Source: Gloeomargaritales cyanobacterium VI4D9 | Lineage (GTDB): Bacteria; Cyanobacteriota; Cyanobacteriia; Gloeomargaritales; Gloeomargaritaceae | Direction: 5' to 3' | NCBI GenBank assembly: GCA_927797885.1 | Contig: OV696605.1 | Location: 843,157-907,156 of the forward strand | Length of the DNA stretch: 64,000 nt | In this document: piece by piece, positions 1 to 64,000 of the stretch | Layout of the letters: each line of letters opens with the position of its first letter | Position numbering within the stretch: the stretch's first letter is position 1 | The notes under the pieces: generated by a model | The model's input: the letters and a program-made list of their open reading frames with translations, nothing else | The model's database searches: none | Told to the model about the DNA's origin: nothing | Program-made: the position numbers and the translations under genes

Positions 1-132
1 CTAAATGAGAATGGAACAGAGGGTCGCAGGGGCACCGCCCCCGTAAAAGAAGCACCTGCGGTGTATGGTTCTGAAAAATTTTTGTATGCCTACGGCACGC
101 AAGCTAATGCAAATCAAGTAGGATTGCTATAG
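1..132. repeat. Family A miniature inverted-repeat element, truncated by window edge
   Basis: The stretch matches the better-preserved copy at 10999-11099. It has the AATGAGAAT start, the GGTCGCAGGGGCACCGCCCC core, a GGTTCTG segment, and ends in AGGATTGCTATAG, the family's terminal repeat. The middle is longer than in other copies. A second, very degenerate core (ATCGCAGGGCTTAGCC) lies near 174-190. I see no gene in 1-296. Confidence 0.6.
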
Positions 133-296
133 ATGCGCCCGAATTATGAGTAGAAATATACTCAGACATTTAAGGATCGCAGGGCTTAGCCGTGCAACCT
201 TATGACTCACAGGAATCGTCCCATTTACGTTCGAATGCCCATAGGTAATGGTGGTTTAATTGCCCCCTGTAAGGTAAATTTAGACCAAACCCACCC

Positions 297-1610
297 CTAA
301 ATTCCCATCAACGCTTCCACAAATTCATAGCTTGAAAAGGGGCGTAAATCCATCATCCCTTCCCCAGCACCAATGAAGCGAATGGGTAAGCCCAATTCCT
401 GAGTAATGGCGAGGGCAATCCCCCCCCGGGCGGTACCATCGAGTTTGGTTAAAATTACCCCGGTTAATTGCGCCGCCTCGGTAAACACTTGGGCTTGGCG
501 CAGACCATTTTGTCCCAGGGTGGCATCCAGAACCAAGAGAGATTCTACTTTGGCGTTGGTCGCTTTTTTATCAATAATGCGGCGGACTTTTTGCAATTCC
601 GCCATCAAATTCTGCTTGTTTTGTAACCGCCCTGCCGTATCCACCAAAAGTAATTCTACCCCCCGGGCTTGCGCCGCACTGATGGCATCAAAGACCACAG
701 CGGCGGGGTCGGCATTGGGGCTGGGATTGCTGATGACCTCCACACCCGCCCGTTCCCCCCAAATTTTCACCTGCTCCACGGCGGCGGCTCGGAAGGTATC
801 GGCGGCGGCAATCAGGCACTTGTACCCGGATTTGGTCGCCAGGTGCGCCAACTTGCCAATGGTAGTGGTTTTGCCTACCCCGTTCACCCCGGTGATCAGC
901 CAGAGGTTCAACTGCCCCGGCAGTGGCGTTAAATTGCGGGGATGTCCTTGCTGGTAGGGACGTTCCAACACCTGCCGCAGTAGCCCCCCCATCAGTTTCA
1001 GGGCGACCTCGGGGGGCAATGCTTCTCGGCGAATTTGGGCTTGGATTTGCTGAATCACCCAGTCCGTGACCGTCACCCCTACATCCGCTTGCAACAGCAG
1101 GGTTTCCAGTTCCGTCACCGCCCGTTCGTCTAGGGGCCCTTGCCCGACAATGGCTTTGAGTTGGTTGAGCAGATTGCGGCGGGTTTTGGCTAAGCCCTGG
1201 CGCAGTTTTTGGAGCCAGTTGATTTCCTCGAGGGTGACTTCCTCCGGTTTCCGGCCTTGGGCGGCTAAAATTTCCGCCGACCACAAAAACCCCTCATCTA
1301 ATTCGGGAGCGGGGGGGACTGGGGTGGGCGGGGGGGTCGCCTCCGTCGGGGCGGGGGCTGGGGGTGCCAGGGATTCTTTCAAGGCCGCCAACCGACTCTG
1401 ACGCAAGGCGGCGGCACGGGCTAAAAACGAAGTGGGTGCCGGGGGTTCAGCCTCCTCCGGCGGGGCTTCGGCTGGGGGTGTGGGGGTGGGTTCGCTCTGC
1501 TGTTGTTGCCGGATATGCTCATAGGCTTGTTTGGCCCAGGCCACATAATCCGGTGGGGTATCGGCAGTCGGTGTGGTAGCAATACCCCGTTCAAACCAGT
1601 TCAAGCTCAT
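297..1610 (-). CDS. ftsY: Signal recognition particle receptor FtsY
   Basis: FtsY is the SRP receptor GTPase; it docks SRP-ribosome complexes at the membrane so that membrane proteins are inserted co-translationally. The first ~110 residues form a Pro/Ala/Glu-rich, low-complexity A domain. The NG domain follows, with the P-loop GVNGVGKTTT near residues 241-250, DTFRAAAVEQ, LLLVDTAGR and TKLDGTARGG, all typical of SRP-type GTPases. I use the ATG at 1610 (MSLNWFERG); an in-frame TTG two codons upstream is less likely. At about 437 residues it is a normal cyanobacterial length. It is transcribed away from the next named gene. The Pro-rich linker is variable in this family, so it is not a sign of decay. 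Confidence 0.96.
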   Translation of the reverse strand: MSLNWFERGIATTPTADTPPDYVAWAKQAYEHIRQQQQSEPTPTPPAEAPPEEAEPPAPTSFLARAAALRQSRLAALKESLAPPAPAPTEATPPPTPVPPAPELDEGFLWSAEILAAQGRKPEEVTLEEINWLQKLRQGLAKTRRNLLNQLKAIVGQGPLDERAVTELETLLLQADVGVTVTDWVIQQIQAQIRREALPPEVALKLMGGLLRQVLERPYQQGHPRNLTPLPGQLNLWLITGVNGVGKTTTIGKLAHLATKSGYKCLIAAADTFRAAAVEQVKIWGERAGVEVISNPSPNADPAAVVFDAISAAQARGVELLLVDTAGRLQNKQNLMAELQKVRRIIDKKATNAKVESLLVLDATLGQNGLRQAQVFTEAAQLTGVILTKLDGTARGGIALAITQELGLPIRFIGAGEGMMDLRPFSSYEFVEALMGI

Positions 1611-1824
1611 GGGCAATCGGGTTCCCGGTGTGGTCAGATTTTAGCATACCCACCCCCGGCGCCGAATGTTGGGCCGCATGGGCATCGGTACCGCCATGCT
1701 CAGAAACAGCGCCCCCCTGCTGGACTGACGTTTGGGAAGACATTGGTTCACCACTTGGATAGATTGAAGCCTTACACCCGCTACACCGCCAGCGATGGAT
1801 GCCCCAATTGGGTGGGTACTCCAT
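1591..1824 (-). CDS. Possible small protein upstream of ftsY
   Basis: This is a 77-codon open frame on the ftsY strand, overlapping the ftsY start by 20 bases in another frame. It begins with ATG and encodes a Trp-rich start with a W-R-C-x-x-C motif (HRWRCSGCKASIY), which could be half of a small zinc-binding site. The C-terminal half is low complexity. No clear ribosome binding site is seen. I do not recognise the family. It is the only candidate gene in the 1611-1932 interval and may be spurious. Confidence 0.25.
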   Translation of the reverse strand: MEYPPNWGIHRWRCSGCKASIYPSGEPMSSQTSVQQGGAVSEHGGTDAHAAQHSAPGVGMLKSDHTGNPIAHELELV

Positions 1825-1932
1825 AAGGTGTCCCGAATGTAGGCATATAAAAGTTAAATGATTCCGTGATTCTGAGGGACTCTTGAGAATAGGTGCCTAG
1901 GATAAATTTAAGCCTAAATATGAGGGTTTGCC

Positions 1933-2271
1933 ATGCAAGGGCAATTGGAAACGCAACTGGAACAACTCAGCAAAAAAGTGGAAGCCCTGGAGGGACTCAT
2001 CGAACGGTTCCGCTTAGAACTGTTAAATTCCCTGGACTTGGCACACCATCCAGCCCAGCCTGCTCCACAGACCAATTATTTGGGGGGTATGGCTGAGCAT
2101 CGGGATATTTTGGTCGAGTCCCCCCCTCAGCAAAACTACGCCCAAGACGGTCAGGATTTGCCCCCGGAAATGCAGATTCAGCGGTTGATGGCGCAGTTGA
2201 CGGCGGCCTACAGCCGGATCGCTACCCTGGAGGAACAACTGGTGGCCTGCCGCATCCACAGCAGTCGCTAG
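1933..2271 (+). CDS. Small coiled-coil protein of unknown function
   Basis: The product has 112 residues. Heptad-like patterns (LETQLEQLSKKVEALEGLIERF at the start, IQRLMAQLTAAYSRIATLEEQL at the end) suggest two short coiled coils joined by a Pro/Gln-rich linker. There is no signal peptide or membrane segment. The ATG follows a GAGGGTTTGCC stretch that can act as ribosome binding site. An alternative upstream start at 1893 belongs to another frame and gives no plausible protein. It resembles the short coiled-coil hypothetical proteins common in cyanobacteria, but I cannot assign a function. Confidence 0.7.
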   Translation: MQGQLETQLEQLSKKVEALEGLIERFRLELLNSLDLAHHPAQPAPQTNYLGGMAEHRDILVESPPQQNYAQDGQDLPPEMQIQRLMAQLTAAYSRIATLEEQLVACRIHSSR

Positions 2272-2351
2272 GGCGATCATTCTCCGCATTCGCCGCTGAT
2301 TCTGTCATAATTGTTTATATTAAGAAACTTCGTTAATATCCGGTCAGCACT

Positions 2352-3557
2352 ATGGCGGGGTCAGATCACCCTTATAGAAATTGGGATTACGATGTACTGA
2401 TTGTAGGCGGTTCCCTGGTCGGGTTGACCCTGGCGGCTTGGTTGGGGCAAAGTGGCCTGCGGGTTTTGGTCATTGAGGCACAGGGGGGGATGGCGGGGGC
2501 CCCCGCTCGTGTTTATGCCCTGATGCCCCTGACGCAGATGATCTGGGAAAGTGTGGGGCTGTGGTCACGGCTGGTTCCCTGGGTGCAGTCCTACAGCCGG
2601 ATTGATTTATCGGATCAGGGTCGTCATGCGGTTGTCTTTACGCCAGCGGATTTGGGCAGGAAGCAGGCTCTGGGGTATGTGGCGGAACATGGCACCATTT
2701 GGCCGGTGGTGCGGGAGTTCATGACCCAAATTCCCACCGTTACCTATTGGGATGCCACCCAGTTGGTTGATTTTCATCCGGCGCCGACAGAGGTTACAGT
2801 CCGTATGCAACGGGCGGATCAGTCCCTGTCCGTGACCGTGGGTTTAATCGTGGGGGCGGATGGGGCGGCTTCGCAGGTGCGGCAACAGGCGGGGATCGGC
2901 ACGTGGGGCTGGCGGTATGGACAGTCCTGTCTGACCACGGTGATCCAGGCGAATGCTGAGCCGGTGGCCTACGAGCGGTTTTGGCCGGCTGGACCCTTGG
3001 CATTTTTGCCTTTGCCCCAGGGGCGGTGGGGGGTGGTCTGGACGTTGCCCCATGCCCAGGCGGCGGGTTTGGTGCAGGTTCCGGCGGCGGAATTTTTGGC
3101 GCAGTTGGCTCCCTATGGGCCGTTTGAGCAGATGGTCTTGGCGGGGGAACGGCGGTGCTTCCCGGTGGGTTGGCGGCAGGCGAGTCGTTATGTCCAACCC
3201 CGGTTGGCTCTGGTGGGGGATGCGGCGCATGGGTGTCATCCGGTGGGGGGGCAGGGGTTGAATTTGGGTCTGCGGGATGCGGCAACCCTGGGGGAGGTCT
3301 TGGTTTTGGCACACCAACGGGGCGAAGATATAGGGCAGTTAAAAGTCCTGCGTCAGTATGAACGCTGGCGATGGCCGCAGGTGCTTCTTTCCCTGTTATT
3401 TATCGATAGTTTGAACCGGGTGTTTTCCCAGGGGTGGGGGCCGTTGGTGTCCATCCGGGCGGTGGGGTTGCGGCTGATGCAGAGAATGGGGGGTCTGCGC
3501 CGTCTCTCCTTGCATTTCATGGCGGGGTTATGGGGCAGACTGCCGGGTAATTTGTAG
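2352..3557 (+). CDS. FAD-dependent hydroxylase, UbiH/COQ6 family
   Basis: This is a class A flavoprotein monooxygenase of about 401 residues. The N-terminus holds the Rossmann dinucleotide-binding motif (DVLIVGGSLVGLTLAAWLG), followed later by an IVGADGAASQVR motif and, near the C-terminus, the second FAD motif LALVGDAAHGCHPVGGQGLN. Family members hydroxylate aromatic rings of isoprenoid quinone precursors. In cyanobacteria the relatives are assumed to act on plastoquinone-type or related aromatic substrates, but the exact substrate cannot be read from sequence. The start is the ATG just before the beta strand; no strong ribosome binding site is visible. It stands alone between a small coiled-coil gene and coaD. 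Confidence 0.88.
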   Translation: MAGSDHPYRNWDYDVLIVGGSLVGLTLAAWLGQSGLRVLVIEAQGGMAGAPARVYALMPLTQMIWESVGLWSRLVPWVQSYSRIDLSDQGRHAVVFTPADLGRKQALGYVAEHGTIWPVVREFMTQIPTVTYWDATQLVDFHPAPTEVTVRMQRADQSLSVTVGLIVGADGAASQVRQQAGIGTWGWRYGQSCLTTVIQANAEPVAYERFWPAGPLAFLPLPQGRWGVVWTLPHAQAAGLVQVPAAEFLAQLAPYGPFEQMVLAGERRCFPVGWRQASRYVQPRLALVGDAAHGCHPVGGQGLNLGLRDAATLGEVLVLAHQRGEDIGQLKVLRQYERWRWPQVLLSLLFIDSLNRVFSQGWGPLVSIRAVGLRLMQRMGGLRRLSLHFMAGLWGRLPGNL

Positions 3558-3627
3558 GCGCATGGGGTTCCCTGCCATTGCCCACCGCATCCCCATTGCT
3601 CCCCAGGTTAACGCAGGATATTTTTAG

Positions 3628-4753
<1,126 letters not shown>

Positions 4754-4809
4754 AAGCGGTCATTGGCTCCAACCCCGGTGTAGATTAGGGATGGTTAGGA
4801 ACTTCACCC

Positions 4810-5931
4810 ATGACCCTTGCCGAGGCGCCAACCATTGCCAGTGTCAGTGCCCAACTGGAACAGAGTCCGCACTACCTGCGGATTAAAAAACTGTTGATTT
4901 TTACCTGCACCGGCACTTGGGAAACCAATCCTGACCGTTTGGCGGCGATTGACCTGCGGGATTTGGTCGCCCAGACCTTGGAGGTGCGTCCCACCATGCG
5001 GGAATTGCGCCCCACCCTGGAAAATTTGGTACGCAGTTTGAATAAACCCGTGGAATACCTGCCGGTGGCGGAAACGATTTTGCGTTCGCTGGCGGTTTTG
5101 TACCCGGATGAGGACCCGACCGAGTGGTTTCGCACCCAAGCCCCCCGCCCCCAGACCTCGGTTTTGCCGCCCCAGGAGTGGTTTGATTTGCGGCTGGAAT
5201 TGGTGAATCGCACCAACCCCCTGCGGATCAAAATTCTCATCGCCCGCACCCTGCGCCAAGGGGACGTGACCCCTACTGCACCTTGGTTGACGGTCAAGGG
5301 GCTAGAACTGGAACGCCTGCTCCCGGATTTACTGCTGTCCTGCCCCGACTATCAGGAACTGTGTCAACGCCTGCAAACTATCGCCCCGCAGTTGGAGGAA
5401 CCGGAGGAGTACCAACAGGTGGTGGGCACATTGTTGGAAGTGCTAGAACCGGTGTACCAACGGCTACACAAACTTCAGACCATCTCGGATGCAGAGGTGC
5501 CCAACTGGTCGCCCCCAGCGGCGGAAGTCATGCCAGCAGAGGCGGTCGTCGTCGGACCCGAACCGGAAATGGTAGCTTCGGAACCGATGGGAACTGACCC
5601 TGAACCCGAGCCGGAACCCCCCCCGATAGAGCCTATGGTTGTAGCCACCCCGGAACCAGAGGTGGCACGGGTGAGCGACCTATTGCAGCGGGAATTGCAG
5701 GAACTTTCGATTGAGGCGGAACTGCGGCGGTTGGTGTCCACGGCGGTGCATCAGGTGATTGGGGATATGGAACAGGTGTTTCGGAATTTAGAAGCGGATT
5801 TGGAAGCCGCCACCCGCGATTTGCCCCCCACCACCCGCTACCGTTACCTGAAGCAATTTGTCACCCAGGTGCAGGACATGGCCGACCGGTTTGCCCAAAT
5901 TCTCCAGCGTTTGGAAGAGCGAGGGCAGTAG
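4810..5931 (+). CDS. Conserved-looking protein of unknown function
   Basis: The protein has 373 residues, with a helical, Leu-rich N-terminal ~215 residues, an acidic Pro/Glu-rich linker (about 220-290), and a helical C-terminal part starting at SDLLQRELQEL. No signal peptide, membrane span or catalytic motif is recognisable. The acidic linker suggests a two-domain scaffold. It starts 56 bases after the preceding coiled-coil gene and ends 2 bases before the pentapeptide-repeat gene, so coaD to the pentapeptide gene may be one transcription unit. I do not recognise the family. Confidence 0.75.
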   Translation: MTLAEAPTIASVSAQLEQSPHYLRIKKLLIFTCTGTWETNPDRLAAIDLRDLVAQTLEVRPTMRELRPTLENLVRSLNKPVEYLPVAETILRSLAVLYPDEDPTEWFRTQAPRPQTSVLPPQEWFDLRLELVNRTNPLRIKILIARTLRQGDVTPTAPWLTVKGLELERLLPDLLLSCPDYQELCQRLQTIAPQLEEPEEYQQVVGTLLEVLEPVYQRLHKLQTISDAEVPNWSPPAAEVMPAEAVVVGPEPEMVASEPMGTDPEPEPEPPPIEPMVVATPEPEVARVSDLLQRELQELSIEAELRRLVSTAVHQVIGDMEQVFRNLEADLEAATRDLPPTTRYRYLKQFVTQVQDMADRFAQILQRLEERGQ

Positions 5932-5933
5932 GG

Positions 5934-6929
5934 ATGGATGCGGCGGAACTCCTGCAAAGTTACAGCGAGGGGAAAAATGATTTTTCCGGGGAGGACCTGC
6001 GGGGGATTCGCCTGAACCAAGCGGATTTGATCAATATCAACTTGTCCCGGTGTGACCTGCACGGGGCGGAATTGGTGTTTGCCTACCTGAGCCGGGTGAA
6101 TTTGCAGGGAGCCAAACTGAATAATGCTAACCTCAGCGGTGCCTATCTTGCCCAAGCCAACCTAGCGGGTACTGACCTGAATACGGCGCAACTGCACGGC
6201 AGTGTTTTATACCGGGCGAACCTGTCCCGGGTCAACGCCATTTTTGCCAATTTCCTGGATGCCAGTCTGGTGGAAGCCGACTTGCGGGGTGCCAATCTCT
6301 CCAGTGCCAACCTGCGGGGAGCCTGTTTACGGCAGGCCAATTTAAGTTCCCCGCGCAAGGGGGGCGACCGGGTGAACCTGCGGCGGGCGGATTTACAGGG
6401 GGCGGATTTGCAGGGGGCGGATTTGCAAGGAGCCGACCTAGCCTGGGCGGACCTGCGCCGGGCCAACCTCAAGGGGGCGAAATTACTGCACAGCAACCTG
6501 GCCAATGCCAACCTGAGCAACGCCATTTTGCATGAGGCCAACCTCAACGATGCGGACTTGAGCGAAGCCATTTTGAACCGTGCCCAACTCCACCAGGCGC
6601 AAATGGTGCGGGCGGTGCTGATGGAAACGGATTTGACCGATGCCCGGCTCATGCAAGCCAATCTCACCGAAGCGAAAGCCAGTAAAGCTGTTTTCCTGCG
6701 GTGCCAGATGCACGAGGCGAAACTCACCCGGGCGGACTTGAGCTTGGCAGTCCTGCGGCAGGCGCAATTGCTACAGGCGGTCCTCCACGAAGCCTACCTC
6801 ACTAAAGCCGACCTGCGGGATGCGGATTTAAGCCAAGCCAATCTGCTCAAGGCCGACATCGGCGGTGCCAATCTCACGGGTGCCAACCTCAGGGGTGCCA
6901 CCATGCCCGACGGCCGAGTTGTGAACTAA
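5934..6929 (+). CDS. Pentapeptide-repeat protein
   Basis: Almost the whole 331-residue protein is built of A(D/N)LXX pentapeptides, which fold into a right-handed quadrilateral beta-helix. The run is broken near residue 139 by a short loop (SSPRKGGDRVN), after which repeats resume with ADLQG three times in a row. There is no signal peptide or membrane segment, so it is probably cytoplasmic. Pentapeptide proteins are abundant in cyanobacteria and mostly of unknown function; some bind DNA gyrase, but nothing here points to that. The gene starts 2 bases after the preceding stop, and its end overlaps the convergent agmatine deiminase gene by 4 bases. Confidence 0.92.
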   Translation: MDAAELLQSYSEGKNDFSGEDLRGIRLNQADLININLSRCDLHGAELVFAYLSRVNLQGAKLNNANLSGAYLAQANLAGTDLNTAQLHGSVLYRANLSRVNAIFANFLDASLVEADLRGANLSSANLRGACLRQANLSSPRKGGDRVNLRRADLQGADLQGADLQGADLAWADLRRANLKGAKLLHSNLANANLSNAILHEANLNDADLSEAILNRAQLHQAQMVRAVLMETDLTDARLMQANLTEAKASKAVFLRCQMHEAKLTRADLSLAVLRQAQLLQAVLHEAYLTKADLRDADLSQANLLKADIGGANLTGANLRGATMPDGRVVN

Positions 6930-7939
6930 ACCGCCGGTACCGGTTGGGTGAGGCAATGCAAGCCCCCTAGCCCCTCGATAATGCCCCGGCTGTCAATCCC
7001 CACCACCCGCCGTTGGGGAAATAATTTTTGCAGAATTTCCCGAGCCACCTCATCCTGGGGGTCATGAAACATCGGTAATAACACCACCCGATTGCCGATG
7101 TAAAAATTGGCATAACTAGCCGGGAGCCGTTGCCCCTGGTGGATGACCGGCTGGGGCATGGGCAGGGGAATCAGGGTGAAGTGCCATACCGGTGCTAGGG
7201 ATTGCAACCGTTCCCAATTCGCCCGCAGGGAGGGGTAATTCGGGTCATCCGGGTTCGTTTCCAGGGCCACCACCAGGGTATCGGGAGCGACAAACCGAGT
7301 GGTCACATCCACATGGCCGTCCGTATCATCCCCTTGGATTTCGGCATTTAACCAAATCACCCGCTCTGCCCCGAAATAATCCCGGAAATACTTTTCCCAA
7401 TCATCGGTCGTCAAACCCGGATTGCGCCGGGGATGGAGCAGACAATCTTGGGAAGCTAATAACATCCCCGCCCCATTGGATTCAATCGCCCCCCCCTCCA
7501 GCACCGGGGTTAGGGAAATGCAGGGAACCTGTAGAATCTCCGCCATCGCCCGTCCCACCCGTTGATCCCGCTCCCAAGGCGGGTATTTTTCCCCCCAGGC
7601 GTTGTACTGCCAATGGGTCGCCACCAATGCCCAGCCCTGCGCCGTTCGTTCCTGGATGAAAATTGCCCCGTGATCCCGACACCAGGCATCGTTAGTCGGT
7701 ACAATATGCAGTATAATGTTATGACTTTCTCCCACCTGCGCCCGCACCTGTTCGGCGTGGTGGGCATCCAGGACGTTGATATGTACGGTTTCATCACAAC
7801 TCAGATACTTTACGGCTTCCGCCAGTGCCGCAGTGGCTGAGGCTAACCGTTGCGGCCAGGTGTCCCGGTTGTGCGGCCAGGAGAACCAGGTGGCCTGATG
7901 GGGTTCCCATTCCGCCGGTAAGCGTCGCTGGCGATTCAC
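6926..7939 (-). CDS. aguA: Agmatine deiminase (peptidyl-arginine deiminase family)
   Basis: The enzyme hydrolyses agmatine to N-carbamoylputrescine and ammonia, a step from arginine to putrescine in the route also used by plants. Family motifs are WPHNRDTW near the start, NDAWCRDHGAIF, EGGAIESNG, GDDTDGHVD and the C-terminal catalytic cysteine in GLGGLHCLTQ. The open frame extends far upstream, but that part overlaps upp and is not protein-like. The GTG at 7939, with AGGAG upstream, gives about 337 residues beginning VNRQRRLPAEWEPH, as expected for the family. It is divergent from upp, with roughly 90 bases of shared promoter region. Confidence 0.93.
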   Translation of the reverse strand: MNRQRRLPAEWEPHQATWFSWPHNRDTWPQRLASATAALAEAVKYLSCDETVHINVLDAHHAEQVRAQVGESHNIILHIVPTNDAWCRDHGAIFIQERTAQGWALVATHWQYNAWGEKYPPWERDQRVGRAMAEILQVPCISLTPVLEGGAIESNGAGMLLASQDCLLHPRRNPGLTTDDWEKYFRDYFGAERVIWLNAEIQGDDTDGHVDVTTRFVAPDTLVVALETNPDDPNYPSLRANWERLQSLAPVWHFTLIPLPMPQPVIHQGQRLPASYANFYIGNRVVLLPMFHDPQDEVAREILQKLFPQRRVVGIDSRGIIEGLGGLHCLTQPVPAV

Positions 7940-8029
7940 CCGGTCTGTGCTCCTGGGGTCTGTGAATGGCTTGCGAATTGATTGTACCGCCTGGGGGATA
8001 ATGTTTTTAGCCCTGTATTTCCTACCCCT

Positions 8030-8692
8030 GTGACCCTGCGAGCTACGGTTTATGTGCCCCCCCATCCCCTGATTCAGCACTGGTTGGGAGTAGTGCGCGA
8101 CCGCCAAACCCCGGGGGCGTTGTTCCGCCCAGCCCTGAGTGAGTTGGGGCGTTGGCTGACCTACGAGGCGGTGCGGCGGGATTGGTTGCCCCTGACGGCG
8201 ACCACGGTGGAAACCCCTTTGGCAACGGCGGCGGCTACATTTATTGACCCAACGGTGCCGGTGGTGTTGGTGCCGATTTTGCGGGCGGGGCTGACCCTGT
8301 TGGAAGGAAGCCAAAATCTCCTGCCCCTGGCACGGGTGTATCACTTTGGGGTGGTGCGGGACGAAACGACCCTAGAACCGACCGTTTACCTGAATAAATT
8401 GCCCGCCCAACTCGACCCGCAAACCCGGGTGCTGGTGCTTGACCCCATGTTGGCGACGGGGGGCACGGTGATGGCTGCCCTAGAAGCGCTGGTGGCACGG
8501 GGGGCACAACCGGCGCATATTCGGGTAGTAGCGGTGATTGCGGCACCGCCTGCCCTGCAAAAAATCACCAGCCAGTACCCCCAGGTGCAGATTTACACCG
8601 CCGGGATTGACGAAACCTTAAATGAAATGGGGTTTATTGTGCCAGGGCTAGGGGATGCGGGGGACCGGAGTTTTGGCACCGAGGGCGGATAA
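8030..8692 (+). CDS. upp: Uracil phosphoribosyltransferase
   Basis: Upp salvages uracil by joining it to PRPP to make UMP. The PRPP-binding loop is LVLDPMLATGGTVMAALE, and the uracil-binding C-terminus GFIVPGLGDAGDRSFGTE is intact. The GTG at 8030 gives about 220 residues starting TLRATVYVPPHPLI, matching the usual beginning of the family. A TTG at 7982 would add 16 unrelated residues. Divergent aguA lies upstream and a small membrane-associated protein gene downstream. Confidence 0.94.
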   Translation: MTLRATVYVPPHPLIQHWLGVVRDRQTPGALFRPALSELGRWLTYEAVRRDWLPLTATTVETPLATAAATFIDPTVPVVLVPILRAGLTLLEGSQNLLPLARVYHFGVVRDETTLEPTVYLNKLPAQLDPQTRVLVLDPMLATGGTVMAALEALVARGAQPAHIRVVAVIAAPPALQKITSQYPQVQIYTAGIDETLNEMGFIVPGLGDAGDRSFGTEGG

Positions 8693-8740
8693 AGCCATGC
8701 AAGCCATGTAAACTGAATATTAGTGATGGGAGGCGATGGC

Positions 8741-9016
8741 ATGGAACCCCGGGGCGATGGATTTAGCAAAGGCTTGGTGGTGGGCACCCTCCTGGGCGGG
8801 GTGATTGGCGGCGTATTGGGGGTGATCATTGCCAATCGCATGACCGGCGAATCCCGTCCCAAGGCGGTCAAGTCCGGGGTGGGCACGGCGAACCTGCGGC
8901 AAAACCTGGAGGAAAAAATCAGCCAACTCAACGAAACCATTGAGCAAGTGCGGGATCAACTGGCACAGGCGAGCGAACCCGAACCCGCCCCGGCATCGGT
9001 TGCCGAACCCTCCTGA
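8741..9016 (+). CDS. Small single-span membrane protein, YtxH-like
   Basis: The product has about 91 residues. A glycine-rich hydrophobic segment near the N-terminus ([21 protein letters not shown]) is followed by a basic stretch and then an amphipathic helix ([24 protein letters not shown]). This layout is typical of YtxH-type proteins. The ATG at 8741 has GGGAGG eight bases upstream and is preferred over GTG 8723 or ATG 8726. The gene sits 13 bases before aroA and is probably co-transcribed with it. No function can be assigned. Confidence 0.75.
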
Positions 9017-9029
9017 GGGGAACCCGCCC

Positions 9030-10373
9030 ATGCCTGCCCCGCTCCAACTCACCCCGCAGTGGGTACAGATTAACCCCTCCTCTGACCTGACCTTGCGGGG
9101 AACCGTGGCGGTGCCGGGGGATAAATCCATTTCCCACCGGGCGCTGATGCTAGGCTGTTTGGCGCAGGGAATGACCACGATTACGGGCATCCTACCCAGT
9201 GCGGACCCCCAGAGTACGGCCCAGTGTTTGCGGGATTTGGGGCATCAGATTTCCCCCCTGACGGCTGACCCGGTGCAGGTACAACCGGGGGAGTGGCGGG
9301 AACCGGCGCAGGTATTGGATTGCGGCAATTCGGGCACCACCATGCGCCTGCTGTTGGGACTCCTGGCGGGGCGGGCGGGGCAATTTTTTTGTCTGACTGG
9401 GGATGATTCCCTGCGGGGTCGCCCCATGCAACGGGTGGTCACGCCCTTGCGCCAGATGGGGGCACAGATTTGGGGACGTCAAGGGGGCACCCGGGCACCG
9501 TTAGCCGTACAGGGTCAGGTGCTAAAACCCATTGCCTACGACAGTCCCATCGCTTCGGCGCAGGTGAAATCGGCGATTCTGCTGGCGGGGTTGGGGTGTG
9601 ATGGCGTGACCCAGGTGCGGGAACCGGCACCCTCGCGGGATCACACGGAGCGGATGTTGCGTGCCTTCGGGGCGGACATCACCTGGGAACATGGCACCGT
9701 GACCTTACAAGGGGGAGCCGTCCTGCGGGGGCAGTCGGTCATTGTACCGGGGGATATGAGTTCGGCGGCGTTTTGGCTGGTGGCGGGAGCCATTACACCG
9801 GGGGCGGATATTGTCCTCACCAATGTGGGGGTCAATCCCAGTCGCACCGGCATTTTAGAAGTCCTCGAGGCGATGGGTGCCCGGATCACCTGCCACAATC
9901 AGCGGATGGTGGCGGGGGAACCCCTGGCGGATATTCAGGTACAGCACAGTGCCCTGGAGGGGGTGGCGGTGGGTGGAGCGTTGATCCCCCGTTTAATTGA
10001 CGAAATTCCCATCCTGACAGTGGCGGCGGCTTTTGCCCAGGGGAAAACCGTAATCCGGGATGCGGCTGAACTGCGGGTGAAAGAGAGCGACCGGCTAACG
10101 GCGATGGCAACCCAACTCACCCGGCTGGGGGTCACGGTGGAGGAATACCCGGATGGTCTCACGATTCATGGCGGTTCCCAGCCCCTCACGGGTACAGAGT
10201 TGCAGACCTACGATGACCATCGGATTACGATGGCGTTGGCAATTGCCGCACTCCGTGCCCAGGGCACCTCCCGCCTTGCCCCTGCGGGTTGTGTCCAGAT
10301 TTCCTACCCCCAATTCTGGGAAACCCTCCAGCAGTTGTGCCAAAATAACCCTGCTCCCTCGGGTGCGGTATAA
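9030..10373 (+). CDS. aroA: 3-phosphoshikimate 1-carboxyvinyltransferase (EPSP synthase)
   Basis: AroA condenses shikimate-3-phosphate with phosphoenolpyruvate, the sixth step of chorismate synthesis. Visible motifs include the N-terminal [36 protein letters not shown]-like [15 protein letters not shown], and RVKESDRL near the C-terminus. The length is about 447 residues. The ATG at 9030 follows GAGGGG at a suitable distance; a longer frame from 8940 overlaps the upstream gene and is rejected. I could not confirm from sequence alone whether it is a class I or class II enzyme with respect to glyphosate. Confidence 0.96.
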
Positions 10374-10415
10374 ATTATTTCGGAGTAACCAGATTACAGC
10401 GTGTTTCATATCTAT

Positions 10416-10446
10416 GTGATGGTGTTAGTTACACTCCTAACATCAC
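10416..10446 (+). terminator. Possible transcription terminator after aroA
   Basis: Two short stems, GTGAT/ATCAC and GTTAG/CTAAC, form one hairpin with a 3-base bulge and 8-base loop about 45 bases after aroA. A run of only three T follows, so termination strength is doubtful. Confidence 0.35.
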
Positions 10447-10516
10447 TTTGCTCCCAGCACTAGCTCCACCATGTTAGGCTAGGGGAAGAAAAACCGTAGC
10501 TTAGAAGAAATTAGGG

Positions 10517-10990
10517 ATGCAACCTCAAGTCAAAGCGAAATCCACATCGCTTTACGATACCGACTATCAACTGTGGTTAGCGCAAACGGTTGATCAGTTG
10601 AAATCACATAATTTTAGTAATCTTGACCTGGAGAATCTCGTTGAGGAGATAGAAAGTTTGGGGAGAAGTCAAAAACAAGCGGTTTCCAGCTATCTTATGC
10701 GGCTGTGTGAGCATTTGCTGAAGATCAAATATTGGCAAGTTGAGCGAGAGAGGTGCTTCCGAGGTTGGAAATTAGAAGTGCGAAATTTTCGCCTGCAAAT
10801 TCAAGCAGAGTTGGAAGCAAGCCCAAGCCTTAAATCCTTTTTAGAAGATGTTTTTGTCAAGCAATACAGAAATGGTAGAAATCTATTTTTAGATGCCAGC
10901 GACTTCAATGGAAACCTTATTCCTGAAGAGCCAGAATTTTCCTTGGAGCAAGCCCTCGATGAAGACTGGTTCCCTTGGCAACCAAAATAG
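10517..10990 (+). CDS. DUF29 family protein
   Basis: The 157-residue protein begins with the DUF29 signature (LYDTDYQLWLAQTVDQLK, then LDLENLVEEIESLGRSQKQA) and continues with a helical region containing HLLKIKYW and W-rich basic residues; it ends in DEDWFPWQP. DUF29 proteins are widespread and multi-copy in cyanobacteria and have no established function. The gene is A+T-richer than its neighbours and is followed directly by two family A repeats, suggesting a recently mobile neighbourhood. Start: ATG with only a weak ribosome binding site. Confidence 0.88.
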   Translation: MQPQVKAKSTSLYDTDYQLWLAQTVDQLKSHNFSNLDLENLVEEIESLGRSQKQAVSSYLMRLCEHLLKIKYWQVERERCFRGWKLEVRNFRLQIQAELEASPSLKSFLEDVFVKQYRNGRNLFLDASDFNGNLIPEEPEFSLEQALDEDWFPWQPK

Positions 10991-10998
10991 GTCATGGA

Positions 10999-11099
10999 TA
11001 TAGCAGTCCTAAATGAGAATAGAATAGGGGTCGCAGGGGCACTGCCTCCGTATTTAGTTCTGGGGAATTTCTCTTCGTTAATCAAATAGGACTGCTATA
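10999..11099. repeat. Family A miniature inverted-repeat element, best copy
   Basis: The 101-bp element is bounded by perfect 13-bp inverted repeats (TATAGCAGTCCTA ... TAGGACTGCTATA). Its core carries GGTCGCAGGGGCACTGCCTCC, which can fold on itself, and an internal AGTTCTGGGGAATTT. It lies 8 bases after the DUF29 stop codon. Confidence 0.85.
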
Positions 11100-11162
11100 G
11101 CGATCCTAAATGAGAATAGAATAGGGGTCGCAGGGCACCGCCCCGCCTTTGGTTCTCAGTAG
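11096..11162. repeat. Family A element, partial copy abutting the previous one
   Basis: It shares the TATA of the preceding copy's end and reads TATAGCGATCCTAAATGAG, then the GGTCGCAGGGCACCGCCCC core and GGTTCTCAG. The distal terminal repeat is missing. Confidence 0.7.
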
Positions 11163-11194
11163 CTTTATTATTTACAGAGATTGTGATTGTTTAA

Positions 11195-11962
11195 TTAATC
11201 CTGCTGATGGGAAAACTGATAGGCACCAATCGCCGCCAACCCTACAGCTATCACCAACAAAGCCACCGGCGCATACCAGGGAAACTCCCCCCCCAACGCC
11301 ACCGCCCGTAACCCCACACTGGCATAGGTCAAAGGAATGGCATACACCACCACTTTCAGTAATCCCGGCACCGTACTGGGGTCAAAAAACGTACCCCCCA
11401 AAAACGACATCGGCACAATCAGAAAATTATTGTACAAACCCACCGTTTCCAAAGAAGCCACACTCAAACCCACAATTACCCCCAAACCCGCGAACACCAG
11501 GCAATTTAGGCACACCACTAACAAAAATAACGGGTGCAAAAACCCCCCGACCTTCCCCGTAAATATCACACTGATCAGGATAATTGCCAGCGCCGTCAAC
11601 AAGCCGCGCACCACTCCCGCCAACACCTTCCCGAAATACACCCCCAAAGGATGCACTGGTGCCAACAGCAACTCCTCAAACGTTTTATTAAACAACCGAT
11701 CCCCACAGATGGAAAACGTCGTACCCGCAAAACTAATAATCATCGAAGACAGCGCCACCATCCCCGGCAGGATAAATTCTAAATAGGAGTTTCCCAAGGG
11801 CGGCTTGCTCAGGGAACTCCCCAAGCCAAACCCAAACGCCAGGATGTAAATTAGCGGTGAAACCAGACCGGAGGCAAACACCTGGGGCAAACGCACCCGC
11901 AAATCCAGCCATTCCCTCCAGAAGACCGTCAGCCCATCCCCCCAAATCTGCACCAGGTTCAT
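11195..11962 (-). CDS. ABC-2 type transporter permease
   Basis: This 255-residue membrane protein has about six hydrophobic segments and the ABC-2 signature region GTTFSICGDRLFNKTFEELLLAPVHPLGVYFGKVLAG. Members export polysaccharides, drugs or lipids together with a separate ATPase. No ATPase gene is adjacent, so its partner must be encoded elsewhere and the substrate is unknown. The start ATG lies only two bases after the rpsA stop, with no independent promoter evident, so it is probably translated from the rpsA transcript. Confidence 0.88.
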   Translation of the reverse strand: MNLVQIWGDGLTVFWREWLDLRVRLPQVFASGLVSPLIYILAFGFGLGSSLSKPPLGNSYLEFILPGMVALSSMIISFAGTTFSICGDRLFNKTFEELLLAPVHPLGVYFGKVLAGVVRGLLTALAIILISVIFTGKVGGFLHPLFLLVVCLNCLVFAGLGVIVGLSVASLETVGLYNNFLIVPMSFLGGTFFDPSTVPGLLKVVVYAIPLTYASVGLRAVALGGEFPWYAPVALLVIAVGLAAIGAYQFSHQQD

Positions 11963-11964
11963 CG

Positions 11965-12939
11965 TTAGACCGCCGCCGGTGCCAAATCCTCCTCCTCCGT
12001 CGCCGTCACCACGTCCGACTCTTGCGCACCCTCTGGCGAACCCGCCAACTTAGCGGCTTGTTTTTCCCGCCACCGTTGTGCCATCTCCTCCGCTTTTTCA
12101 AAGACCAACGCCCGATTCCGCACCATATCCCCCGGCTCCGGCTCCAACTGCTTGGTAGAAAGGGAAATCCGCCCCCGATCCGCGTCCAGGTCAATGATCA
12201 TCACCTTCAGTTCATCCCCGACGGAGAACACATTGTGGGGCGTTTCGATGTGGTCGTGGGAAATCTCCGAAATATGCAACAGCCCACTCACCCCGCCAAT
12301 ATCAATAAAGGCACCGTAGGGCTTGATCCCCCGCACCGTCCCTGTGACCACCTCGCCCGTTTCCAATTTATTCATCTGCCGTTCCACCAACGCCCGCCGA
12401 TGGCTCAACACCAGCCGGTTGCGCTCCTCATCCACCTCTAAAAATTTCAGCGGCAACTCCTGCCCCATCAGGTCTTCCTTGGCATGGCGGGTACTGATAT
12501 GGGAACCCGGAATAAACCCCCGCAGACCCTCAATCCGCACCAACGCCCCGCCCCGGTTGATGGCAAACACCACCGCCCGCACCGTCGCATCTTCCTTTTG
12601 CAACTGGCGCACCCGCTCCCAGGAACGCATATACTCAATCCGCCGGATCGAGAGGGTCAACTGCCCTTCCTCATTCTCCTCCGACAGGATAAAAAATTCC
12701 CGCATTTCATCCGGTTGCAGAATTTCCTCCGGGCTGTCCACCCGATTAATTGACATTTCCTGTAAGGGGATAAAGGCCGCCGTTTTCGCTCCAATATCAA
12801 TCAGCGCCCCTTTCGGTTCCAGGGCAAACACCGTCCCTGGCACCACATCCCCTGGATTAAACCGATAGTCATAACGGTCTAACAAAGCCGCAAACTCTTC
12901 GTGGGTAAAGCCCACACCCGCCTTCTGCTGATTACCCAA
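11965..12939 (-). CDS. rpsA: 30S ribosomal protein S1
   Basis: S1 helps the small ribosomal subunit bind mRNA. Three S1 RNA-binding domains are visible, beginning near GDVVPGTVFALEPKGALIDIG, DATVRAVVFAINRGGALVRI and GEVVTGTVRGIKPYGAFIDIG. The short three-domain form of about 324 residues with an acidic/Ala tail is the usual cyanobacterial and plastid type. I chose the TTG at 12939, because AGGAGG stands about 9 bases upstream and the reading starts GNQQKAGVGFTHEEF. The open frame itself continues further upstream without similarity. The 2-base gap to the downstream permease gene is unusual. Confidence 0.94.
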   Translation of the reverse strand: MGNQQKAGVGFTHEEFAALLDRYDYRFNPGDVVPGTVFALEPKGALIDIGAKTAAFIPLQEMSINRVDSPEEILQPDEMREFFILSEENEEGQLTLSIRRIEYMRSWERVRQLQKEDATVRAVVFAINRGGALVRIEGLRGFIPGSHISTRHAKEDLMGQELPLKFLEVDEERNRLVLSHRRALVERQMNKLETGEVVTGTVRGIKPYGAFIDIGGVSGLLHISEISHDHIETPHNVFSVGDELKVMIIDLDADRGRISLSTKQLEPEPGDMVRNRALVFEKAEEMAQRWREKQAAKLAGSPEGAQESDVVTATEEEDLAPAAV

Positions 12940-13020
12940 GGGGAATGAACCTCCTAAAAAACAATAGACTCGTTGAAGCAAACCCAATTAGGGACAGACA
13001 ATGATTATATCCCATTCTGC

Positions 13021-13048
13021 CTGACCCTGCCAAATCTCACGTTACACT
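13021..13048 (+). promoter_or_regulatory. Probable rnpB promoter
   Basis: CTGACC (13021-13026) and TACACT (13043-13048), separated by 16 bases, resemble -35 and -10 elements. The RNA's first paired base at 13056 lies about 8 bases after the -10. Confidence 0.5.
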
Positions 13049-13055
13049 GGGAAAT

Positions 13056-13410
13056 GGGAGAGTAGGTGTGGCGATTGCGGGTGCATGGCATCTGAGGAAA
13101 GTCCGGGCTCTCGAAAGACCAAACCTGCTGGGTAACGCCCAGGACAGGCGACTGTGCGGAAAGTGCCACAGAAACATACCGCCGATGGCTGGCTTTTGCC
13201 AGTACAGGTAAGGGTGCAAAGGTGCGGTAAGAGCGCACCAGCAGTATCGAGAGGTACTGGCTCGGTAAACCCCGGTTGAGAGCAAGGTGGAGGGACAAGG
13301 GTTGGTCTTTTCCCCGTCCCGTGCTTAGGAACCGCTAGAGGTGGCGGGCAACCGTCATCCCAGATAGATAATCGCCCTCGAACAGAACCCGGCTTACGGC
13401 CTAGTCTCCC
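13056..13410 (+). ncRNA. rnpB: RNase P RNA
   Basis: This is the catalytic RNA that removes tRNA 5' leaders. The universally conserved blocks are present: GAGGAAAGTCCGGGCTC near 13092-13108 and AGATAGATAATCGCC followed by GAACAGAACCCGGCTTA near the 3' end. The ends pair (GGGAGAGTAGG with CCTAGTCTCCC, one mismatch), defining helix P1 and the limits given. The order of conserved segments is that of a type A RNA. It is transcribed divergently from rpsA. Confidence 0.95.
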
Positions 13411-13706
13411 CAGCTTTCCATGCTATGGCCATCTTATCGGTGAACAAACCAAGAACTAAGTGCCCAGGCTACGCCGACCGTTGTTCTTGGTAGCTAAAAT
13501 CCCACTGGATGGGGGGACAGATGTAGGGCACCTCGATTTTTTGTACTTACACAAGCGGTCTGATAGGCTAGCGTGGCATCGCCATAAGCCCTATTTCTTC
13601 ATTGGCAATGGCACATAGCAAACCTATCGAAGAATGAAACAGTAATCACATGAAAAGTTCACTGGAAACTAATTTCCGTGAGTACCTGTTGCGCCATTAT
13701 TTAGGA
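13411..13706. other. Intergenic region with a family B fragment
   Basis: No gene is evident. An inverted pair CCAAGAAC / GTTCTTGG (about 13450-13492) encloses a 26-base loop and may be a 3' structure of the RNase P transcript. At 13525-13553, AGGGCACCTCGATTTTTTGTACTTACAC matches one end of repeat family B; the rest of that copy is absent. Confidence 0.5.
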
Positions 13707-14743
13707 TTGTTACAGTCTTTTCCTTTATTATGGGGTACAGTAGCAACATTTGGTAAACCAATTTGCAAAAGAAGAAGGATTAATCAATAACAAAGATGCT
13801 TGGATAATTGACTGTATATCCTTTACTGGTGAATCATGAAACTGTCGAATAAAATTCTTTAGAACTGACCACATCATTTCCATTGGATTAAATTCTGGTG
13901 AATACACAGGGAGATATAATAAACGAGCACCAGTCTGGCTAATCATCTGTTGTACTTCTATGGCTTTATGACTATTCAAGTTGTCCATAATTACCACCTT
14001 CTTCTCATTTAATTTTGGGCATAATTCTGTTTTCACAAATTCTAAAAAATCCTGTTTCTTCATGGAGCCTTTGATGATTTTATGACAAACAACGCCCTCC
14101 ACAGATATAGCACCGATTAACGTGTATTTCTGACCCTTGTTTTTCTGGCGATAACTATAAACTTTTTTCCCTTGTAAACTCCATGCAACTTTCCTCTCCA
14201 TGCCCTCCCAGGTTGCTGTTTCATCTACGGCAACTATATCTTCGGCTGGAACGCTTCCAATCTTATGCCAGTATCCTAAGCGTTCTGCACAACTTCACTC
14301 TTGGCTTTTTCACTGCGGAATGTCTTTTTTTTTAGAGTGATTTTATGCTTTTTCAAGAAAGAATACAATGTGCTAATACTCACTTCCTAGCCTTTCTCCG
14401 ATTATCTCAACATATTGCCACAAACACTTATCTGGATACTCTTCAACAATGGCTAAAATCGCAACTTTATTTTGTTCTAAAATTCCAACTCGTTTTGTCC
14501 CTACTTTTTTAGGTGTTAAGTCTTGAGTCTGTTTATACTGTTGTACCAGGCGATGTACTGTCCTTTTAGTTACCAATGGCTTCGCCACGCTTCGCTATAA
14601 ACCGCTTAGCTACTTCCCGGATTGTTCTCCCGCTTGGTATGCAGCTACAATTCTTTGCCGTAAATCTAAGGAATGTGTAGGCATCTCTTTGTCCTCTCAT
14701 TTCTATGGTTTGTATCCCATAATAGCATAAAAGACTGTAACAA
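13707..14743. mobile_element. Decayed IS630-type insertion sequence
   Basis: The ends are inverted copies: TTGTTACAGTCTTTT...TTATGGGGTACA on the left and TGTATCCCATAATA...AAAAGACTGTAACAA on the right. About 1.04 kb is normal for IS630. The single transposase gene inside is broken. The TA duplication typical of IS630 is not obvious at the borders. Confidence 0.85.
13728..14684 (-). pseudogene. IS630 family transposase, broken by stops and frameshifts
   Basis: Three pieces can be read. The N-terminus (MPTHSLDLRQRIVAAYQAGE) starts at 14684 and runs into a TAG after about 22 codons. A second piece (TVHRLVQQYKQTQDLTPKK..., 14373-14588) is the rest of the helix-turn-helix. The catalytic half (13728-14201) has VVIMDNLNSHK and the YSPEFNPMEMMWSVLKN signature, i.e. 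the last Asp and Glu of the DDE triad. At least two frame changes separate them, so no active enzyme can be made. Confidence 0.88.
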
Positions 14744-14753
14744 GATTACTTAA

Positions 14754-14800
14754 AACCAGAACGGGGCGATGCTCTGCGACCCTTTGGTCTCATAGATATA
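14754..14800. repeat. Family A core fragment
   Basis: AACCAGAACGGGG...CTGCGACCC matches the family A core in the orientation opposite to the 10999 copy. The ends are not preserved. It lies between the IS630 remnant and the IS4 element. Confidence 0.5.
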
Positions 14801-14853
14801 AAATTTTTGCTCACCATTCAGATATATAGCAATCCTATTTGATTAACGAACAC

Positions 14854-15961
14854 CAGAAGTGTTGAAAGGTAGGTAAAGGCAGAAAAAGAGGGGTCAAAAT
14901 ATGGTATTCTAATTCATATAAACCAAAACATGAAACAACTATGAAATTCAATTCTTTTCCCGGGATTGTCAAATTTTTACTCAAAGACCTGCCAACTAAT
15001 GATTATCCAGTTCTAAATTCTCGCTTATTTTGTTCAATCTGGTTTGCTGGCATTTTAGACAAAGGAATCAACAGTTTACGGGACTTATTTTACCAATTAA
15101 ATCATGCGGGCATTAAGGTTGACTTATCCACGTTTTCTAAGGCGAACAAGACAAGAGACCCACAAATTTTTATGCATCTTTATCATAAATTATTGCATTA
15201 TATTGAGGAAGCTCATCCTGAAAAGAGGTTGGTTTTATGTCCTTTTGATGCTACCGTAATACCGCTGATGAGTAAGTTATTTTGGCTCCAAGGCTATCGC
15301 CAAGTAAAGTTAATAACCACTTTGAATCAAGATACGAAATCTACTGGTCATTTAATTGTTAGTCCTGGACAGGCACATGAGATTAATTTTGGTGAAGATA
15401 TTGTGAAAATGCTACCGGAAAATGGAGTCGCAGTCGGGGATAGAGGGTTTTGCAGTCACAAAGTATTTGAACAATTTATCGAAAATGATGCCCTTTTTAT
15501 TATCCGTATTAAGTCGAATTGGAAATGGGATGAAAACTATCATATCACCACAGAACGAGGTAAGGCGAGAGTAGTTTGTTTTGGCAATGTTCAACAGAAA
15601 GTAGACTATTATTTAGCTACCAATATTCCTGAGGATGTAATGAGTAATGAAGAGATAGGGGAAGCCTATAGACAACGCTGGGCGATAGAGGTACTATGGA
15701 AATTTCTAAAGATGAACTTAAAGCTCGATAAAATGATGAGTAAAAATTTGAATGGAATTACCATTCAAATTTATGTAATTTTAATAGTTTACTTGATATT
15801 GCAACTGTTAAAAGTTCCACGGATGTACGGAAGTAAATTGGCAGATAAGTTCCGATATATACAAATCTTAATACGGCAGGAGTGGAATTTTGTCCATTGG
15901 CTCAATCGGGTCGTCCCACGCCTAAATATGTAAAGTTTTATTGCAGGATTCAACACTTGTG
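14854..15961 (+). mobile_element. Complete IS4-type insertion sequence
   Basis: The element is 1108 bp long. Its 13-bp terminal inverted repeats are CAGAAGTGTTGAA and, reversed, CACAAGTGTTGAA (12 of 13 match). It is flanked by a 9-bp direct repeat AACGAACAC at 14845-14853 and 15962-15970, the target duplication. It contains one intact transposase gene. Confidence 0.9.
14941..15933 (+). CDS. IS4 family transposase
   Basis: The DDE transposase has 330 residues and an uninterrupted frame. The first Asp lies in CPFDATVIPL, the second in AVGDRGFCS, and the catalytic Glu in the IS4 signature Y-(2)-R-(3)-E-(6)-K, read as YRQRWAIEVLWKFLK. The A+T-rich codon use differs clearly from the host core genes, as expected for an acquired element. 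With intact ends, target duplication and gene, it may still be able to move. Confidence 0.95.
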   Translation: MKFNSFPGIVKFLLKDLPTNDYPVLNSRLFCSIWFAGILDKGINSLRDLFYQLNHAGIKVDLSTFSKANKTRDPQIFMHLYHKLLHYIEEAHPEKRLVLCPFDATVIPLMSKLFWLQGYRQVKLITTLNQDTKSTGHLIVSPGQAHEINFGEDIVKMLPENGVAVGDRGFCSHKVFEQFIENDALFIIRIKSNWKWDENYHITTERGKARVVCFGNVQQKVDYYLATNIPEDVMSNEEIGEAYRQRWAIEVLWKFLKMNLKLDKMMSKNLNGITIQIYVILIVYLILQLLKVPRMYGSKLADKFRYIQILIRQEWNFVHWLNRVVPRLNM

Positions 15962-16020
15962 AACGAACACAAATTTCCCAGAACCAAGTATGGGGGCAGT
16001 GCCCCTGCGACCCCGATTCT

Positions 16021-16142
16021 GTAGCCGTCCTATTTGATTCACAAACAAAGATTTTCCAGAACCAAGTCTGGGGGCGGTGCCCCTGCGACCCCGATTTTAT
16101 ATCTCATTATCATTTCTTATCATTTCATTATAGGATTGCTAT
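16021..16142. repeat. Family A element in tandem with the split copy
   Basis: It begins TAGCCGTCCTATTTGATTCAC, contains CCAGAACCAAG and the GGGGGCGGTGCCCCTGCG core, and ends TATAGGATTGCTA. A TCATTATCATTTCTTATC insert lengthens the right arm. Confidence 0.75.
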
Positions 16143-16161
16143 TAGGATTACCAAACAAATT

Positions 16162-17859
16162 CTAAAACTCTAACTGTAAGTCCGCCATCACATTGGCAAT
16201 GGTCTCCGGTTTCCCTAGCTTGTAATACCCGCCGTTGATGGTGGCAATGCGTTGCAAAGCTTCGGGATTAAATTCCCCTTCCTCCCCGTAGCCAATGGTG
16301 AAAAAGCTGATCCGTTCATCCGTATTTAGGCCGCTTTGCCGCAGTTGTTGTTCCAGTTGCGGTAATTTAATCCGGGAACTGGTGTCTTCCCCATCGGTCA
16401 AAACCACCACCGCATTGATGGCACTAGGGCGGAGATTTTGGCGTAACCAGGTCTGTGCCGCCAAGACAGCGTCGTAAAGGGCGGTGCTTCCCTGTGCCCG
16501 CAAATTGTTGACAAACGCCAAGCCCTGTTGTTTCCCGGCGGCATCTCCTCGGATGAAGATGGGCGCATCCACCTGGGTACTAAAGCGAATCAAAGCCAGT
16601 TCGTCCTGCGGGCCTATGTTATTGATGTACGTGTAAAGGGATTGTTGTACGGCGGCCAGCCTTTGCCCCCGCATGGAGCCGGAATCATCCACTACCACCA
16701 CCACCCGGGAGGGCTTTTTCGCCACCTGTTCCCAGCCGCGCAACATGGCGGTCACCACCTCGGGGCTGGGCGGGCGTAGCGAGTTGTAGGTGGGTTGGGC
16801 GGTTACCCCATTGGCAGGGGTAAATTGGGCACCCAAGGGGACACCGGGAACCCCCGGGCGCAGTCCTAAACGAGCCGCCAGTTCCTGGGTGGGTTGGGAG
16901 CGCAAAAAGTTGATTACCTGCTGGGCGGCTTCCCGTTCCTGGGGGCTGACCCAGGGGGCATTGGGTAGGATCGCCCGCATATTGGAGGTGAACGTGGCTT
17001 TGGGGTAAATGGCAACGTAACGGGTCTGCCCAGGGGTAGCCTTTTGGTTCGCTTCAATCACTGCCGATTCATAGACCGAACCGATGGATGCCCAAAAGGG
17101 ACCATATTTGACCATATCCCGTGCCAAACTGCCGGTGGAAATCCCGTAGCGGGTCACTTTCGCCTGGATGGTTTTCACCTGGGGCAGATACCGCTGTACA
17201 TCCGGCACCGTGAGTTGCTCTGGGGGTTTGCCGGAGACTTCCGCAAATTGGGTCACCAGAGTTTGCAAGCCAGAATTAGAACGGGTGGGGGCGGTTTGGA
17301 CGAAAAAGATTTTTAATGGGGGGGCTTTGGGGTCAATGTCTTGAAAGGTGGTAGCAGATAGAATTTTTTGATAAACGGAATCCACATTTTTCAAGCTATC
17401 CGCCACTTCGCTGGGCACCATAAACACCATCGGGCTGAAGGCGATCAGGGGTGTTTCGGTGATGGGAGGGATATAATTTTTACCGGGAAATAGCTGTTCG
17501 ATACGGGCGATCAACTGGCTATGATAAATATCCCCGTCTAAAGAAATCAACGTGGGAAATTCCGGGTTATCTTCCTTAATTTGTCCCTGTTGCCACTGCT
17601 GGGCGAGATTAACGACTTGCGTGACCACATCCCCCGTCCCCAAGGTGGTGCAACGAATTTGAAAACGGGTGCCATCAGCCAGCTTAGGGTTTTGCTGGTT
17701 GAATTGGGGCACCATCTGGCTACAAAATTCCTTTAGGGCACTGCCAAATAGCAGTTTGATTTCTAATCCTGGAGCTTGGGTTGTCGAATTGTTCGCAAAA
17801 CCACACCCACCTGCCAGCAGTGCCAGCCCCAAACTCCAACCCCACCAGCGATGTTTCAT
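16162..17859 (-). CDS. Lipoprotein with solute-binding-like and von Willebrand A domains
   Basis: The protein is 565 residues. It starts with a lipoprotein signal (LALLAGGC, lipobox cysteine near residue 19), so the mature protein is probably membrane anchored outside the cytoplasm. Residues ~35-340 resemble an extracellular solute-binding fold (IKLLFGSALKEFCSQMVPQF, then aromatic-rich segments). The C-terminal ~200 residues are a VWA domain with an intact metal-ion site (VVVVVDDSGSMRGQR, D-x-S-x-S, and LTDGEDTSS). VWA domains mediate metal-dependent protein contacts. The ligand and partner are unknown. It is divergent from the transglutaminase-like gene 44 bases away. Confidence 0.88.
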   Translation of the reverse strand: MKHRWWGWSLGLALLAGGCGFANNSTTQAPGLEIKLLFGSALKEFCSQMVPQFNQQNPKLADGTRFQIRCTTLGTGDVVTQVVNLAQQWQQGQIKEDNPEFPTLISLDGDIYHSQLIARIEQLFPGKNYIPPITETPLIAFSPMVFMVPSEVADSLKNVDSVYQKILSATTFQDIDPKAPPLKIFFVQTAPTRSNSGLQTLVTQFAEVSGKPPEQLTVPDVQRYLPQVKTIQAKVTRYGISTGSLARDMVKYGPFWASIGSVYESAVIEANQKATPGQTRYVAIYPKATFTSNMRAILPNAPWVSPQEREAAQQVINFLRSQPTQELAARLGLRPGVPGVPLGAQFTPANGVTAQPTYNSLRPPSPEVVTAMLRGWEQVAKKPSRVVVVVDDSGSMRGQRLAAVQQSLYTYINNIGPQDELALIRFSTQVDAPIFIRGDAAGKQQGLAFVNNLRAQGSTALYDAVLAAQTWLRQNLRPSAINAVVVLTDGEDTSSRIKLPQLEQQLRQSGLNTDERISFFTIGYGEEGEFNPEALQRIATINGGYYKLGKPETIANVMADLQLEF

Positions 17860-17903
17860 GACCCGTTCCCCCGATGCAGACGCTCCCCTGCATACTGTAT
17901 ATC

Positions 17904-18773
17904 ATGCGTTATCGGATTCACCACCAGCTGGTTTACACCTACCCAGAACCGGTGCAGTTGTCGCCCCAAATTCTGCGCCTGCATCCCCGGTGTGACTGTA
18001 CTCAAACCGTACAGACGTGGCAGTTGACCCTTGACCCGCCGCCCCTACGTCGTTATCACAATATCGCCCTCGATGGCAGTACGGAGGTGCAGGTGATTTA
18101 CAACCAAGCCATTTCCCACTGGCGGATTCAGATGGCAACGGCGGTGGTGACGCACCGGCAGAACCCGTTTGATTTTTTACTAGACCCCTGGGCGGTGCAT
18201 TTACCGATTGATTATCCCCAGCGTTTGGCGCAGGAGTTGCGTCCCTACTGGGAAGTTCCCCCTGACCCGGTGGCAACGACCCTAGCCCAGGAATTGATCA
18301 TGGCGACCGACGGGCAGGTTCTAGCTTTTTTGAGTGAATTGAATCAAACCCTGTACCGTGAATGTACACACTTTATCCGTCCAGCTGGTGCCCCTCTGCC
18401 TGCGGGGATCACCTGGCAACAGCGGCGGGGAGCCTGTCGGGATTTGACGGTTTTATTTATGGCGGTTTGTCGAGCGGTGGGGTTGGCGGCTCGGTTTGTG
18501 AGTGGCTACCACGAGGGCGACCCGGATTGGCAGCACCGGCATTTGCACGCTTGGGCGGAGGTGTATTTGCCGGGGGGAGGTTGGCGGGGCTATGACCCGA
18601 CGCACGGCTTGGCGGTGAATGACCGGTATGTGGCGTTGACAGCCCGACCCCAGCCCCAGGACACCCTACCTGTTGCGGGCTATATCCTCACGCCGGGGGT
18701 GAACAGCCATCTGGAGTATGAGATTAAAATTCAAGGGTTGGATGAATCATTCCAGGGCACCTCTATTTATTGA
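17904..18773 (+). CDS. Transglutaminase-like superfamily protein
   Basis: The protein has about 289 residues: an N-terminal beta-rich bacterial transglutaminase-like domain (MRYRIHHQLVYTYPEPVQLSPQ) and a papain-like core. The Cys-His-Asp triad is visible in RGACRDLTVLF, HLHAWAEVYLPG and GYDPTHGL. Family members are thiol peptidases or transamidases of unknown substrate. I chose the ATG at 17904; an upstream start adds only ten unrelated residues. The last five codons (GTSIY) and the stop lie inside a family B repeat (18754-18895), so the natural C-terminus appears to have been replaced by the insertion. Confidence 0.9.
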   Translation: MRYRIHHQLVYTYPEPVQLSPQILRLHPRCDCTQTVQTWQLTLDPPPLRRYHNIALDGSTEVQVIYNQAISHWRIQMATAVVTHRQNPFDFLLDPWAVHLPIDYPQRLAQELRPYWEVPPDPVATTLAQELIMATDGQVLAFLSELNQTLYRECTHFIRPAGAPLPAGITWQQRRGACRDLTVLFMAVCRAVGLAARFVSGYHEGDPDWQHRHLHAWAEVYLPGGGWRGYDPTHGLAVNDRYVALTARPQPQDTLPVAGYILTPGVNSHLEYEIKIQGLDESFQGTSIY

Positions 18774-18895
18774 TTTTATTGATTTTTTGGATTTTTGTGC
18801 TTACACGGCAGGCTTAGAAGCCCGATTCTCTCCTTGACAATTATCAATAACGCAGGGGTCATTCTCAATCGCTGAGAATTAATGAGAGATACCCT
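18754..18895. repeat. Family B miniature inverted-repeat element
   Basis: It starts AGGGCACCTCTATTTATTG and ends GAGAGATACCCT, an imperfect inverted repeat, with CAATTATCAATAA and CAGGGGTCATTCTCAAT inside. It matches the copy at 27085-27207 in reverse orientation, but an extra TTTATTGATTTTATTGA makes it longer. Its left end overlaps the 3' end of the preceding gene. Confidence 0.8.
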
Positions 18896-18919
18896 CTATT
18901 AACAAACTAAAATTTCACG

Positions 18920-19019
18920 GTTGGCAACCCGCTTGCGCTAACCTCGTTAAGACTCAGCCTTGGAACCATGATGTTTTATATGTTTTGTATCCCTTGAGCT
19001 GTGAACAGGCTCTACCATT
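18920..19019. repeat. Family C dispersed repeat
   Basis: AACCCGCTTGC...TAACCT...CAGCCTT(G/A)GGAAC...TTTGTATCC...TGTGAACA(G/A)GCT is shared with the reverse complement of 47181-47263. It fills the rest of the gap before the dnaK 3' end. Confidence 0.6.
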
Positions 19020-19058
19020 TCTTGAGCATTACAAAGATAGCACTACCAGGGACTGGAG

Positions 19059-20933
19059 CTAGTCCAACTGTTCAAAATCCCCACCCGGACTGCCCGCCGT
19101 CACCGCCCCAGGGTTGCCACTGCGCTGGTACATGTCCGCCCCCATTTGGCTCAGGTTTTTATTCAGTTGGTTCAATTCCTGACGGAAATTGTCCAAGGGA
19201 GTCATGGAATCCCCCATCAAACGGCGAATCCGCCCCACCCGCGCTGCCGCCTCGGACTTGACCGCTTCGTTCACGTAGCTTCCATGCTCCCGCAAGGTGG
19301 ATTCATACAGGGACAGCAGGGCATCCGCTTGATTTTTGAGTTCCACAAACTCCCGCCGTTGCTGATCTACCTCTGCGTTAAACGTCGCCTCCAGGGTCAG
19401 CCGTTTAATCTCCTCGGCACTCAAGCCCCCGGTATTGGTCAACCGCACCGACTGACTCCGCCCCGTCCCCTTATCCATCGCCGTCACCTGCAAAATGCCA
19501 TTGGCATCAATCTCAAACGTGACCTCAATCTGGGGCACCCCCCGGGGGGCTGGGGGAATTCCAGTCAGTTCCAACCGCCCCAAACTCTTGTTGTCGGCGG
19601 CCATGGGTCGTTCCCCTTGCAGGATATGCACCTCCACCACAGTTTGATTGTCCGTGGCGGTAGAAAAGGTCTGGGACTGGCTGGTGGGAATGGTGGTATT
19701 GCGTTCGATAATCCGGCTGAAAATTCCCCCCAAGGTTTCAATCCCCAAGGACAAGGGGGTGACATCCAACAGCAACAGATCCTTGACCACCTCGTTTTTG
19801 CCCACAATCCCCGCTTGCACCGCCGCCCCAATCGCCACCGCCTCATCGGGATTCACCGATTTCTCCGGCACCTTACCGTCAAAATAATCCTGGATCGCCT
19901 TTTGTACCGCCGGAATCCGGGTCGAACCCCCCACCAATAAAATCCGGTCAATATCCCGGGGCTTCATCCCCGCATCCCGCAGGGCTTGGGCCACCGGCTC
20001 CAGGGTTCCCTGCACCAAAGAACGGGTCAAATCCTCAAACTTCGCTCGGGTCAATTCCACATCAATATGCTTGGCACCCGTGGCATCCGACGCAATAAAA
20101 GGCAGGTTAATCGTGGTGGTTTTGGCACTGGATAATTCGATTTTGGCCTTTTCGGCCGCCTCCCGCACCCGTTGCAAGGCCATTTTATCTTGGCGCAAAT
20201 CCAACCCTTCCCGTTCTTGAAAGTCCTTCAGCAACCAATCCACCAAACACGCATCAAAATCATCCCCACCCAAATGATTGTTCCCGGCGGTGGAAACCAC
20301 CTCAAAAATCCCATCCCCCATCCGCAAAATGGACACATCAAAGGTGCCCCCGCCCAGGTCAAACACCAATACCGTTTGCTCCTGGTCCTGCTTGTCCAAG
20401 CCAAAGGCCAAGGCCGCCGCCGTGGGTTCATTCACAATCCGCAGTACCTCCAACCCGGCAATCGTCCCCGCATCCTTGGTGGCCTGCCGCTGGGCATCGC
20501 TGAAGTAAGCAGGCACCGTGATCACCGCCTGGGTCACCGGCTCCCCCAAAAAATTCTCCGCATCCTGCTTGAGTTTCTGCAGAATAATGGCGGAAATCTC
20601 CTGGGGCGTGTAGGTCTGATTGCGGATTTCCACATTCACCGTGCTGTCCTTGCCCGGCACACATTTGTAGGGCACCCGCTTGCGCTCGTCCTCCGTTTCC
20701 GACCAGCGACGGCCAATGAACCGCTTGATACTAAAAACCGTATTTTCCGCATCCGTCACCGCCCGCCGCTTCGCCGGTTGCCCCACCAGGCGTTCCCCCG
20801 TCTTGCCAAACCCCACCACACTCGGGGTCGTGCGCCCCCCCTCCGAATTGGTAATGACCGTAGCCTGACCTCCCTCTAACACCGCCACGCAACTGTTGGT
20901 GGTTCCTAGGTCAATACCGACAATCTTCGCCAT
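19059..20933 (-). CDS. dnaK: Molecular chaperone DnaK (Hsp70)
   Basis: Hsp70 binds unfolded segments and cycles with ATP, helped by a J-protein and by GrpE. The sequence begins [22 protein letters not shown] and contains the phosphate-binding motifs [14 protein letters not shown] and [13 protein letters not shown], the linker [14 protein letters not shown], and a beta-sandwich peptide-binding domain. The 624-residue length and short tail (FEQLD) fit one of the several cyanobacterial DnaK paralogues. grpE lies just upstream on the same strand; no dnaJ follows, since the next gene is convergent. Confidence 0.97.
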
Positions 20934-21095
20934 AACATCTACCCAGCCAGTTAGAGAAGGAATGAGACGAGTAACGCTTGGTACAGTATTCCCAAAACGT
21001 CAGTGATAATGATCACCATACTGAGAAAAATTTTTTGGGTCAGGGCAAAGAAATTTACATTTCGTTTCATCATACCCTGAAGCAGAGCCTCCCGC
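20934..21095. other. grpE-dnaK intergenic spacer
   Basis: No convincing gene is seen in these 162 bases. A possible inverted repeat (CAGTGATAATGATCACCATACTG) lies near 21001-21023. Whether dnaK has its own promoter here or is co-transcribed with grpE cannot be decided. Confidence 0.4.
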
Positions 21096-21893
21096 CTAGT
21101 CCGTTCCCCCGGTTGAGGAGGCATCAACCTTGCCGGTGGACACCTTGACCAGGGCATGGCGCAGTACCCGGTCTTCCTCCCCCACCCTCAGGAAATAACC
21201 CCGCCGCAGTTCTTCGATCACAATGCCTTCTTCGTACTCATGGCTGGTCTCCTGCATCACCGCCTCATGCCGGTTGGGGTCAAAGGGTTGGCCTTTGCCG
21301 GGGATGGGTGCCACCCCCAGCTTCTTGAGTTCCTCCACCATCTGCTTATAGACCCCCTGGTAATTTTTGTGGATAGCCATGCCCTCTTCCGTTTCCGGGC
21401 GGATGTGGGTACGGGCGCGCTCAAAATTGTCCACCACCCCTAGCAGTTCCTCCAGTACCTTGGCCTTGGCCTTGAGGCTGGCCTCCTCCTGATCCCGCTG
21501 TACCCGGCGGCGGTAGTTGTCAAAATCGGCGGCCAACCGCACCAATTGCCCCCGTTGCTCCTCGCATTGCTGTTCCGCTTGGGCGAGTTTTTGCGCCAGC
21601 AGTTCGTTCTCCGCCCGCAGGGTAGCGTTGCGTTCCCGCTCCTGGAATAATTCTTCTCGCAAAGCCGCCATTGCCTCCGGGGTGGGTTCTTCCTCAATCG
21701 CCAATTCCCCAAAGGTGGCGGGGAGTGCCATCTCTCCATCCTCCCCAGGGGTGGGAGCAACCTCGGGGCTAACCACACCTCCCATCGCTGTTGGGGAACC
21801 GTCTCCCGGCGGCGCAACCAACTCAGGGGGGTCGGCGGTGTCCGCAAACGGGTCAGGAATCAAATCCTCAGGGGGAGAACCAGCATTCACCAT
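21096..21893 (-). CDS. grpE: Nucleotide exchange factor GrpE
   Basis: GrpE releases ADP from DnaK. The 265-residue protein has an acidic, Pro/Glu-rich N-terminal ~80 residues, a long coiled coil (LREELFQERERNATLRAENELLAQKLAQAEQ), and the conserved core RLAADFDNYRRRVQRDQEE, LLGVVDNFERA and the beta-wing GQPFDPNRHEAVMQ with ...LRRGYFLRVGEEDRVLRHALVKVS. The acidic extension is longer than in E. coli but usual for cyanobacteria. It is the first gene of a grpE-dnaK pair. Confidence 0.95.
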   Translation of the reverse strand: MVNAGSPPEDLIPDPFADTADPPELVAPPGDGSPTAMGGVVSPEVAPTPGEDGEMALPATFGELAIEEEPTPEAMAALREELFQERERNATLRAENELLAQKLAQAEQQCEEQRGQLVRLAADFDNYRRRVQRDQEEASLKAKAKVLEELLGVVDNFERARTHIRPETEEGMAIHKNYQGVYKQMVEELKKLGVAPIPGKGQPFDPNRHEAVMQETSHEYEEGIVIEELRRGYFLRVGEEDRVLRHALVKVSTGKVDASSTGGTD

Positions 21894-22164
21894 AGACCAA
21901 CGCCAAAAATATGGGAATCATTTGTTTCTAAGTTACCATTCCCTTCGCCTTTTCTGGGAACCCAGGGGAGACTGGCTCATTGCTGAAGTTAATTAGAGTA
22001 TCAATCCGGGCTAGGGGAACCAATAATTAAAAATATACCCAAATTGCCTTCCATACCCCACAGGGGCAAGAAAATTGGTGACAGCCTTGGGGAATTGGGG
22101 CAGAGCGTGTAAGCTAGGATCATCACCAAGTTAAATTCCACCCCATTGGTCAACATCTATCCCT

Positions 22165-24171
22165 ATGGTTAATCAGCCCATTAATGCCCGACGGGCGTTG
22201 GTCACTCGGCAAGCCGGAGCCAGTCCCATTGTAAAAGACATCATCAAAGCCGGTGTCGCCGACCGGGAGCAGATCGCCAAAGCCTTAGAGACAAGTCGGA
22301 AAGAGGGTCGTCCCCTGCCGGACGTATTACAGGAGGTCACGGGCAAAGCCCTGCCCGCTGAGTTGGTGCGTCAATACAAGCGGCAACAACTTTTTGAACT
22401 TAAGGTGTTGTACGGGGTGGAATCCCTCGACCCGGAATTAAACCCGATTTCCTTTTCCCAAGTTAAAGAATTGGTGGATGTGATCATCCCCCTGGATACC
22501 TGTCGTCGCCATAGTTTTTTACCCGTAGCACGCCAGGAGGGGGACAATCCTAGCCTGACCGTGGCCATGGTCAACCCGGACAATTTGCAGGCGTTGGATG
22601 AACTGAATCGCATTACCCGGGCGAAGGGGTTGCGGTTGCGGCGGCGGGTGATCGCCCAGGAGGACTTTTTACGGCTGATTAATCAATACGCCAACGAGTT
22701 GCAAGCCTCCAAGCTCGCTGGTGCCCAGCAGGAGGTAAGAATTTCTGAGGACATTGACCTGTCCCAATACGAGCAATTGGAGGAAGCCCAGGATGAGGCG
22801 GAGGTGGATTTGGCCACCGCCCTAGCGGGTTCGGAGGAAGCGCCGATTGTCGCCCTAGCCAACAATATCCTGGCAAAAGCCCTGACCGAGGGGGTGTCGG
22901 ATATTCACATTGAACCCCAGGAGGAGTTTTTACGGATTCGGTTCCGCAAGGATGGGGTTCTGCGCCAGGGCTGGGAAAATTTACCCAAACAGGTGATCCC
23001 GGCGGTGACCTCCCGGTTTAAGATTTTGGCCAATTTGGATATTGCGGAGCGGCGGATGCCCCAGGACGGACGGATTCGCAAAATCTTCCAGGGGCGCAAG
23101 ATTGACTTCCGGGTGAATACCCTGCCCATGCGGTACGGGGAAAAAATCTGTATGCGGATTTTGGACAACTCCTCGACCCAGTTGGGCTTGGATAAATTGA
23201 TCACTGACCCGGAGACCTTGAATATCGTCCGGGAGATGGTGAAGCGTCCCTTTGGACTGATCCTGGTGACGGGGCCAACGGGTTCCGGGAAAACCACCAC
23301 GTTGTATTCCTGTCTGGCGGAGCGCAACGACCCAGGGGTGAATATCAGCACCGCCGAAGACCCGATTGAATACACCCTGCCCGGTTTGACCCAGGTGCAG
23401 GTGATTCGGGAGAAGGGGATGAATTTTGCGGCTATTTTGCGGGCTTTTTTGCGCCAGGACCCGGATGTGATTCTGGTGGGGGAAACCCGGGATAAGGAAA
23501 CCGCCAAAACGGCGATTGAGGCGGCCTTGACGGGGCACCTGGTGTTGACCACCCTGCACACCAACGATGCCCCCAGTGCGGTGGCTCGCCTCTCGGAGAT
23601 GGAGGTGGAATCCCACATGGTCTCTGCCTCTCTGATTGGGGTGCTGGCTCAACGGTTGATGCGGCGGGTGTGCAGTGAGTGTCGCATTCCCTATACACCG
23701 ACAGAGGAGGAACTGACACGGTTTGGGCTGAGCGGTTCCGGGCAGGGGTTGACCTTCTACCGGGCGAATACCCTCTCCCCGGAGCAAATTCGTCAGGCCA
23801 AAGCCCAGGGACAACCGATTTGTAGTAAGTGCAACGGGGCAGGCTACAAGGGACGGTGCGGGGTGTATGAGGTGATGCGGGTGACGGAGCGTCTGCAATC
23901 CCTGATCACCCAAAATGCCCCCACGGAGGTGATCAAGGAAGTGGCGGTGGAGGAGGGGATGAAGACCCTACTGGCCTACAGTTTGGAACTGGTGCGCCAG
24001 GGGTTGACCACCCTGGAGGAGGTGGAGCGGGTGACCTTTACGGACACAGGGTTGGAGGCGGAACTGAAGGCCAAGCGCAAGCAGGGGTTGGTCTGCCGCA
24101 ACTGCCATGCCAGCCTCAAACCGGAATGGATGGAATGCCCCTACTGCCTCACCCCCCGGTTTAGCGAGTAG
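22165..24171 (+). CDS. pilB: Type IV pilus extension ATPase PilB
   Basis: PilB is the hexameric motor that polymerises the pilus. An N-terminal MshE-type/GspE-II domain covers residues ~20-180, followed by the ATPase core with Walker A GPTGSGKTTT at ~370-379, an Asp box (DPIEYTLPGLTQVQV), Walker B DPDVILVGETRD and the His box GHLVLTTLHTNDAP. The second tetracysteine motif near the end (CRNCHASLKPEWMECPYC) and CSECRIPY/CSKCNGAGYKGRCG bind zinc. The 668-residue length is typical of cyanobacterial PilB. It is followed by pilT and pilC on the same strand, an order common in cyanobacteria. Confidence 0.96.
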   Translation: MVNQPINARRALVTRQAGASPIVKDIIKAGVADREQIAKALETSRKEGRPLPDVLQEVTGKALPAELVRQYKRQQLFELKVLYGVESLDPELNPISFSQVKELVDVIIPLDTCRRHSFLPVARQEGDNPSLTVAMVNPDNLQALDELNRITRAKGLRLRRRVIAQEDFLRLINQYANELQASKLAGAQQEVRISEDIDLSQYEQLEEAQDEAEVDLATALAGSEEAPIVALANNILAKALTEGVSDIHIEPQEEFLRIRFRKDGVLRQGWENLPKQVIPAVTSRFKILANLDIAERRMPQDGRIRKIFQGRKIDFRVNTLPMRYGEKICMRILDNSSTQLGLDKLITDPETLNIVREMVKRPFGLILVTGPTGSGKTTTLYSCLAERNDPGVNISTAEDPIEYTLPGLTQVQVIREKGMNFAAILRAFLRQDPDVILVGETRDKETAKTAIEAALTGHLVLTTLHTNDAPSAVARLSEMEVESHMVSASLIGVLAQRLMRRVCSECRIPYTPTEEELTRFGLSGSGQGLTFYRANTLSPEQIRQAKAQGQPICSKCNGAGYKGRCGVYEVMRVTERLQSLITQNAPTEVIKEVAVEEGMKTLLAYSLELVRQGLTTLEEVERVTFTDTGLEAELKAKRKQGLVCRNCHASLKPEWMECPYCLTPRFSE

Positions 24172-24213
24172 AACAAGTACATTAATTTTAGATTGCCCTA
24201 AAGGAGGATGCCG

Positions 24214-25320
24214 ATGGAACTGATGATGGAAGATTTGATGGAGGAGGTGATCCAGCGGGGCGGGTCGGACTTGCATCTGTCGGCGGGGTTGCCCCCCTAC
24301 ATCCGCATCAGTGGCAAGCTCACGCCCACGGATCATGAACCGATGACCCCGGAGCAATGCCAACGGTTGATCTTTAGCATTTTGAATAACAACCAGCGGA
24401 AAATTTTTGAGCAAAATTGGGAATTGGACTGTTCCTATGGGATCAAGGGGCTGGCGCGGTTCCGGGTGAATGTGTATAAGGATCGGGGGACGGTGGCGGC
24501 CTGTTTGCGGGCGTTGCCCTCGAAAATTCCCAGTTTTGAATCTTTGAATTTACCGCCGGTGGTACGGGAAATGTCGGAAAAACCCCGGGGCTTGGTGTTG
24601 GTGACCGGGCCTACGGGGTCGGGGAAATCCACCACCCTGGCGGCCATGATTGACAATATCAACCGCACCCGGGCGGAGCACATTCTCACGGTGGAGGACC
24701 CGATTGAGTTTGTCTATGAACCACAAAAGAGCATTATTCACCAGCGGCAGTTGAACGAGGATACCCGCAGTTTTGCCAATGCGTTGCGGGCGGCGCTACG
24801 GGAAGACCCGGACGTGATCCTGGTGGGGGAGATGCGGGATTTGGAAACCATTCAGTTGGCGGTGACGGCGGCGGAAACGGGGCACCTGGTCTTTGGCACC
24901 CTGCACACCAGTTCCGCTTCCCAGACGGTGGACCGGATGGTGGATGTGTTCCCGCCGGAGCAACAGCAACAGATTCGGGTGCAGTTGTCCAGTTCCCTGG
25001 TGGCGGTGTTTAGCCAGACCCTGGTGAAGCGGAAAAACCCCAAACCGGGGCAGTTTGGCCGGGTGATGGCGCAGGAAATCATGGTGGTCACCCCGGCGAT
25101 TGCCAACCTGATCCGGGAGGGGAAGACGCCCCAGATTTATTCGGCGATTCAGACCGGCGGTAAGTACGGGATGCAGACTTTGGAGAAGGTGTTGGCCGAT
25201 TTATACAAGAAAGGGGAATGCACCTACGAGGATGCCATTTCCAAGACCTCCAAGCCGGAGGAATTGCAACGTTTGATTGGGGGAGGGACTGCGCCTACGG
25301 GTGCCAAGCCCGCCCACTAG
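24214..25320 (+). CDS. pilT: Type IV pilus retraction ATPase PilT
   Basis: PilT depolymerises pili and drives twitching and phototaxis. Motifs are GGSDLHLSAGLPP near the N-terminus, Walker A GPTGSGKSTT, the Asp box EDPIEFVYEPQKSIIHQRQ, Walker B DPDVILVGEMRD and the His box GHLVFGTLHTSSASQT. The retraction signature near the C-terminus reads VMAQEIMVVTPAIANLIREGK, a variation of AIRNLIRE. AAGGAGG is directly before ATG 24208, so the better-spaced ATG at 24214 (MELMMEDLMEEV) is preferred. It has about 368 residues. Confidence 0.96.
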   Translation: MELMMEDLMEEVIQRGGSDLHLSAGLPPYIRISGKLTPTDHEPMTPEQCQRLIFSILNNNQRKIFEQNWELDCSYGIKGLARFRVNVYKDRGTVAACLRALPSKIPSFESLNLPPVVREMSEKPRGLVLVTGPTGSGKSTTLAAMIDNINRTRAEHILTVEDPIEFVYEPQKSIIHQRQLNEDTRSFANALRAALREDPDVILVGEMRDLETIQLAVTAAETGHLVFGTLHTSSASQTVDRMVDVFPPEQQQQIRVQLSSSLVAVFSQTLVKRKNPKPGQFGRVMAQEIMVVTPAIANLIREGKTPQIYSAIQTGGKYGMQTLEKVLADLYKKGECTYEDAISKTSKPEELQRLIGGGTAPTGAKPAH

Positions 25321-25370
25321 GTTCGCCCCTCCAGGTTTGACCTGTGACTTTCATTTGGAGGTAAACGCCC

Positions 25371-26594
25371 ATGCCGACCTACGTAGCCCGTGCCCGTGAT
25401 GCCCAAGGCCGTTCTAAGGAACGCCGGATCAAAGCGGAGACAATCAAAGATGCCCGGAATCAGCTTCGGGAGGAGGGGATGTTCGTCCTGGAGATTAAGG
25501 AGGCTAAACCCTTTAATCCGATGGAGACGGAGCTAGATATTTCCTTTTTGAGCAGTGTGACGGTCAAGGACAAGGCGGTTTTTTCCCGCCAATTTGCCTC
25601 GCTGGTGAATGCGGGGGTGCCCTTGGTGCGGGGGCTGGGGATTTTGGTGGATCAGCAGACCAACCTGAAGATGAAAAAGGCTCTGGCCGCCGTGAGTGCG
25701 GATGTGCAACAGGGGAGTAACCTGTCGGATGCCATGCGCCAACACCCGGAGGTGTTTGACAATCTCTATGTGGCGATGATCCAGGCGGGGGAAGTGGGGG
25801 GGGTACTCGACGAGGTGCTGAACCGGTTGGCGAAACTGCTGGAGGATGCGGCCAAATTGGAACAGCAGATTAAATCGGCGATGGCCTACCCGATTGCGGT
25901 GACCCTGCTGGCGGTGGGGGTGTTCTTGGGGATGGTGCTGTTTTTGATTCCCATCTTCGGGGGGATTTTTGAGAGTTTAGGGGGGAAACTGCCTGCCTTT
26001 ACCCAGTTCATGGTGGATTTGAGTAAATGGATGCGGAACCCAGTCAACCTGGGGTTGATTGCTGCGGTGGTGGCGGGGGCGGCTTTTGGCTACACAACGG
26101 CCTACAGCACCCGGGCGGGGCGGGAAGTCATTGACCGGATCGCTTTGAATGTGCCGATTTTTGGGGATTTGATCCGCAAGAATGCGGTGGCGCGCTTTAG
26201 CCGTACCTTTGGTTCCCTGTCCCGTTCCGGGGTGCCAGTATTGACCTCCCTGGAAATCGTGCGGGATACGGCGGGGAATCAGATCATCGCCAACGCCATT
26301 GATGGGGCACGGGAGGACATTCAGTCGGGGGGGTTGATTTCCCTGGCGCTCCAAAAAGCCAATGTGTTTCCCAACATGGCGATTCAGATGATCAGCATCG
26401 GGGAGGAAACCGGGGAATTGGATGCCATGATCACCAAGGTGGCGGATTTCTACGAATCCGAGGTGGAAGCAGCCGTGAAAGCCCTCACCAGTGTGATGGA
26501 ACCGATGATGATTGCGGTGTTGGGGGGGATGGTGGGGTCGATCCTGGTGGCCATGTACCTGCCCATGTTCCGGATCTTCGACCTGATCAAGTAA
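25371..26594 (+). CDS. pilC: Type IV pilus inner-membrane platform protein PilC
   Basis: PilC is the membrane platform that couples the PilB and PilT motors to the pilus. The 407-residue protein has two GspF-type domains (PLVRGLGILVDQQTNLKMKKAL and PVLTSLEIVRDTAGNQIIANAI) and three hydrophobic spans, the first around PIAVTLLAVGVFLGMVLFL and the last at the C-terminus (MIAVLGGMVGSILVAMYLPMF). GGAGG precedes the ATG by about 10 bases. It closes the pilB-pilT-pilC run. Confidence 0.95.
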   Translation: MPTYVARARDAQGRSKERRIKAETIKDARNQLREEGMFVLEIKEAKPFNPMETELDISFLSSVTVKDKAVFSRQFASLVNAGVPLVRGLGILVDQQTNLKMKKALAAVSADVQQGSNLSDAMRQHPEVFDNLYVAMIQAGEVGGVLDEVLNRLAKLLEDAAKLEQQIKSAMAYPIAVTLLAVGVFLGMVLFLIPIFGGIFESLGGKLPAFTQFMVDLSKWMRNPVNLGLIAAVVAGAAFGYTTAYSTRAGREVIDRIALNVPIFGDLIRKNAVARFSRTFGSLSRSGVPVLTSLEIVRDTAGNQIIANAIDGAREDIQSGGLISLALQKANVFPNMAIQMISIGEETGELDAMITKVADFYESEVEAAVKALTSVMEPMMIAVLGGMVGSILVAMYLPMFRIFDLIK

Positions 26595-26800
26595 TCAAGC
26601 CCTAACACCGATGGGACGGGGAACCGGGGTGCCTCGTCCGTATTTCAATGGACAATCGTTAAGATTCCTTTTACAACAGGGCAAAACTGTCCTGCGGGCG
26701 GCCGCACCCAGAAGGTGTGGGCTACTACTGTTGATGCTGGCAGTGCCAATGGGTTCGATTGCCGTAAGTATTTTTTTATCACTGCCAATTGATCATTAGA

Positions 26801-26833
26801 CTGTACAGTCTTTTGAGGGATTATGGGATACAG
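26801..26833. repeat. Solo end of the IS630-type element
   Basis: CTGTACAGTCTTTT...TTATGGGATACAG matches the ends of the element at 13707-14743 (TTACAGTCTTTT...TTATGGGGTACAG). No transposase sequence accompanies it. Confidence 0.65.
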
Positions 26834-26907
26834 TTGAACCCCACTTACCGTAGGTCAATCTTGGTAAGCCTTTAGGATGATCGAGGTTTTTTGTATCCTT
26901 TAATTGA

Positions 26908-26992
26908 TATATACCAACAAAAATTTCCCAGAACCAAGGACGGGGGCGGTGCCCCTGCAACCCCTATTCCATTTTCATTTAGGATTGCTATA
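26908..26992. repeat. Family A element
   Basis: It has TATATACCAACAAAAATTTC, CCAGAACCAAGGACGGGG, CGGTGCCCCTGC and ends CATTTAGGATTGCTATA. The right terminal repeat is preserved, the left one degenerate. Confidence 0.75.
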
Positions 26993-27084
26993 GTAATTTC
27001 AAACAAGTTTGCGACATTTGCCGTTACCTGCAACTTCTGCCCTACAAGAGGATGGGGTGATTGCAAATGCCTAAAAATGAATAT

Positions 27085-27207
27085 AGGGCGCCTCTATTAA
27101 TTCATGGCTATTGAGAATGACCCCTGTATTATTGATAATTGCCAAGGAGAGAATGGGACTTCCGAGCCTGTCATCTAAGTACAAAAATCAATAAATAGAG
27201 GTACCCT
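27085..27207. repeat. Family B miniature inverted-repeat element, best copy
   Basis: The 123-bp element starts AGGGCGCCTCTATT and ends AATAGAGGTACCCT (12 of 14 bases match as inverted repeat). TAT precedes and ATA follows, consistent with a TA target. The interior shares GACCCCTG, TTATTGATAATTG and GGAGAGAAT with the 18754 copy in reverse orientation. Confidence 0.8.
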
Positions 27208-27317
27208 ATAAATAGGCTGTATGTCGTCAGCATCAGGTTCCCAGGAATCAAAAAGTCACTTAGTTTCATCCCCTTGGGGCTGAATCCATGTGTTGCCCGT
27301 GCGTGGGAGCAACTGGC

Positions 27318-27929
27318 TTAACCCTTGCGGGAGTAAAATTCCACGATCATCAGTTCATTCACCTGGAGCGCCACGCATTGCCGCTCGATCACCCCCGTGA
27401 CCTTGCCTTCCAGTTTGTTTTTGTCAAATTCCAGGTGGGTGGGCAGGGTCGCCAAACCGGGGTATTCGGCGTAGGCTTCCACCAACTTACGGGAGGATGC
27501 CTGGGGTTTGACGGTGATCTGGTCGCCCGGACGGCATTCATAACTGGGGGAATAGACCGTGCGGCCATTCACCTGAATATGCCCGTGTCCGACCAACTGC
27601 CGAGCCGCTGGAATCGTGGGAGCCATGCCGAGCCGAAATACCGTATTGTCCAGGCGCATTTCCAATAACTGCAACAATGCCTGCCCCGTGGAACCCTTCA
27701 CCCGCCGGGCTTTGCGGACATAACGCAGGAGTTGCCGCTCCGAAAGGCCATAGTTGAACCGCAGTTTTTGCTTTTCCTCCAGCCGTTTGGCGTACTCCGA
27801 GGGCTTGCGGGGCGCTTGCCCATGCTGACCAGGGGGGTTGGGTCGCTTGCGGGCAGCTTTGCGGGTCAAACCAGGCAGTTCCCCCAACCGGCGGATCACC
27901 CGCACCCGGGGGCCACGATAACGAGACAT
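27318..27929 (-). CDS. rpsD: 30S ribosomal protein S4
   Basis: S4 nucleates assembly of the 16S rRNA 5' domain. The sequence begins [21 protein letters not shown] and has the S4 RNA-binding signature [33 protein letters not shown]. The 203-residue length fits cyanobacterial S4. I use the ATG at 27929, dropping six extra residues of the open frame. It is divergent from secE and stands alone, as usual in cyanobacteria. Confidence 0.97.
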
Positions 27930-28064
27930 AGGGTTAGAATTTTGCAACAGTCTCTAATAGTAGCATGGGCTTTTCGTTCCTGCAAGAGGTACGAATTTGG
28001 GAAACGTATGCTAATATGGTCAATGCCCAAAAATGAGCGGGTTCTGCTCACCCGTTGCGCCTGC

Positions 28065-28280
28065 ATGGAAAAAAAAGAAACGATGGTGGCTCCCCCGGGG
28101 AGTAGGCCATTGGCATTTATCAATGATGTGCGGACTGAGTTGAAAAAGGTCATCTGGCCGACCCGGCAGCAACTCATCAGCGAGTCCTTTGCGGTGATTT
28201 TAATGGTGGTGGCGTCCACCCTATTGATTTACCTGGTGGATTCCCTATTTGCATGGTTGTCCCGGCAGGTATTTGCATGA
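28065..28280 (+). CDS. secE: Preprotein translocase subunit SecE
   Basis: SecE clamps SecY in the membrane protein-conducting channel. The 71-residue protein has the amphipathic helix FINDVRTELKKVIWPTRQQLISES, characteristic of the family, followed by one membrane span (FAVILMVVASTLLIYLVDSLF). The start is uncertain: ATG 28065 or ATG 28083 (MVAPPGSRP), neither with a strong ribosome binding site. Its stop overlaps the nusG start as ATGA, indicating translational coupling. Confidence 0.93.
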   Translation: MEKKETMVAPPGSRPLAFINDVRTELKKVIWPTRQQLISESFAVILMVVASTLLIYLVDSLFAWLSRQVFA

Positions 28281-28906
28281 CCTATTCGGCAGACCCGGTG
28301 GAAGGGGAAGAACTGGTTGGTCGCCCCTGTTGGTATGTGGTGCAGGTGGCTTCTGGTTGTGAACAGAAGGTGAAAAGCACCCTGGAGCAACGCAGTCGCA
28401 CCCTGGACATGACGGATCGGATTTTGCAGGTGGCGATTCCCCAGGCTCCGGTGGTGCGGATTCGCAAGGATGGCAGCCGCCAAAATGCGGAGGAAAAAAT
28501 CTACCCCGGCTATGTCTATGTGCAAATGCTGGCGGTGGCGAACAAGCAAGGGCAATGGGAAATTGACGACGAGGCGTGGCAGTTGGTGCGGAATACCCCC
28601 CATGTGATCAATTTTGTCGGCTCCCAACAGTTGCGAGCCGGGGGTCGGAGCCATGTGAAACCCATGCCCCTGTCGGAAGCGGAGGTGGAGCGGGTCTTCC
28701 AGTCTGTGGCGGTGGAGGAACCCAAGGTGAAGGTGGACATGGCACCCGGGGATTTGATCCTGGTCATCGCCGGCCCATTCAAGGATTTCCGGGGGGAAGT
28801 GATCGAGGTCAGCCCGGAGCGGAGCAAACTCAAGGCTCTCCTTTCTATCTTTGGGCGGGAAACCCCGGTGGAACTGGAATTTACCCAGATTCAAAAAGAG
28901 AGTTAA
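28277..28906 (+). CDS. nusG: Transcription termination/antitermination factor NusG
   Basis: NusG binds RNA polymerase and reduces pausing. The NGN domain begins PCWYVVQVASGCEQKVKSTLEQRS and includes YPGYVYVQM; the C-terminal KOW domain is MAPGDLILVIAGPFKDFRGEVIEV. The 209-residue length, with a short N-terminal acidic extension, fits cyanobacteria. It overlaps secE by four bases and is followed by rplK 27 bases later. Confidence 0.97.
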   Translation: MTYSADPVEGEELVGRPCWYVVQVASGCEQKVKSTLEQRSRTLDMTDRILQVAIPQAPVVRIRKDGSRQNAEEKIYPGYVYVQMLAVANKQGQWEIDDEAWQLVRNTPHVINFVGSQQLRAGGRSHVKPMPLSEAEVERVFQSVAVEEPKVKVDMAPGDLILVIAGPFKDFRGEVIEVSPERSKLKALLSIFGRETPVELEFTQIQKES

Positions 28907-28933
28907 TTTTTTTCAACAAGGAAGCTAACTACC

Positions 28934-29359
28934 ATGGCCAAAAAAGTCACGGCGATTGTCAAGCTGGCTCTACCGGCGGGAAAAGCCAACCCTGCGCCCC
29001 CGGTCGGCCCTGCCCTAGGGCAACATGGGGTGAATATCATGATGTTCTGCAAGGAGTACAATGCCAAAACCGCCGATAAGGCAGGCATGATCATTCCGGC
29101 GGAAATCACCATTTTTGAGGACCGCAGTTTTACGTTTGTCCTGAAAACCCCCCCAGCTTCGGTGCTGTTGGCGAAGGCGGCAGGGGTGGCCAAGGGTTCC
29201 GGTGATCCGAAGGGCAAAAAAGTGGGTCAGGTCACCCGGGCCCAGTTGCGGGAAATCGCCCAGACCAAACTCCCCGACCTGAATACGGAGAACGTGGAAG
29301 CGGCCATGAAGACCATCGCTGGCACCGCTCGGCAGATGGGGATCACGATTGTGGATTGA
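28934..29359 (+). CDS. rplK: 50S ribosomal protein L11
   Basis: L11 forms the GTPase-associated centre with 23S rRNA and the L10-L12 stalk. It starts [42 protein letters not shown], the hallmark of L11, and ends with [12 protein letters not shown]. It has 141 residues, the standard length. It belongs to the secE-nusG-rplK-rplA-rplJ-rplL cluster. Confidence 0.98.
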
Positions 29360-29447
29360 CAGGATTCTTATGCCGTTGTAAGATGAAAGACTGCATTTAT
29401 TTTGGGGGAGAAGGATTCCCTTCGTTTGCACCCCGGAGGTTAGGTTG

Positions 29448-30158
29448 ATGAAAAAACAGTCGAAGCGGTTGCGGGCTTTGCTGGCCAAGGTGGAGCCCCG
29501 GGCCTACGAACCCGAGGAGGCGATTGCCCTACTCAAGGAAACGGCCACGGCTAAATTTCCTGAGAGTGTGGAAGCCCATGTGCGGTTGGGGATTGACCCC
29601 AAATTCAACGACCAACAACTGCGGGCAACGGTGAGCTTGCCCAAGGGGACGGGGCAGACGGTGCGGGTGGCGGTGATCGCCCGGGGGGAGAAGGTGGCGG
29701 AAGCCCAGGCGGCGGGGGCGGATGTGTATGGTTCCGAGGAACTGATCGAGGAGATTGCCGGGGGGCGGTTGGATTTTGATAAGCTGATTGCCACGCCGGA
29801 CATCATGCCCAAGGTGGCGAAACTGGGGAAGCTGTTGGGGCCGAAGGGGTTGATGCCTTCTCCCAAGGGGGGAACGGTGACCTTTGATTTAGGCTCCGCC
29901 ATCGCCGAATTTAAGGGTGGGAAGCTGGAGTACCGGGCTGACCGTTCCGGCATTGTCCATCTTTTGTTTGGCAAGGCGACGTTTCCCGCCCATGACCTGT
30001 TGGTGAATCTGAAGGCGGTGCAGGAGTCCATTGACCGCAACCGTCCCTCGGGAGCTAAGGGTCGCTACTGGCGCAGTTTGTTTGTCGCTGCTACCATGGG
30101 GCCGAGTATCCAGGTGGATTTCAACATCCTGCGGGAGATGAAGGTGGCGGAAGCGTAA
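29448..30158 (+). CDS. rplA: 50S ribosomal protein L1
   Basis: L1 builds the mobile stalk beside the E site and in many bacteria represses its own mRNA. Motifs are [29 protein letters not shown] and [15 protein letters not shown]. The ATG at 29448 follows GGAGGTTAGGTTG; an in-frame TTG directly before it is ignored. The 236-residue length is normal. The 88-base gap after rplK could carry an L1-binding leader, but I saw no clear structure. Confidence 0.97.
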
Positions 30159-30353
30159 GGATTTCAGCATTACTATCGTGAGTTAGGAGTTTGCCTATTG
30201 ACCAATCCCCCAAGTGAATCTTTGACCGCAGACCGCAGGGGCATGATGCGTCAATGCGTAAAATTTCCTGCCGAGGTCAACAGTGGTTCCGCCCGTTGGG
30301 GGATGGAAGGCTGTGGCTCGGCGCATGACCGGGTTTTTTGTTGGGAGTTATCT
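30159..30353 (+). promoter_or_regulatory. rplJ leader, probable L10-type autoregulatory RNA
   Basis: These 195 bases separate rplA from rplJ. At 30270-30322 a long hairpin can form: GCCGAG pairs with CTCGGC, then after an internal loop (GTCA) ACAG pairs with CTGT, and GGTTCC with GGAAGG partly. Bacterial rplJ-rplL mRNAs commonly carry a structured leader bound by L10(L12)4; position and shape fit this. The assignment rests on context and visible pairing only. Confidence 0.5.
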
Positions 30354-30923
30354 ATGGGACGCAGTTTAGCGAATAAAGAGGCGATTGTCGCCGAACTGAA
30401 GCAAACCCTGGGGCAAACCCAGATGACTTTGGTGATTGATTACCAGGGGTTGACGGTGGCGGAAATGACCGATCTACGGCGGCGGTTGCGCCCCACGGGG
30501 ACGGTCTGCAAAGTCACCAAAAATACCCTGATGGGGATAGCGATTCGGGATAATCCCACCTGGCAACCGATGGAGAGTTTTCTCCGGGGGACGACGGCGT
30601 TTTTGTTGGTACAGGATGACCTGCCCGGGGCGGTGAAAGCCTACCAGGAGTTCCAAAAAGCCACCAAAAAAACCGAATTGCGGGGCGGGGTGATGGAGGG
30701 GCAAGCCCTGGATGAAAAGGGTATCAAGGCTGTCCTGGAGCTACCCCCCAAAGAGGTGTTGATGGCCAAGGTGGCGGGGATGTTGAAAACCCTGCCCACC
30801 CAGTTGGCAACGGCGCTCCATGCGGTGCCCACCCAACTGGCGACGGGGATCAACGAGGTGCCTGCTTCCCTGGGGCGGGCGATTCAGGCGGTAGCCCAAC
30901 GGGAGGATGCCGCCGCTTCCTAG
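30354..30923 (+). CDS. rplJ: 50S ribosomal protein L10
   Basis: L10 anchors L7/L12 dimers to the ribosome. It begins MGRSLANKEAIVAELKQTL and contains YQGLTVAEMTDLRRRLR and VTKNTLMGIAI, all typical. Two near-repeats (LPTQLATALHAVPTQLATGINEVPASLG) form the helix that binds L12 dimers. The ATG at 30354 has GGGAG upstream; the longer frame from 30198 covers the leader and is rejected. It has 189 residues. Confidence 0.97.
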   Translation: MGRSLANKEAIVAELKQTLGQTQMTLVIDYQGLTVAEMTDLRRRLRPTGTVCKVTKNTLMGIAIRDNPTWQPMESFLRGTTAFLLVQDDLPGAVKAYQEFQKATKKTELRGGVMEGQALDEKGIKAVLELPPKEVLMAKVAGMLKTLPTQLATALHAVPTQLATGINEVPASLGRAIQAVAQREDAAAS

Positions 30924-30977
30924 GGGGTGTTGTTTGGTCAGTTGTTGAATCACGTTACTTAATCAGGAGAATCAACC

Positions 30978-31391
30978 ATGTCTGCAAAAACCGATGCGAT
31001 TTTGGAGGAATTGAAAAGCCTTACCCTCTTGGAGGCGGCCGAGTTGGTCAAACAGATCGAGGAGGCCTTTGGGGTGAGTGCGGCGGCCCCCGCTGGGGGG
31101 ATGATGATGGCGGCTCCCGTGGCGGTGGCGGGGGCTGGGGCGGCTCCGGCGGCGGCGGCGGAACCCGTGGAGGAACAGACCGAGTTCAGCGTGGTTTTGG
31201 AAGCGGTACCTGCTGATAAGAAAATTGCCATCCTGAAGGTGGTGCGGGAACTGACCGGGCTGGGGCTGAAGGAAGCCAAGGAATTGGTGGAAGCGGCACC
31301 CAAGGCGGTCAAAGAGGGGATTCCCAAGGACGAGGCGGAAAAAGTCAAGGCCAAATTGGTCGAAGCGGGTGCTACAGTGGCGGTGAAGTAA
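30978..31391 (+). CDS. rplL: 50S ribosomal protein L7/L12
   Basis: The stalk protein recruits translational GTPases. Its N-terminal dimerisation helices ([22 protein letters not shown]) are joined by an Ala/Gly-rich hinge ([12 protein letters not shown]) to the C-terminal domain [37 protein letters not shown]. It has 137 residues, slightly longer than E. coli. AGGAG precedes the ATG. It is the last ribosomal gene of the cluster. Confidence 0.98.
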
Positions 31392-31403
31392 CCCCCTGCG
31401 CCC

Positions 31404-32687
31404 ATGTCCCCCCGTACTCGCATTTTGCTCACCCGTCACGGCGAAAGCACCTTCAATGTCCAATCCCGGGTGCAGGGTCGTTCGGATGGGGCATCCTTAA
31501 CCGAGCGGGGGCGGCAGATGGCGGTGGCGACCGGACAACTTCTTCAGGGGGTGGGCGTGGATCACATCTATGTCAGCCCCCTGCGCCGTGCCCTGGAAAC
31601 CGCCCAGTTGTTGCATTTAACCGGGGTGCCCATCACCCCCTCCCCCCATCTACTGGAAATAGACTTGCCGGAGTGGGAGGGGTTGACCCATGAGCAGGTA
31701 CGCACCCAGTTTCCCCAGGATTACCAGTGCTGGCGACAGGTGCCGGAACAGTTTGTGATGGCGGGGCGGTATCCGGTGCTGGAGTTATCGGCGCAGGCGG
31801 AGCAGTTTTGGCAGGAGGTTCTCCCTAGGCATCCCGGCGAAACCATCCTAGTCGTAGGGCACGCCACGATCAACCGGATGTTACTGGTGCGGTTATTGGG
31901 CTTGAAACTAGCCCATTATTTCCGTCTGCAACAGAGCAATTGTGGCTTGACGGTGCTGAATTGGGAACCGGAACGGGTGCAATTAGAAGCCCTGAATCTG
32001 GTTTTTCACACCGGCAACCTATTCCCCAAAACCAAAGGGAATACCCGAATTTATCTTGTCCGGCATGGGGAAACGGATTGGAATCGCCAGGGGCAATTTC
32101 AAGGGCAGAGGGATATTCCTTTGAATGCACAGGGGAAATGGCAAGCCCAACAAACCCAAAAATTACTATCTCAAGTCAACCTGGATTTTGCCATCAGTAG
32201 CCCTTTGAGCCGCTCCCGAGAAACCGCAGAAATCATATTAGCCTCCCATCTAGAAGTGAACCTTAACCTCATTCCCGACCTGCAAGAAATTAGCCACGGG
32301 GACTGGGAAGGGAAATTTCATCGGAAAGTTGAAGCCGAATTTCCGGGGATGTTGGATACTTGGAATCAGCATCCCGAACAGGTGCAAATGCCAGGGGGAG
32401 AAAACCTCAACCAAGTGTGGGAACGGGCGGGACAGGTCTGGCAAAAAATTATTACTCAATACGAGGGTCAGCAGGGAATTGTGGTCGCCCATGATGCGAT
32501 CAATAAAGCGATTTTGTGCCAGCTATTTCATTTGGAACCGGCGCATTTTTGGTTGTTCAAACAGGGCAATGGTGCGATTAGTGTAATTGACTACCCTGAA
32601 GGAGCCGGGGGGGCACCGGTTTTACAAACGTTGAATTTGACCCGCACGGATGGGTTGTGGGATCAAACCGTAGCCGGGGCACTTTAA
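31404..32687 (+). CDS. Two-domain histidine phosphatase (phosphoglycerate mutase superfamily)
   Basis: Two complete histidine phosphatase domains lie in tandem in 427 residues. The first has LLTRHGEST near the N-terminus and VVGHATINRMLL; the second has YLVRHGETDWNRQGQFQGQ near residue 215 and IVVAHDAINKAIL. Each keeps the catalytic RHG and second His. Such fused proteins occur in cyanobacteria; single relatives there include phosphoserine phosphatase and carbohydrate phosphatases, so the substrate is open. It begins 12 bases after rplL and may be expressed with the ribosomal genes. Confidence 0.9.
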   Translation: MSPRTRILLTRHGESTFNVQSRVQGRSDGASLTERGRQMAVATGQLLQGVGVDHIYVSPLRRALETAQLLHLTGVPITPSPHLLEIDLPEWEGLTHEQVRTQFPQDYQCWRQVPEQFVMAGRYPVLELSAQAEQFWQEVLPRHPGETILVVGHATINRMLLVRLLGLKLAHYFRLQQSNCGLTVLNWEPERVQLEALNLVFHTGNLFPKTKGNTRIYLVRHGETDWNRQGQFQGQRDIPLNAQGKWQAQQTQKLLSQVNLDFAISSPLSRSRETAEIILASHLEVNLNLIPDLQEISHGDWEGKFHRKVEAEFPGMLDTWNQHPEQVQMPGGENLNQVWERAGQVWQKIITQYEGQQGIVVAHDAINKAILCQLFHLEPAHFWLFKQGNGAISVIDYPEGAGGAPVLQTLNLTRTDGLWDQTVAGAL

Positions 32688-32697
32688 TTTTTTGGGG

Positions 32698-34050
32698 TTA
32701 CGGGTCTGGTTTTGGGGCTAATTTTTGTTCCAAATCCTGACGGCATTGGATTTCCATTTGTAACCGTGCCTGGGTTTCCTGCAACTGCTGGCGCAGGGAT
32801 AGCACCTCCCGGCAGATGCGCCCTTGGTGGAGGCGGGTTTCCAAGCGGGCGACCAGTTCCAGCACCTTGAAGGGACGGGGCAGATAGTCCACCGCCCCTA
32901 CACTCAAGGCTTTCACGACCGCCCAGGGTGCCGCCTCGTCACCGAGCAGTACCACCGGCATCCCCTGGAGGGCGGGGTGTCCCTGGCATCGTTGGCAAAA
33001 TTCATACCCATCCATCCCCGGCAGGGCGGCTGACACCAGGAACAAATCCGGGGGCTGGGCTTGGGCGGACTCCAGAGCCAGTAAGCCATGCACCGCTGAG
33101 CGCACGGTAAACCCCTGCTCCGTCAAGGTTAAACTCAGCCACCGCAGGCGTTCCGGTTGGTCATCCACGAGTAAAATATCGCCCTGGCGGGAATTCCTGG
33201 AGGACTGGGGCAAAAGCAGGGTTTCTGGGGGTTCATAGAGGTGTTTTTCCACCGTGGCTAAATCGGCTAAAACGGCGGCGGCACGGTCGTAGCGATCCCA
33301 GTAATAGCGGCGGGTCATGCGGCACAGCACGGCGGTCAAAGCCGGGTCAAAGTCCGGCACCTGCCAGAGCAATTCCCCCTGGTCATCCTCAGGAATCTGC
33401 AAAGGACTCAGCCCAGTTGCCGCTTGAATTGCCACCACCCCCAGGGCGTACAGGTCACTGCCGGGGCGGGGACGACCTTCCACCTGCTCCAGGGGGGCAT
33501 AGCCGGTGGTGCCCAACCCCAAGGTGGGTTGCCCGCTGGGAGTATCCCCGGTGGCAATGCGTTTGACCGCCCCAAAATCCAGCAGAACGATTTTTTGGTC
33601 ACTGTAACGGCGGATCAGATTGCTGGGTTTAATGTCCCGGTGGATCACCTTTTGGCTGTGAACGAAGGTGAGAATGGTCAGGACATCCTTGAGGAAATTC
33701 ACCACCTGGGTTTCATTCCACACCGGCGGTTCCGCCAGTTCCTGCTCCAGGGGAGTTCCCTCAATATATTCCTGCACCAGGAAAAATTCTTCCCCCTCCT
33801 CAAAATAAGCCAACAGCCGGGGAATTTGGTCGTGTTCCCCCAGGCGTTCTAAAATCTCCCCTTCCTGGCGAAAGAGTTGGCGCACCAGGGCGAAATGTTC
33901 CGGGTCGTCGGCTCGATGCACCAGGTGTTTCGCCACACAGGGGGGTTGCCCCGGCCGGCGGGTATCCCGGGCGAGGTAGGTGCGGCTGAAGCCCCCCGAC
34001 CCTAACTGTTGATGGATTTGATAACGGTTATCCAAAATTTGACCCAGCAT
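32698..34050 (-). CDS. Ser/Thr protein kinase with C-terminal receiver-like domain
   Basis: An N-terminal Hanks-type kinase has the Gly loop LGSGGFSRTYLARD, an HRDIKPSN catalytic loop and an LLDFGAVKR metal site. From about residue 295 a CheY-like domain begins (DILLVDDQPERLRWL). The acidic pair and the distal lysine (PRPFK) are present, but the phospho-acceptor position reads FLVSAALPGMDG, i.e. Ser instead of Asp, so conventional phosphorelay input is unlikely. A coiled-coil tail (VLSLRQQLQETQARLQMEIQ) follows. The ATG at 34050 (MLGQILDNRYQI) is the natural kinase start. It has about 450 residues. Confidence 0.9.
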   Translation of the reverse strand: MLGQILDNRYQIHQQLGSGGFSRTYLARDTRRPGQPPCVAKHLVHRADDPEHFALVRQLFRQEGEILERLGEHDQIPRLLAYFEEGEEFFLVQEYIEGTPLEQELAEPPVWNETQVVNFLKDVLTILTFVHSQKVIHRDIKPSNLIRRYSDQKIVLLDFGAVKRIATGDTPSGQPTLGLGTTGYAPLEQVEGRPRPGSDLYALGVVAIQAATGLSPLQIPEDDQGELLWQVPDFDPALTAVLCRMTRRYYWDRYDRAAAVLADLATVEKHLYEPPETLLLPQSSRNSRQGDILLVDDQPERLRWLSLTLTEQGFTVRSAVHGLLALESAQAQPPDLFLVSAALPGMDGYEFCQRCQGHPALQGMPVVLLGDEAAPWAVVKALSVGAVDYLPRPFKVLELVARLETRLHQGRICREVLSLRQQLQETQARLQMEIQCRQDLEQKLAPKPDP

Positions 34051-34111
34051 AGTTGCCGTGCGGAGTGCCGTGTTCCCATAGTATAGTGGGGGCAAACGTG
34101 TAGGAATGCCT

Positions 34112-35443
34112 ATGGCCGCCGAACAGGTTTGGGAGCAACCCGAATTTTACGACCCCTCCCCCCAGGATTTTAACGCCTACGGGCAAGGACGGCGCCGCAA
34201 AGCCGCAGTGGTACTGTCCCTGCTCTGGGGGGGCACCCTGGCACTGCATTGGGTTTCCTGGGGGACGTGGGTGGTGTGGGCGTTGACCACCGTGGTGGGC
34301 TGGCAGGTACTGCGTTTACTCTGGGGGAAAGCCATCCCGGAAACGCCCCCCGCCCTGACGGGAGAAACCCCGCTTCCCTCCGTGACCCTGCTGGTGGCGG
34401 CCAAAAACGAAGAAGCGGTGATTGAACGGCTGGTACGCTCCCTGTGTCAACTGGATTACCCCTGCTATGACCTGTGGGTGATTGACGATGCCAGTACGGA
34501 TGCCACCGGGCAAATTTTGGATCAACTCCGCCCCCATTATCCCCAACTGCGGGTGCTCCACCGGCCCGCCGGGGCAGGGGGGGGCAAATCCGGTGCCCTG
34601 AATGAGGGACTGCGCCTCAGCCAAGGGGAGATTGTGGGGGTTTTTGATGCGGATGCCCAGGTGTCCCCGGACCTATTGCACTGGATTGTCCCCCTGTTTG
34701 ACCAACCCCAGGTGGGAGCCGTCCAGGTACGCAAGGCCATTGCCCCCGGCTCTCGTAACTGGTGGTTAGCCGGGCAACGGGTGGAAATGATCCTGGATGC
34801 CTTTTTGCAACAGCAACGCCGCCGTCTGGGGGGGATCGCCGAACTGCGGGGAAATGGGCAATTTGTCCGCCGCACCGCCCTGAACCGGGTGGGGGGCTGG
34901 AATGAGGCCACCCTCACCGACGACCTGGATTTAACCTTTCGCCTGCACTTGGATGCCTGGGATATTGAATTTCTCTTTACCCCCAGCGTCATGGAAGAGG
35001 GGGTGACCAATTTCCGGGCTCTGTGGCACCAGCGCAACCGTTGGGCAGAAGGGGGCTATCAACGGTATTTGGACTATTGGCGACCCTGGCTGTTCTGGCC
35101 CTGGGGGGCTTGGAAACGCTTTGATACGGGCGTCACCTGCGTCAGCCAATACCTGCTCCCGGCGGCCAGCATTCCCGATAGTCTGTGGGCTCTCTGGGGC
35201 AAACACCCGCCCTTGCTCTGGCCCTTGACCAGCGTGATGTTGCTCTTGTTCTGCGGTTCCACCTGGCGGGGGCTGTCCCGGCTGGAATCCCGCTCCCCTT
35301 GGCAACTCCTGGGGGCTTCCCTGCGTGCCATGCTCTACATGACCCATTGGTTGCCCGTGATGGCGGCCATGATGGTGCGGGTGGCTGTGCGGCCAAAACG
35401 GTTAAAATGGGTAAAAACGGTTCACGTCACTTCAGGGGAATAG
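34112..35443 (+). CDS. Membrane glycosyltransferase family 2, MGlcDG-synthase-like
   Basis: The processive-type GT2 protein has hydrophobic segments at the N-terminus ([19 protein letters not shown]) and C-terminus, and the D,D,D,QxxRW motifs: [30 protein letters not shown] and QRNRWAEGG. In cyanobacteria this architecture is that of monoglucosyldiacylglycerol synthase, the first step to galactolipids of thylakoids. Assignment by motif order only; cellulose- or other polysaccharide synthases share the motifs. ATG 34112 is preferred for its spacing to TAGGA; ATG 34106 is possible. It ends 2 bases before ycf3. Confidence 0.82.
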
Positions 35444-35445
35444 CC

Positions 35446-35967
35446 ATGCCCCGCTCCCAGCGCAACGACAATTTCATTGACAAAACCTTTACGGTTCTGG
35501 CGGATATTTTGCTGAAGGTACTGCCCGCCACCCCCAAACAAAAAGCGGCCTTCGTTTACTACCGGGATGGCATGAACGCCCAGGCGGAAGGGGAATACGC
35601 CGAGGCTCTGCAAAACTACGAAGAAGCCCTGGCCCTAGAGGATGACACCTACGACCGGAGCTTTATTTTGTACAACATTGCCCTGATTCATACCAGCAAC
35701 GGGGAGCATGAGAAAGCCCTGGATTACTATCACCAAGCCCTGGACTTGAACCCCCGGATGCCCCAGGCGCTGAATAATGTGGCGGTGATTTACCATTACC
35801 AGGCGGAGCAGGCCAAGGCCGCCAATGATTTGGAACGGGCGGAGCAATTGTTCGACCAAGCCGCCCAGTATTGGCAACAGGCGATTCGCCTCGCCCCCAA
35901 CAACTACATTGAAGCCCAGAACTGGCTGAAAACCACCGGGCGTGCCACAATTGATATTCTGATTTAA
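35446..35967 (+). CDS. ycf3: Photosystem I assembly protein Ycf3
   Basis: Ycf3 is a TPR protein needed to assemble photosystem I on thylakoids. The 173-residue length equals the family standard, and the sequence begins [27 protein letters not shown] and carries three TPR units ([60 protein letters not shown]). It starts two bases after the glycosyltransferase stop, so both may share a transcript. It is direct evidence for an oxygenic phototroph. Confidence 0.97.
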
Positions 35968-36412
35968 GCACTCAAGAACACACCCCTAAAAATTGGCTCT
36001 TGGGGCGCAATCCTGTCTCTAGCTCTGGATTCCATGGGTATAACAATCGCAATTGTGAGCAAAATCCTAGGCTCAGGGAATTAAAGGTCGCAGGGCGTAG
36101 CCCCGTTCTGGTTCTTCTAGCTTGCGTGGTGTAGCCATATAACCCTGTTATTCGCATCCATCGTCTGAGATTTCTACTATTCGAGCGAGATAACGTTCTA
36201 CTCGTACAAACTGAGGGGGATACTCCTTTGACTTGAATCATAAATTGCGCTTATTTCTAAGCTCAGAAATTACGAACAAATCCCCCTTCCCAAATCCTCG
36301 GTCACCTTTTAGGATGAAAGGTGGTAAACGCACTCTGCGTTTTTTAGTTCATTTTCCTAAATCTACGCCCACTTTTTTTGCAATTTCGTCTGAGATTGTG
36401 TAGGAGGTCTTT
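35968..36412. other. Intergenic region upstream of nrtA
   Basis: No gene is convincing in this 445-base gap. A degenerate family A core (AAAGGTCGCAGGGCGTAGCCCCG) lies at 36063-36120. A CACCTTT/AAAGGTG palindrome lies at 36303-36323. I searched for the NtcA consensus GTA-N8-TAC upstream of nrtA and found no good match. Confidence 0.5.
36327..36345 (+). terminator. Terminator-like hairpin in the nrtA leader
   Basis: AACGCA and TGCGTT form a 6-bp stem with a 3-base loop, followed by a T run, about 70 bases before nrtA. It could end transcripts from upstream or attenuate nrtA. Confidence 0.35.
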
Positions 36413-37705
36413 GTGTCTCACGGTTCTTTCAAACGTCGCCAATTTTTGATGGCCGCTGGTACTGCCGCCGGGGCGGTGCTGTTGGATCAGGCGGTTGGCT
36501 ATGCCCAACAACCCGGCAAGCCGGAGGTTACCAAAGTCCGCTTGGGCTACCTTCCCATTGTGGAATCGGCACCCTTGATCATCGCCCAGGAAAAGGGCTT
36601 TTTCGCCAAATACGGCATGACCGGGGTGGAGGTGATCAAACAGGCCAACTGGGCTTCCGCCCGGGACAATGTGGTGATCGGCAGTGCCGGAGGCGGGATT
36701 GATGGCGGTCAGTGGCAGATGCCCATGCCCCACCTGATTACCGAAGGGGTGATCACCAACGGGCGCAAGGTGCCCATGTATGTGCTGGCGATGCTCAATA
36801 CCCAGGGGAATGGCATTGCGGTTTCCAAGGTACTGCGGGGACAGGGACTGCATCTGCGGATGAAAGACCCGAATGTGATCAAAAATTTCAGCCGGACCAA
36901 TGGCCGGAAATTCAAAGTAGCCTACACCTTCCCCGGCGGTAATCAGGAACTCTGGATTCGCTACTGGCTGGCGGCCAATGGCATTGACCCGGATAAGGAG
37001 GTGGAACTGCTCACCATTCCCCCGGCGGAAACGGTGCAGGGGATGAAAACCGGTACGGTGGATGCCTTTAGCACGGGCGACCCCTGGCCCTATCGCATCG
37101 TGGAGGATGATGCCGGTTTCCTGGGGGCGTTGACGGCGCAGATGTGGCGGTTTCACCCGGAAGAGTATCTCGCTATTCGGGCAGACTGGGTGGACAAAAA
37201 CCCCAATGCCACCATTGCGCTCCTGCGGGGTTTGTTTGATGCCCAACAATGGTGCGACCAACAGGGCAATCGGCAGGAGATGACCAAACTCCTGGCGGGA
37301 CGGAATTTCTTCAATGTAAAGGAAGACATTCTAATTGATCCCTTCCGGGGGCAGTACACCATGGGGGATGGTCAGCGCAACATCAGTGACTTCACGATGG
37401 GGCCGATGTACTGGCAAACCAGCCGGGGCAATGTGTCCTATCCCTACAAGAGCCATGACCTGTGGTTTTTGGTGGAAACCATGCGCTGGGGTCTGCACCG
37501 GGGCTTTATCAAGAGCGTGGATCAAGCCCGGGCGTTGGTCAACCGGGTGAATCGGGAGGACATCTGGAAGCGGGCGGCGCAAGCATCGGGGATCAAACCC
37601 CCCACCAGTACCTCCCGGGGCGTGGAAACCATGTTTGATGGGGTGAAATTTGACCCGGCCAATCCCCAAGCCTATCTCCAACAACTTAAGATCAAGCGCG
37701 TTTAG
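36413..37705 (+). CDS. nrtA: Nitrate/nitrite ABC transporter substrate-binding protein NrtA
   Basis: NrtA captures nitrate and nitrite in the periplasm and passes them to the NrtB channel. It has 430 residues and a GTG start preceded by TAGGAGG. The start looks like a Tat signal ([19 protein letters not shown]), but unlike well-known cyanobacterial NrtA it has no lipobox cysteine. [11 protein letters not shown] and [12 protein letters not shown] resemble nitrate binders rather than the bicarbonate binder CmpA, which has GEPWN at this position. It leads an nrtABCD operon. Nitrate rather than bicarbonate is inferred from remembered family sequences. Confidence 0.88.
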
Positions 37706-37720
37706 AGGAGTCTCAGAGTC

Positions 37721-38548
37721 ATGGTTGCCCAAAGCCAACGTTTATCCCCCCCGCCGTTCCAACGATGGTGGCAAACCTACGGGCCGCAGGTGTTGCCCCC
37801 GCTGATTGGCATTGCGGCGTTCCTCGCCCTGTGGCAGGGGGTTTCCAGTTCAGGGCTAACCCGTTTACCGGCGCCCAGTACGCTGTTCACCGATGAGGAT
37901 ACCCGCACATTGTTGCTGAATCCCTTTTTTGATAAGGGTGGGTTGGATAAGGGGTTGTTTTGGCAAACCTTAGCCAGTCTGACCCGGGTAGCTAAGGGGT
38001 ATCTGGCGGCGGCGGTGGTGGGCATCAGTTTGGGTATTTTGGTGGGGGTAAATCGCATCATCAATCGTGCCCTCGACCCCATCTTTCAATTCCTACGGAT
38101 GATTGCGCCGTTGGCTTGGGTGCCCATTACCTTGATCGCTTTGCCGAATGTGCAAATGGCCGCCACGTTTGTGATTTTTATTACCTCGGTGTGGCCGATT
38201 TTGATCAATACCACGGTGGGGGTGCAACAGATTCCCCAGGATTACAAGAATGTGGCGTTGGTGTTGCAAATTTCCCCCCGGAAATACTTTTTCAAGATTT
38301 TGCTTCCGGCGGCACTGCCTTATATTTTCACCGGACTGCGGATTGCGATTGGGCTGGCGTGGTTGGCGATTATTGCCGCTGAAATTGTCATGTCGGGGGT
38401 GGTGGGGATCGGGTTTTTTATCTGGGATGCCTACCAGCAAAATTATGTGAGTGAGGTGATTCTCGCCGTGATTTACATCGGGGCGGTGGGGTTGATCCTG
38501 GACCGCTTGGTGGCTTGGGTGCAACGGCTCATCGTTCCCGAACAGTAA
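37721..38548 (+). CDS. nrtB: Nitrate ABC transporter permease NrtB
   Basis: This is the membrane-spanning channel subunit, 275 residues with about six hydrophobic segments. The cytoplasmic loop ALVLQISPRKYFFKILLPAALPYIFTGLRIAIGLAWL is the EAA-type loop that contacts the ATPases. The ATG follows GGAG. It lies 15 bases after nrtA and 14 before nrtC. Homologues in cmp and ssu systems look similar; operon context decides. Confidence 0.92.
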   Translation: MVAQSQRLSPPPFQRWWQTYGPQVLPPLIGIAAFLALWQGVSSSGLTRLPAPSTLFTDEDTRTLLLNPFFDKGGLDKGLFWQTLASLTRVAKGYLAAAVVGISLGILVGVNRIINRALDPIFQFLRMIAPLAWVPITLIALPNVQMAATFVIFITSVWPILINTTVGVQQIPQDYKNVALVLQISPRKYFFKILLPAALPYIFTGLRIAIGLAWLAIIAAEIVMSGVVGIGFFIWDAYQQNYVSEVILAVIYIGAVGLILDRLVAWVQRLIVPEQ

Positions 38549-38562
38549 CAGGAGGAGGCGTT

Positions 38563-40560
38563 ATGACCGCTTTGGTGACGGTGGATCAGGTGGCAAAACA
38601 GTTTCCCTTGGCGGGGGGCAATTCCTACCTGGCGCTTCAGGGGATCAACCTGGAAGTCCAACGGGGGGAATTTATCTCGTTCATCGGGCATTCTGGCTGT
38701 GGTAAATCCACCTTGTTGAATATGATTGCTGGGTTGGATCAGCCGACCCAGGGGCAGGTGTGGGTGGGAGGACGGCTGGTCAAGCAACCGGGACCCGACC
38801 GGATGGTGGTGTTCCAAAATTATTCCCTTCTGCCCTGGCTGACGGTCTGGGAGAATATCGCCCTGGCGGTGGAGGAGGTGCTGGGGCATTTACCCCCGGT
38901 GGAACAACGCCAGATCATTCAGCACCATATCAACCTGGTGGGGTTGACGGCGGCGAAGGATAAGTTACCGGCGCATTTGTCCGGGGGGATGCGGCAACGG
39001 GTGGCGATTGCCCGGGCGTTGGCAATTCGACCGGAGGTGCTGTTGTTGGATGAACCCTTTGGGGCGTTGGATGCCCTGACCCGGGGCAATTTGCAGGAAC
39101 AGTTGATGCGGATTTGTGAAGAACATCAGGTGACGACGGTGATGGTCACCCACGACGTGGACGAGGCGGTGTTCTTGTCCGACCGGATTGTGATGCTCAC
39201 CAATGGTCCTGGTTCTCAAATTGGCAATATTCTCACGGTGGATATTCCCCGTCCCCGGCGGCGGATGGAGGTGGTGAAACACCCCAGTTATTACAGCCTG
39301 CGGAGCGAGATCATTTACTTTTTGAACCAACAAAAACGGATCAAAAAAATGCGTGCCCGGTCGGTGACGGCGGTGGCTCGGCATGGACTGGAAAAGGTGA
39401 ATTTGGAACTGGGTTTTGTGCCTTTGACTGCCTGTGCCCCGCTTGCCGTTGCTCAGGAAAAGGGGTTGTTTGCCAAACACGGACTGGACGAGGTGCATCT
39501 GGTGCGGGAAAGCAGTTGGCGGGGCATCGTGGATGGGCTGGTGGGGGGCTACCTGGATGCGGCGCAAACTCCGGCGGGTCTGCCCGTGTGGTTAACTTTG
39601 GGCGGTCATCAGGACAAACCGCTTCCCATCGTTTCCAGCCTGACCATGACCCGTAATGGTAACGGCATCACCCTCGCCAAAAAGTTCTACCAGCAGGGGA
39701 TTCACACCGCCAGCCAACTGCGGAATTATCTCCAGGAGCAGACGGAACCCCACATCCTGGGCATGGTTCATCCGGCTTCCATGCACAATCTCCTCCTGCG
39801 GTACTGGTTGGCGGCGGCGGGCATTGACCCGGACCGGGATGTGCGTTTGAAAACCATTCCCCCGGCGCAGATGGTGGCGGATTTGAAGGCGGGGACGATT
39901 GATGGCTACTGTGTGGGGGAACCCTGGAATGTGCGGGCGGCTTTGGAGGGCTTGGGCTTCACGGTGGCGACCGACCAGGAACTTTGGCTGGACCACCCCG
40001 CCAAGGTGTTGGGGGTGCGGGAGGATTGGGGGATGCGTTATCCCAACACCCACATTGCCCTGGTGAAAGCCCTGCTGGAAGCCTGCCACTACTGCGACCA
40101 ACCCCAGCACCGGGAGGAAATTCGTCACCTGCTGGCTCGCCCGGAATACCTGGGCATGGATGTGCGCTACATTTACCTGGGGGAACCGGGCAAACTCACC
40201 TGCGAACTCAACCAACCGGAATACGCCCACCACCGGTTCTATGGGGAGGGGTTGAACCGCCCCAGCCGCACGGAACACCTTTGGATCATGACCCAGTTGG
40301 CGCGCTGGGGGCACGTACCCTTTCCCCGCAATTGGTTGGAAATTTTGGAGCGGGTTTGTAAGGTAAATGTCTTTACCATTGCCGCCCGGGAATTGGGTTT
40401 GCTGGGCACGACCCAAACCAGCCGTAGTCCAATTCGCCTATTTGATGGCAGTGAATTTACCAGCAATCAAGACCCCATTGATTACCTCAATCACCTGGCG
40501 ATCAAACGGGATTTTAGTGTGGCGGAAATTGTGCTGGATCGCCCGCAGGCGGCGGGATGA
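38563..40560 (+). CDS. nrtC: Nitrate transporter ATPase fused to a NrtA-like domain, NrtC
   Basis: Residues ~1-260 are an ABC ATPase: Walker A GHSGCGKSTLLN, signature LSGGMRQRVAIARALA, Walker B VLLLDEPFGALD, H-loop VTHDVDEAVF. From about residue 285 on comes a domain homologous to NrtA (VNLELGFVPLTACAPLAVAQEKGLF, ...YCVGEPWNVRAALEGLGF). In cyanobacterial NrtC this C-terminal part is regulatory, sensing ammonium-induced inhibition of uptake. The ATG at 38563 has GGAGGAGG upstream. It has about 665 residues. Confidence 0.94.
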   Translation: MTALVTVDQVAKQFPLAGGNSYLALQGINLEVQRGEFISFIGHSGCGKSTLLNMIAGLDQPTQGQVWVGGRLVKQPGPDRMVVFQNYSLLPWLTVWENIALAVEEVLGHLPPVEQRQIIQHHINLVGLTAAKDKLPAHLSGGMRQRVAIARALAIRPEVLLLDEPFGALDALTRGNLQEQLMRICEEHQVTTVMVTHDVDEAVFLSDRIVMLTNGPGSQIGNILTVDIPRPRRRMEVVKHPSYYSLRSEIIYFLNQQKRIKKMRARSVTAVARHGLEKVNLELGFVPLTACAPLAVAQEKGLFAKHGLDEVHLVRESSWRGIVDGLVGGYLDAAQTPAGLPVWLTLGGHQDKPLPIVSSLTMTRNGNGITLAKKFYQQGIHTASQLRNYLQEQTEPHILGMVHPASMHNLLLRYWLAAAGIDPDRDVRLKTIPPAQMVADLKAGTIDGYCVGEPWNVRAALEGLGFTVATDQELWLDHPAKVLGVREDWGMRYPNTHIALVKALLEACHYCDQPQHREEIRHLLARPEYLGMDVRYIYLGEPGKLTCELNQPEYAHHRFYGEGLNRPSRTEHLWIMTQLARWGHVPFPRNWLEILERVCKVNVFTIAARELGLLGTTQTSRSPIRLFDGSEFTSNQDPIDYLNHLAIKRDFSVAEIVLDRPQAAG

Positions 40561-40585
40561 ATGATATTTTAGGAAGGTGAATCCC

Positions 40586-41401
40586 ATGCAAACCTTGACT
40601 CCTGTGACCCCTGAAACGACCGTTGCCCCGACGGATGCCCTTACCTTTACCGATGTCACCAAGCGGTTTGGCTCCCTGGTGGTGCTGGATGGGGTGAATT
40701 TACGCATCAAATCCGGGGAATTTATCTGCATCATCGGGCATTCGGGCTGTGGCAAATCCACCCTACTCAACCTGGCGGGGGGCTTTATCCAACCCAGTAG
40801 CGGTGAAGTGCGTTTGCGGGACAAAATCATTACCAAACCGGGACCGGATCGGATGGTGGTGTTTCAAAACTATTCTCTCCTGCCCTGGCTGACCGTGTTT
40901 GAAAATGTCTTTTTGGCGGTGGATGCGGTCTATCCCCGAAAACGGCTCCCGGAAAAGCGAGCGATGGTGCGGGAATACCTGAACCTGGTGGGTTTGGGGG
41001 AAGCGATGGAGAAAAAACCACCGCAAATCTCCGGGGGGATGAAACAACGGGTGGCGATTGCTCGGGCGTTGGCGATCCAGCCCCAGGTGCTGCTTTTGGA
41101 TGAACCCTTTGGGGCGTTGGATGCCATTACCAAAGAGGAACTCCAGGAGGAATTGCTCACCATTTGGAACCGTTCTAAGGCGACGGTGCTGATGATCACC
41201 CACGATATTGATGAGGCGCTGTTTTTGGCGGACCGCCTGGTGATGATGACCAATGGTCCGGCGGCGACGATTGGGGAGATTTTAACCATTCCCTTTGACC
41301 GACCCCGCAACCGGGAGCGGATTCTGGAAGACCCCCGTTACTACGACCTGCGGAACCAAGCCCTGAGTTTCCTCTACGAACGCTTTGCCCACCGGGAGTG
41401 A
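40586..41401 (+). CDS. nrtD: Nitrate ABC transporter ATPase NrtD
   Basis: The second ATPase subunit has about 271 residues: Walker A GHSGCGKSTLLN, Q-loop FQNYSLLPWL, signature ISGGMKQRVAIARALA and Walker B VLLLDEPFGALDAITKEELQ. It lacks the NrtA-like extension of NrtC and pairs with it as a heterodimer. AGGAAGG precedes ATG 40586; a GTG at 40577 is too close to it. It is the last gene of the operon. Confidence 0.94.
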   Translation: MQTLTPVTPETTVAPTDALTFTDVTKRFGSLVVLDGVNLRIKSGEFICIIGHSGCGKSTLLNLAGGFIQPSSGEVRLRDKIITKPGPDRMVVFQNYSLLPWLTVFENVFLAVDAVYPRKRLPEKRAMVREYLNLVGLGEAMEKKPPQISGGMKQRVAIARALAIQPQVLLLDEPFGALDAITKEELQEELLTIWNRSKATVLMITHDIDEALFLADRLVMMTNGPAATIGEILTIPFDRPRNRERILEDPRYYDLRNQALSFLYERFAHRE

Positions 41402-41668
41402 TGTTCGTCCATGCCTGCTATGGCTGGGTGCGACTTGGTGAAAGTAATCGTGCCATTTGATTTGCCGGGTGGTTACCCTAGCAATCTTCATGGGATTGTG
41501 ATGTGCTTCTAAAATTTCGTTTACCCATCGGGTCAACCTGCGAAAGTGTTTCAATATCTAAAGAAACCCAAAGATAAGTAATCTTCCCTGGAGAACTGTA
41601 CAAGCATTGGCGAGGAGGTGTGAAAAACTAGGGATAATGTGACCTAGACCCAACGCCAGGAGCTTGGC

Positions 41669-42517
41669 ATGAAAATCGCAGTTTACGGCAAAGGTGGCAT
41701 CGGCAAGTCCACCACCAGTTGCAATATCTCCGCCGCCCTCGCCAAACGGGGTAAAAAGGTACTACAAATTGGGTGCGACCCCAAACATGACAGCACCTTC
41801 ACCTTGACGGGTTTTTTAATTCCCACCATTATTGACACCCTCAAGGACAGGGATTACCACTACGAAAATGTCTGGCCGGAGGATGTTATTTACCAGGGCT
41901 ATGGCGGTGTGCATTGTGTAGAAGCAGGGGGGCCGCCCGCCGGTGCCGGATGTGGGGGTTACGTGGTGGGTGAAACCGTCAAATTGCTCAAGGAATTAGA
42001 TGCGTTTGATGCCTACGATGTGATTTTATTTGATGTGTTGGGGGATGTGGTCTGCGGTGGTTTTGCCGCTCCCTTAAACTATGCGGATTACTGTCTGATT
42101 GTCACGGATAATGGCTTTGATGCCCTGTTTGCCGCCAATCGGATTGCCGCTTCCGTGCGGGAAAAAGCCCGTACCCATCCCCTGCGCCTCGCCGGTTTGA
42201 TTGGCAATCGCACCAACAAACGGGATTTGATTGATAAATATACGTCCGTTGTGCCCATGCCGGTGTTAGAAGTATTGCCGTTGATTGATGATATTCGCAT
42301 CTCCCGGGTGAAGGGCAAAACCATTTTTGAAATGGCGGAAAAAGCCCCCCATTTGCAACCGGTTTGTGATTATTATCTCAACATTGCCGACCAAATTTTA
42401 GCCCGTCCTGAAGGGGTGGTTCCCCAGGATGCCCCGGATCGGGAATTGTTCAATTTGCTGTCGGATTTCTACCTCCATCCCCCTACCCAGTCCCAGGGAG
42501 AACTGCTCATGGTTTAA
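41669..42517 (+). CDS. chlL: Light-independent protochlorophyllide reductase ATP-binding subunit
   Basis: ChlL is the nitrogenase-iron-protein-like reductase that feeds electrons to ChlNB, allowing chlorophyll synthesis in darkness. The deviant Walker A is [14 protein letters not shown]; cluster cysteines lie in [15 protein letters not shown] and [16 protein letters not shown]. It has 282 residues, and AGGAG lies just upstream. The 267-base gap after nrtD presumably holds its promoter. It is followed by a DUF5331 gene and chlN; chlB is not in the window. Confidence 0.97.
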
Positions 42518-42547
42518 GCTAGGGCTGTAGTCATAGGGGGAACGGTT

Positions 42548-42913
42548 ATGGCAGCGTTTGAAGAGTTTAAGGGGACATTAAGAAATACCTGGTTGGAATA
42601 CGTGCGAAATCATCGCCCTTGGTTGGAGGTTTATCTCAAACAACGGGGGTTCAAAACCCCTGATAATGGTCGTCGCCCTGATGCAGGATTGATCCTCGGG
42701 GTGGTCACGATGGCGGCTCCCCAACTGTTAGATATGTTGCCCACTTTTTTCAAACTCAGCCAGGGCAATCCCGATGCCATTATTGATGCCCTGGATTTGA
42801 ATTTTGACCCCTTCAAAGAGTTGGCAAAACCGGTGGCGCAACTGCCGGAATCAACAGAACCAATGCGAGAAACCCCTGGGGATCAACCGACAGCAGATTT
42901 CACGCCATTTTAA
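42548..42913 (+). CDS. DUF5331-like protein between chlL and chlN
   Basis: The 121-residue protein starts MAAFEEFKGTLRNTWLEYVRNHRPWLE and has a helical middle (GLILGVVTMAAPQLLDMLPTFFKLSQGNPDAIIDALDLNFDP). I recall such a gene placed between chlL and chlN in many cyanobacteria, catalogued as DUF5331; it is not a known subunit of the reductase. The tail is acidic and Thr/Pro-rich. Position and spacing (18 bases to chlN) imply co-expression with the chl genes, so a helper role is possible but unproved. Confidence 0.8.
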   Translation: MAAFEEFKGTLRNTWLEYVRNHRPWLEVYLKQRGFKTPDNGRRPDAGLILGVVTMAAPQLLDMLPTFFKLSQGNPDAIIDALDLNFDPFKELAKPVAQLPESTEPMRETPGDQPTADFTPF

Positions 42914-42921
42914 TTTTTTAG

Positions 42922-44307
<1,386 letters not shown>

Positions 44308-44320
44308 TTATTAATTATTC

Positions 44321-44680
44321 TTAACTGGTGCTGGGGAGTGCCGCCAAAGCCGCCTCCAAGGAGGGCTGGAGGGATAAAAATTGTTCCAACCGCACCAACT
44401 TCACCGCCTGGGTGACCCGGGGATTGGTGACCACCTGTAGGTGCCCTTGGTTGGCTTGGAGTTGTTTGGCGGTTTGCACCAGGATGCCCAAGCCGGAACT
44501 GTCAATAAATTCAATCTTGCTCAGGTCAAGAATCACTTGGTTCGGGCCGGTTTCCACCGCCTGTTGCAATACCTTGCGAATGTTTTGTTCCGAAAAGGCA
44601 TCCAACATCCCCGTCAGGCGAAATACCTGATAGGTAGGTGTCACCTCCTTGGTGCCCCGCAAACTTACAGTCAATGGCAA
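44321..44680 (-). CDS. STAS-domain anti-sigma factor antagonist
   Basis: This is a single STAS domain of 119 residues. The conserved phosphorylatable serine lies in FIDSSGLGILVQTAKQL, as in SpoIIAA-type antagonists that switch partner proteins by (de)phosphorylation. No anti-sigma kinase gene is adjacent. The probable start is TTG 44680 (PLTVSLRGTKEV). It lies downstream of FHA and lptB genes on the same strand, but spacing does not demand an operon. Confidence 0.88.
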   Translation of the reverse strand: MPLTVSLRGTKEVTPTYQVFRLTGMLDAFSEQNIRKVLQQAVETGPNQVILDLSKIEFIDSSGLGILVQTAKQLQANQGHLQVVTNPRVTQAVKLVRLEQFLSLQPSLEAALAALPSTS

Positions 44681-44751
44681 ATGTTCAGAAATCGTCCCAC
44701 TCCTGAAAATCGTTTTAATTTTCTATGATAAGCCCTTTTCCCTATGAATGG

Positions 44752-45054
44752 TCAATCAATTTTGACCTGAATGATTGGCCCGGAAGCGGCGAGGCGAATG
44801 GTGGCTCCGTCCATGAGTTTGACCTGATCCGTGACCTGTTCCCCATCAATAAAGGTGCCATTGGCTCCCAGACTAAAGAGTTCCCAGTGGTTGTTTTCCC
44901 GCCGCAGTTCCACGTGATGCCGAGAGACTACAGAACTCAGCAACACCACTTCGTTGTCCGGGGCACGACCAATACGGATCACCGTTTCATCCTTAAAGCT
45001 CCAGTCCCGGATGGAGGTGCCTTGGGCGGGGTTCATCAAACTCAGGGTAATCAC
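44752..45054 (-). CDS. FHA domain protein
   Basis: The 100-residue protein is a lone forkhead-associated domain: IRIGRAPDNEVVL, then SVVSRHHVELRRE and GANGTFIDGE, the phosphothreonine-binding loops. Such modules read Ser/Thr kinase output; a Hanks kinase is encoded at 32.7-34.1 kb, but no link is shown. The start is GTG 45054 with only a weak ribosome binding site. Confidence 0.9.
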   Translation of the reverse strand: MITLSLMNPAQGTSIRDWSFKDETVIRIGRAPDNEVVLLSSVVSRHHVELRRENNHWELFSLGANGTFIDGEQVTDQVKLMDGATIRLAASGPIIQVKID

Positions 45055-45188
45055 AGTTACATTCCAGTAAATGCCCTATCTAGTGTTCCCATTTTACGGG
45101 CTGAAGCCGCCATTGCAACACCTCTAGGGAAAAAATGATCAATTTTCCCCAATCCAGGGAACTGCTCGGCTGACCACCCCATACCCGT

Positions 45189-45908
45189 TCATGCCCGATA
45201 GCTGGTGCCCAGAAAATACTCTTGCACCTGGGGGTCACGGTAGAGTTCTGCGGCGGTTCCCGATGCCAAAGTACAGCCATTGTGGAGAATATAGGCTCGG
45301 TCGGTGATGGCGAGGGTGTCCCGAACATTGTGATCCGTGATCAAAATCCCCAACTGGTGCCGCCGTAGCTGGCGAATCACCTCCTGCAACTCCTGCACCG
45401 CAATCGGGTCAACCCCGGCAAAGGGTTCATCCAACAGGAGGAATTGGGGTCGAGCCGCCAACGCCCTAGCAATTTCCGCCCGCCGCCGTTCTCCCCCGGA
45501 AACCCGTCCCCCTAGGGTCTTTGCCACCGATTCTAGGCGGAACTCCCGCAGTAGTTTACGCACATAGGGTCGCCGCTCGATTTCTGGCACCCCGGTTTCC
45601 TGCAAAACCAACAGGATATTTTCATAGATGGTTAAATGGCGGAAAATGCTGGCTTCCTGCGCCAGGTAGCTGATTCCCAGGCGAGCCCGGCGGTGCATGG
45701 GCCAGGGGGTAATGTCCTGGTTTTCCAAACGCACCACTCCCAAATCCGGGCGTTCAATGCCGACAATGATATAGAAGGTGGTGGTTTTCCCCGCCCCATT
45801 GGGTCCCAGGAGTCCCACGACTTCCCCTCGGGCGATGCTCAAACTCACATCCCGCACCACCGGCCGCCGCCCGTAGGATTTGTGGATGTTCTCAAGTATG
45901 ATTCTCAC
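45189..45908 (-). CDS. lptB: Lipopolysaccharide export ABC ATPase LptB
   Basis: LptB powers extraction of LPS from the inner membrane by LptFG. Motifs are Walker A GLLGPNGAGKTTTFYIIVG, signature VSGGERRRAEIARALA, Walker B FLLLDEPFAGVDP and ITDHNVRDTLAITDRAYI, typical for LptB. The GTG at 45908 starts RIILENIHKSYG, like other family members. The TTG at 45920 in the same frame is possible. No lptF, lptG or lptA lies nearby, as is usual in cyanobacteria. Confidence 0.94.
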   Translation of the reverse strand: MRIILENIHKSYGRRPVVRDVSLSIARGEVVGLLGPNGAGKTTTFYIIVGIERPDLGVVRLENQDITPWPMHRRARLGISYLAQEASIFRHLTIYENILLVLQETGVPEIERRPYVRKLLREFRLESVAKTLGGRVSGGERRRAEIARALAARPQFLLLDEPFAGVDPIAVQELQEVIRQLRRHQLGILITDHNVRDTLAITDRAYILHNGCTLASGTAAELYRDPQVQEYFLGTSYRA

Positions 45909-45958
45909 AGGGGATGCCAAATGTCGGTCTGTATTGTATCATTCTTCCCAAAACTGCC

Positions 45959-46669
45959 ATGAACCAAGTCATCTGTCCCGACCTCGATACGCTGACTGCC
46001 CAGGCATTGATGCTGATCCAAAAGCGGGTTTTTGCCGCCATTGACCAACAGGGGCGGGCAACCGTAGTCTTGGCGGGGGGGAGTACCCCCAGGCGATTGT
46101 ATGAACACATTGCCGCCCAATCCTGGCCGTGGCACCAAATCCATCTGTTTTGGGGGGATGAGCGGTTTGTACCCCCGGATCACCCGGATAGCAATTACCG
46201 GATGGCACGGGAAACTTGGTTAGATCGGGTGGCGTTCCCCGCTGGTAACATCCATCCCATGCCCACGGTGCCCCTGACCCCGGAAGCGGCGGCGGCGGCC
46301 TATGAAGAGGAATTGCAGGCGTTTTTTGCCCTCAAACCGGGGGAATTTCCCGTTTTTGATGTGATTTTGCTGGGCATGGGGGAGGACGGCCACACCGCTT
46401 CCCTGTTTCCCCATACGGCGGCTTTGCAGGTCTGTGACCGGGCGGTGACGGTGGGGCACAAAGGGGAGGAACCCCGCCTGACCCTGACCATTCCCACCCT
46501 GAATTTTGGGCGGTGTGTGATTTTTATGGTGGCCGGTGCCAATAAAGCCCACGCCTATCGCCAGGTGACCGCTGCCCAACCCGAACGGGAACAATACCCG
46601 GCGGCTTTGATTCGACCCCAGGGGGGCGACCTGTGGTGGTTGGTGGAATCCACCGTCCTACAGCATTGA
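45959..46669 (+). CDS. pgl: 6-phosphogluconolactonase
   Basis: Pgl hydrolyses 6-phosphogluconolactone in the oxidative pentose phosphate pathway, which supplies NADPH in the dark. Motifs are VVLAGGSTPRRLYEH, LFWGDERFVPPDHPDSNYRMA and LLGMGEDGHTASLFPHT. It has about 236 residues, starting at ATG 45959. It is divergent from lptB with about 50 bases between the starts. Other pathway genes are not in this window. Confidence 0.95.
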   Translation: MNQVICPDLDTLTAQALMLIQKRVFAAIDQQGRATVVLAGGSTPRRLYEHIAAQSWPWHQIHLFWGDERFVPPDHPDSNYRMARETWLDRVAFPAGNIHPMPTVPLTPEAAAAAYEEELQAFFALKPGEFPVFDVILLGMGEDGHTASLFPHTAALQVCDRAVTVGHKGEEPRLTLTIPTLNFGRCVIFMVAGANKAHAYRQVTAAQPEREQYPAALIRPQGGDLWWLVESTVLQH

Positions 46670-46814
46670 TGGGGTTGGTATCGCCATCGGGCAATTTTGA
46701 GGTCGCTTAAAAGTCAGTTAAAATAAGAATTAGGAATACTCAAAACGTCCAGTGGGGTTGAAAATTCTTTAACCGCTAGGTTGTTAAGATTTCAGCGATG
46801 GGAGGTATTGATGT

Positions 46815-47099
46815 ATGAGCAGGACAAAGGTGCAAGCCTGTGTGTACTGTGGCAGTACGGAAGACTTGACTATTGAACACGTTGTCCCCCTATCTCGGTG
46901 GCGGGAGTTTAAGTTGCGTCGCCGCGTCCTCGACAATCCATCCAATCGGGTGATCGCTTGCCACAAATGTAATGCTGAAAAAGTGAATATGCCTCCGGCG
47001 CAGTGGTTCCAACTACATCCTGAATATCGCAAACGATTTATCCATGAAGCCCGATTTCTTTCCAATAGGGTCAAGGAATTAACCGGCATTTTTTTGTGA
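46815..47099 (+). CDS. Small HNH nuclease-fold protein
   Basis: The 94-residue protein is one HNH domain. A zinc knuckle (CVYCGS ... CHKCN) frames the His of LTIEHVVPLSRWRE and the Asn of NPSNRVIACHKCNAEK. Short stand-alone HNH proteins occur in phages and on bacterial chromosomes, often without known role. GGGAGG lies upstream of the ATG. There are no phage genes next to it; repeats follow downstream. Confidence 0.85.
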   Translation: MSRTKVQACVYCGSTEDLTIEHVVPLSRWREFKLRRRVLDNPSNRVIACHKCNAEKVNMPPAQWFQLHPEYRKRFIHEARFLSNRVKELTGIFL

Positions 47100-47107
47100 C
47101 TCCGATG

Positions 47108-47168
47108 CAGAACCAGAACGGGGTGCTGTCCTGCGACCCCTGTTTTAAACTCATTTAAAATTGCTATA
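47108..47168. repeat. Family A fragment
   Basis: CAGAACCAGAACGGGG...CTGCGACCCCTGTTTTAAACTCATTTAAAATTGCTATA keeps the core and a degenerate right end. The left half is missing; the HNH gene ends just before it. Confidence 0.6.
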
Positions 47169-47180
47169 TAATTAAGCTGT

Positions 47181-47263
47181 TGAGATACAGCTTGTTCACG
47201 AATTAAAGGATACAAAGATGCTGTTCCTAAGGTTGACTTAAATTAGGTTGGAGCAAGCGGGTT
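47181..47263. repeat. Family C dispersed repeat, inverted relative to the 18920 copy
   Basis: Its reverse complement reads AAACCCGCTTGCTCCAACCT...CCTTAGGAACAGC...TTTGTATCC...CGTGAACAAGCTGTAT and lines up with 18920-19019, which has a 13-base insert. No gene is seen in the remaining 47264-47552; that stretch likely holds the promoter of the next gene. Confidence 0.6.
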
Positions 47264-47552
47264 TATAACTGTATTCCGTAACTCCTCAATAGGCTGTACT
47301 CTATCATGGTTCAGTGAAATACGCTATCCAAATTGGTCAAGATTCCTACAAAAGTGCTGGGTTATTGGTACAAGCGCCAAGTCATGTAGTGCCATTGTTC
47401 AATAGGAAAATGGGGGCAATGTTGATACAATCTAGGGATTGCTGGAACATTTGTTCCTGGTCTGCCATCACTAAAATTACATCTCCCTTACAATAGCGAT
47501 GACAGCCCTGCCTGGGGTGGTCGCCATTCCTTAGCCCGTGAGGAGTAAACCC

Positions 47553-48698
47553 ATGCGTTCCATTCATCTCGTCATTGCCCCGCTTGCCCTGGCTGTGCCC
47601 CTACTAGGGGCTGGTACCGTAACCGCGAATCCTGCCGGGAATAAACTAACTGTGCCATCGCCACCCCCGACCACAGCGAAACCGGTTCAAGCAATTAGTA
47701 ACCCTGCGCCCGCAACGGCTAAGCCCGCCCAAACGACGGTACAACCCACCGCCAAACCCGCTAGTCCCTCCCCGGCGGCGGCCATCCCGAAGGTAGAAAT
47801 GCCCGCCCCCACCCCCACAGCGGTCAACGTGCAGAGGGTGCTGTATGTCAACCCCACCAGCGGCCAGGACACCCACAACGGGCAAACCCCCCAAACTGCC
47901 TTCCGCACCATCACCCACGCCCTGAAATTCGCCGAAGGGGGCACCTTGATCCAACTGGCTCCGGGCAAATACAGTGCCGAATCGGGGGAGCAATTTCCCC
48001 TTGCCCTCAAACCCGGCGTGATCCTGCGGGGGAATGAGGCCACCCGGGGGGAAGGAATTTTGATTGAAGGGGGCGGACGGTTTGTCAGCCGGATTTTTGC
48101 CCGCCAAAATGCCACTATCCTGGCCGGGGAAACCAGCCACATCCTGGGGGTCACCGTCACCAACCGCAATACCCGGGGCACGGCCATCTGGGTCGAATCC
48201 ACTAACCCCTACATCCGCAACTGCACCTTTACCAACAACCACCGGGAAGGGGTGTTTGTCACCGGGGAAGGGGCACCCCGCATCGAAGATAACCTGTTTA
48301 TCCGCAACGGCGGCAATGGGGTTTCCCTTACCAAGGCTTCCAAAGGGGAGGTGCGGCGGAATGTATTTATCCAAACTGGCTTTGGGTTAGCCATCGGCGG
48401 CGTTTCTTCCCCCATCGTGGCGGACAATCGCATCGAAAATAACGTGGATGGCATGGTGATCAGCGATGTGGCCAGACCCATCCTGCGGGGGAACCGGATC
48501 GCCTTCAACCAGCGCACGGGGATTATCGTGATTTCCAGCGCCCAGCCGGATTTGGGTACCCCTGCCAGCCCCGGCAACAATACCTTTCAAAGCAACGGCA
48601 ATCACGACCTGCACAACGCCACCAAAAGCATCACCCTCACCAGCATTGGCAACCGCCTGGATGCCACCAAGGTAAACGGGCAAGTCCAAGTGCAGTGA
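47553..48698 (+). CDS. Exported right-handed beta-helix protein (DUF1565)
   Basis: A signal peptide (MRSIHLVIAPLALAVPLLGAGTVTA) is followed by an Ala/Pro/Thr-rich linker to about residue 90, then a parallel beta-helix. DUF1565-type start VLYVNPTSGQDTHNGQTPQTAFRTITHAL leads into repeated NxFxxN-type turns (NCTFTNNHREGVFVTG, DNLFIRNGGNGVSL, DNRIENNVDGMVI). Such proteins are exported; many relatives bind or cleave polysaccharides, but no catalytic residues stand out. AGGAG precedes the ATG. It has 381 residues. Confidence 0.87.
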   Translation: MRSIHLVIAPLALAVPLLGAGTVTANPAGNKLTVPSPPPTTAKPVQAISNPAPATAKPAQTTVQPTAKPASPSPAAAIPKVEMPAPTPTAVNVQRVLYVNPTSGQDTHNGQTPQTAFRTITHALKFAEGGTLIQLAPGKYSAESGEQFPLALKPGVILRGNEATRGEGILIEGGGRFVSRIFARQNATILAGETSHILGVTVTNRNTRGTAIWVESTNPYIRNCTFTNNHREGVFVTGEGAPRIEDNLFIRNGGNGVSLTKASKGEVRRNVFIQTGFGLAIGGVSSPIVADNRIENNVDGMVISDVARPILRGNRIAFNQRTGIIVISSAQPDLGTPASPGNNTFQSNGNHDLHNATKSITLTSIGNRLDATKVNGQVQVQ

Positions 48699-48710
48699 AG
48701 TTAAGAAAAG

Positions 48711-49430
48711 TTAAGACCTTGCCCTAGCTCGATAAAACAACTCCAAACTGGCGGGCGTGCCCACAAACCGCCAATGCCAGGGTTCATAGCTAATTCCCTG
48801 GGGGTTGTGACGGGGGAAGGACAACTCAAAGTGAAATTGCGCCGCCCGTTTCTGCAACCAAGCAAAAGCCGCCGTTTGCTCAAAGCTTTCGTGCAGATGG
48901 GTGCCCGGTTGTTGCCCATCCCCCACATCCAGGGCATAACCCGTATGGTGTTCGCTGTAACCCGGCGGGGCACTGACCTTGGCGCGTTCCGCCACCTGTT
49001 GCCCCCGCTCTGCCTTCACCCCGTAAAACAATTCCTCCTGCTGTTGCCGGGAGCGAAACCCGGACAGGGGCACCAAAATCACCCCCTCCGCCCGGGCGGC
49101 AGACTGCATGGCGAGAAAGGCTTGGGCCGCATCCCGGTGCAATTTGACCCGCCCATCCGCTGTGACCGCCTGCAAATCCTGGGCTGGGGCTTCAGGATAC
49201 GGTAAATGTCCCAACAAATCTACAGATGTCATGGTCGGGGCAGGCTTGGGTTCAGAAGCTACAGGCGTTGAAGCGGGAGTAAGCCACCACCAAGCTGCTC
49301 CAGCCACAGCCACCACCGGAATCCCCAACCATGCCCACCGCCGGGGAGAAGGAGCCAAGTGCGGACGGGGGGGAGATTGCCGCCGGGCTTCGGGAATCTC
49401 ATCAATGGGATACAAATGCTCCTCCTGCAC
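48711..49430 (-). CDS. D-alanyl-D-alanine carboxypeptidase, VanY/LdcB family (M15B)
   Basis: This zinc peptidase trims the peptidoglycan stem peptide. The motifs SEHHTGYALDVGD and EPWHWRFVG carry the zinc-binding and catalytic residues (SxHxxGxAxD, ExWHxR). An N-terminal cytoplasmic part is followed by a membrane anchor (AWLGIPVVAVAGAAWWWL) near residues 33-50, so the enzyme faces the periplasm. The start is unclear: GTG 49430 gives 239 residues; TTG 49415 with GGAGGAG upstream also fits. Confidence 0.88.
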   Translation of the reverse strand: MQEEHLYPIDEIPEARRQSPPRPHLAPSPRRWAWLGIPVVAVAGAAWWWLTPASTPVASEPKPAPTMTSVDLLGHLPYPEAPAQDLQAVTADGRVKLHRDAAQAFLAMQSAARAEGVILVPLSGFRSRQQQEELFYGVKAERGQQVAERAKVSAPPGYSEHHTGYALDVGDGQQPGTHLHESFEQTAAFAWLQKRAAQFHFELSFPRHNPQGISYEPWHWRFVGTPASLELFYRARARS

Positions 49431-49504
49431 TCACAACGCCAATTGCACCAAACATCAACTATTTTTAATGGAGATTTATGGATATTTCAAGTATTTTCTA
49501 TGGT

Positions 49505-49606
49505 TAATCCTATCGCAATTCCATGCAATTAACGAACAGAAATTTGCTAAAACTAAGGACGGGGGGTGCCGCTGCGACCTATGTTCTCAATTCGGTTAGG
49601 ATCACC
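49505..49606. repeat. Degenerate family A element between the peptidase gene and the BREX locus
   Basis: It shows AATCCTATCGCAATTCCATG, TTAACGAACAGAAATTTG, AACTAAGGACGGGG, GCCGCTGCGACC and ends GGTTAGGAT. This is the full family order with many substitutions. It lies 34 bases from the end of brxL, at the boundary of the defence locus. Confidence 0.6.
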
Positions 49607-49639
49607 ATCATCCATCTGAAATGACCACAACGACATCCA

Positions 49640-51667
49640 TCAATTTATCCCCAGTGCCTTCATCGCCGCTGTCATTGGGTCGGAGAAGAATATAGGGTCA
49701 ACCCGCTCGATGATGTCGCCCGATACTTCCAGAAAGTTTCGCTTGTTTTCGAGGGGAATAAGTGCTCGCCGTGCCCCGTTATCCATGCTGACCTGCAACG
49801 GCTCGGCTAATGAGCGAACAGCTTTGATATTTCCTTGAATGCTCAGGTCGCCGAGGATCACCAAACCAGGCAATACCGACTGCCGCTTCATCGCCGAATA
49901 GATGGCGACCACCAAGGCAATCCCAGATTCACAAGGAACGTGGTTGTTGAGTAAGTCAATGGCCTCAACGTGAAAATCCGTCGTGTCGAACTGCTGACCA
50001 ATCCCCATCTTCACCTTCTGACCTTGGAGATAGGCAAAAGCTCGTTGTAGGGATTCCTTCATCGCCCCTTCCACGCCACCGGCGATCTTGAGCTTGCCAG
50101 TGCCGGGTGAACAGCCCACTTCCAGACGATAAAGACCCACCTTACCCTGGTCATCCACCGAAGCGGTATAAACCGAACCGGGGGCGAGCGGGTCGGCGGC
50201 AATCATATCCCGACCCCCTTGTTCCGGCACGCCGACAAACCGTTCTTCCCTGGTGGTGTTGTCAATGAATGAGAAGGAGGTTTGGTGGTACTCGAAGGAA
50301 CCCATCTTTTTAAGCTGTTCCTTGACCCGGCGACGGCCTTCCAAGGCCAGTTCGACAAGCTCGGCCAATTCCTCTTTTGTCACCTCGCCGTGGGGATAGA
50401 CCAACTTCACCAGCCCAGACACTGATTTGCGGACAGCCTTCACATCACGGGCATTGAGATGGGAGCCAAGGGAGAAATGCCGGTCGAGCATCTCGGTGAA
50501 GTTGTGCTTGCGCAGTACCCGCAGTGCCTCAGCCAAATAATCCACGACGAAGCCGTAGTGGTCGGTGAAAAACTCAACCCGCATCTTTGGGATTTCCCAG
50601 CCGGGAATGTAAAAGTGAATGCGATCCAGGAATGCCATGTCCTCACGGATCACGTCAGGCAGTGGCATGAATAAATGGGAGGATCGCACCATGACCTCCA
50701 CCGGCTGGTTGGTATTGCCGAACATGGCAATGGATGCCATACCGGACAGGGAATCCTTCCCCCGCGCAAAGGTGCCAGACTCACAGTAGGTTTTCAGGGT
50801 CGTTACCACCTCTTTCGGCATCTTTTGCAGGTCAGCCACCTCATCAAACGCCACTGCATCCCAAATCCCAACTAGCCCTATTTTGTTGGTAGCCATGTTG
50901 TAAAAAAGATTGGCTACGGTTGTCGGGCCGGTGAGCAAGATGGTGTAGGGTGAAAGCTCCTGATAGCCATAACTCTTGCCTGTGCCACGGGGTCCAAGCT
51001 CCACGAGATTATAATTTGGTTCACAAAGGGGCAACAGCCGTGCCAGGAGTAGCAATTTAACCCGTCGCTCAAAATGGGATGGCTCTATGCCAATGGTGCG
51101 CAACAGCAGGTCGATCCATTCCTCAGTGGTGAACTGGCTACGGCAATCCTGGTATTCTTCAAGATCAAAGGTTGCTAACTGAATGGGCTTGATGCTGTCG
51201 ATCCAGAACGGACTACGTTTCCCTTTTTGCTCTTCATCGTACTGGTGTCGCAACTCAATTTGTGCCCAAATGCCGCCCATTAACAAACGGTCGTAGTCCC
51301 GCAGGAAGTGTTCGGGAATGTGAACGTACCGATGCCCGAAGTTCTTTAATTCTGCCCAGTATTTGTCATCGTCGGAAACGTAGCGCACCTGCACCTTATC
51401 AATGAGGGTGTGCTTTCCTTTGTCTTTCACCAGCGACTGGGCTTTGTTGGCTTCCCCAGGGGTGACAAAATTCGAGGAAAGAGTATTGTTGACTACCTTC
51501 AATCCGGCATCAATCGCCACAGGGTCATCAGTAGCACAATACTTACCCAGCAGGTATTCAAGAACAAAGACCGGGACGTTCGCTCCCACTTTCACTTTGC
51601 GAACCAAATCTTTGCGGACGACTTTGCCCGCAAATATGGTTGCCGCTTTTCGATCCAGTTCAGACAT
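49640..51667 (-). CDS. brxL: BREX protein BrxL (AAA+ with Lon-like C-terminus)
   Basis: BrxL is the last gene of type 1 BREX anti-phage loci. It has 675 residues. The AAA+ core has Walker A VELGPRGTGKSYGYQE (about residue 226) and a Walker B-like AVAFDEVADLQK. The C-terminus resembles Lon protease: CESGIALVVAIYSAMKRQ corresponds to the catalytic-serine region and GDLSIQGNIKAVRSLAEPL to the region of the lysine. By eye the lysine position itself aligns with Ala, so proteolysis is doubtful. The ATG at 51667 lies 10 bases after the pglZ stop. Confidence 0.93.
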   Translation of the reverse strand: MSELDRKAATIFAGKVVRKDLVRKVKVGANVPVFVLEYLLGKYCATDDPVAIDAGLKVVNNTLSSNFVTPGEANKAQSLVKDKGKHTLIDKVQVRYVSDDDKYWAELKNFGHRYVHIPEHFLRDYDRLLMGGIWAQIELRHQYDEEQKGKRSPFWIDSIKPIQLATFDLEEYQDCRSQFTTEEWIDLLLRTIGIEPSHFERRVKLLLLARLLPLCEPNYNLVELGPRGTGKSYGYQELSPYTILLTGPTTVANLFYNMATNKIGLVGIWDAVAFDEVADLQKMPKEVVTTLKTYCESGTFARGKDSLSGMASIAMFGNTNQPVEVMVRSSHLFMPLPDVIREDMAFLDRIHFYIPGWEIPKMRVEFFTDHYGFVVDYLAEALRVLRKHNFTEMLDRHFSLGSHLNARDVKAVRKSVSGLVKLVYPHGEVTKEELAELVELALEGRRRVKEQLKKMGSFEYHQTSFSFIDNTTREERFVGVPEQGGRDMIAADPLAPGSVYTASVDDQGKVGLYRLEVGCSPGTGKLKIAGGVEGAMKESLQRAFAYLQGQKVKMGIGQQFDTTDFHVEAIDLLNNHVPCESGIALVVAIYSAMKRQSVLPGLVILGDLSIQGNIKAVRSLAEPLQVSMDNGARRALIPLENKRNFLEVSGDIIERVDPIFFSDPMTAAMKALGIN

Positions 51668-51677
51668 GGTAGGTTCC

Positions 51678-54269
51678 TCAGAGCGAAATGGCAACGGGGA
51701 GAGTCAGAGGCGGAGCTAATTCTGCGCCGGTGATGGCATCCAGCAGATAAACCCTCACCGTCGGCTGGGAAATTTCCTCCAACAGCATTACGGTAACCGT
51801 ATTGGGTTCGATGCGTCTGGGATCATGTTCAGCAAGTTTCAGCCTCACTTCGCCGGTGGCATCCTCAAATCCGTAAGAGGCACTCACTGGCTGGGAGACA
51901 CACTTTTTATTGGCTCGCACTTCGATCCGTACTGTCGGTGGCTTTAATCCAAATAGGTCAATCTGCTCCTGGTTGCCGCTAATCTGTATGGAAAAAAACC
52001 GGGTGGTCAGTTTAGGGGTTCCTGGCGTTAGTGTCCACCGAATGCTGGTCGTTGTTGCTTTTGGTTGTGCCCTTGAGTGCATGACCAGTACAGGCACGAT
52101 CAGCTCTTGGGGAGACAAGCCGCCGTGAAAATAAGCGCGACCACCCCCTTTCGATTTGAAAACGGCGAATGTCCAGGGGGTAGCAATGTCATATTCACTC
52201 TCTACGCCTAGGGAGGTCAGGGAGGTTCGCAGGTAGGTGGACTCCGAACTGCCGCCGATGCCCACCCACACCCGGCGATGCAGGTCTGCGACTTGTCCAC
52301 CGGGGGCTTCAATTTTCATATCCTCCCCAACTTCATCGGCAAACAAGTGCCCGTGATCCGCAACCAGCACGATGGTTTTAATGCCGTGATCCGCCAAGAT
52401 GCGCACGCCCCGGCGCAGATACCCCAGCACACCCTCGATTTGCAGCCGGGCTTGAGCAAGGTTATCGCCCTCGCCCAGTTCGTCAATTTCCTGGGAGGTG
52501 ATCAGGATCAACCGGTGGTTCTGGATCCCGTCTTTGATTTTTTTGCTGGGTTTGGGGAGGAGGTCTTCGAGTTTGGCATCAAAGACCGCAACCCCTGCGT
52601 ATTGCTTCAGGAATGCTACCCGGTCGTTGCGATTTCTCATGACCTGACCGGCGATCTCCACGCCCAGCTTGCCACCGCCGACCCCGACCACCTTGGCTGA
52701 CTCGTGGGCTTTGGGGAGCAGAGCCGCCATGCCAATTTCGGTGATTGTGGGGATCATGGCGAGGGCGGGTTGGCACTCAATCTGGAAATCGTTTTCCAAG
52801 AGGCGGGACAACTCACGCGCCATTTCAAACCGCAGGGCATCCACCCAAACATAGGCAACTTTACCTTCGCTCAAATGGGGTTTGACCTGTTTCTCAAAGA
52901 TGTCTCGTTGCCGCAATAAACCTTCGATGGGGTGCTTGGCTTTGGCAAATTGGGTAATGAAATGTTTGGCTAGAGCACTGCCGACTTCGGTGTAGCGTTG
53001 CTCAGCCTTGGTGATCAGCTTTTCTAAGGTCTGATGGTCGTCGTCAGTGGTGAACTCGAAGTTGTACTTGCGGCTTTCTAGGTGGCGGTGATGGGTGTCG
53101 AGGAGGCACCAAGGTTGATCCCCTTGGGCGTAGGCTTTGACGAGTTCGGGAACGGTAGTTGGTGCTGTCTTGATGGCTTTTGCGACCCGGTCGGCTGAGA
53201 GCAAGACCTCGGCGGCGGCTGCCACCAGTGCCCAGCGGGCTTGTATCTTGGGTTCAACATCCGCCCAGAAGCGGGAACGTCGTTGCTCGACGCAGTGGAG
53301 CAATTCCGGGGTGGCTTGCTTGAGAAGCTCCCCTTCGATGTGCAGCAACAAGGTTTTTTCGACGCAGAGGAAAGTTTCATTCTCCTGGAGGGCATCCACA
53401 GGCAGGTCAAGCTGACGGAGACCAAGCTCCTGCTCGATTCTATTGGCAGTGGCAATGTAACTCTGCCGATGCTCCCGACTATTGCGCCATGAACGGGCAA
53501 GCCGGACGCAGGCATCCACACCACCAGGGCTGTGGGCAACGGCAACTGATGCAAGTGGGGAGGGCACTTGTTCTTTGAGAGCGGCGCATAGGTCGGTGAA
53601 GAGAATGTGTCGCCCCAGCTTTTCCCGCCAATGTGACAAGGTTTCAGCGGCAGGCAGTTGAATGTCAAAGCCCATTGCGAGCAGGTGTTGGAGTTCGGTC
53701 TTGGCGGCTTTTTTGGCAATCTCCTGGTCGTGCCGGTCATTGTGGAGAAAGGCTAGGGCTACTTCCTGGGGGTTGGCGGTGCCGAAGATCAGGGTGAGTA
53801 CGCCGGTGGCAAGGTCTTTGCCTTTGTCGGCGAGGGCGTTGAGGTCTGCCAGGGATAATTTACCTGCTTCCACTTGCCGCTCGATCTCGCCCAATTGCTC
53901 CTCGCTCAAAATCGGTTTGAGGGCGTTGCGAGCCACAACGGACAGGCGGGTATTGCAGGCGGGGGGTTGTTGCCGGGGTTGCATCACCACTCCGGCGGCA
54001 TCCAGTTCGATCAGGGCGGCGTGGGTCTTTTCCCGTGGGAGGGGGACGTAAACGACCAAGCGAGGCGGTTGCCGGTCGTTCATGAGGTGGTCAATGTCTT
54101 TGCGCAATTGGAAGAAACTCCCCTCATAACGAGCCACGGTGGTGTTGGGGAGGGTGAGTGTTTCTGCGACGGAAGTGTAGGCTTGCTCCGGGTCGTACCA
54201 GACCACCAGCCCTTTGTCCTCGACCTGCTTGGCAATCAGTTGGGTCAGATATTCGGTGACCACAGCCAT
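51678..54269 (-). CDS. pglZ: BREX phosphatase-like protein PglZ
   Basis: PglZ is the signature protein of BREX and Pgl systems, an alkaline-phosphatase superfamily member needed for defence and host methylation. The metal-site motifs are AYVWVDALRFEMARELSRLL (about residue 475) and IVLVADHGHLFADEVG (about 638). It has about 863 residues. The start is ATG 54269 (MAVVTEYLTQLIAKQ) with TAGGA upstream; ATG 54275 is also possible. It begins directly after the PIN toxin gene. Its first codons are repeated at 55061-55097, see the relic there. Confidence 0.95.
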   Translation of the reverse strand: MAVVTEYLTQLIAKQVEDKGLVVWYDPEQAYTSVAETLTLPNTTVARYEGSFFQLRKDIDHLMNDRQPPRLVVYVPLPREKTHAALIELDAAGVVMQPRQQPPACNTRLSVVARNALKPILSEEQLGEIERQVEAGKLSLADLNALADKGKDLATGVLTLIFGTANPQEVALAFLHNDRHDQEIAKKAAKTELQHLLAMGFDIQLPAAETLSHWREKLGRHILFTDLCAALKEQVPSPLASVAVAHSPGGVDACVRLARSWRNSREHRQSYIATANRIEQELGLRQLDLPVDALQENETFLCVEKTLLLHIEGELLKQATPELLHCVEQRRSRFWADVEPKIQARWALVAAAAEVLLSADRVAKAIKTAPTTVPELVKAYAQGDQPWCLLDTHHRHLESRKYNFEFTTDDDHQTLEKLITKAEQRYTEVGSALAKHFITQFAKAKHPIEGLLRQRDIFEKQVKPHLSEGKVAYVWVDALRFEMARELSRLLENDFQIECQPALAMIPTITEIGMAALLPKAHESAKVVGVGGGKLGVEIAGQVMRNRNDRVAFLKQYAGVAVFDAKLEDLLPKPSKKIKDGIQNHRLILITSQEIDELGEGDNLAQARLQIEGVLGYLRRGVRILADHGIKTIVLVADHGHLFADEVGEDMKIEAPGGQVADLHRRVWVGIGGSSESTYLRTSLTSLGVESEYDIATPWTFAVFKSKGGGRAYFHGGLSPQELIVPVLVMHSRAQPKATTTSIRWTLTPGTPKLTTRFFSIQISGNQEQIDLFGLKPPTVRIEVRANKKCVSQPVSASYGFEDATGEVRLKLAEHDPRRIEPNTVTVMLLEEISQPTVRVYLLDAITGAELAPPLTLPVAISL

Positions 54270-54277
54270 ACTCATTC

Positions 54278-54664
54278 CTACCAATGCCTTGTGATTTCGT
54301 AAGCATCGAGTGCTGGGTCGTTGCTGATGATCGACATCCCCTCGGCAAGTGCCTGGGCAACCAGCAAACGGTCGAAGGGGTCTCTGTGGTGAAAGGGCAA
54401 CCCGATCACCCTCGCCGTGTGCATCGGATCGATCGGAAGGATGATAAACCCGTATTTGTTCATACACGCTTCGATGAAGTCTTCATAGGGCTGATGTAGA
54501 TTTAGCTTGCCAATACTGACCTTAATGGCAATCTCCCAATACGTCGCTGGGCTGATGAAAATCTCGTTGGCTGGATCCAAAATCAACGCCCTAGCCGTCT
54601 CGCTGAGTTGCGGGTCGCCCAGCGTGTACCAAAGGAGCGTGTGGGAATCGAGAAGGTGCCTCAC
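54278..54664 (-). CDS. PIN-domain toxin 1 (VapC-like) inside the BREX operon
   Basis: The 128-residue PIN-domain ribonuclease-type toxin has the four acidic positions: LLDSHTLLW, YWEIAIKVSIGKL, HHRDPFDRLLVAQAL and IISNDPALD. The GTG start overlaps the antitoxin stop as GTGA, so both are translationally coupled. The stop lies a few bases before pglZ. The reading frame is intact, unlike toxin 2. RNA targets of such toxins vary and cannot be predicted. Confidence 0.92.
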   Translation of the reverse strand: MRHLLDSHTLLWYTLGDPQLSETARALILDPANEIFISPATYWEIAIKVSIGKLNLHQPYEDFIEACMNKYGFIILPIDPMHTARVIGLPFHHRDPFDRLLVAQALAEGMSIISNDPALDAYEITRHW

Positions 54665-54891
54665 GGCATATACTCCGCGAAGTCCTTGAGATGCTCTTCA
54701 TCGTCGGTCACGATGGTGATCATGCCCTTGCACAGCCCAGGTTCTGGACGTTGCCGTAGGGGGGGCTTTTCGCTCACTAGCTTCGCCACGGGTCGATCAT
54801 TCTCTGTGATCACCAACTCTTCACCGGGATTTAGCCGATGAATAAGATCGGGCAGTTGGGCTTGAGCTTCTTGAATGGTGACGGTTGTCAT
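54661..54891 (-). CDS. Phd/YefM-type antitoxin 1
   Basis: The 76-residue protein has the Phd N-terminal fold MTTVTIQEAQAQLPDLIHRLNPGEELVITENDRPVAKLV, which dimerises and binds its own operator. It has a distinct C-terminus (RQRPEPGLCKGMITIVTDDEEHLKDFAEYMP) that should neutralise toxin 1. The 5' half of the gene is almost identical at DNA level to antitoxin 2 (55497-55730), while the 3' half is not. It is probably the autorepressor of its cassette. Confidence 0.9.
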   Translation of the reverse strand: MTTVTIQEAQAQLPDLIHRLNPGEELVITENDRPVAKLVSEKPPLRQRPEPGLCKGMITIVTDDEEHLKDFAEYMP

Positions 54892-54914
54892 GACTGGGTG
54901 CGCTCCTATGGCAA

Positions 54915-55052
54915 TTATTTTACCAACCCCTTTTCCCGTAATTGTTTGCTGATGGATGACCACTCGTATTTGCCCGCCAGGAGTTCTTCCCAGTATTTTT
55001 TGGCATCCTTCCAGGGGACGAGTTCCCAGAGGGGGGCGATATTCAAGACAAC
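54915..55052 (-). pseudogene. Relic of the pglX 3' end
   Basis: The sequence repeats the last ~46 codons of pglX (compare 55754-55890) with high identity, including the stop and the stretch up to the antitoxin start. A short sequence without similarity joins it to the pglZ relic. It encodes nothing useful. Confidence 0.85.
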
Positions 55053-55060
55053 AGAATCTT

Positions 55061-55097
55061 AGTTTTTCTGTGTCGGATATTCGGTGACCACAGCCAT
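55061..55097 (-). pseudogene. Relic of the pglZ 5' end
   Basis: Read on the minus strand it starts ATGGCTGTGGTCACCGAATA and encodes MAVVTEYPTQKN then a stop, against MAVVTEYLTQ in the real pglZ at 54269. It follows directly after toxin 2, just as real pglZ follows toxin 1. Confidence 0.85.
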
Positions 55098-55107
55098 TGG
55101 TAAACAC

Positions 55108-55497
55108 TCAGCTCCAGATTCGGTTAACGCCATAGGGATCGAAGATGTGATCGGCACTGACCAGCGGAATGCTCTCTACCAATGCCTGAGCCGCCAGCAG
55201 GCGGTCGAACGGATCCCGATGATGGAACAGCAACCTGGTCTGCCGCTCGGCGTGGTCGAGGGTGATTGGTAGCACTGTCAAGACAAGGTCGGCGATTGCC
55301 TTGTCCATCCACGGGCGGTAGGGCATGGATAACGGGAGGGTGCCTTTGCCGAACTTAATGGCAATTTCCCAGATGGTCGCCGCACTGAGGAGGCGTTCCA
55401 TATCAGGGTTCGCCATGATTGCCATCGCTCCTGGCGGAATCTGTGAGGGATCCTCCGCCGCCTAGATCAAGGTATGGGTGTCAAGGAGCAACCGCAT
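55108..55497 (-). pseudogene. PIN-domain toxin 2, interrupted by an in-frame TAG
   Basis: The frame begins ATG at 55497 overlapping the antitoxin stop (TAATG) and reads MRLLLDTHTLI, then TAG at codon 12 where related toxins have Trp (LLDTHTLLW), then continues in the same frame to SAATIWEIAIKFGKGTLPL, HHRDPFDRLLAAQAL and VSADHIFDPYG. Everything else looks intact, so a single TGG to TAG change may have inactivated it. A restart at ATG 55425 would lack the first catalytic Asp. Confidence 0.88.
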
Positions 55498-55730
55498 TAT
55501 GCATACTCCTCGAACTCCTCAAGGGGGTCGTCGAAATGTTCCATCGAAAGGACGGTTCCTTTCAAGGTGCCGAATTTTGGGACTTTTCGATCCTCGGCGG
55601 TCGAGGCGGTAGGCACCAATCGAGCCACCGGCTGGTTGTTTTCAGTAATCACCAACTCTTCACCGGGATTTAGCTGATGAATAAGATCGGGCAGTTGGGC
55701 TTGGGCTTCTTGGATGGTGACGGTTGTCAT
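55497..55730 (-). CDS. Phd/YefM-type antitoxin 2
   Basis: The product has 77 residues and an N-terminal half nearly equal to antitoxin 1 (MTTVTIQEAQAQLPDLIHQLNPGEELVITEN), but an unrelated C-terminus (VPKFGTLKGTVLSMEHFDDPLEEFEEYA) suited to a different toxin. The gene is intact although its toxin is broken. It starts 23 bases after the pglX stop and may still repress or be co-transcribed with the BREX operon. Confidence 0.9.
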   Translation of the reverse strand: MTTVTIQEAQAQLPDLIHQLNPGEELVITENNQPVARLVPTASTAEDRKVPKFGTLKGTVLSMEHFDDPLEEFEEYA

Positions 55731-55753
55731 GACTGGGTGCGCTCCTATGGCAA

Positions 55754-58700
55754 TTATTTTACCAACCCCTTTTCCCGTAACTGTTTGCTGATGGATGACC
55801 ACTCGTATTTGCCACTTAGCAGTTCATCCCAGTATTTTTTGGCTTCTTTCCAGGGGACGAGTTCCCAGAGGGGGGCAATGTTCAAGGCTACGCCGTCGTT
55901 GATGTCCGGGTCGAGGTGCAGATTGGCTGCTCGCCGTAACCGTTCTTCCAAGTCCCGCAGATCGGACAACAATTCTTCCTGTTTTTCGATTGCTTTGGCG
56001 AGGCGTTTGGCTTCTTTGCCGCTGGTGCCCGCTGTGTTTTTCTGGGTGCGGAGGGAATCGAGCCGGCTGGTTTGTAGGCGAATTTCTGGTTCGACTGCGT
56101 TGAGCAATACTTTGAACAGGGTGTCCCGGTCGTATTGCCGGGCGTGTAGCCAGAGGGCAAAGTTTTTCTTGGGGGATTGCAACAGCCAGTAGATGGGTCG
56201 CTTGCGGTATTGTTGCAGGTGCCGCTTGAAAAACCGTTCTCCCAGGTCGTCGGTGAGTTGGTCGCTTAGGCTCCCCGTACCACAGGCGGTGGTCACTACC
56301 TCGGCGGCGGCAGTTTCTCCCAACAGGGTTTCCAACTGATTGAGTACCTGCTCAGCCAGTTTGTGCCGTGCCCAGAAGGTTCCCTGTTCAAAGACTTTCA
56401 TCACGGCAAAGCTGATCCAGGCGTGCGCCAACCCCGTGCGGTCTGTGGGAGTGCTGGTGGGTGCTTCCTCGTTTTCTAAGGACTCCGTCCCGCTAACGCG
56501 AACGGCAGGGGAGTCGTCGTCTTCGGTCACCGGTGCGCTTTCGGCTAATTCGGTTTCAATGGCGGCACGGTCTTGGTCGCTAATGCCGTAGAGCCGATAG
56601 ACTTCTTCGTCAATCTGCTGTTCGATGGCGGCGAGTTGGGCGTGGCGTTGGGCAACCTTTTCCAGTCCATCCGGCCAGGGGGGCGGGGCGACAAAATCCC
56701 AGGTGGTTTCGTCTTCGGCACTGTCCTGTTTGGCAAGGGTAATGGCTTGCTCGACCAGGGCTTCTAGCCTGGGACTGGATTGATCGGGAATGGGTAATCG
56801 TGCCAGGTCGCCGACTTGAACGTGAACAGTGGGATTGATTAGTTTGAAAACGTACTGGGCTAAAGTCGAATTCATAAGACCAAGTACAAGTTCTACGTTG
56901 GGGGGAAAAGCTGATGAACCTGAGACATCGAAGATAAAACCGCCAGGAGAGAGGCGGGCACTAAAGCGACCGCTGGTGAGATCAGTCCACGTCACACCGC
57001 GGCGGAAGTAGTATGACTCGTTGCTTATTTTCCATCCCAGATTATCACCAAGTTCTGGGTACATCTTTCGGGTATTATTCTTAATGTCTTCGCCGTCGTT
57101 GTCCCACTTAACTACATAGTCTTGGTTTCCATACCACCGTCGGAAACTTCCACCTTTCATGTAGGGAAACCAAGTTTTTCTTGAACTTATTCCTTCTTCG
57201 GCATTTTTACAGTTTTGCGCGATTTGGTTCTGCCCAACTTCCCACCAGAAACGCAGATAACGAAAATTGTCTCCTGTTCTCATGCCAATGCAAATTGCGG
57301 TGCTGTCCCCCAGTTTGGGCAGGGTCTGGAAGAGGCGGCGCAGTCCGGGCGGGATCCAATACACCCAGGGGCTACCGGGGATGGCGGCAAAGTCTTTTTG
57401 GGCGTAGCGGAAGATGATCGGGTCGGTGTCGAGGTGGCGCAGTGCTTGCTCAAACCGGCGGCGTTTGCTCTCGGCATCGGGTTCCTTCACCAACCGGAAA
57501 TAGGTGCCAATACTCTCCTGTCGCCGCTGGGCGTTGGGTTCCTTGCGGAGGACATACGCGGCGGTATCAACCCGCACACCATCGAATAACCCGTAGTCAT
57601 ACTGATGTAAAGATTCGATGATACAAGTTTCGGCAAGCAAGGCTCTGAATTTTTCAAAGGTCTTGATAAACATGAAGGTTTGACCTGTGATGACACCAAT
57701 ACGACCACCTTCGATTGCAAGTTCAAGGCAACGAAGTACAAACGGTGCGTACAAATTGCGTTTGCTTTCCGGGTACTGTGCGTCAACAAGTTTTTTTAAC
57801 TCGTCGTTCATGTCCCGTGTATCCAAAAAGGGCGGATTCGTCACGACCACATCGTAGGTTTGACCCAACAATTCCAGCAGTCTCAACCCCTGCACGGTTT
57901 CCTGAGCAAAATAGGTCTGGTTGTGTCCCCGCTCCGCTTCCGCTTTAGCAAAGGCATCGAGGGCTTGGCTGACCTGCTCTTCCAGGGTTTCCCAAAATTT
58001 CCCCTGGCTTGCTTCGCTCTCAAATTGTGCCTGGCTCCAGCCAAAGATGTCCGGTTGTCGCCCTTCTTTCTCGTAACGCTGACGTTCTTTTTCAATCAAC
58101 TGGCGAATGCGCTTTTCCAGGGGCAATAGGGATCCAAGCTGTTCGGAAAGTTGGAGTTCCTCTTGCAATGCTTGGAGAATCCGACCGTAGATGGGGCGTT
58201 GGGTCATGCCAGCCGACTGGAGAAAAGCCCCCAACCGTTCCCCATTGAGCATATGCACATTGGCACAGGCTAAGCGTGATTGGCTGAGCGACCGCCGGGG
58301 TGCCAGCACCTTCGCCTTCAGGTACAACGCCAAGGCACTGATCTGGACAGCACGGGGGTCAATGTCAATGCCATGTAGATTGTGGGCGAGAATTGCGGCG
58401 GGGATTTCCTCCGGCGAAGCGACGGGGGGCATTTCAGGCCAACCGGGTTGACCGGCTCGCTCGCATTCCTCCCGATACATTTCCACAAACAGATCAAAGG
58501 CGACCAAGCCAAAGTGCATGGTTCCGCAGGCTGGATCGAGCAAGCGAATGAAACGGATAGTGCGGACTGGCGTGCTATCGGGTGCCACCTGGCGTGGGAT
58601 GTGGTAGTGCAACTGCTCGGCAAGGCGGGAATCAGGGTGCATCTCCAGCCAAAGCGTCCCCAGGGTGTTGTGAACCAGATACTCGATAACCCACCTTAAT

Positions 58701-59428
58701 GTGAATTTCTGAGTTTTTGCGGGTATCAACTCGGCTGGGACTTTGAACGATGACAACCCACGGAGTGGTTCCAAGTCCGCTTCATTGAAATCTTGATACA
58801 CCCAACCCAATGTTTCCTCATGACCCGGTTGCCATGCCTCGGCGAGGTCGGGAGTGTTGAGCGTTTCGGCAAGTTGCTTGAGAGCAGTGGCAGGGGGAGC
58901 GAGTCGGGTAGCCAGATTATCGGGGTCAAACAACACCCGGATTTCTGTTGCTAATTCCCCACAACGAGCCAATAGGAAGCGATGATAGGCGGCACTGCGA
59001 TACTCCCCACCCCGTTCGTAATCCGTCAAGTCAGCCTCCCGTCCAGTCTGCGTGACCCAGTGCTTGAAGCCATTGGAGTCTTCCCAACGCCCGATGGTTT
59101 CCCGGATCAGCTTGCGGGATTCCAGCATCTTAAAAGCGACAAAGCGGTTCAACCAGGTAAAGGCAACTTCCCGCACCAATTGCCGGTAAGCATCCACTTT
59201 GTTGATTCCCTGGGATTCCAGCAGGTCAAAATGTTCCAGCACCTGCAACCGTACAGCTCGTTCCTCATCACTCAAGTGCCCCACCGAAGCCTTCCGCTCC
59301 GCTGTCAATGAATCGCCTTTGAGAAAAATCGTGAACCGCCCCTCCAGCCGTTGTGCCACTGCCTTTTCCAACTCCCGGCGGGATTGGGTGACAACGTTGC
59401 GGAGCTTGTTGCGAATTTCTGGGTTCAT
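55754..59428 (-). CDS. pglX: BREX adenine-specific DNA methyltransferase PglX
   Basis: PglX modifies host DNA so that BREX distinguishes it from phage DNA. It has 1224 residues. The SAM-binding motif LDPACGTMHFGLVAFDLF lies near residue 300 and the adenine-methylase catalytic motif VVTNPPFLDTRD near residue 530. The long C-terminal part, which reads the recognition sequence, is unremarkable by eye. The ATG lies 4 bases after the stop of toxin 3. Its last codons are duplicated at 54915-55052. Confidence 0.95.
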   Translation of the reverse strand: MNPEIRNKLRNVVTQSRRELEKAVAQRLEGRFTIFLKGDSLTAERKASVGHLSDEERAVRLQVLEHFDLLESQGINKVDAYRQLVREVAFTWLNRFVAFKMLESRKLIRETIGRWEDSNGFKHWVTQTGREADLTDYERGGEYRSAAYHRFLLARCGELATEIRVLFDPDNLATRLAPPATALKQLAETLNTPDLAEAWQPGHEETLGWVYQDFNEADLEPLRGLSSFKVPAELIPAKTQKFTLRWVIEYLVHNTLGTLWLEMHPDSRLAEQLHYHIPRQVAPDSTPVRTIRFIRLLDPACGTMHFGLVAFDLFVEMYREECERAGQPGWPEMPPVASPEEIPAAILAHNLHGIDIDPRAVQISALALYLKAKVLAPRRSLSQSRLACANVHMLNGERLGAFLQSAGMTQRPIYGRILQALQEELQLSEQLGSLLPLEKRIRQLIEKERQRYEKEGRQPDIFGWSQAQFESEASQGKFWETLEEQVSQALDAFAKAEAERGHNQTYFAQETVQGLRLLELLGQTYDVVVTNPPFLDTRDMNDELKKLVDAQYPESKRNLYAPFVLRCLELAIEGGRIGVITGQTFMFIKTFEKFRALLAETCIIESLHQYDYGLFDGVRVDTAAYVLRKEPNAQRRQESIGTYFRLVKEPDAESKRRRFEQALRHLDTDPIIFRYAQKDFAAIPGSPWVYWIPPGLRRLFQTLPKLGDSTAICIGMRTGDNFRYLRFWWEVGQNQIAQNCKNAEEGISSRKTWFPYMKGGSFRRWYGNQDYVVKWDNDGEDIKNNTRKMYPELGDNLGWKISNESYYFRRGVTWTDLTSGRFSARLSPGGFIFDVSGSSAFPPNVELVLGLMNSTLAQYVFKLINPTVHVQVGDLARLPIPDQSSPRLEALVEQAITLAKQDSAEDETTWDFVAPPPWPDGLEKVAQRHAQLAAIEQQIDEEVYRLYGISDQDRAAIETELAESAPVTEDDDSPAVRVSGTESLENEEAPTSTPTDRTGLAHAWISFAVMKVFEQGTFWARHKLAEQVLNQLETLLGETAAAEVVTTACGTGSLSDQLTDDLGERFFKRHLQQYRKRPIYWLLQSPKKNFALWLHARQYDRDTLFKVLLNAVEPEIRLQTSRLDSLRTQKNTAGTSGKEAKRLAKAIEKQEELLSDLRDLEERLRRAANLHLDPDINDGVALNIAPLWELVPWKEAKKYWDELLSGKYEWSSISKQLREKGLVK

Positions 59429-59432
59429 TAGG

Positions 59433-59819
59433 CTACCAAAGTCTGATCAATCCGTAACAATCGAACGTCCCATCAGCGGATACAAGGCACAGTCCCTCGA
59501 CCAGGGCGGTTGCGGCAATGAGACGGTCGAACGGATCACGGTGGTATAGCGGCATTGTCGAGAGGGGTTCGATATGAGCCGATTCTAGCGGTAATAAATG
59601 GATGTCTTCCGCCGTGAGGGCGGCTGGAAACATCAACGCATAGGGTTTCGGCAGAGGCAATTTCCCAAGTTTGTACTTTACGGCAATCTCCAACAGGCTG
59701 ATCGGCGAGAGCCACCTTTCCGAAAGTGGGTCTTCGATGGCGTTCTTTGCGTTTTGGCTTAATTTGGGATCGTTAGTCAAAAACCAAAGCAAGGTGCAAG
59801 TATCGAGAAGTAGCCTCAT
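59433..59819 (-). CDS. PIN-domain toxin 3 inside the BREX operon
   Basis: This is an intact 128-residue PIN toxin: LLLDTCTLLWFL, SLLEIAVKYKLGKLPLPKPY, YHRDPFDRLIAATAL and LVSADGTFDCYG supply the acidic site. It overlaps the antitoxin stop by four bases (ATGA) and ends 4 bases before pglX. It resembles toxins 1 and 2 in core motifs but is clearly a separate lineage. Position between brxC and pglX makes it part of the defence transcript. Confidence 0.93.
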   Translation of the reverse strand: MRLLLDTCTLLWFLTNDPKLSQNAKNAIEDPLSERWLSPISLLEIAVKYKLGKLPLPKPYALMFPAALTAEDIHLLPLESAHIEPLSTMPLYHRDPFDRLIAATALVEGLCLVSADGTFDCYGLIRLW

Positions 59820-60079
59820 TCTAAATAATCCCGCATATCTTCAAGAGGTTCCTTGAAGTCGTCGGGTACGGTGAACTGCCCTTCATAACGACCTGCTTTG
59901 GGAATGCCCGTGACCGGGGGGCGTGGTCGTGGTGGACTGGCTTGCACAAGCGACCAAGGAATGATCTGGGCAACCGGACGCTCATTTTCGGTGATGGTCA
60001 CCACTTCATCCGGCGCAAGACAGTGGATCAATTCAGCGAGGGTGTTCTGAGCTTCGTTGAGTGAAACAGTTTTTGCCAT
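59816..60079 (-). CDS. Phd/YefM-type antitoxin 3
   Basis: The 87-residue protein starts AKTVSLNEAQNTLAELIHCLAPDEVVTITENERPVAQI, a Phd-type fold, and ends with an acidic segment (FTVPDDFKEPLEDMRDYLE) preceded by a Pro-rich linker. It differs at every level from antitoxins 1 and 2, so this cassette was probably acquired separately. It starts 23 bases after brxC. Confidence 0.92.
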   Translation of the reverse strand: MAKTVSLNEAQNTLAELIHCLAPDEVVTITENERPVAQIIPWSLVQASPPRPRPPVTGIPKAGRYEGQFTVPDDFKEPLEDMRDYLE

Positions 60080-60102
60080 CTTCTTTCTCCAATCTTCAAA
60101 AT

Positions 60103-63100
60103 TTACTCCAAAATAACAATCGCTCCTTCGTCAATGTATTTTTGTAGTGTATCCCGCATGAGGTTGAGCGCCTGGTCAAGTTCCGCCTGCGTCTGAATGG
60201 GACGATGGAAAAATTCCGATACTTTTATCTTTCGCATCGGGGCTTTCTTCTCCCTACCGATGGAGAGTTCTTGCAACTTGACCAGCACCGACGATTTCAA
60301 CCCCTCCACGGCGGCAAGGTCGGATTCCATTTCCGTAAGACTAGATGTGCCCAGGGATTGCCCTGTTGCCACAGCCTGTTTGTCCTCTTCCGTGCCCACC
60401 CGACTCTGCAAGGGGGACAGAAGCGACAAAGCCAAGCTGGGGTTCGAGGCTTCTAGGGGTGTCCATTCGGGGCGGTTATGAATTTCGTCAATAGCAGACT
60501 CGTAAGCCTGTTTGCGGCGGTCGAAAAGTTCGCAATAGGCGGTTTGGTACGCCTCCAGAATTTTCCTGGTGTGAGCCACAATCTGATCCCACGCATCGAG
60601 AAACTGCTCCGAAGCGAGCAGGGTTTTTAATAGCTCAACGGTAGTGTGTAGTTCGGGGGATGGGGCATGAGCCGACAGCCGTTGCCACACTTGCTCGGTT
60701 GCTTGCCGGGCTTGCCGGAGAATACCGATGGTCTCATTGTTGAGGAATTCCCGCAGTTTACGCACCTTGTCCCGTGTTGCCCCGAATTCCTGTCCGTTCT
60801 CGGTGAGGATGCGGACGCAATCATCAGAAGCGGATGATTGAATTCCCATCAAGGTTTGCTGATACTCCGAAAGCATGGGCAGCACCGGGAGGCGATGGGC
60901 TTCGGCAAGGGCTTTGAGGGGATAGAGCTTTTCCAGTTCCTCGGCGGCGACCTTCTGAAAGGCGGTGGCAATGGCTCCTTCCTCCACATCCACCTCTTCC
61001 CCGGTCAGGTTCTCCAGTTGCTGAACGGCTTGGGTAAGGGTTTTGAGACCAACCGATTGGCGGGGCGAGAACAGCGACGACCGAAACGCTGGAATGTTGG
61101 TAAACGGGGTGCGGGAAGCAGGGTCTTGGTAGTTGTGAAAACGGTTGCCTTGATAAGTAACTTCAATCTCGCCTGCCCGGAATAGGGTGGCAAGGATCAG
61201 CCGCAACATATCCCGTTCCCAGCCGTAGGGGGTGCCGCTGAAGCGTTTTTCCAGTGCCTTGCCCATGCGGGTGTCTCTGTTGCCATAACTGAATTCGCTC
61301 TTGAGGTAGTCCAACACTTCCTTGGCAACGGGGGCGGTGGTGCAGATGATATTTTTCGCACCGTCCTTGACGACCAGCCCTAAGCCTTGCTCTCCGGCGT
61401 AGAAGACGTTAGGTAAGACTTTCAGATCGGCGGCTTTGAGAATCTGCTCGGCTTCGTCCCCCTTGAGCGGACGAGAACCCATTGGCAACTTGGGGTAGAG
61501 GTCAGGCACCACTTGCCCGAAGAGCTTTTTGAGGATTTCGCCCAAACTTTTTCCCAAGGCAGAGGCATCCTTCTGCACCCCCCGGAACATTCCAGTGCCA
61601 GCCTCTAATGCTTCAGTGAGCTTGTCCCGTAGGCGCGTTTCATAGCTGTTTTTGGCGTTTCTCTCGTCTTGCAGGCAGGTGGCTTCGTCGGGGCTGATTT
61701 TCTGTTGGGCGCTCAACTGGTTGTATTTGTCCACCATTTTGCGGGAAGCATAAAGTTGATGGACAAGTTCATCAATCTCCGGGGTCAGGCAGAAGAGCCA
61801 ATATAAATCATTTTCGTGGGATTTTTGCTGGCTTTCGGTGCGGATTTCCTCAATGCGTTGGGTGAGTTCATCGGCATCGTCCGAAACACATAAAGTCAGA
61901 GGTAATTCCCCTTCATCTCCAATGCTGGTGCCGTCAACATGGATGCCAACACGAAACGAGCGATTTTGATAGCGAAAGGTCTTGAACTCCGGTTCATTAA
62001 AGACTTGCTGAAGCGCAGTACGGATAAGTTCCTTTTCTTCCCGCGGCTTGGGATCAAGATACCCACTGCGCTCGTTGGTCCAGTTCTTTTCTTGAGCGGT
62101 TTGCAGTTTCCAACCTTCTTCCGTGTTGCGAATGAACTTGGCGCTCTCCAGTCGCTTCACGGCGGCTTGCACTTCCTTGAGGGGGGTAGCCTTACCGACT
62201 TCATCCACTAGCATGGCAGCGATATTCGCCTCGGTGCGAGGCAGGTCACGAATGAATTCCAGGAGGCAAATCACCTTAGCGACCTTCAACGCCCAGCCCT
62301 GATCGTCGGGATCGGTCTTGAATCGCTCCGAGATTTGGTAAATGTCCGTGCGTTTCTCGTTGGAAAGATTGCCCTCCACCAACTCGAACACCTTGTCGAG
62401 GGTCACCAGTGCTCCAATCGGCTTGTTGGCAAAAGCGGTGCGCTCCGACACCAGCATCTCGTAAGCCTGTTTGATGATCGTGCGATTGCTACCGCCGTAA
62501 TGCCGGGGGGCGCCGGGTTGCAGCCGGATACCCGACATGATGCCGATGCACAGGTCAATGTAGTGGGGAGGATAGGGATAGAACTGCACGAAATCCGCCT
62601 CGGTAATCTCCGTGCGGCGGGTGGTGCGTTCCAAACGCAGAGCGGCGTTTAGTTGTCCTTCGTTTTTCTTGAACAAATCCCGCAAGCGTGCTTCAGCTTC
62701 GGGCTGCTTCGCCAGGACACGCTTGGTGGCGACTTCCCGAATGTCAGACGGAGCCAGATCAACCCGGTAACGGAACCGGTCTTGGAGTTTGGCTAACTCT
62801 ACCCTTTTGGAGTCAATGGCGGCGACTACTTCATCCAGCTTTTCCTGGGATGTGACCACAATCCAGCATGGGGCAGTAATCTTTCTCGCTTTGAGCAAGT
62901 TTTTGCCAACCTTGCCAAATTCCTCAATGGTCGCCCGCAGGTCCTCAATTTTGTCACCACTCCGAGCCACGTGCTGACCCACTTCGTCAATGATGAACAC
63001 CAGTGCCTTGCCCTGGCGCCTGCGTCCCCAAAGCTCAAAGCAACGCTCGACTATCTTCCGAACACTCAATGTCGTATCTTGATGGCGTAAATTATGACGC

Positions 63101-63768
63101 CAGAATTCCGGGGTCGGGTAGGCATTCGGTTCCATCCGATGCAAAATGGTACTGGCATAGGAAATTTTGTGGGAACCAGAGCGGCTAATTTTCCAATCTT
63201 TCCCGAGATACTCACGGCAAATACGCTCAAATTCTTCTAGCTTGCCCTCTCCCTCTAATGTGATTTCCAGTTCAGCGATGTCAAAGTCTTCGGCATAATC
63301 CAGTTCACGCAAAAGGGCTGTATAGATTAATTCGGCAGTTCTTTGCGTTACTTTTCGGGTATCGGTCTCCTTGGCGATCTCAAACAGTATCACTCCCGTA
63401 GGCACTCGTTGGATGTAGTTTTTCAAAAGCGGTTCAAGACGAGGGTCAGCGACTTGAGCCACAAACAAATCAGTAAATTTCTTGCCAAGGATGGTGCGGT
63501 TCTCCAAGGCGTAACCGAGGTTTTTGGCGAATGAGCTTTTGCCAGAACCAAAGAAGCCGGACACCCAAACGCCAATACTTTCGTGGGGATCGGCGGGTGC
63601 CTCGGCGATGGCTTTGAGTAAATCGTGGTACTGCTCACGAATCCTGTCTGTAGCGACGTATTCCGAGATTTCGGCATAAACAGAATGCTCATCCGCTTGA
63701 TCGACTTGGATGACCTCCTCGATCTTGCGGCTCAGGTCACGGGTCAGCAGGTCACGAATGGTATTCAT
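60103..63768 (-). CDS. brxC: BREX P-loop ATPase BrxC
   Basis: BrxC is the large ATPase of BREX, 1221 residues here. The Walker A loop GFFGSGKSSFAKNLGYAL lies near residue 70 and a Walker B-like ALVFIIDEVGQHVARSGD near residue 255. The remainder is helical with few obvious motifs. It starts MNTIRDLLTRDLSRKIEEVIQVDQ, as BrxC proteins do. The gap to brxB upstream is 52 bases. It is required for anti-phage activity in studied BREX systems; its exact reaction is unknown. Confidence 0.95.
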   Translation of the reverse strand: MNTIRDLLTRDLSRKIEEVIQVDQADEHSVYAEISEYVATDRIREQYHDLLKAIAEAPADPHESIGVWVSGFFGSGKSSFAKNLGYALENRTILGKKFTDLFVAQVADPRLEPLLKNYIQRVPTGVILFEIAKETDTRKVTQRTAELIYTALLRELDYAEDFDIAELEITLEGEGKLEEFERICREYLGKDWKISRSGSHKISYASTILHRMEPNAYPTPEFWRHNLRHQDTTLSVRKIVERCFELWGRRRQGKALVFIIDEVGQHVARSGDKIEDLRATIEEFGKVGKNLLKARKITAPCWIVVTSQEKLDEVVAAIDSKRVELAKLQDRFRYRVDLAPSDIREVATKRVLAKQPEAEARLRDLFKKNEGQLNAALRLERTTRRTEITEADFVQFYPYPPHYIDLCIGIMSGIRLQPGAPRHYGGSNRTIIKQAYEMLVSERTAFANKPIGALVTLDKVFELVEGNLSNEKRTDIYQISERFKTDPDDQGWALKVAKVICLLEFIRDLPRTEANIAAMLVDEVGKATPLKEVQAAVKRLESAKFIRNTEEGWKLQTAQEKNWTNERSGYLDPKPREEKELIRTALQQVFNEPEFKTFRYQNRSFRVGIHVDGTSIGDEGELPLTLCVSDDADELTQRIEEIRTESQQKSHENDLYWLFCLTPEIDELVHQLYASRKMVDKYNQLSAQQKISPDEATCLQDERNAKNSYETRLRDKLTEALEAGTGMFRGVQKDASALGKSLGEILKKLFGQVVPDLYPKLPMGSRPLKGDEAEQILKAADLKVLPNVFYAGEQGLGLVVKDGAKNIICTTAPVAKEVLDYLKSEFSYGNRDTRMGKALEKRFSGTPYGWERDMLRLILATLFRAGEIEVTYQGNRFHNYQDPASRTPFTNIPAFRSSLFSPRQSVGLKTLTQAVQQLENLTGEEVDVEEGAIATAFQKVAAEELEKLYPLKALAEAHRLPVLPMLSEYQQTLMGIQSSASDDCVRILTENGQEFGATRDKVRKLREFLNNETIGILRQARQATEQVWQRLSAHAPSPELHTTVELLKTLLASEQFLDAWDQIVAHTRKILEAYQTAYCELFDRRKQAYESAIDEIHNRPEWTPLEASNPSLALSLLSPLQSRVGTEEDKQAVATGQSLGTSSLTEMESDLAAVEGLKSSVLVKLQELSIGREKKAPMRKIKVSEFFHRPIQTQAELDQALNLMRDTLQKYIDEGAIVILE

Positions 63769-63820
63769 GGGGATGTCCTTGTTTAATAAATATTAAACTC
63801 ATTTGATTATTGGAGTCATT

Positions 63821-64000
63821 TCAGCCGTAGATTTTGACCCGGTAATTGCCTAGAGCGTCCCGGTCTTTCAGATCCATGAAGCGTAGCCCTGTCGTGCCTT
63901 CGATGGAGCCGGGATAGCACAGGATGGTGGGTACCTTTGTCTTGCCGTGCAATTTGTCGAGCAACATGGACACCTGAAAAATGCCCGGTGACATCGCTGC
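63821..64000 (-). CDS. brxB: BREX protein BrxB (DUF1788), C-terminal part
   Basis: The window ends inside this gene. The last 59 residues can be read: ...MSPGIFQVSMLLDKLHGK, TKVPTILCYPGSIEGTTGLR, FMDLKDRDALGNYRVKIYG, the conserved DUF1788 tail with VPTILCYPG and YRVKIY. BrxB lies between brxA and brxC in type 1 BREX, so brxA is expected beyond the edge. Confidence 0.9.
   Translation of the reverse strand, partial: AAMSPGIFQVSMLLDKLHGKTKVPTILCYPGSIEGTTGLRFMDLKDRDALGNYRVKIYG

Follow-up and report, generated by a model that had tools for sequence, protein, structure and literature searches.

Miniature elements with the ends of an IS630-type transposon in a Gloeomargaritales cyanobacterium share their GC-rich core with a second MITE family

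The dispersed repeats of about 100 bp (family A) found in the 64,000-nucleotide stretch of the genome of Gloeomargaritales cyanobacterium VI4D9 that was analyzed here (the window) are, with high confidence, MITEs mobilized by an IS630-type transposase, and their interior is modular, with a GC core that is common to a second MITE family. The original prediction had taken them for non-autonomous miniature transposable elements, a reading that is supported by copies throughout the genome, by a transposase gene with matching ends, and by duplication of a TA target. The GC core is common to MITEs of unrelated transposases. In the following, G000 denotes the genome of the window and G003, G004 and G005 are relatives in the same genus.

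The best copy, at 10999–11099, has exactly the perfect 13-bp inverted ends TATAGCAGTCCTA/TAGGACTGCTATA that had been described for it. The consensus of 48 full copies from the genome gives a length of 97–101 bp with 13-bp perfect ends, and a profile built from these copies (cut-off E<1e-4) called nine copies in the window. About ten had been listed originally, and of these the item near 36.1 kb is a core without proper ends. The features are given below, together with an empty target site.

1–131, plus strand: family-A copy cut at the left window edge, with two insertions (68.1 bits)
10999–11099, plus strand: full-length family-A MITE of the TATAGC type, the reference copy (99.7 bits, E 3e-30)
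11096–11165, plus strand: second family-A copy, right-truncated (profile 55.0 bits)
14825–14854, minus strand: right-end fragment of a family-A copy (18.5 bits, E 6e-5)
15960–16020, minus strand: partial family-A copy, core and right arm, abutting 16022–16142 (49.0 bits)
16022–16142, minus strand: nearly whole family-A copy with short left-arm insertions (72.6 bits)
26903–26992, minus strand: family-A copy with left end and core, without right end (85.4 bits)
36086–36115, plus strand: GC core without recognizable family-A ends (from the inverted pair and its flanks)
47108–47168, minus strand: decayed partial family-A copy (31.6 bits)
49457–49462, no strand: empty target site CAAC-TA-TTTTT (window compared with stretch L126 of G003)
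49511–49603, minus strand: old, diverged family-A copy (45.9 bits)

The whole copies are 10999–11099 and, if insertions and the cut edge are disregarded, 1–131 and 16022–16142; truncation or decay has affected the rest. The first 10 bases of the copy at 1–131 lie to the left of the window and its inserts are the tiny repeats AAAGAAGCACCTGCGGTGTA and TGCCTACGGCACGCAAGCTAA. The copy at 11096–11165 abuts the reference copy, the terminal TATA being common to both, and the pair at 10999–11165 could have arisen by insertion of one copy in the terminal TA of the other, in which case a shared TATA would be expected. G003 has the diverged copy at 49511–49603 as well, at the orthologous position (L126). 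Two other features of the window were recorded. A 330-aa ORF at 14941–15933 resembles an IS4-type transposase and adjoins the MITE copies at 15960–16142, and about 210 bp at 59610–59819, coding-like and not a MITE, are absent at the matching place in G003 (L126:12262).

The chromosome is a single contig of 3,162,419 bases, in which the 13-bp end was matched 457 times with up to one mismatch allowed and its reversed control once; for TATAGCAATCCTA and its control the figures are 669 and 1. The abundance of the family-A ends is not due to chance. The genome-wide search that had been proposed was run and returned many copies: a BLAST search with the element gave at least 58 matches, and 464 kb around the window contain 74 copies, 38 of them full length, which make up 1.5% of the DNA and from which about 500 copies per genome can be extrapolated. 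G003 has 156 copies in 920 kb, and tandem family-A arrays with a spacing of 97–106 bp were seen there at G003:C1:1695491-1695978 and 1819685-1820007. Copies indeed occur in both orientations (38 plus and 36 minus in the 464 kb), and the intergenic placement that had been noted holds for most of them: crude ORFs cover 86% of the DNA, yet 68 of the 74 copy centers fall outside.

A search of the genome with PF13358, an IS630-type domain, gave 23 places. One of these is an IS630-family element of 1250 bp at C1:959166-960415 (L056:367-1616), which is the transposase gene flanked by family-A ends that had been called for; it lies outside the window, in agreement with the statement that a helper was not obvious there. 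It has perfect TATAGCAATCCTA ends on both sides (TATAGC..GCTATA), between which an N-terminal HTH part (HTH_23, homeodomain-like, 3e-9) and a C-terminal DDE part (PF13358, DDE_3, E 1e-15) are found, and its right end agrees in 26 of 27 bases with the left end of the consensus MITE. A family-A MITE at L056:693-794 interrupts this helper. A protein search of the genome with the C-terminal part detected only three short fragments elsewhere, so that no intact helper was seen and family A has probably lost its helper in this genome. Homologues whose ends are identical or almost so are present in G003, G004, G031, G028 and G022. Some helper-type copies in G028 have an uninterrupted frame of 360 aa; those in G003, G004 and G031 have two frames with an overlap at an A-run. 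A full transposase from the G003 and G004 helpers requires a frame change at this position, and the two frames may be joined by slippage at the A-run. The window does contain another IS630-family element, at 13707–14743, with inverted ends TTGTTACAGTCTTTT... and a 157-aa DDE part at 13728–14201; this transposase domain was overlooked in the original prediction and has seven identical-scoring copies in the genome. It was rejected as the family-A helper since the element has other ends.

The proposed TA duplication was looked for and was found to be precise at three empty sites in comparison with a close relative. At the first site the MITE in L056 (CACC-TA-[TAGC...GCTA]-TA-TTAG) faces the uninterrupted homologue CACC-TA-TTAG of G003. 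At the second, the MITE is present in G003 with its TA duplicated and the window is empty at 49457–49462. At the third, a different TA is occupied by a MITE in a second G003 helper copy, where L056 is uninterrupted. These sites define the family-A unit as TAGC...GCTA, with a length of about 97 bp. The GGGMACC-ended family described below has two empty sites of its own, and yet another insertion family, whose ends are TATAGTAATTTCA/TGAAATGACTATA, was encountered at G003:C1:917774-917889 (L146), with a TA duplication and without the GC core; this site is empty in G000 (C1:675041).

A helper with the same ends, together with the TA duplication, points to a MITE family cross-mobilized by an IS630 transposase. 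In the mechanism we propose, an IS630-family (Tc1/mariner-type) transposase acting in trans would insert family A at TA and thereby duplicate it, the family-A ends would descend from those of an IS630-like element located elsewhere in the genome, and a transposase of the L056 type would have moved the copies. REP/REPIN-type repeats, which are moved by the RAYT transposase, a Y1 HUH enzyme, without target duplication, are likewise palindromic, intergenic and of high copy number. Family A duplicates a TA and has long perfect ends that are the same as in a DDE-type IS630 element. These features rule out this identity for it, and the chance that it applies is negligible.

The whole element folds well compared with shuffled sequences (z about -4 to -5), and the original description of a foldable GC-rich core is partly right. 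The core by itself is not more stable than shuffled sequence (z about -0.7), which does not support it as a self-standing stable structure; the strong folding is due to the inverted ends. This folding and the intergenic bias would also suit elements kept mainly as functional intergenic RNA or DNA structures, for example terminators or mRNA stabilizers, rather than as transposons. However, selection against gene disruption already predicts an intergenic bias, copies are found inside transposase genes with a TA duplication, insertions are polymorphic among relatives, and the core alone folds no better than stated above. An Rfam search found only RNase P and no family that matches the element. 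Retention for such a function is thus very improbable, and the transposon reading is preferred.

Family A and its helper can be compared with known cyanobacterial systems. Nezha, a cyanobacterial MITE (Zhou et al. 2008, as cited in PMC10969869), and the MITEs of Anabaena sp. 90 are, like family A, small non-coding elements with inverted ends and high copy number that are mostly intergenic, and some of them disrupt genes, as family A does; for Nezha this comparison is one of published description. The Anabaena sp. 90 elements were called type II, no IS with matching ends having been found (PMC3542288), whereas for family A such an IS was found. The helper resembles ISY100, and IS630 and Tc1/mariner elements in general, in its DDE transposase, duplicated TA target and cyanobacterial host, and in inverted repeats (24 bp in ISY100) that are likely the sole requirement in cis (PMC2170065). 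ISY100 is 947 bp long with a single frame of 282 aa (PMC2170065). The helper differs in its length of about 1130–1150 bp without the insert, in its two frames that overlap at the A-run in this genus, and in its TATAGCARTCCTA ends.

Within the genus, G003, G004 and G005 have hundreds to tens of family-A ends, and G001, G002 and G006 have 0–2, which is the chance level. The end pair at a spacing of 86–116 bp, which was set by the search pattern so that element length across cyanobacteria is not readable from the matches, occurs in more than 109 public genome stretches that by title are nearly all cyanobacterial; a few Oscillochloris/Chloroflexales records also carry it, and a search of viral contigs for the pair gave none.

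The GC core of about 33 bp (GGTCGCAGGGGCACCGCCCCCGTNNTTGGTTCT) is not confined to family A. Comparison of G000 with G003 revealed insertions with other ends and the same core. These belong to a second MITE family, whose ends (GGGMACCTCTA) are unrelated to those of family A; it duplicates a 4-bp target and has an IS5-like helper. The helper, a 1243-bp element at C1:809262-810504 with matching GGGMACC ends and the target duplication AAAT, has the transposase domains DDE_Tnp_1 and DUF772. An exact 4-bp duplication was present in 31 of 90 GGGMACC candidate pairs, which were chosen by their ends alone with overlapping pairs included. The core is present in 24 of these 31 elements and the rest have other interiors, which means that the same ends carry different cores within one genome. 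Among 171 core matches in the G000 and G003 samples, 82 are flanked by TATAGC on both sides, 12 by GGGMACC on both sides, and 13 are hybrids that combine one TATAGC end with one GGGMACC end; the remaining matches have one or no recognizable end. At ≤2 mismatches the core occurs 343 times in G000, 243 times in G003, 189 times in G004 and 105 times in G005, and 0–1 times elsewhere. Copies sharing only the core had been named as evidence against the MITE reading, and they do exist in part, since the same core is also found in GGGMACC MITEs and in hybrids. They leave that reading intact because this core is also part of a second MITE family, which has ends and a target duplication of its own. Tiny repeats of 20–22 bp (AAAGAAGCACCTGCGGTGTA, TGCCTACGGCACGCAAGCTAA and AGCCTGCGTGGCGTAGCCATTA) are also common to both MITE families; they are SDR-like, and at a given place some copies have them and others do not.

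The occurrence of one core in TATAGC, GGGMACC and hybrid elements argues that it was passed between families, and MITE ends and middles appear to have been exchanged. Most likely this would have involved first capture of the core and then recombination or template switching within the shared core. Both families and the core may already have been present in the common ancestor of G000, G003 and G004. A core variant with GTCGCC is common in G004, where it is present in GGGMACC elements, in one TATAGC element and in one hybrid, and it is rare in the other two genomes (1 of 35 exact matches of the two forms in the G000 sample and 1 of 58 in the G003 sample). Its frequency in G004 and its presence there in both families, together with its near absence from the other two samples, suggest that exchange went on after the species split.

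The core could also be a very small mobile element in its own right that inserts in MITEs of any family and is not exchanged by recombination. Nostoc SDRs, 20–30-bp modules that recur inside larger repeats (Elhai et al. 2008, as cited in PMC4390886 and PMC3116915), would be the model, and in the features reported in those accounts the tiny inserts, like the core, resemble them; the core is unlike them in its length of about 33 bp and in its presence in two MITE families with known helper types. The core borders are fairly sharp in both families, a few copies have neither kind of end, two to three other modules of 20–22 bp (AAAGAAGCACCTGCGGTGTA, TGCCTACGGCACGCAAGCTAA and AGCCTGCGTGGCGTAGCCATTA) are present or absent at fixed places in both, and the SDR5 module is described as inserting precisely within HIP1 sites (cited in PMC4390886). 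Against independent insertion, a core-less family-A element with arms cleanly joined at the core borders was not found, the 3 of 63 two-ended elements that score as core-less being deletions or core variants, and no case was met of a core as an insert in known sequence with an empty counterpart. We therefore consider independent mobility of the core less likely than exchange between families.

Other cyanobacteria give a mixed picture of core sharing. TATAGC ends surround quite different cores across the phylum. In Calothrix PCC 7103 the palindrome GTAGAGACGCG-N6-CGCGTCTCTAC has 143 copies, and among 37 that were read 9 have TATAGC ends, 8 have TCATGTCCGG, 2–3 have CTCGGTTAAG and the rest have others or none, so that one palindrome is found with three or more end types. 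For Tychonema bourrellyi, TATAGC ends enclose 14 of 19 cores and a second end type was not seen, so core sharing is not universal; it was found in two of the three lineages examined, which were not randomly chosen. It is conceivable, with a confidence somewhat short of even, that cyanobacterial MITEs in general are modular, with a lineage-specific hairpin core that is exchanged across the families of unrelated transposases and that persists where the ends do not. A literature search returned no account of a core shared across MITE families; novelty is claimed with caution, as the original papers on Nezha and on very small mobile repeats were outside its scope. In a text search one of the end 11-mers occurred in 23 papers, and the titles of the 20 listed are unrelated to cyanobacterial repeats.

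The genomes G000 and G003 have about 93% identity in conserved stretches, and the conserved blocks are only 1–18 kb long. A comparison was based on 42 block ends from one third of G003 and on crude ORFs. For 16 of these ends a MITE is 100 bp or less away in G000; the corresponding shares are 5% for random positions and 26% for random intergenic bases. The excess of MITEs at block ends is thus large relative to all positions and modest relative to intergenic bases. Inside conserved blocks 4 core elements were found where 16 are expected by length. In the window, a block conserved with G003 begins at 11125, within the copy at 11096–11165 and at the left edge of its core. The link between MITEs and breakpoints is an association, both having a preference for intergenic DNA. 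No excess of hybrids was seen at synteny breakpoints (9 of 72, against 18 of 99 for elements with matched ends; p 0.40), and crossing-over at these breakpoints is therefore not supported as their source.

As MITEs, the family-A elements are ordinary in kind, with evidence that is unusually complete in comprising the helper, the ends, the duplication and polymorphic insertions, and with a helper that is broken by its own passenger. Since block ends are often near them, they are also candidates for driving rearrangement in the genus. The sharing of the core outweighs the MITE family itself in importance, and it can be checked by sequence alone in many cyanobacteria. If interiors are exchanged between families, grouping MITEs by their interior would mix unrelated elements, and something would have to keep one short core in the genome across transposon families.
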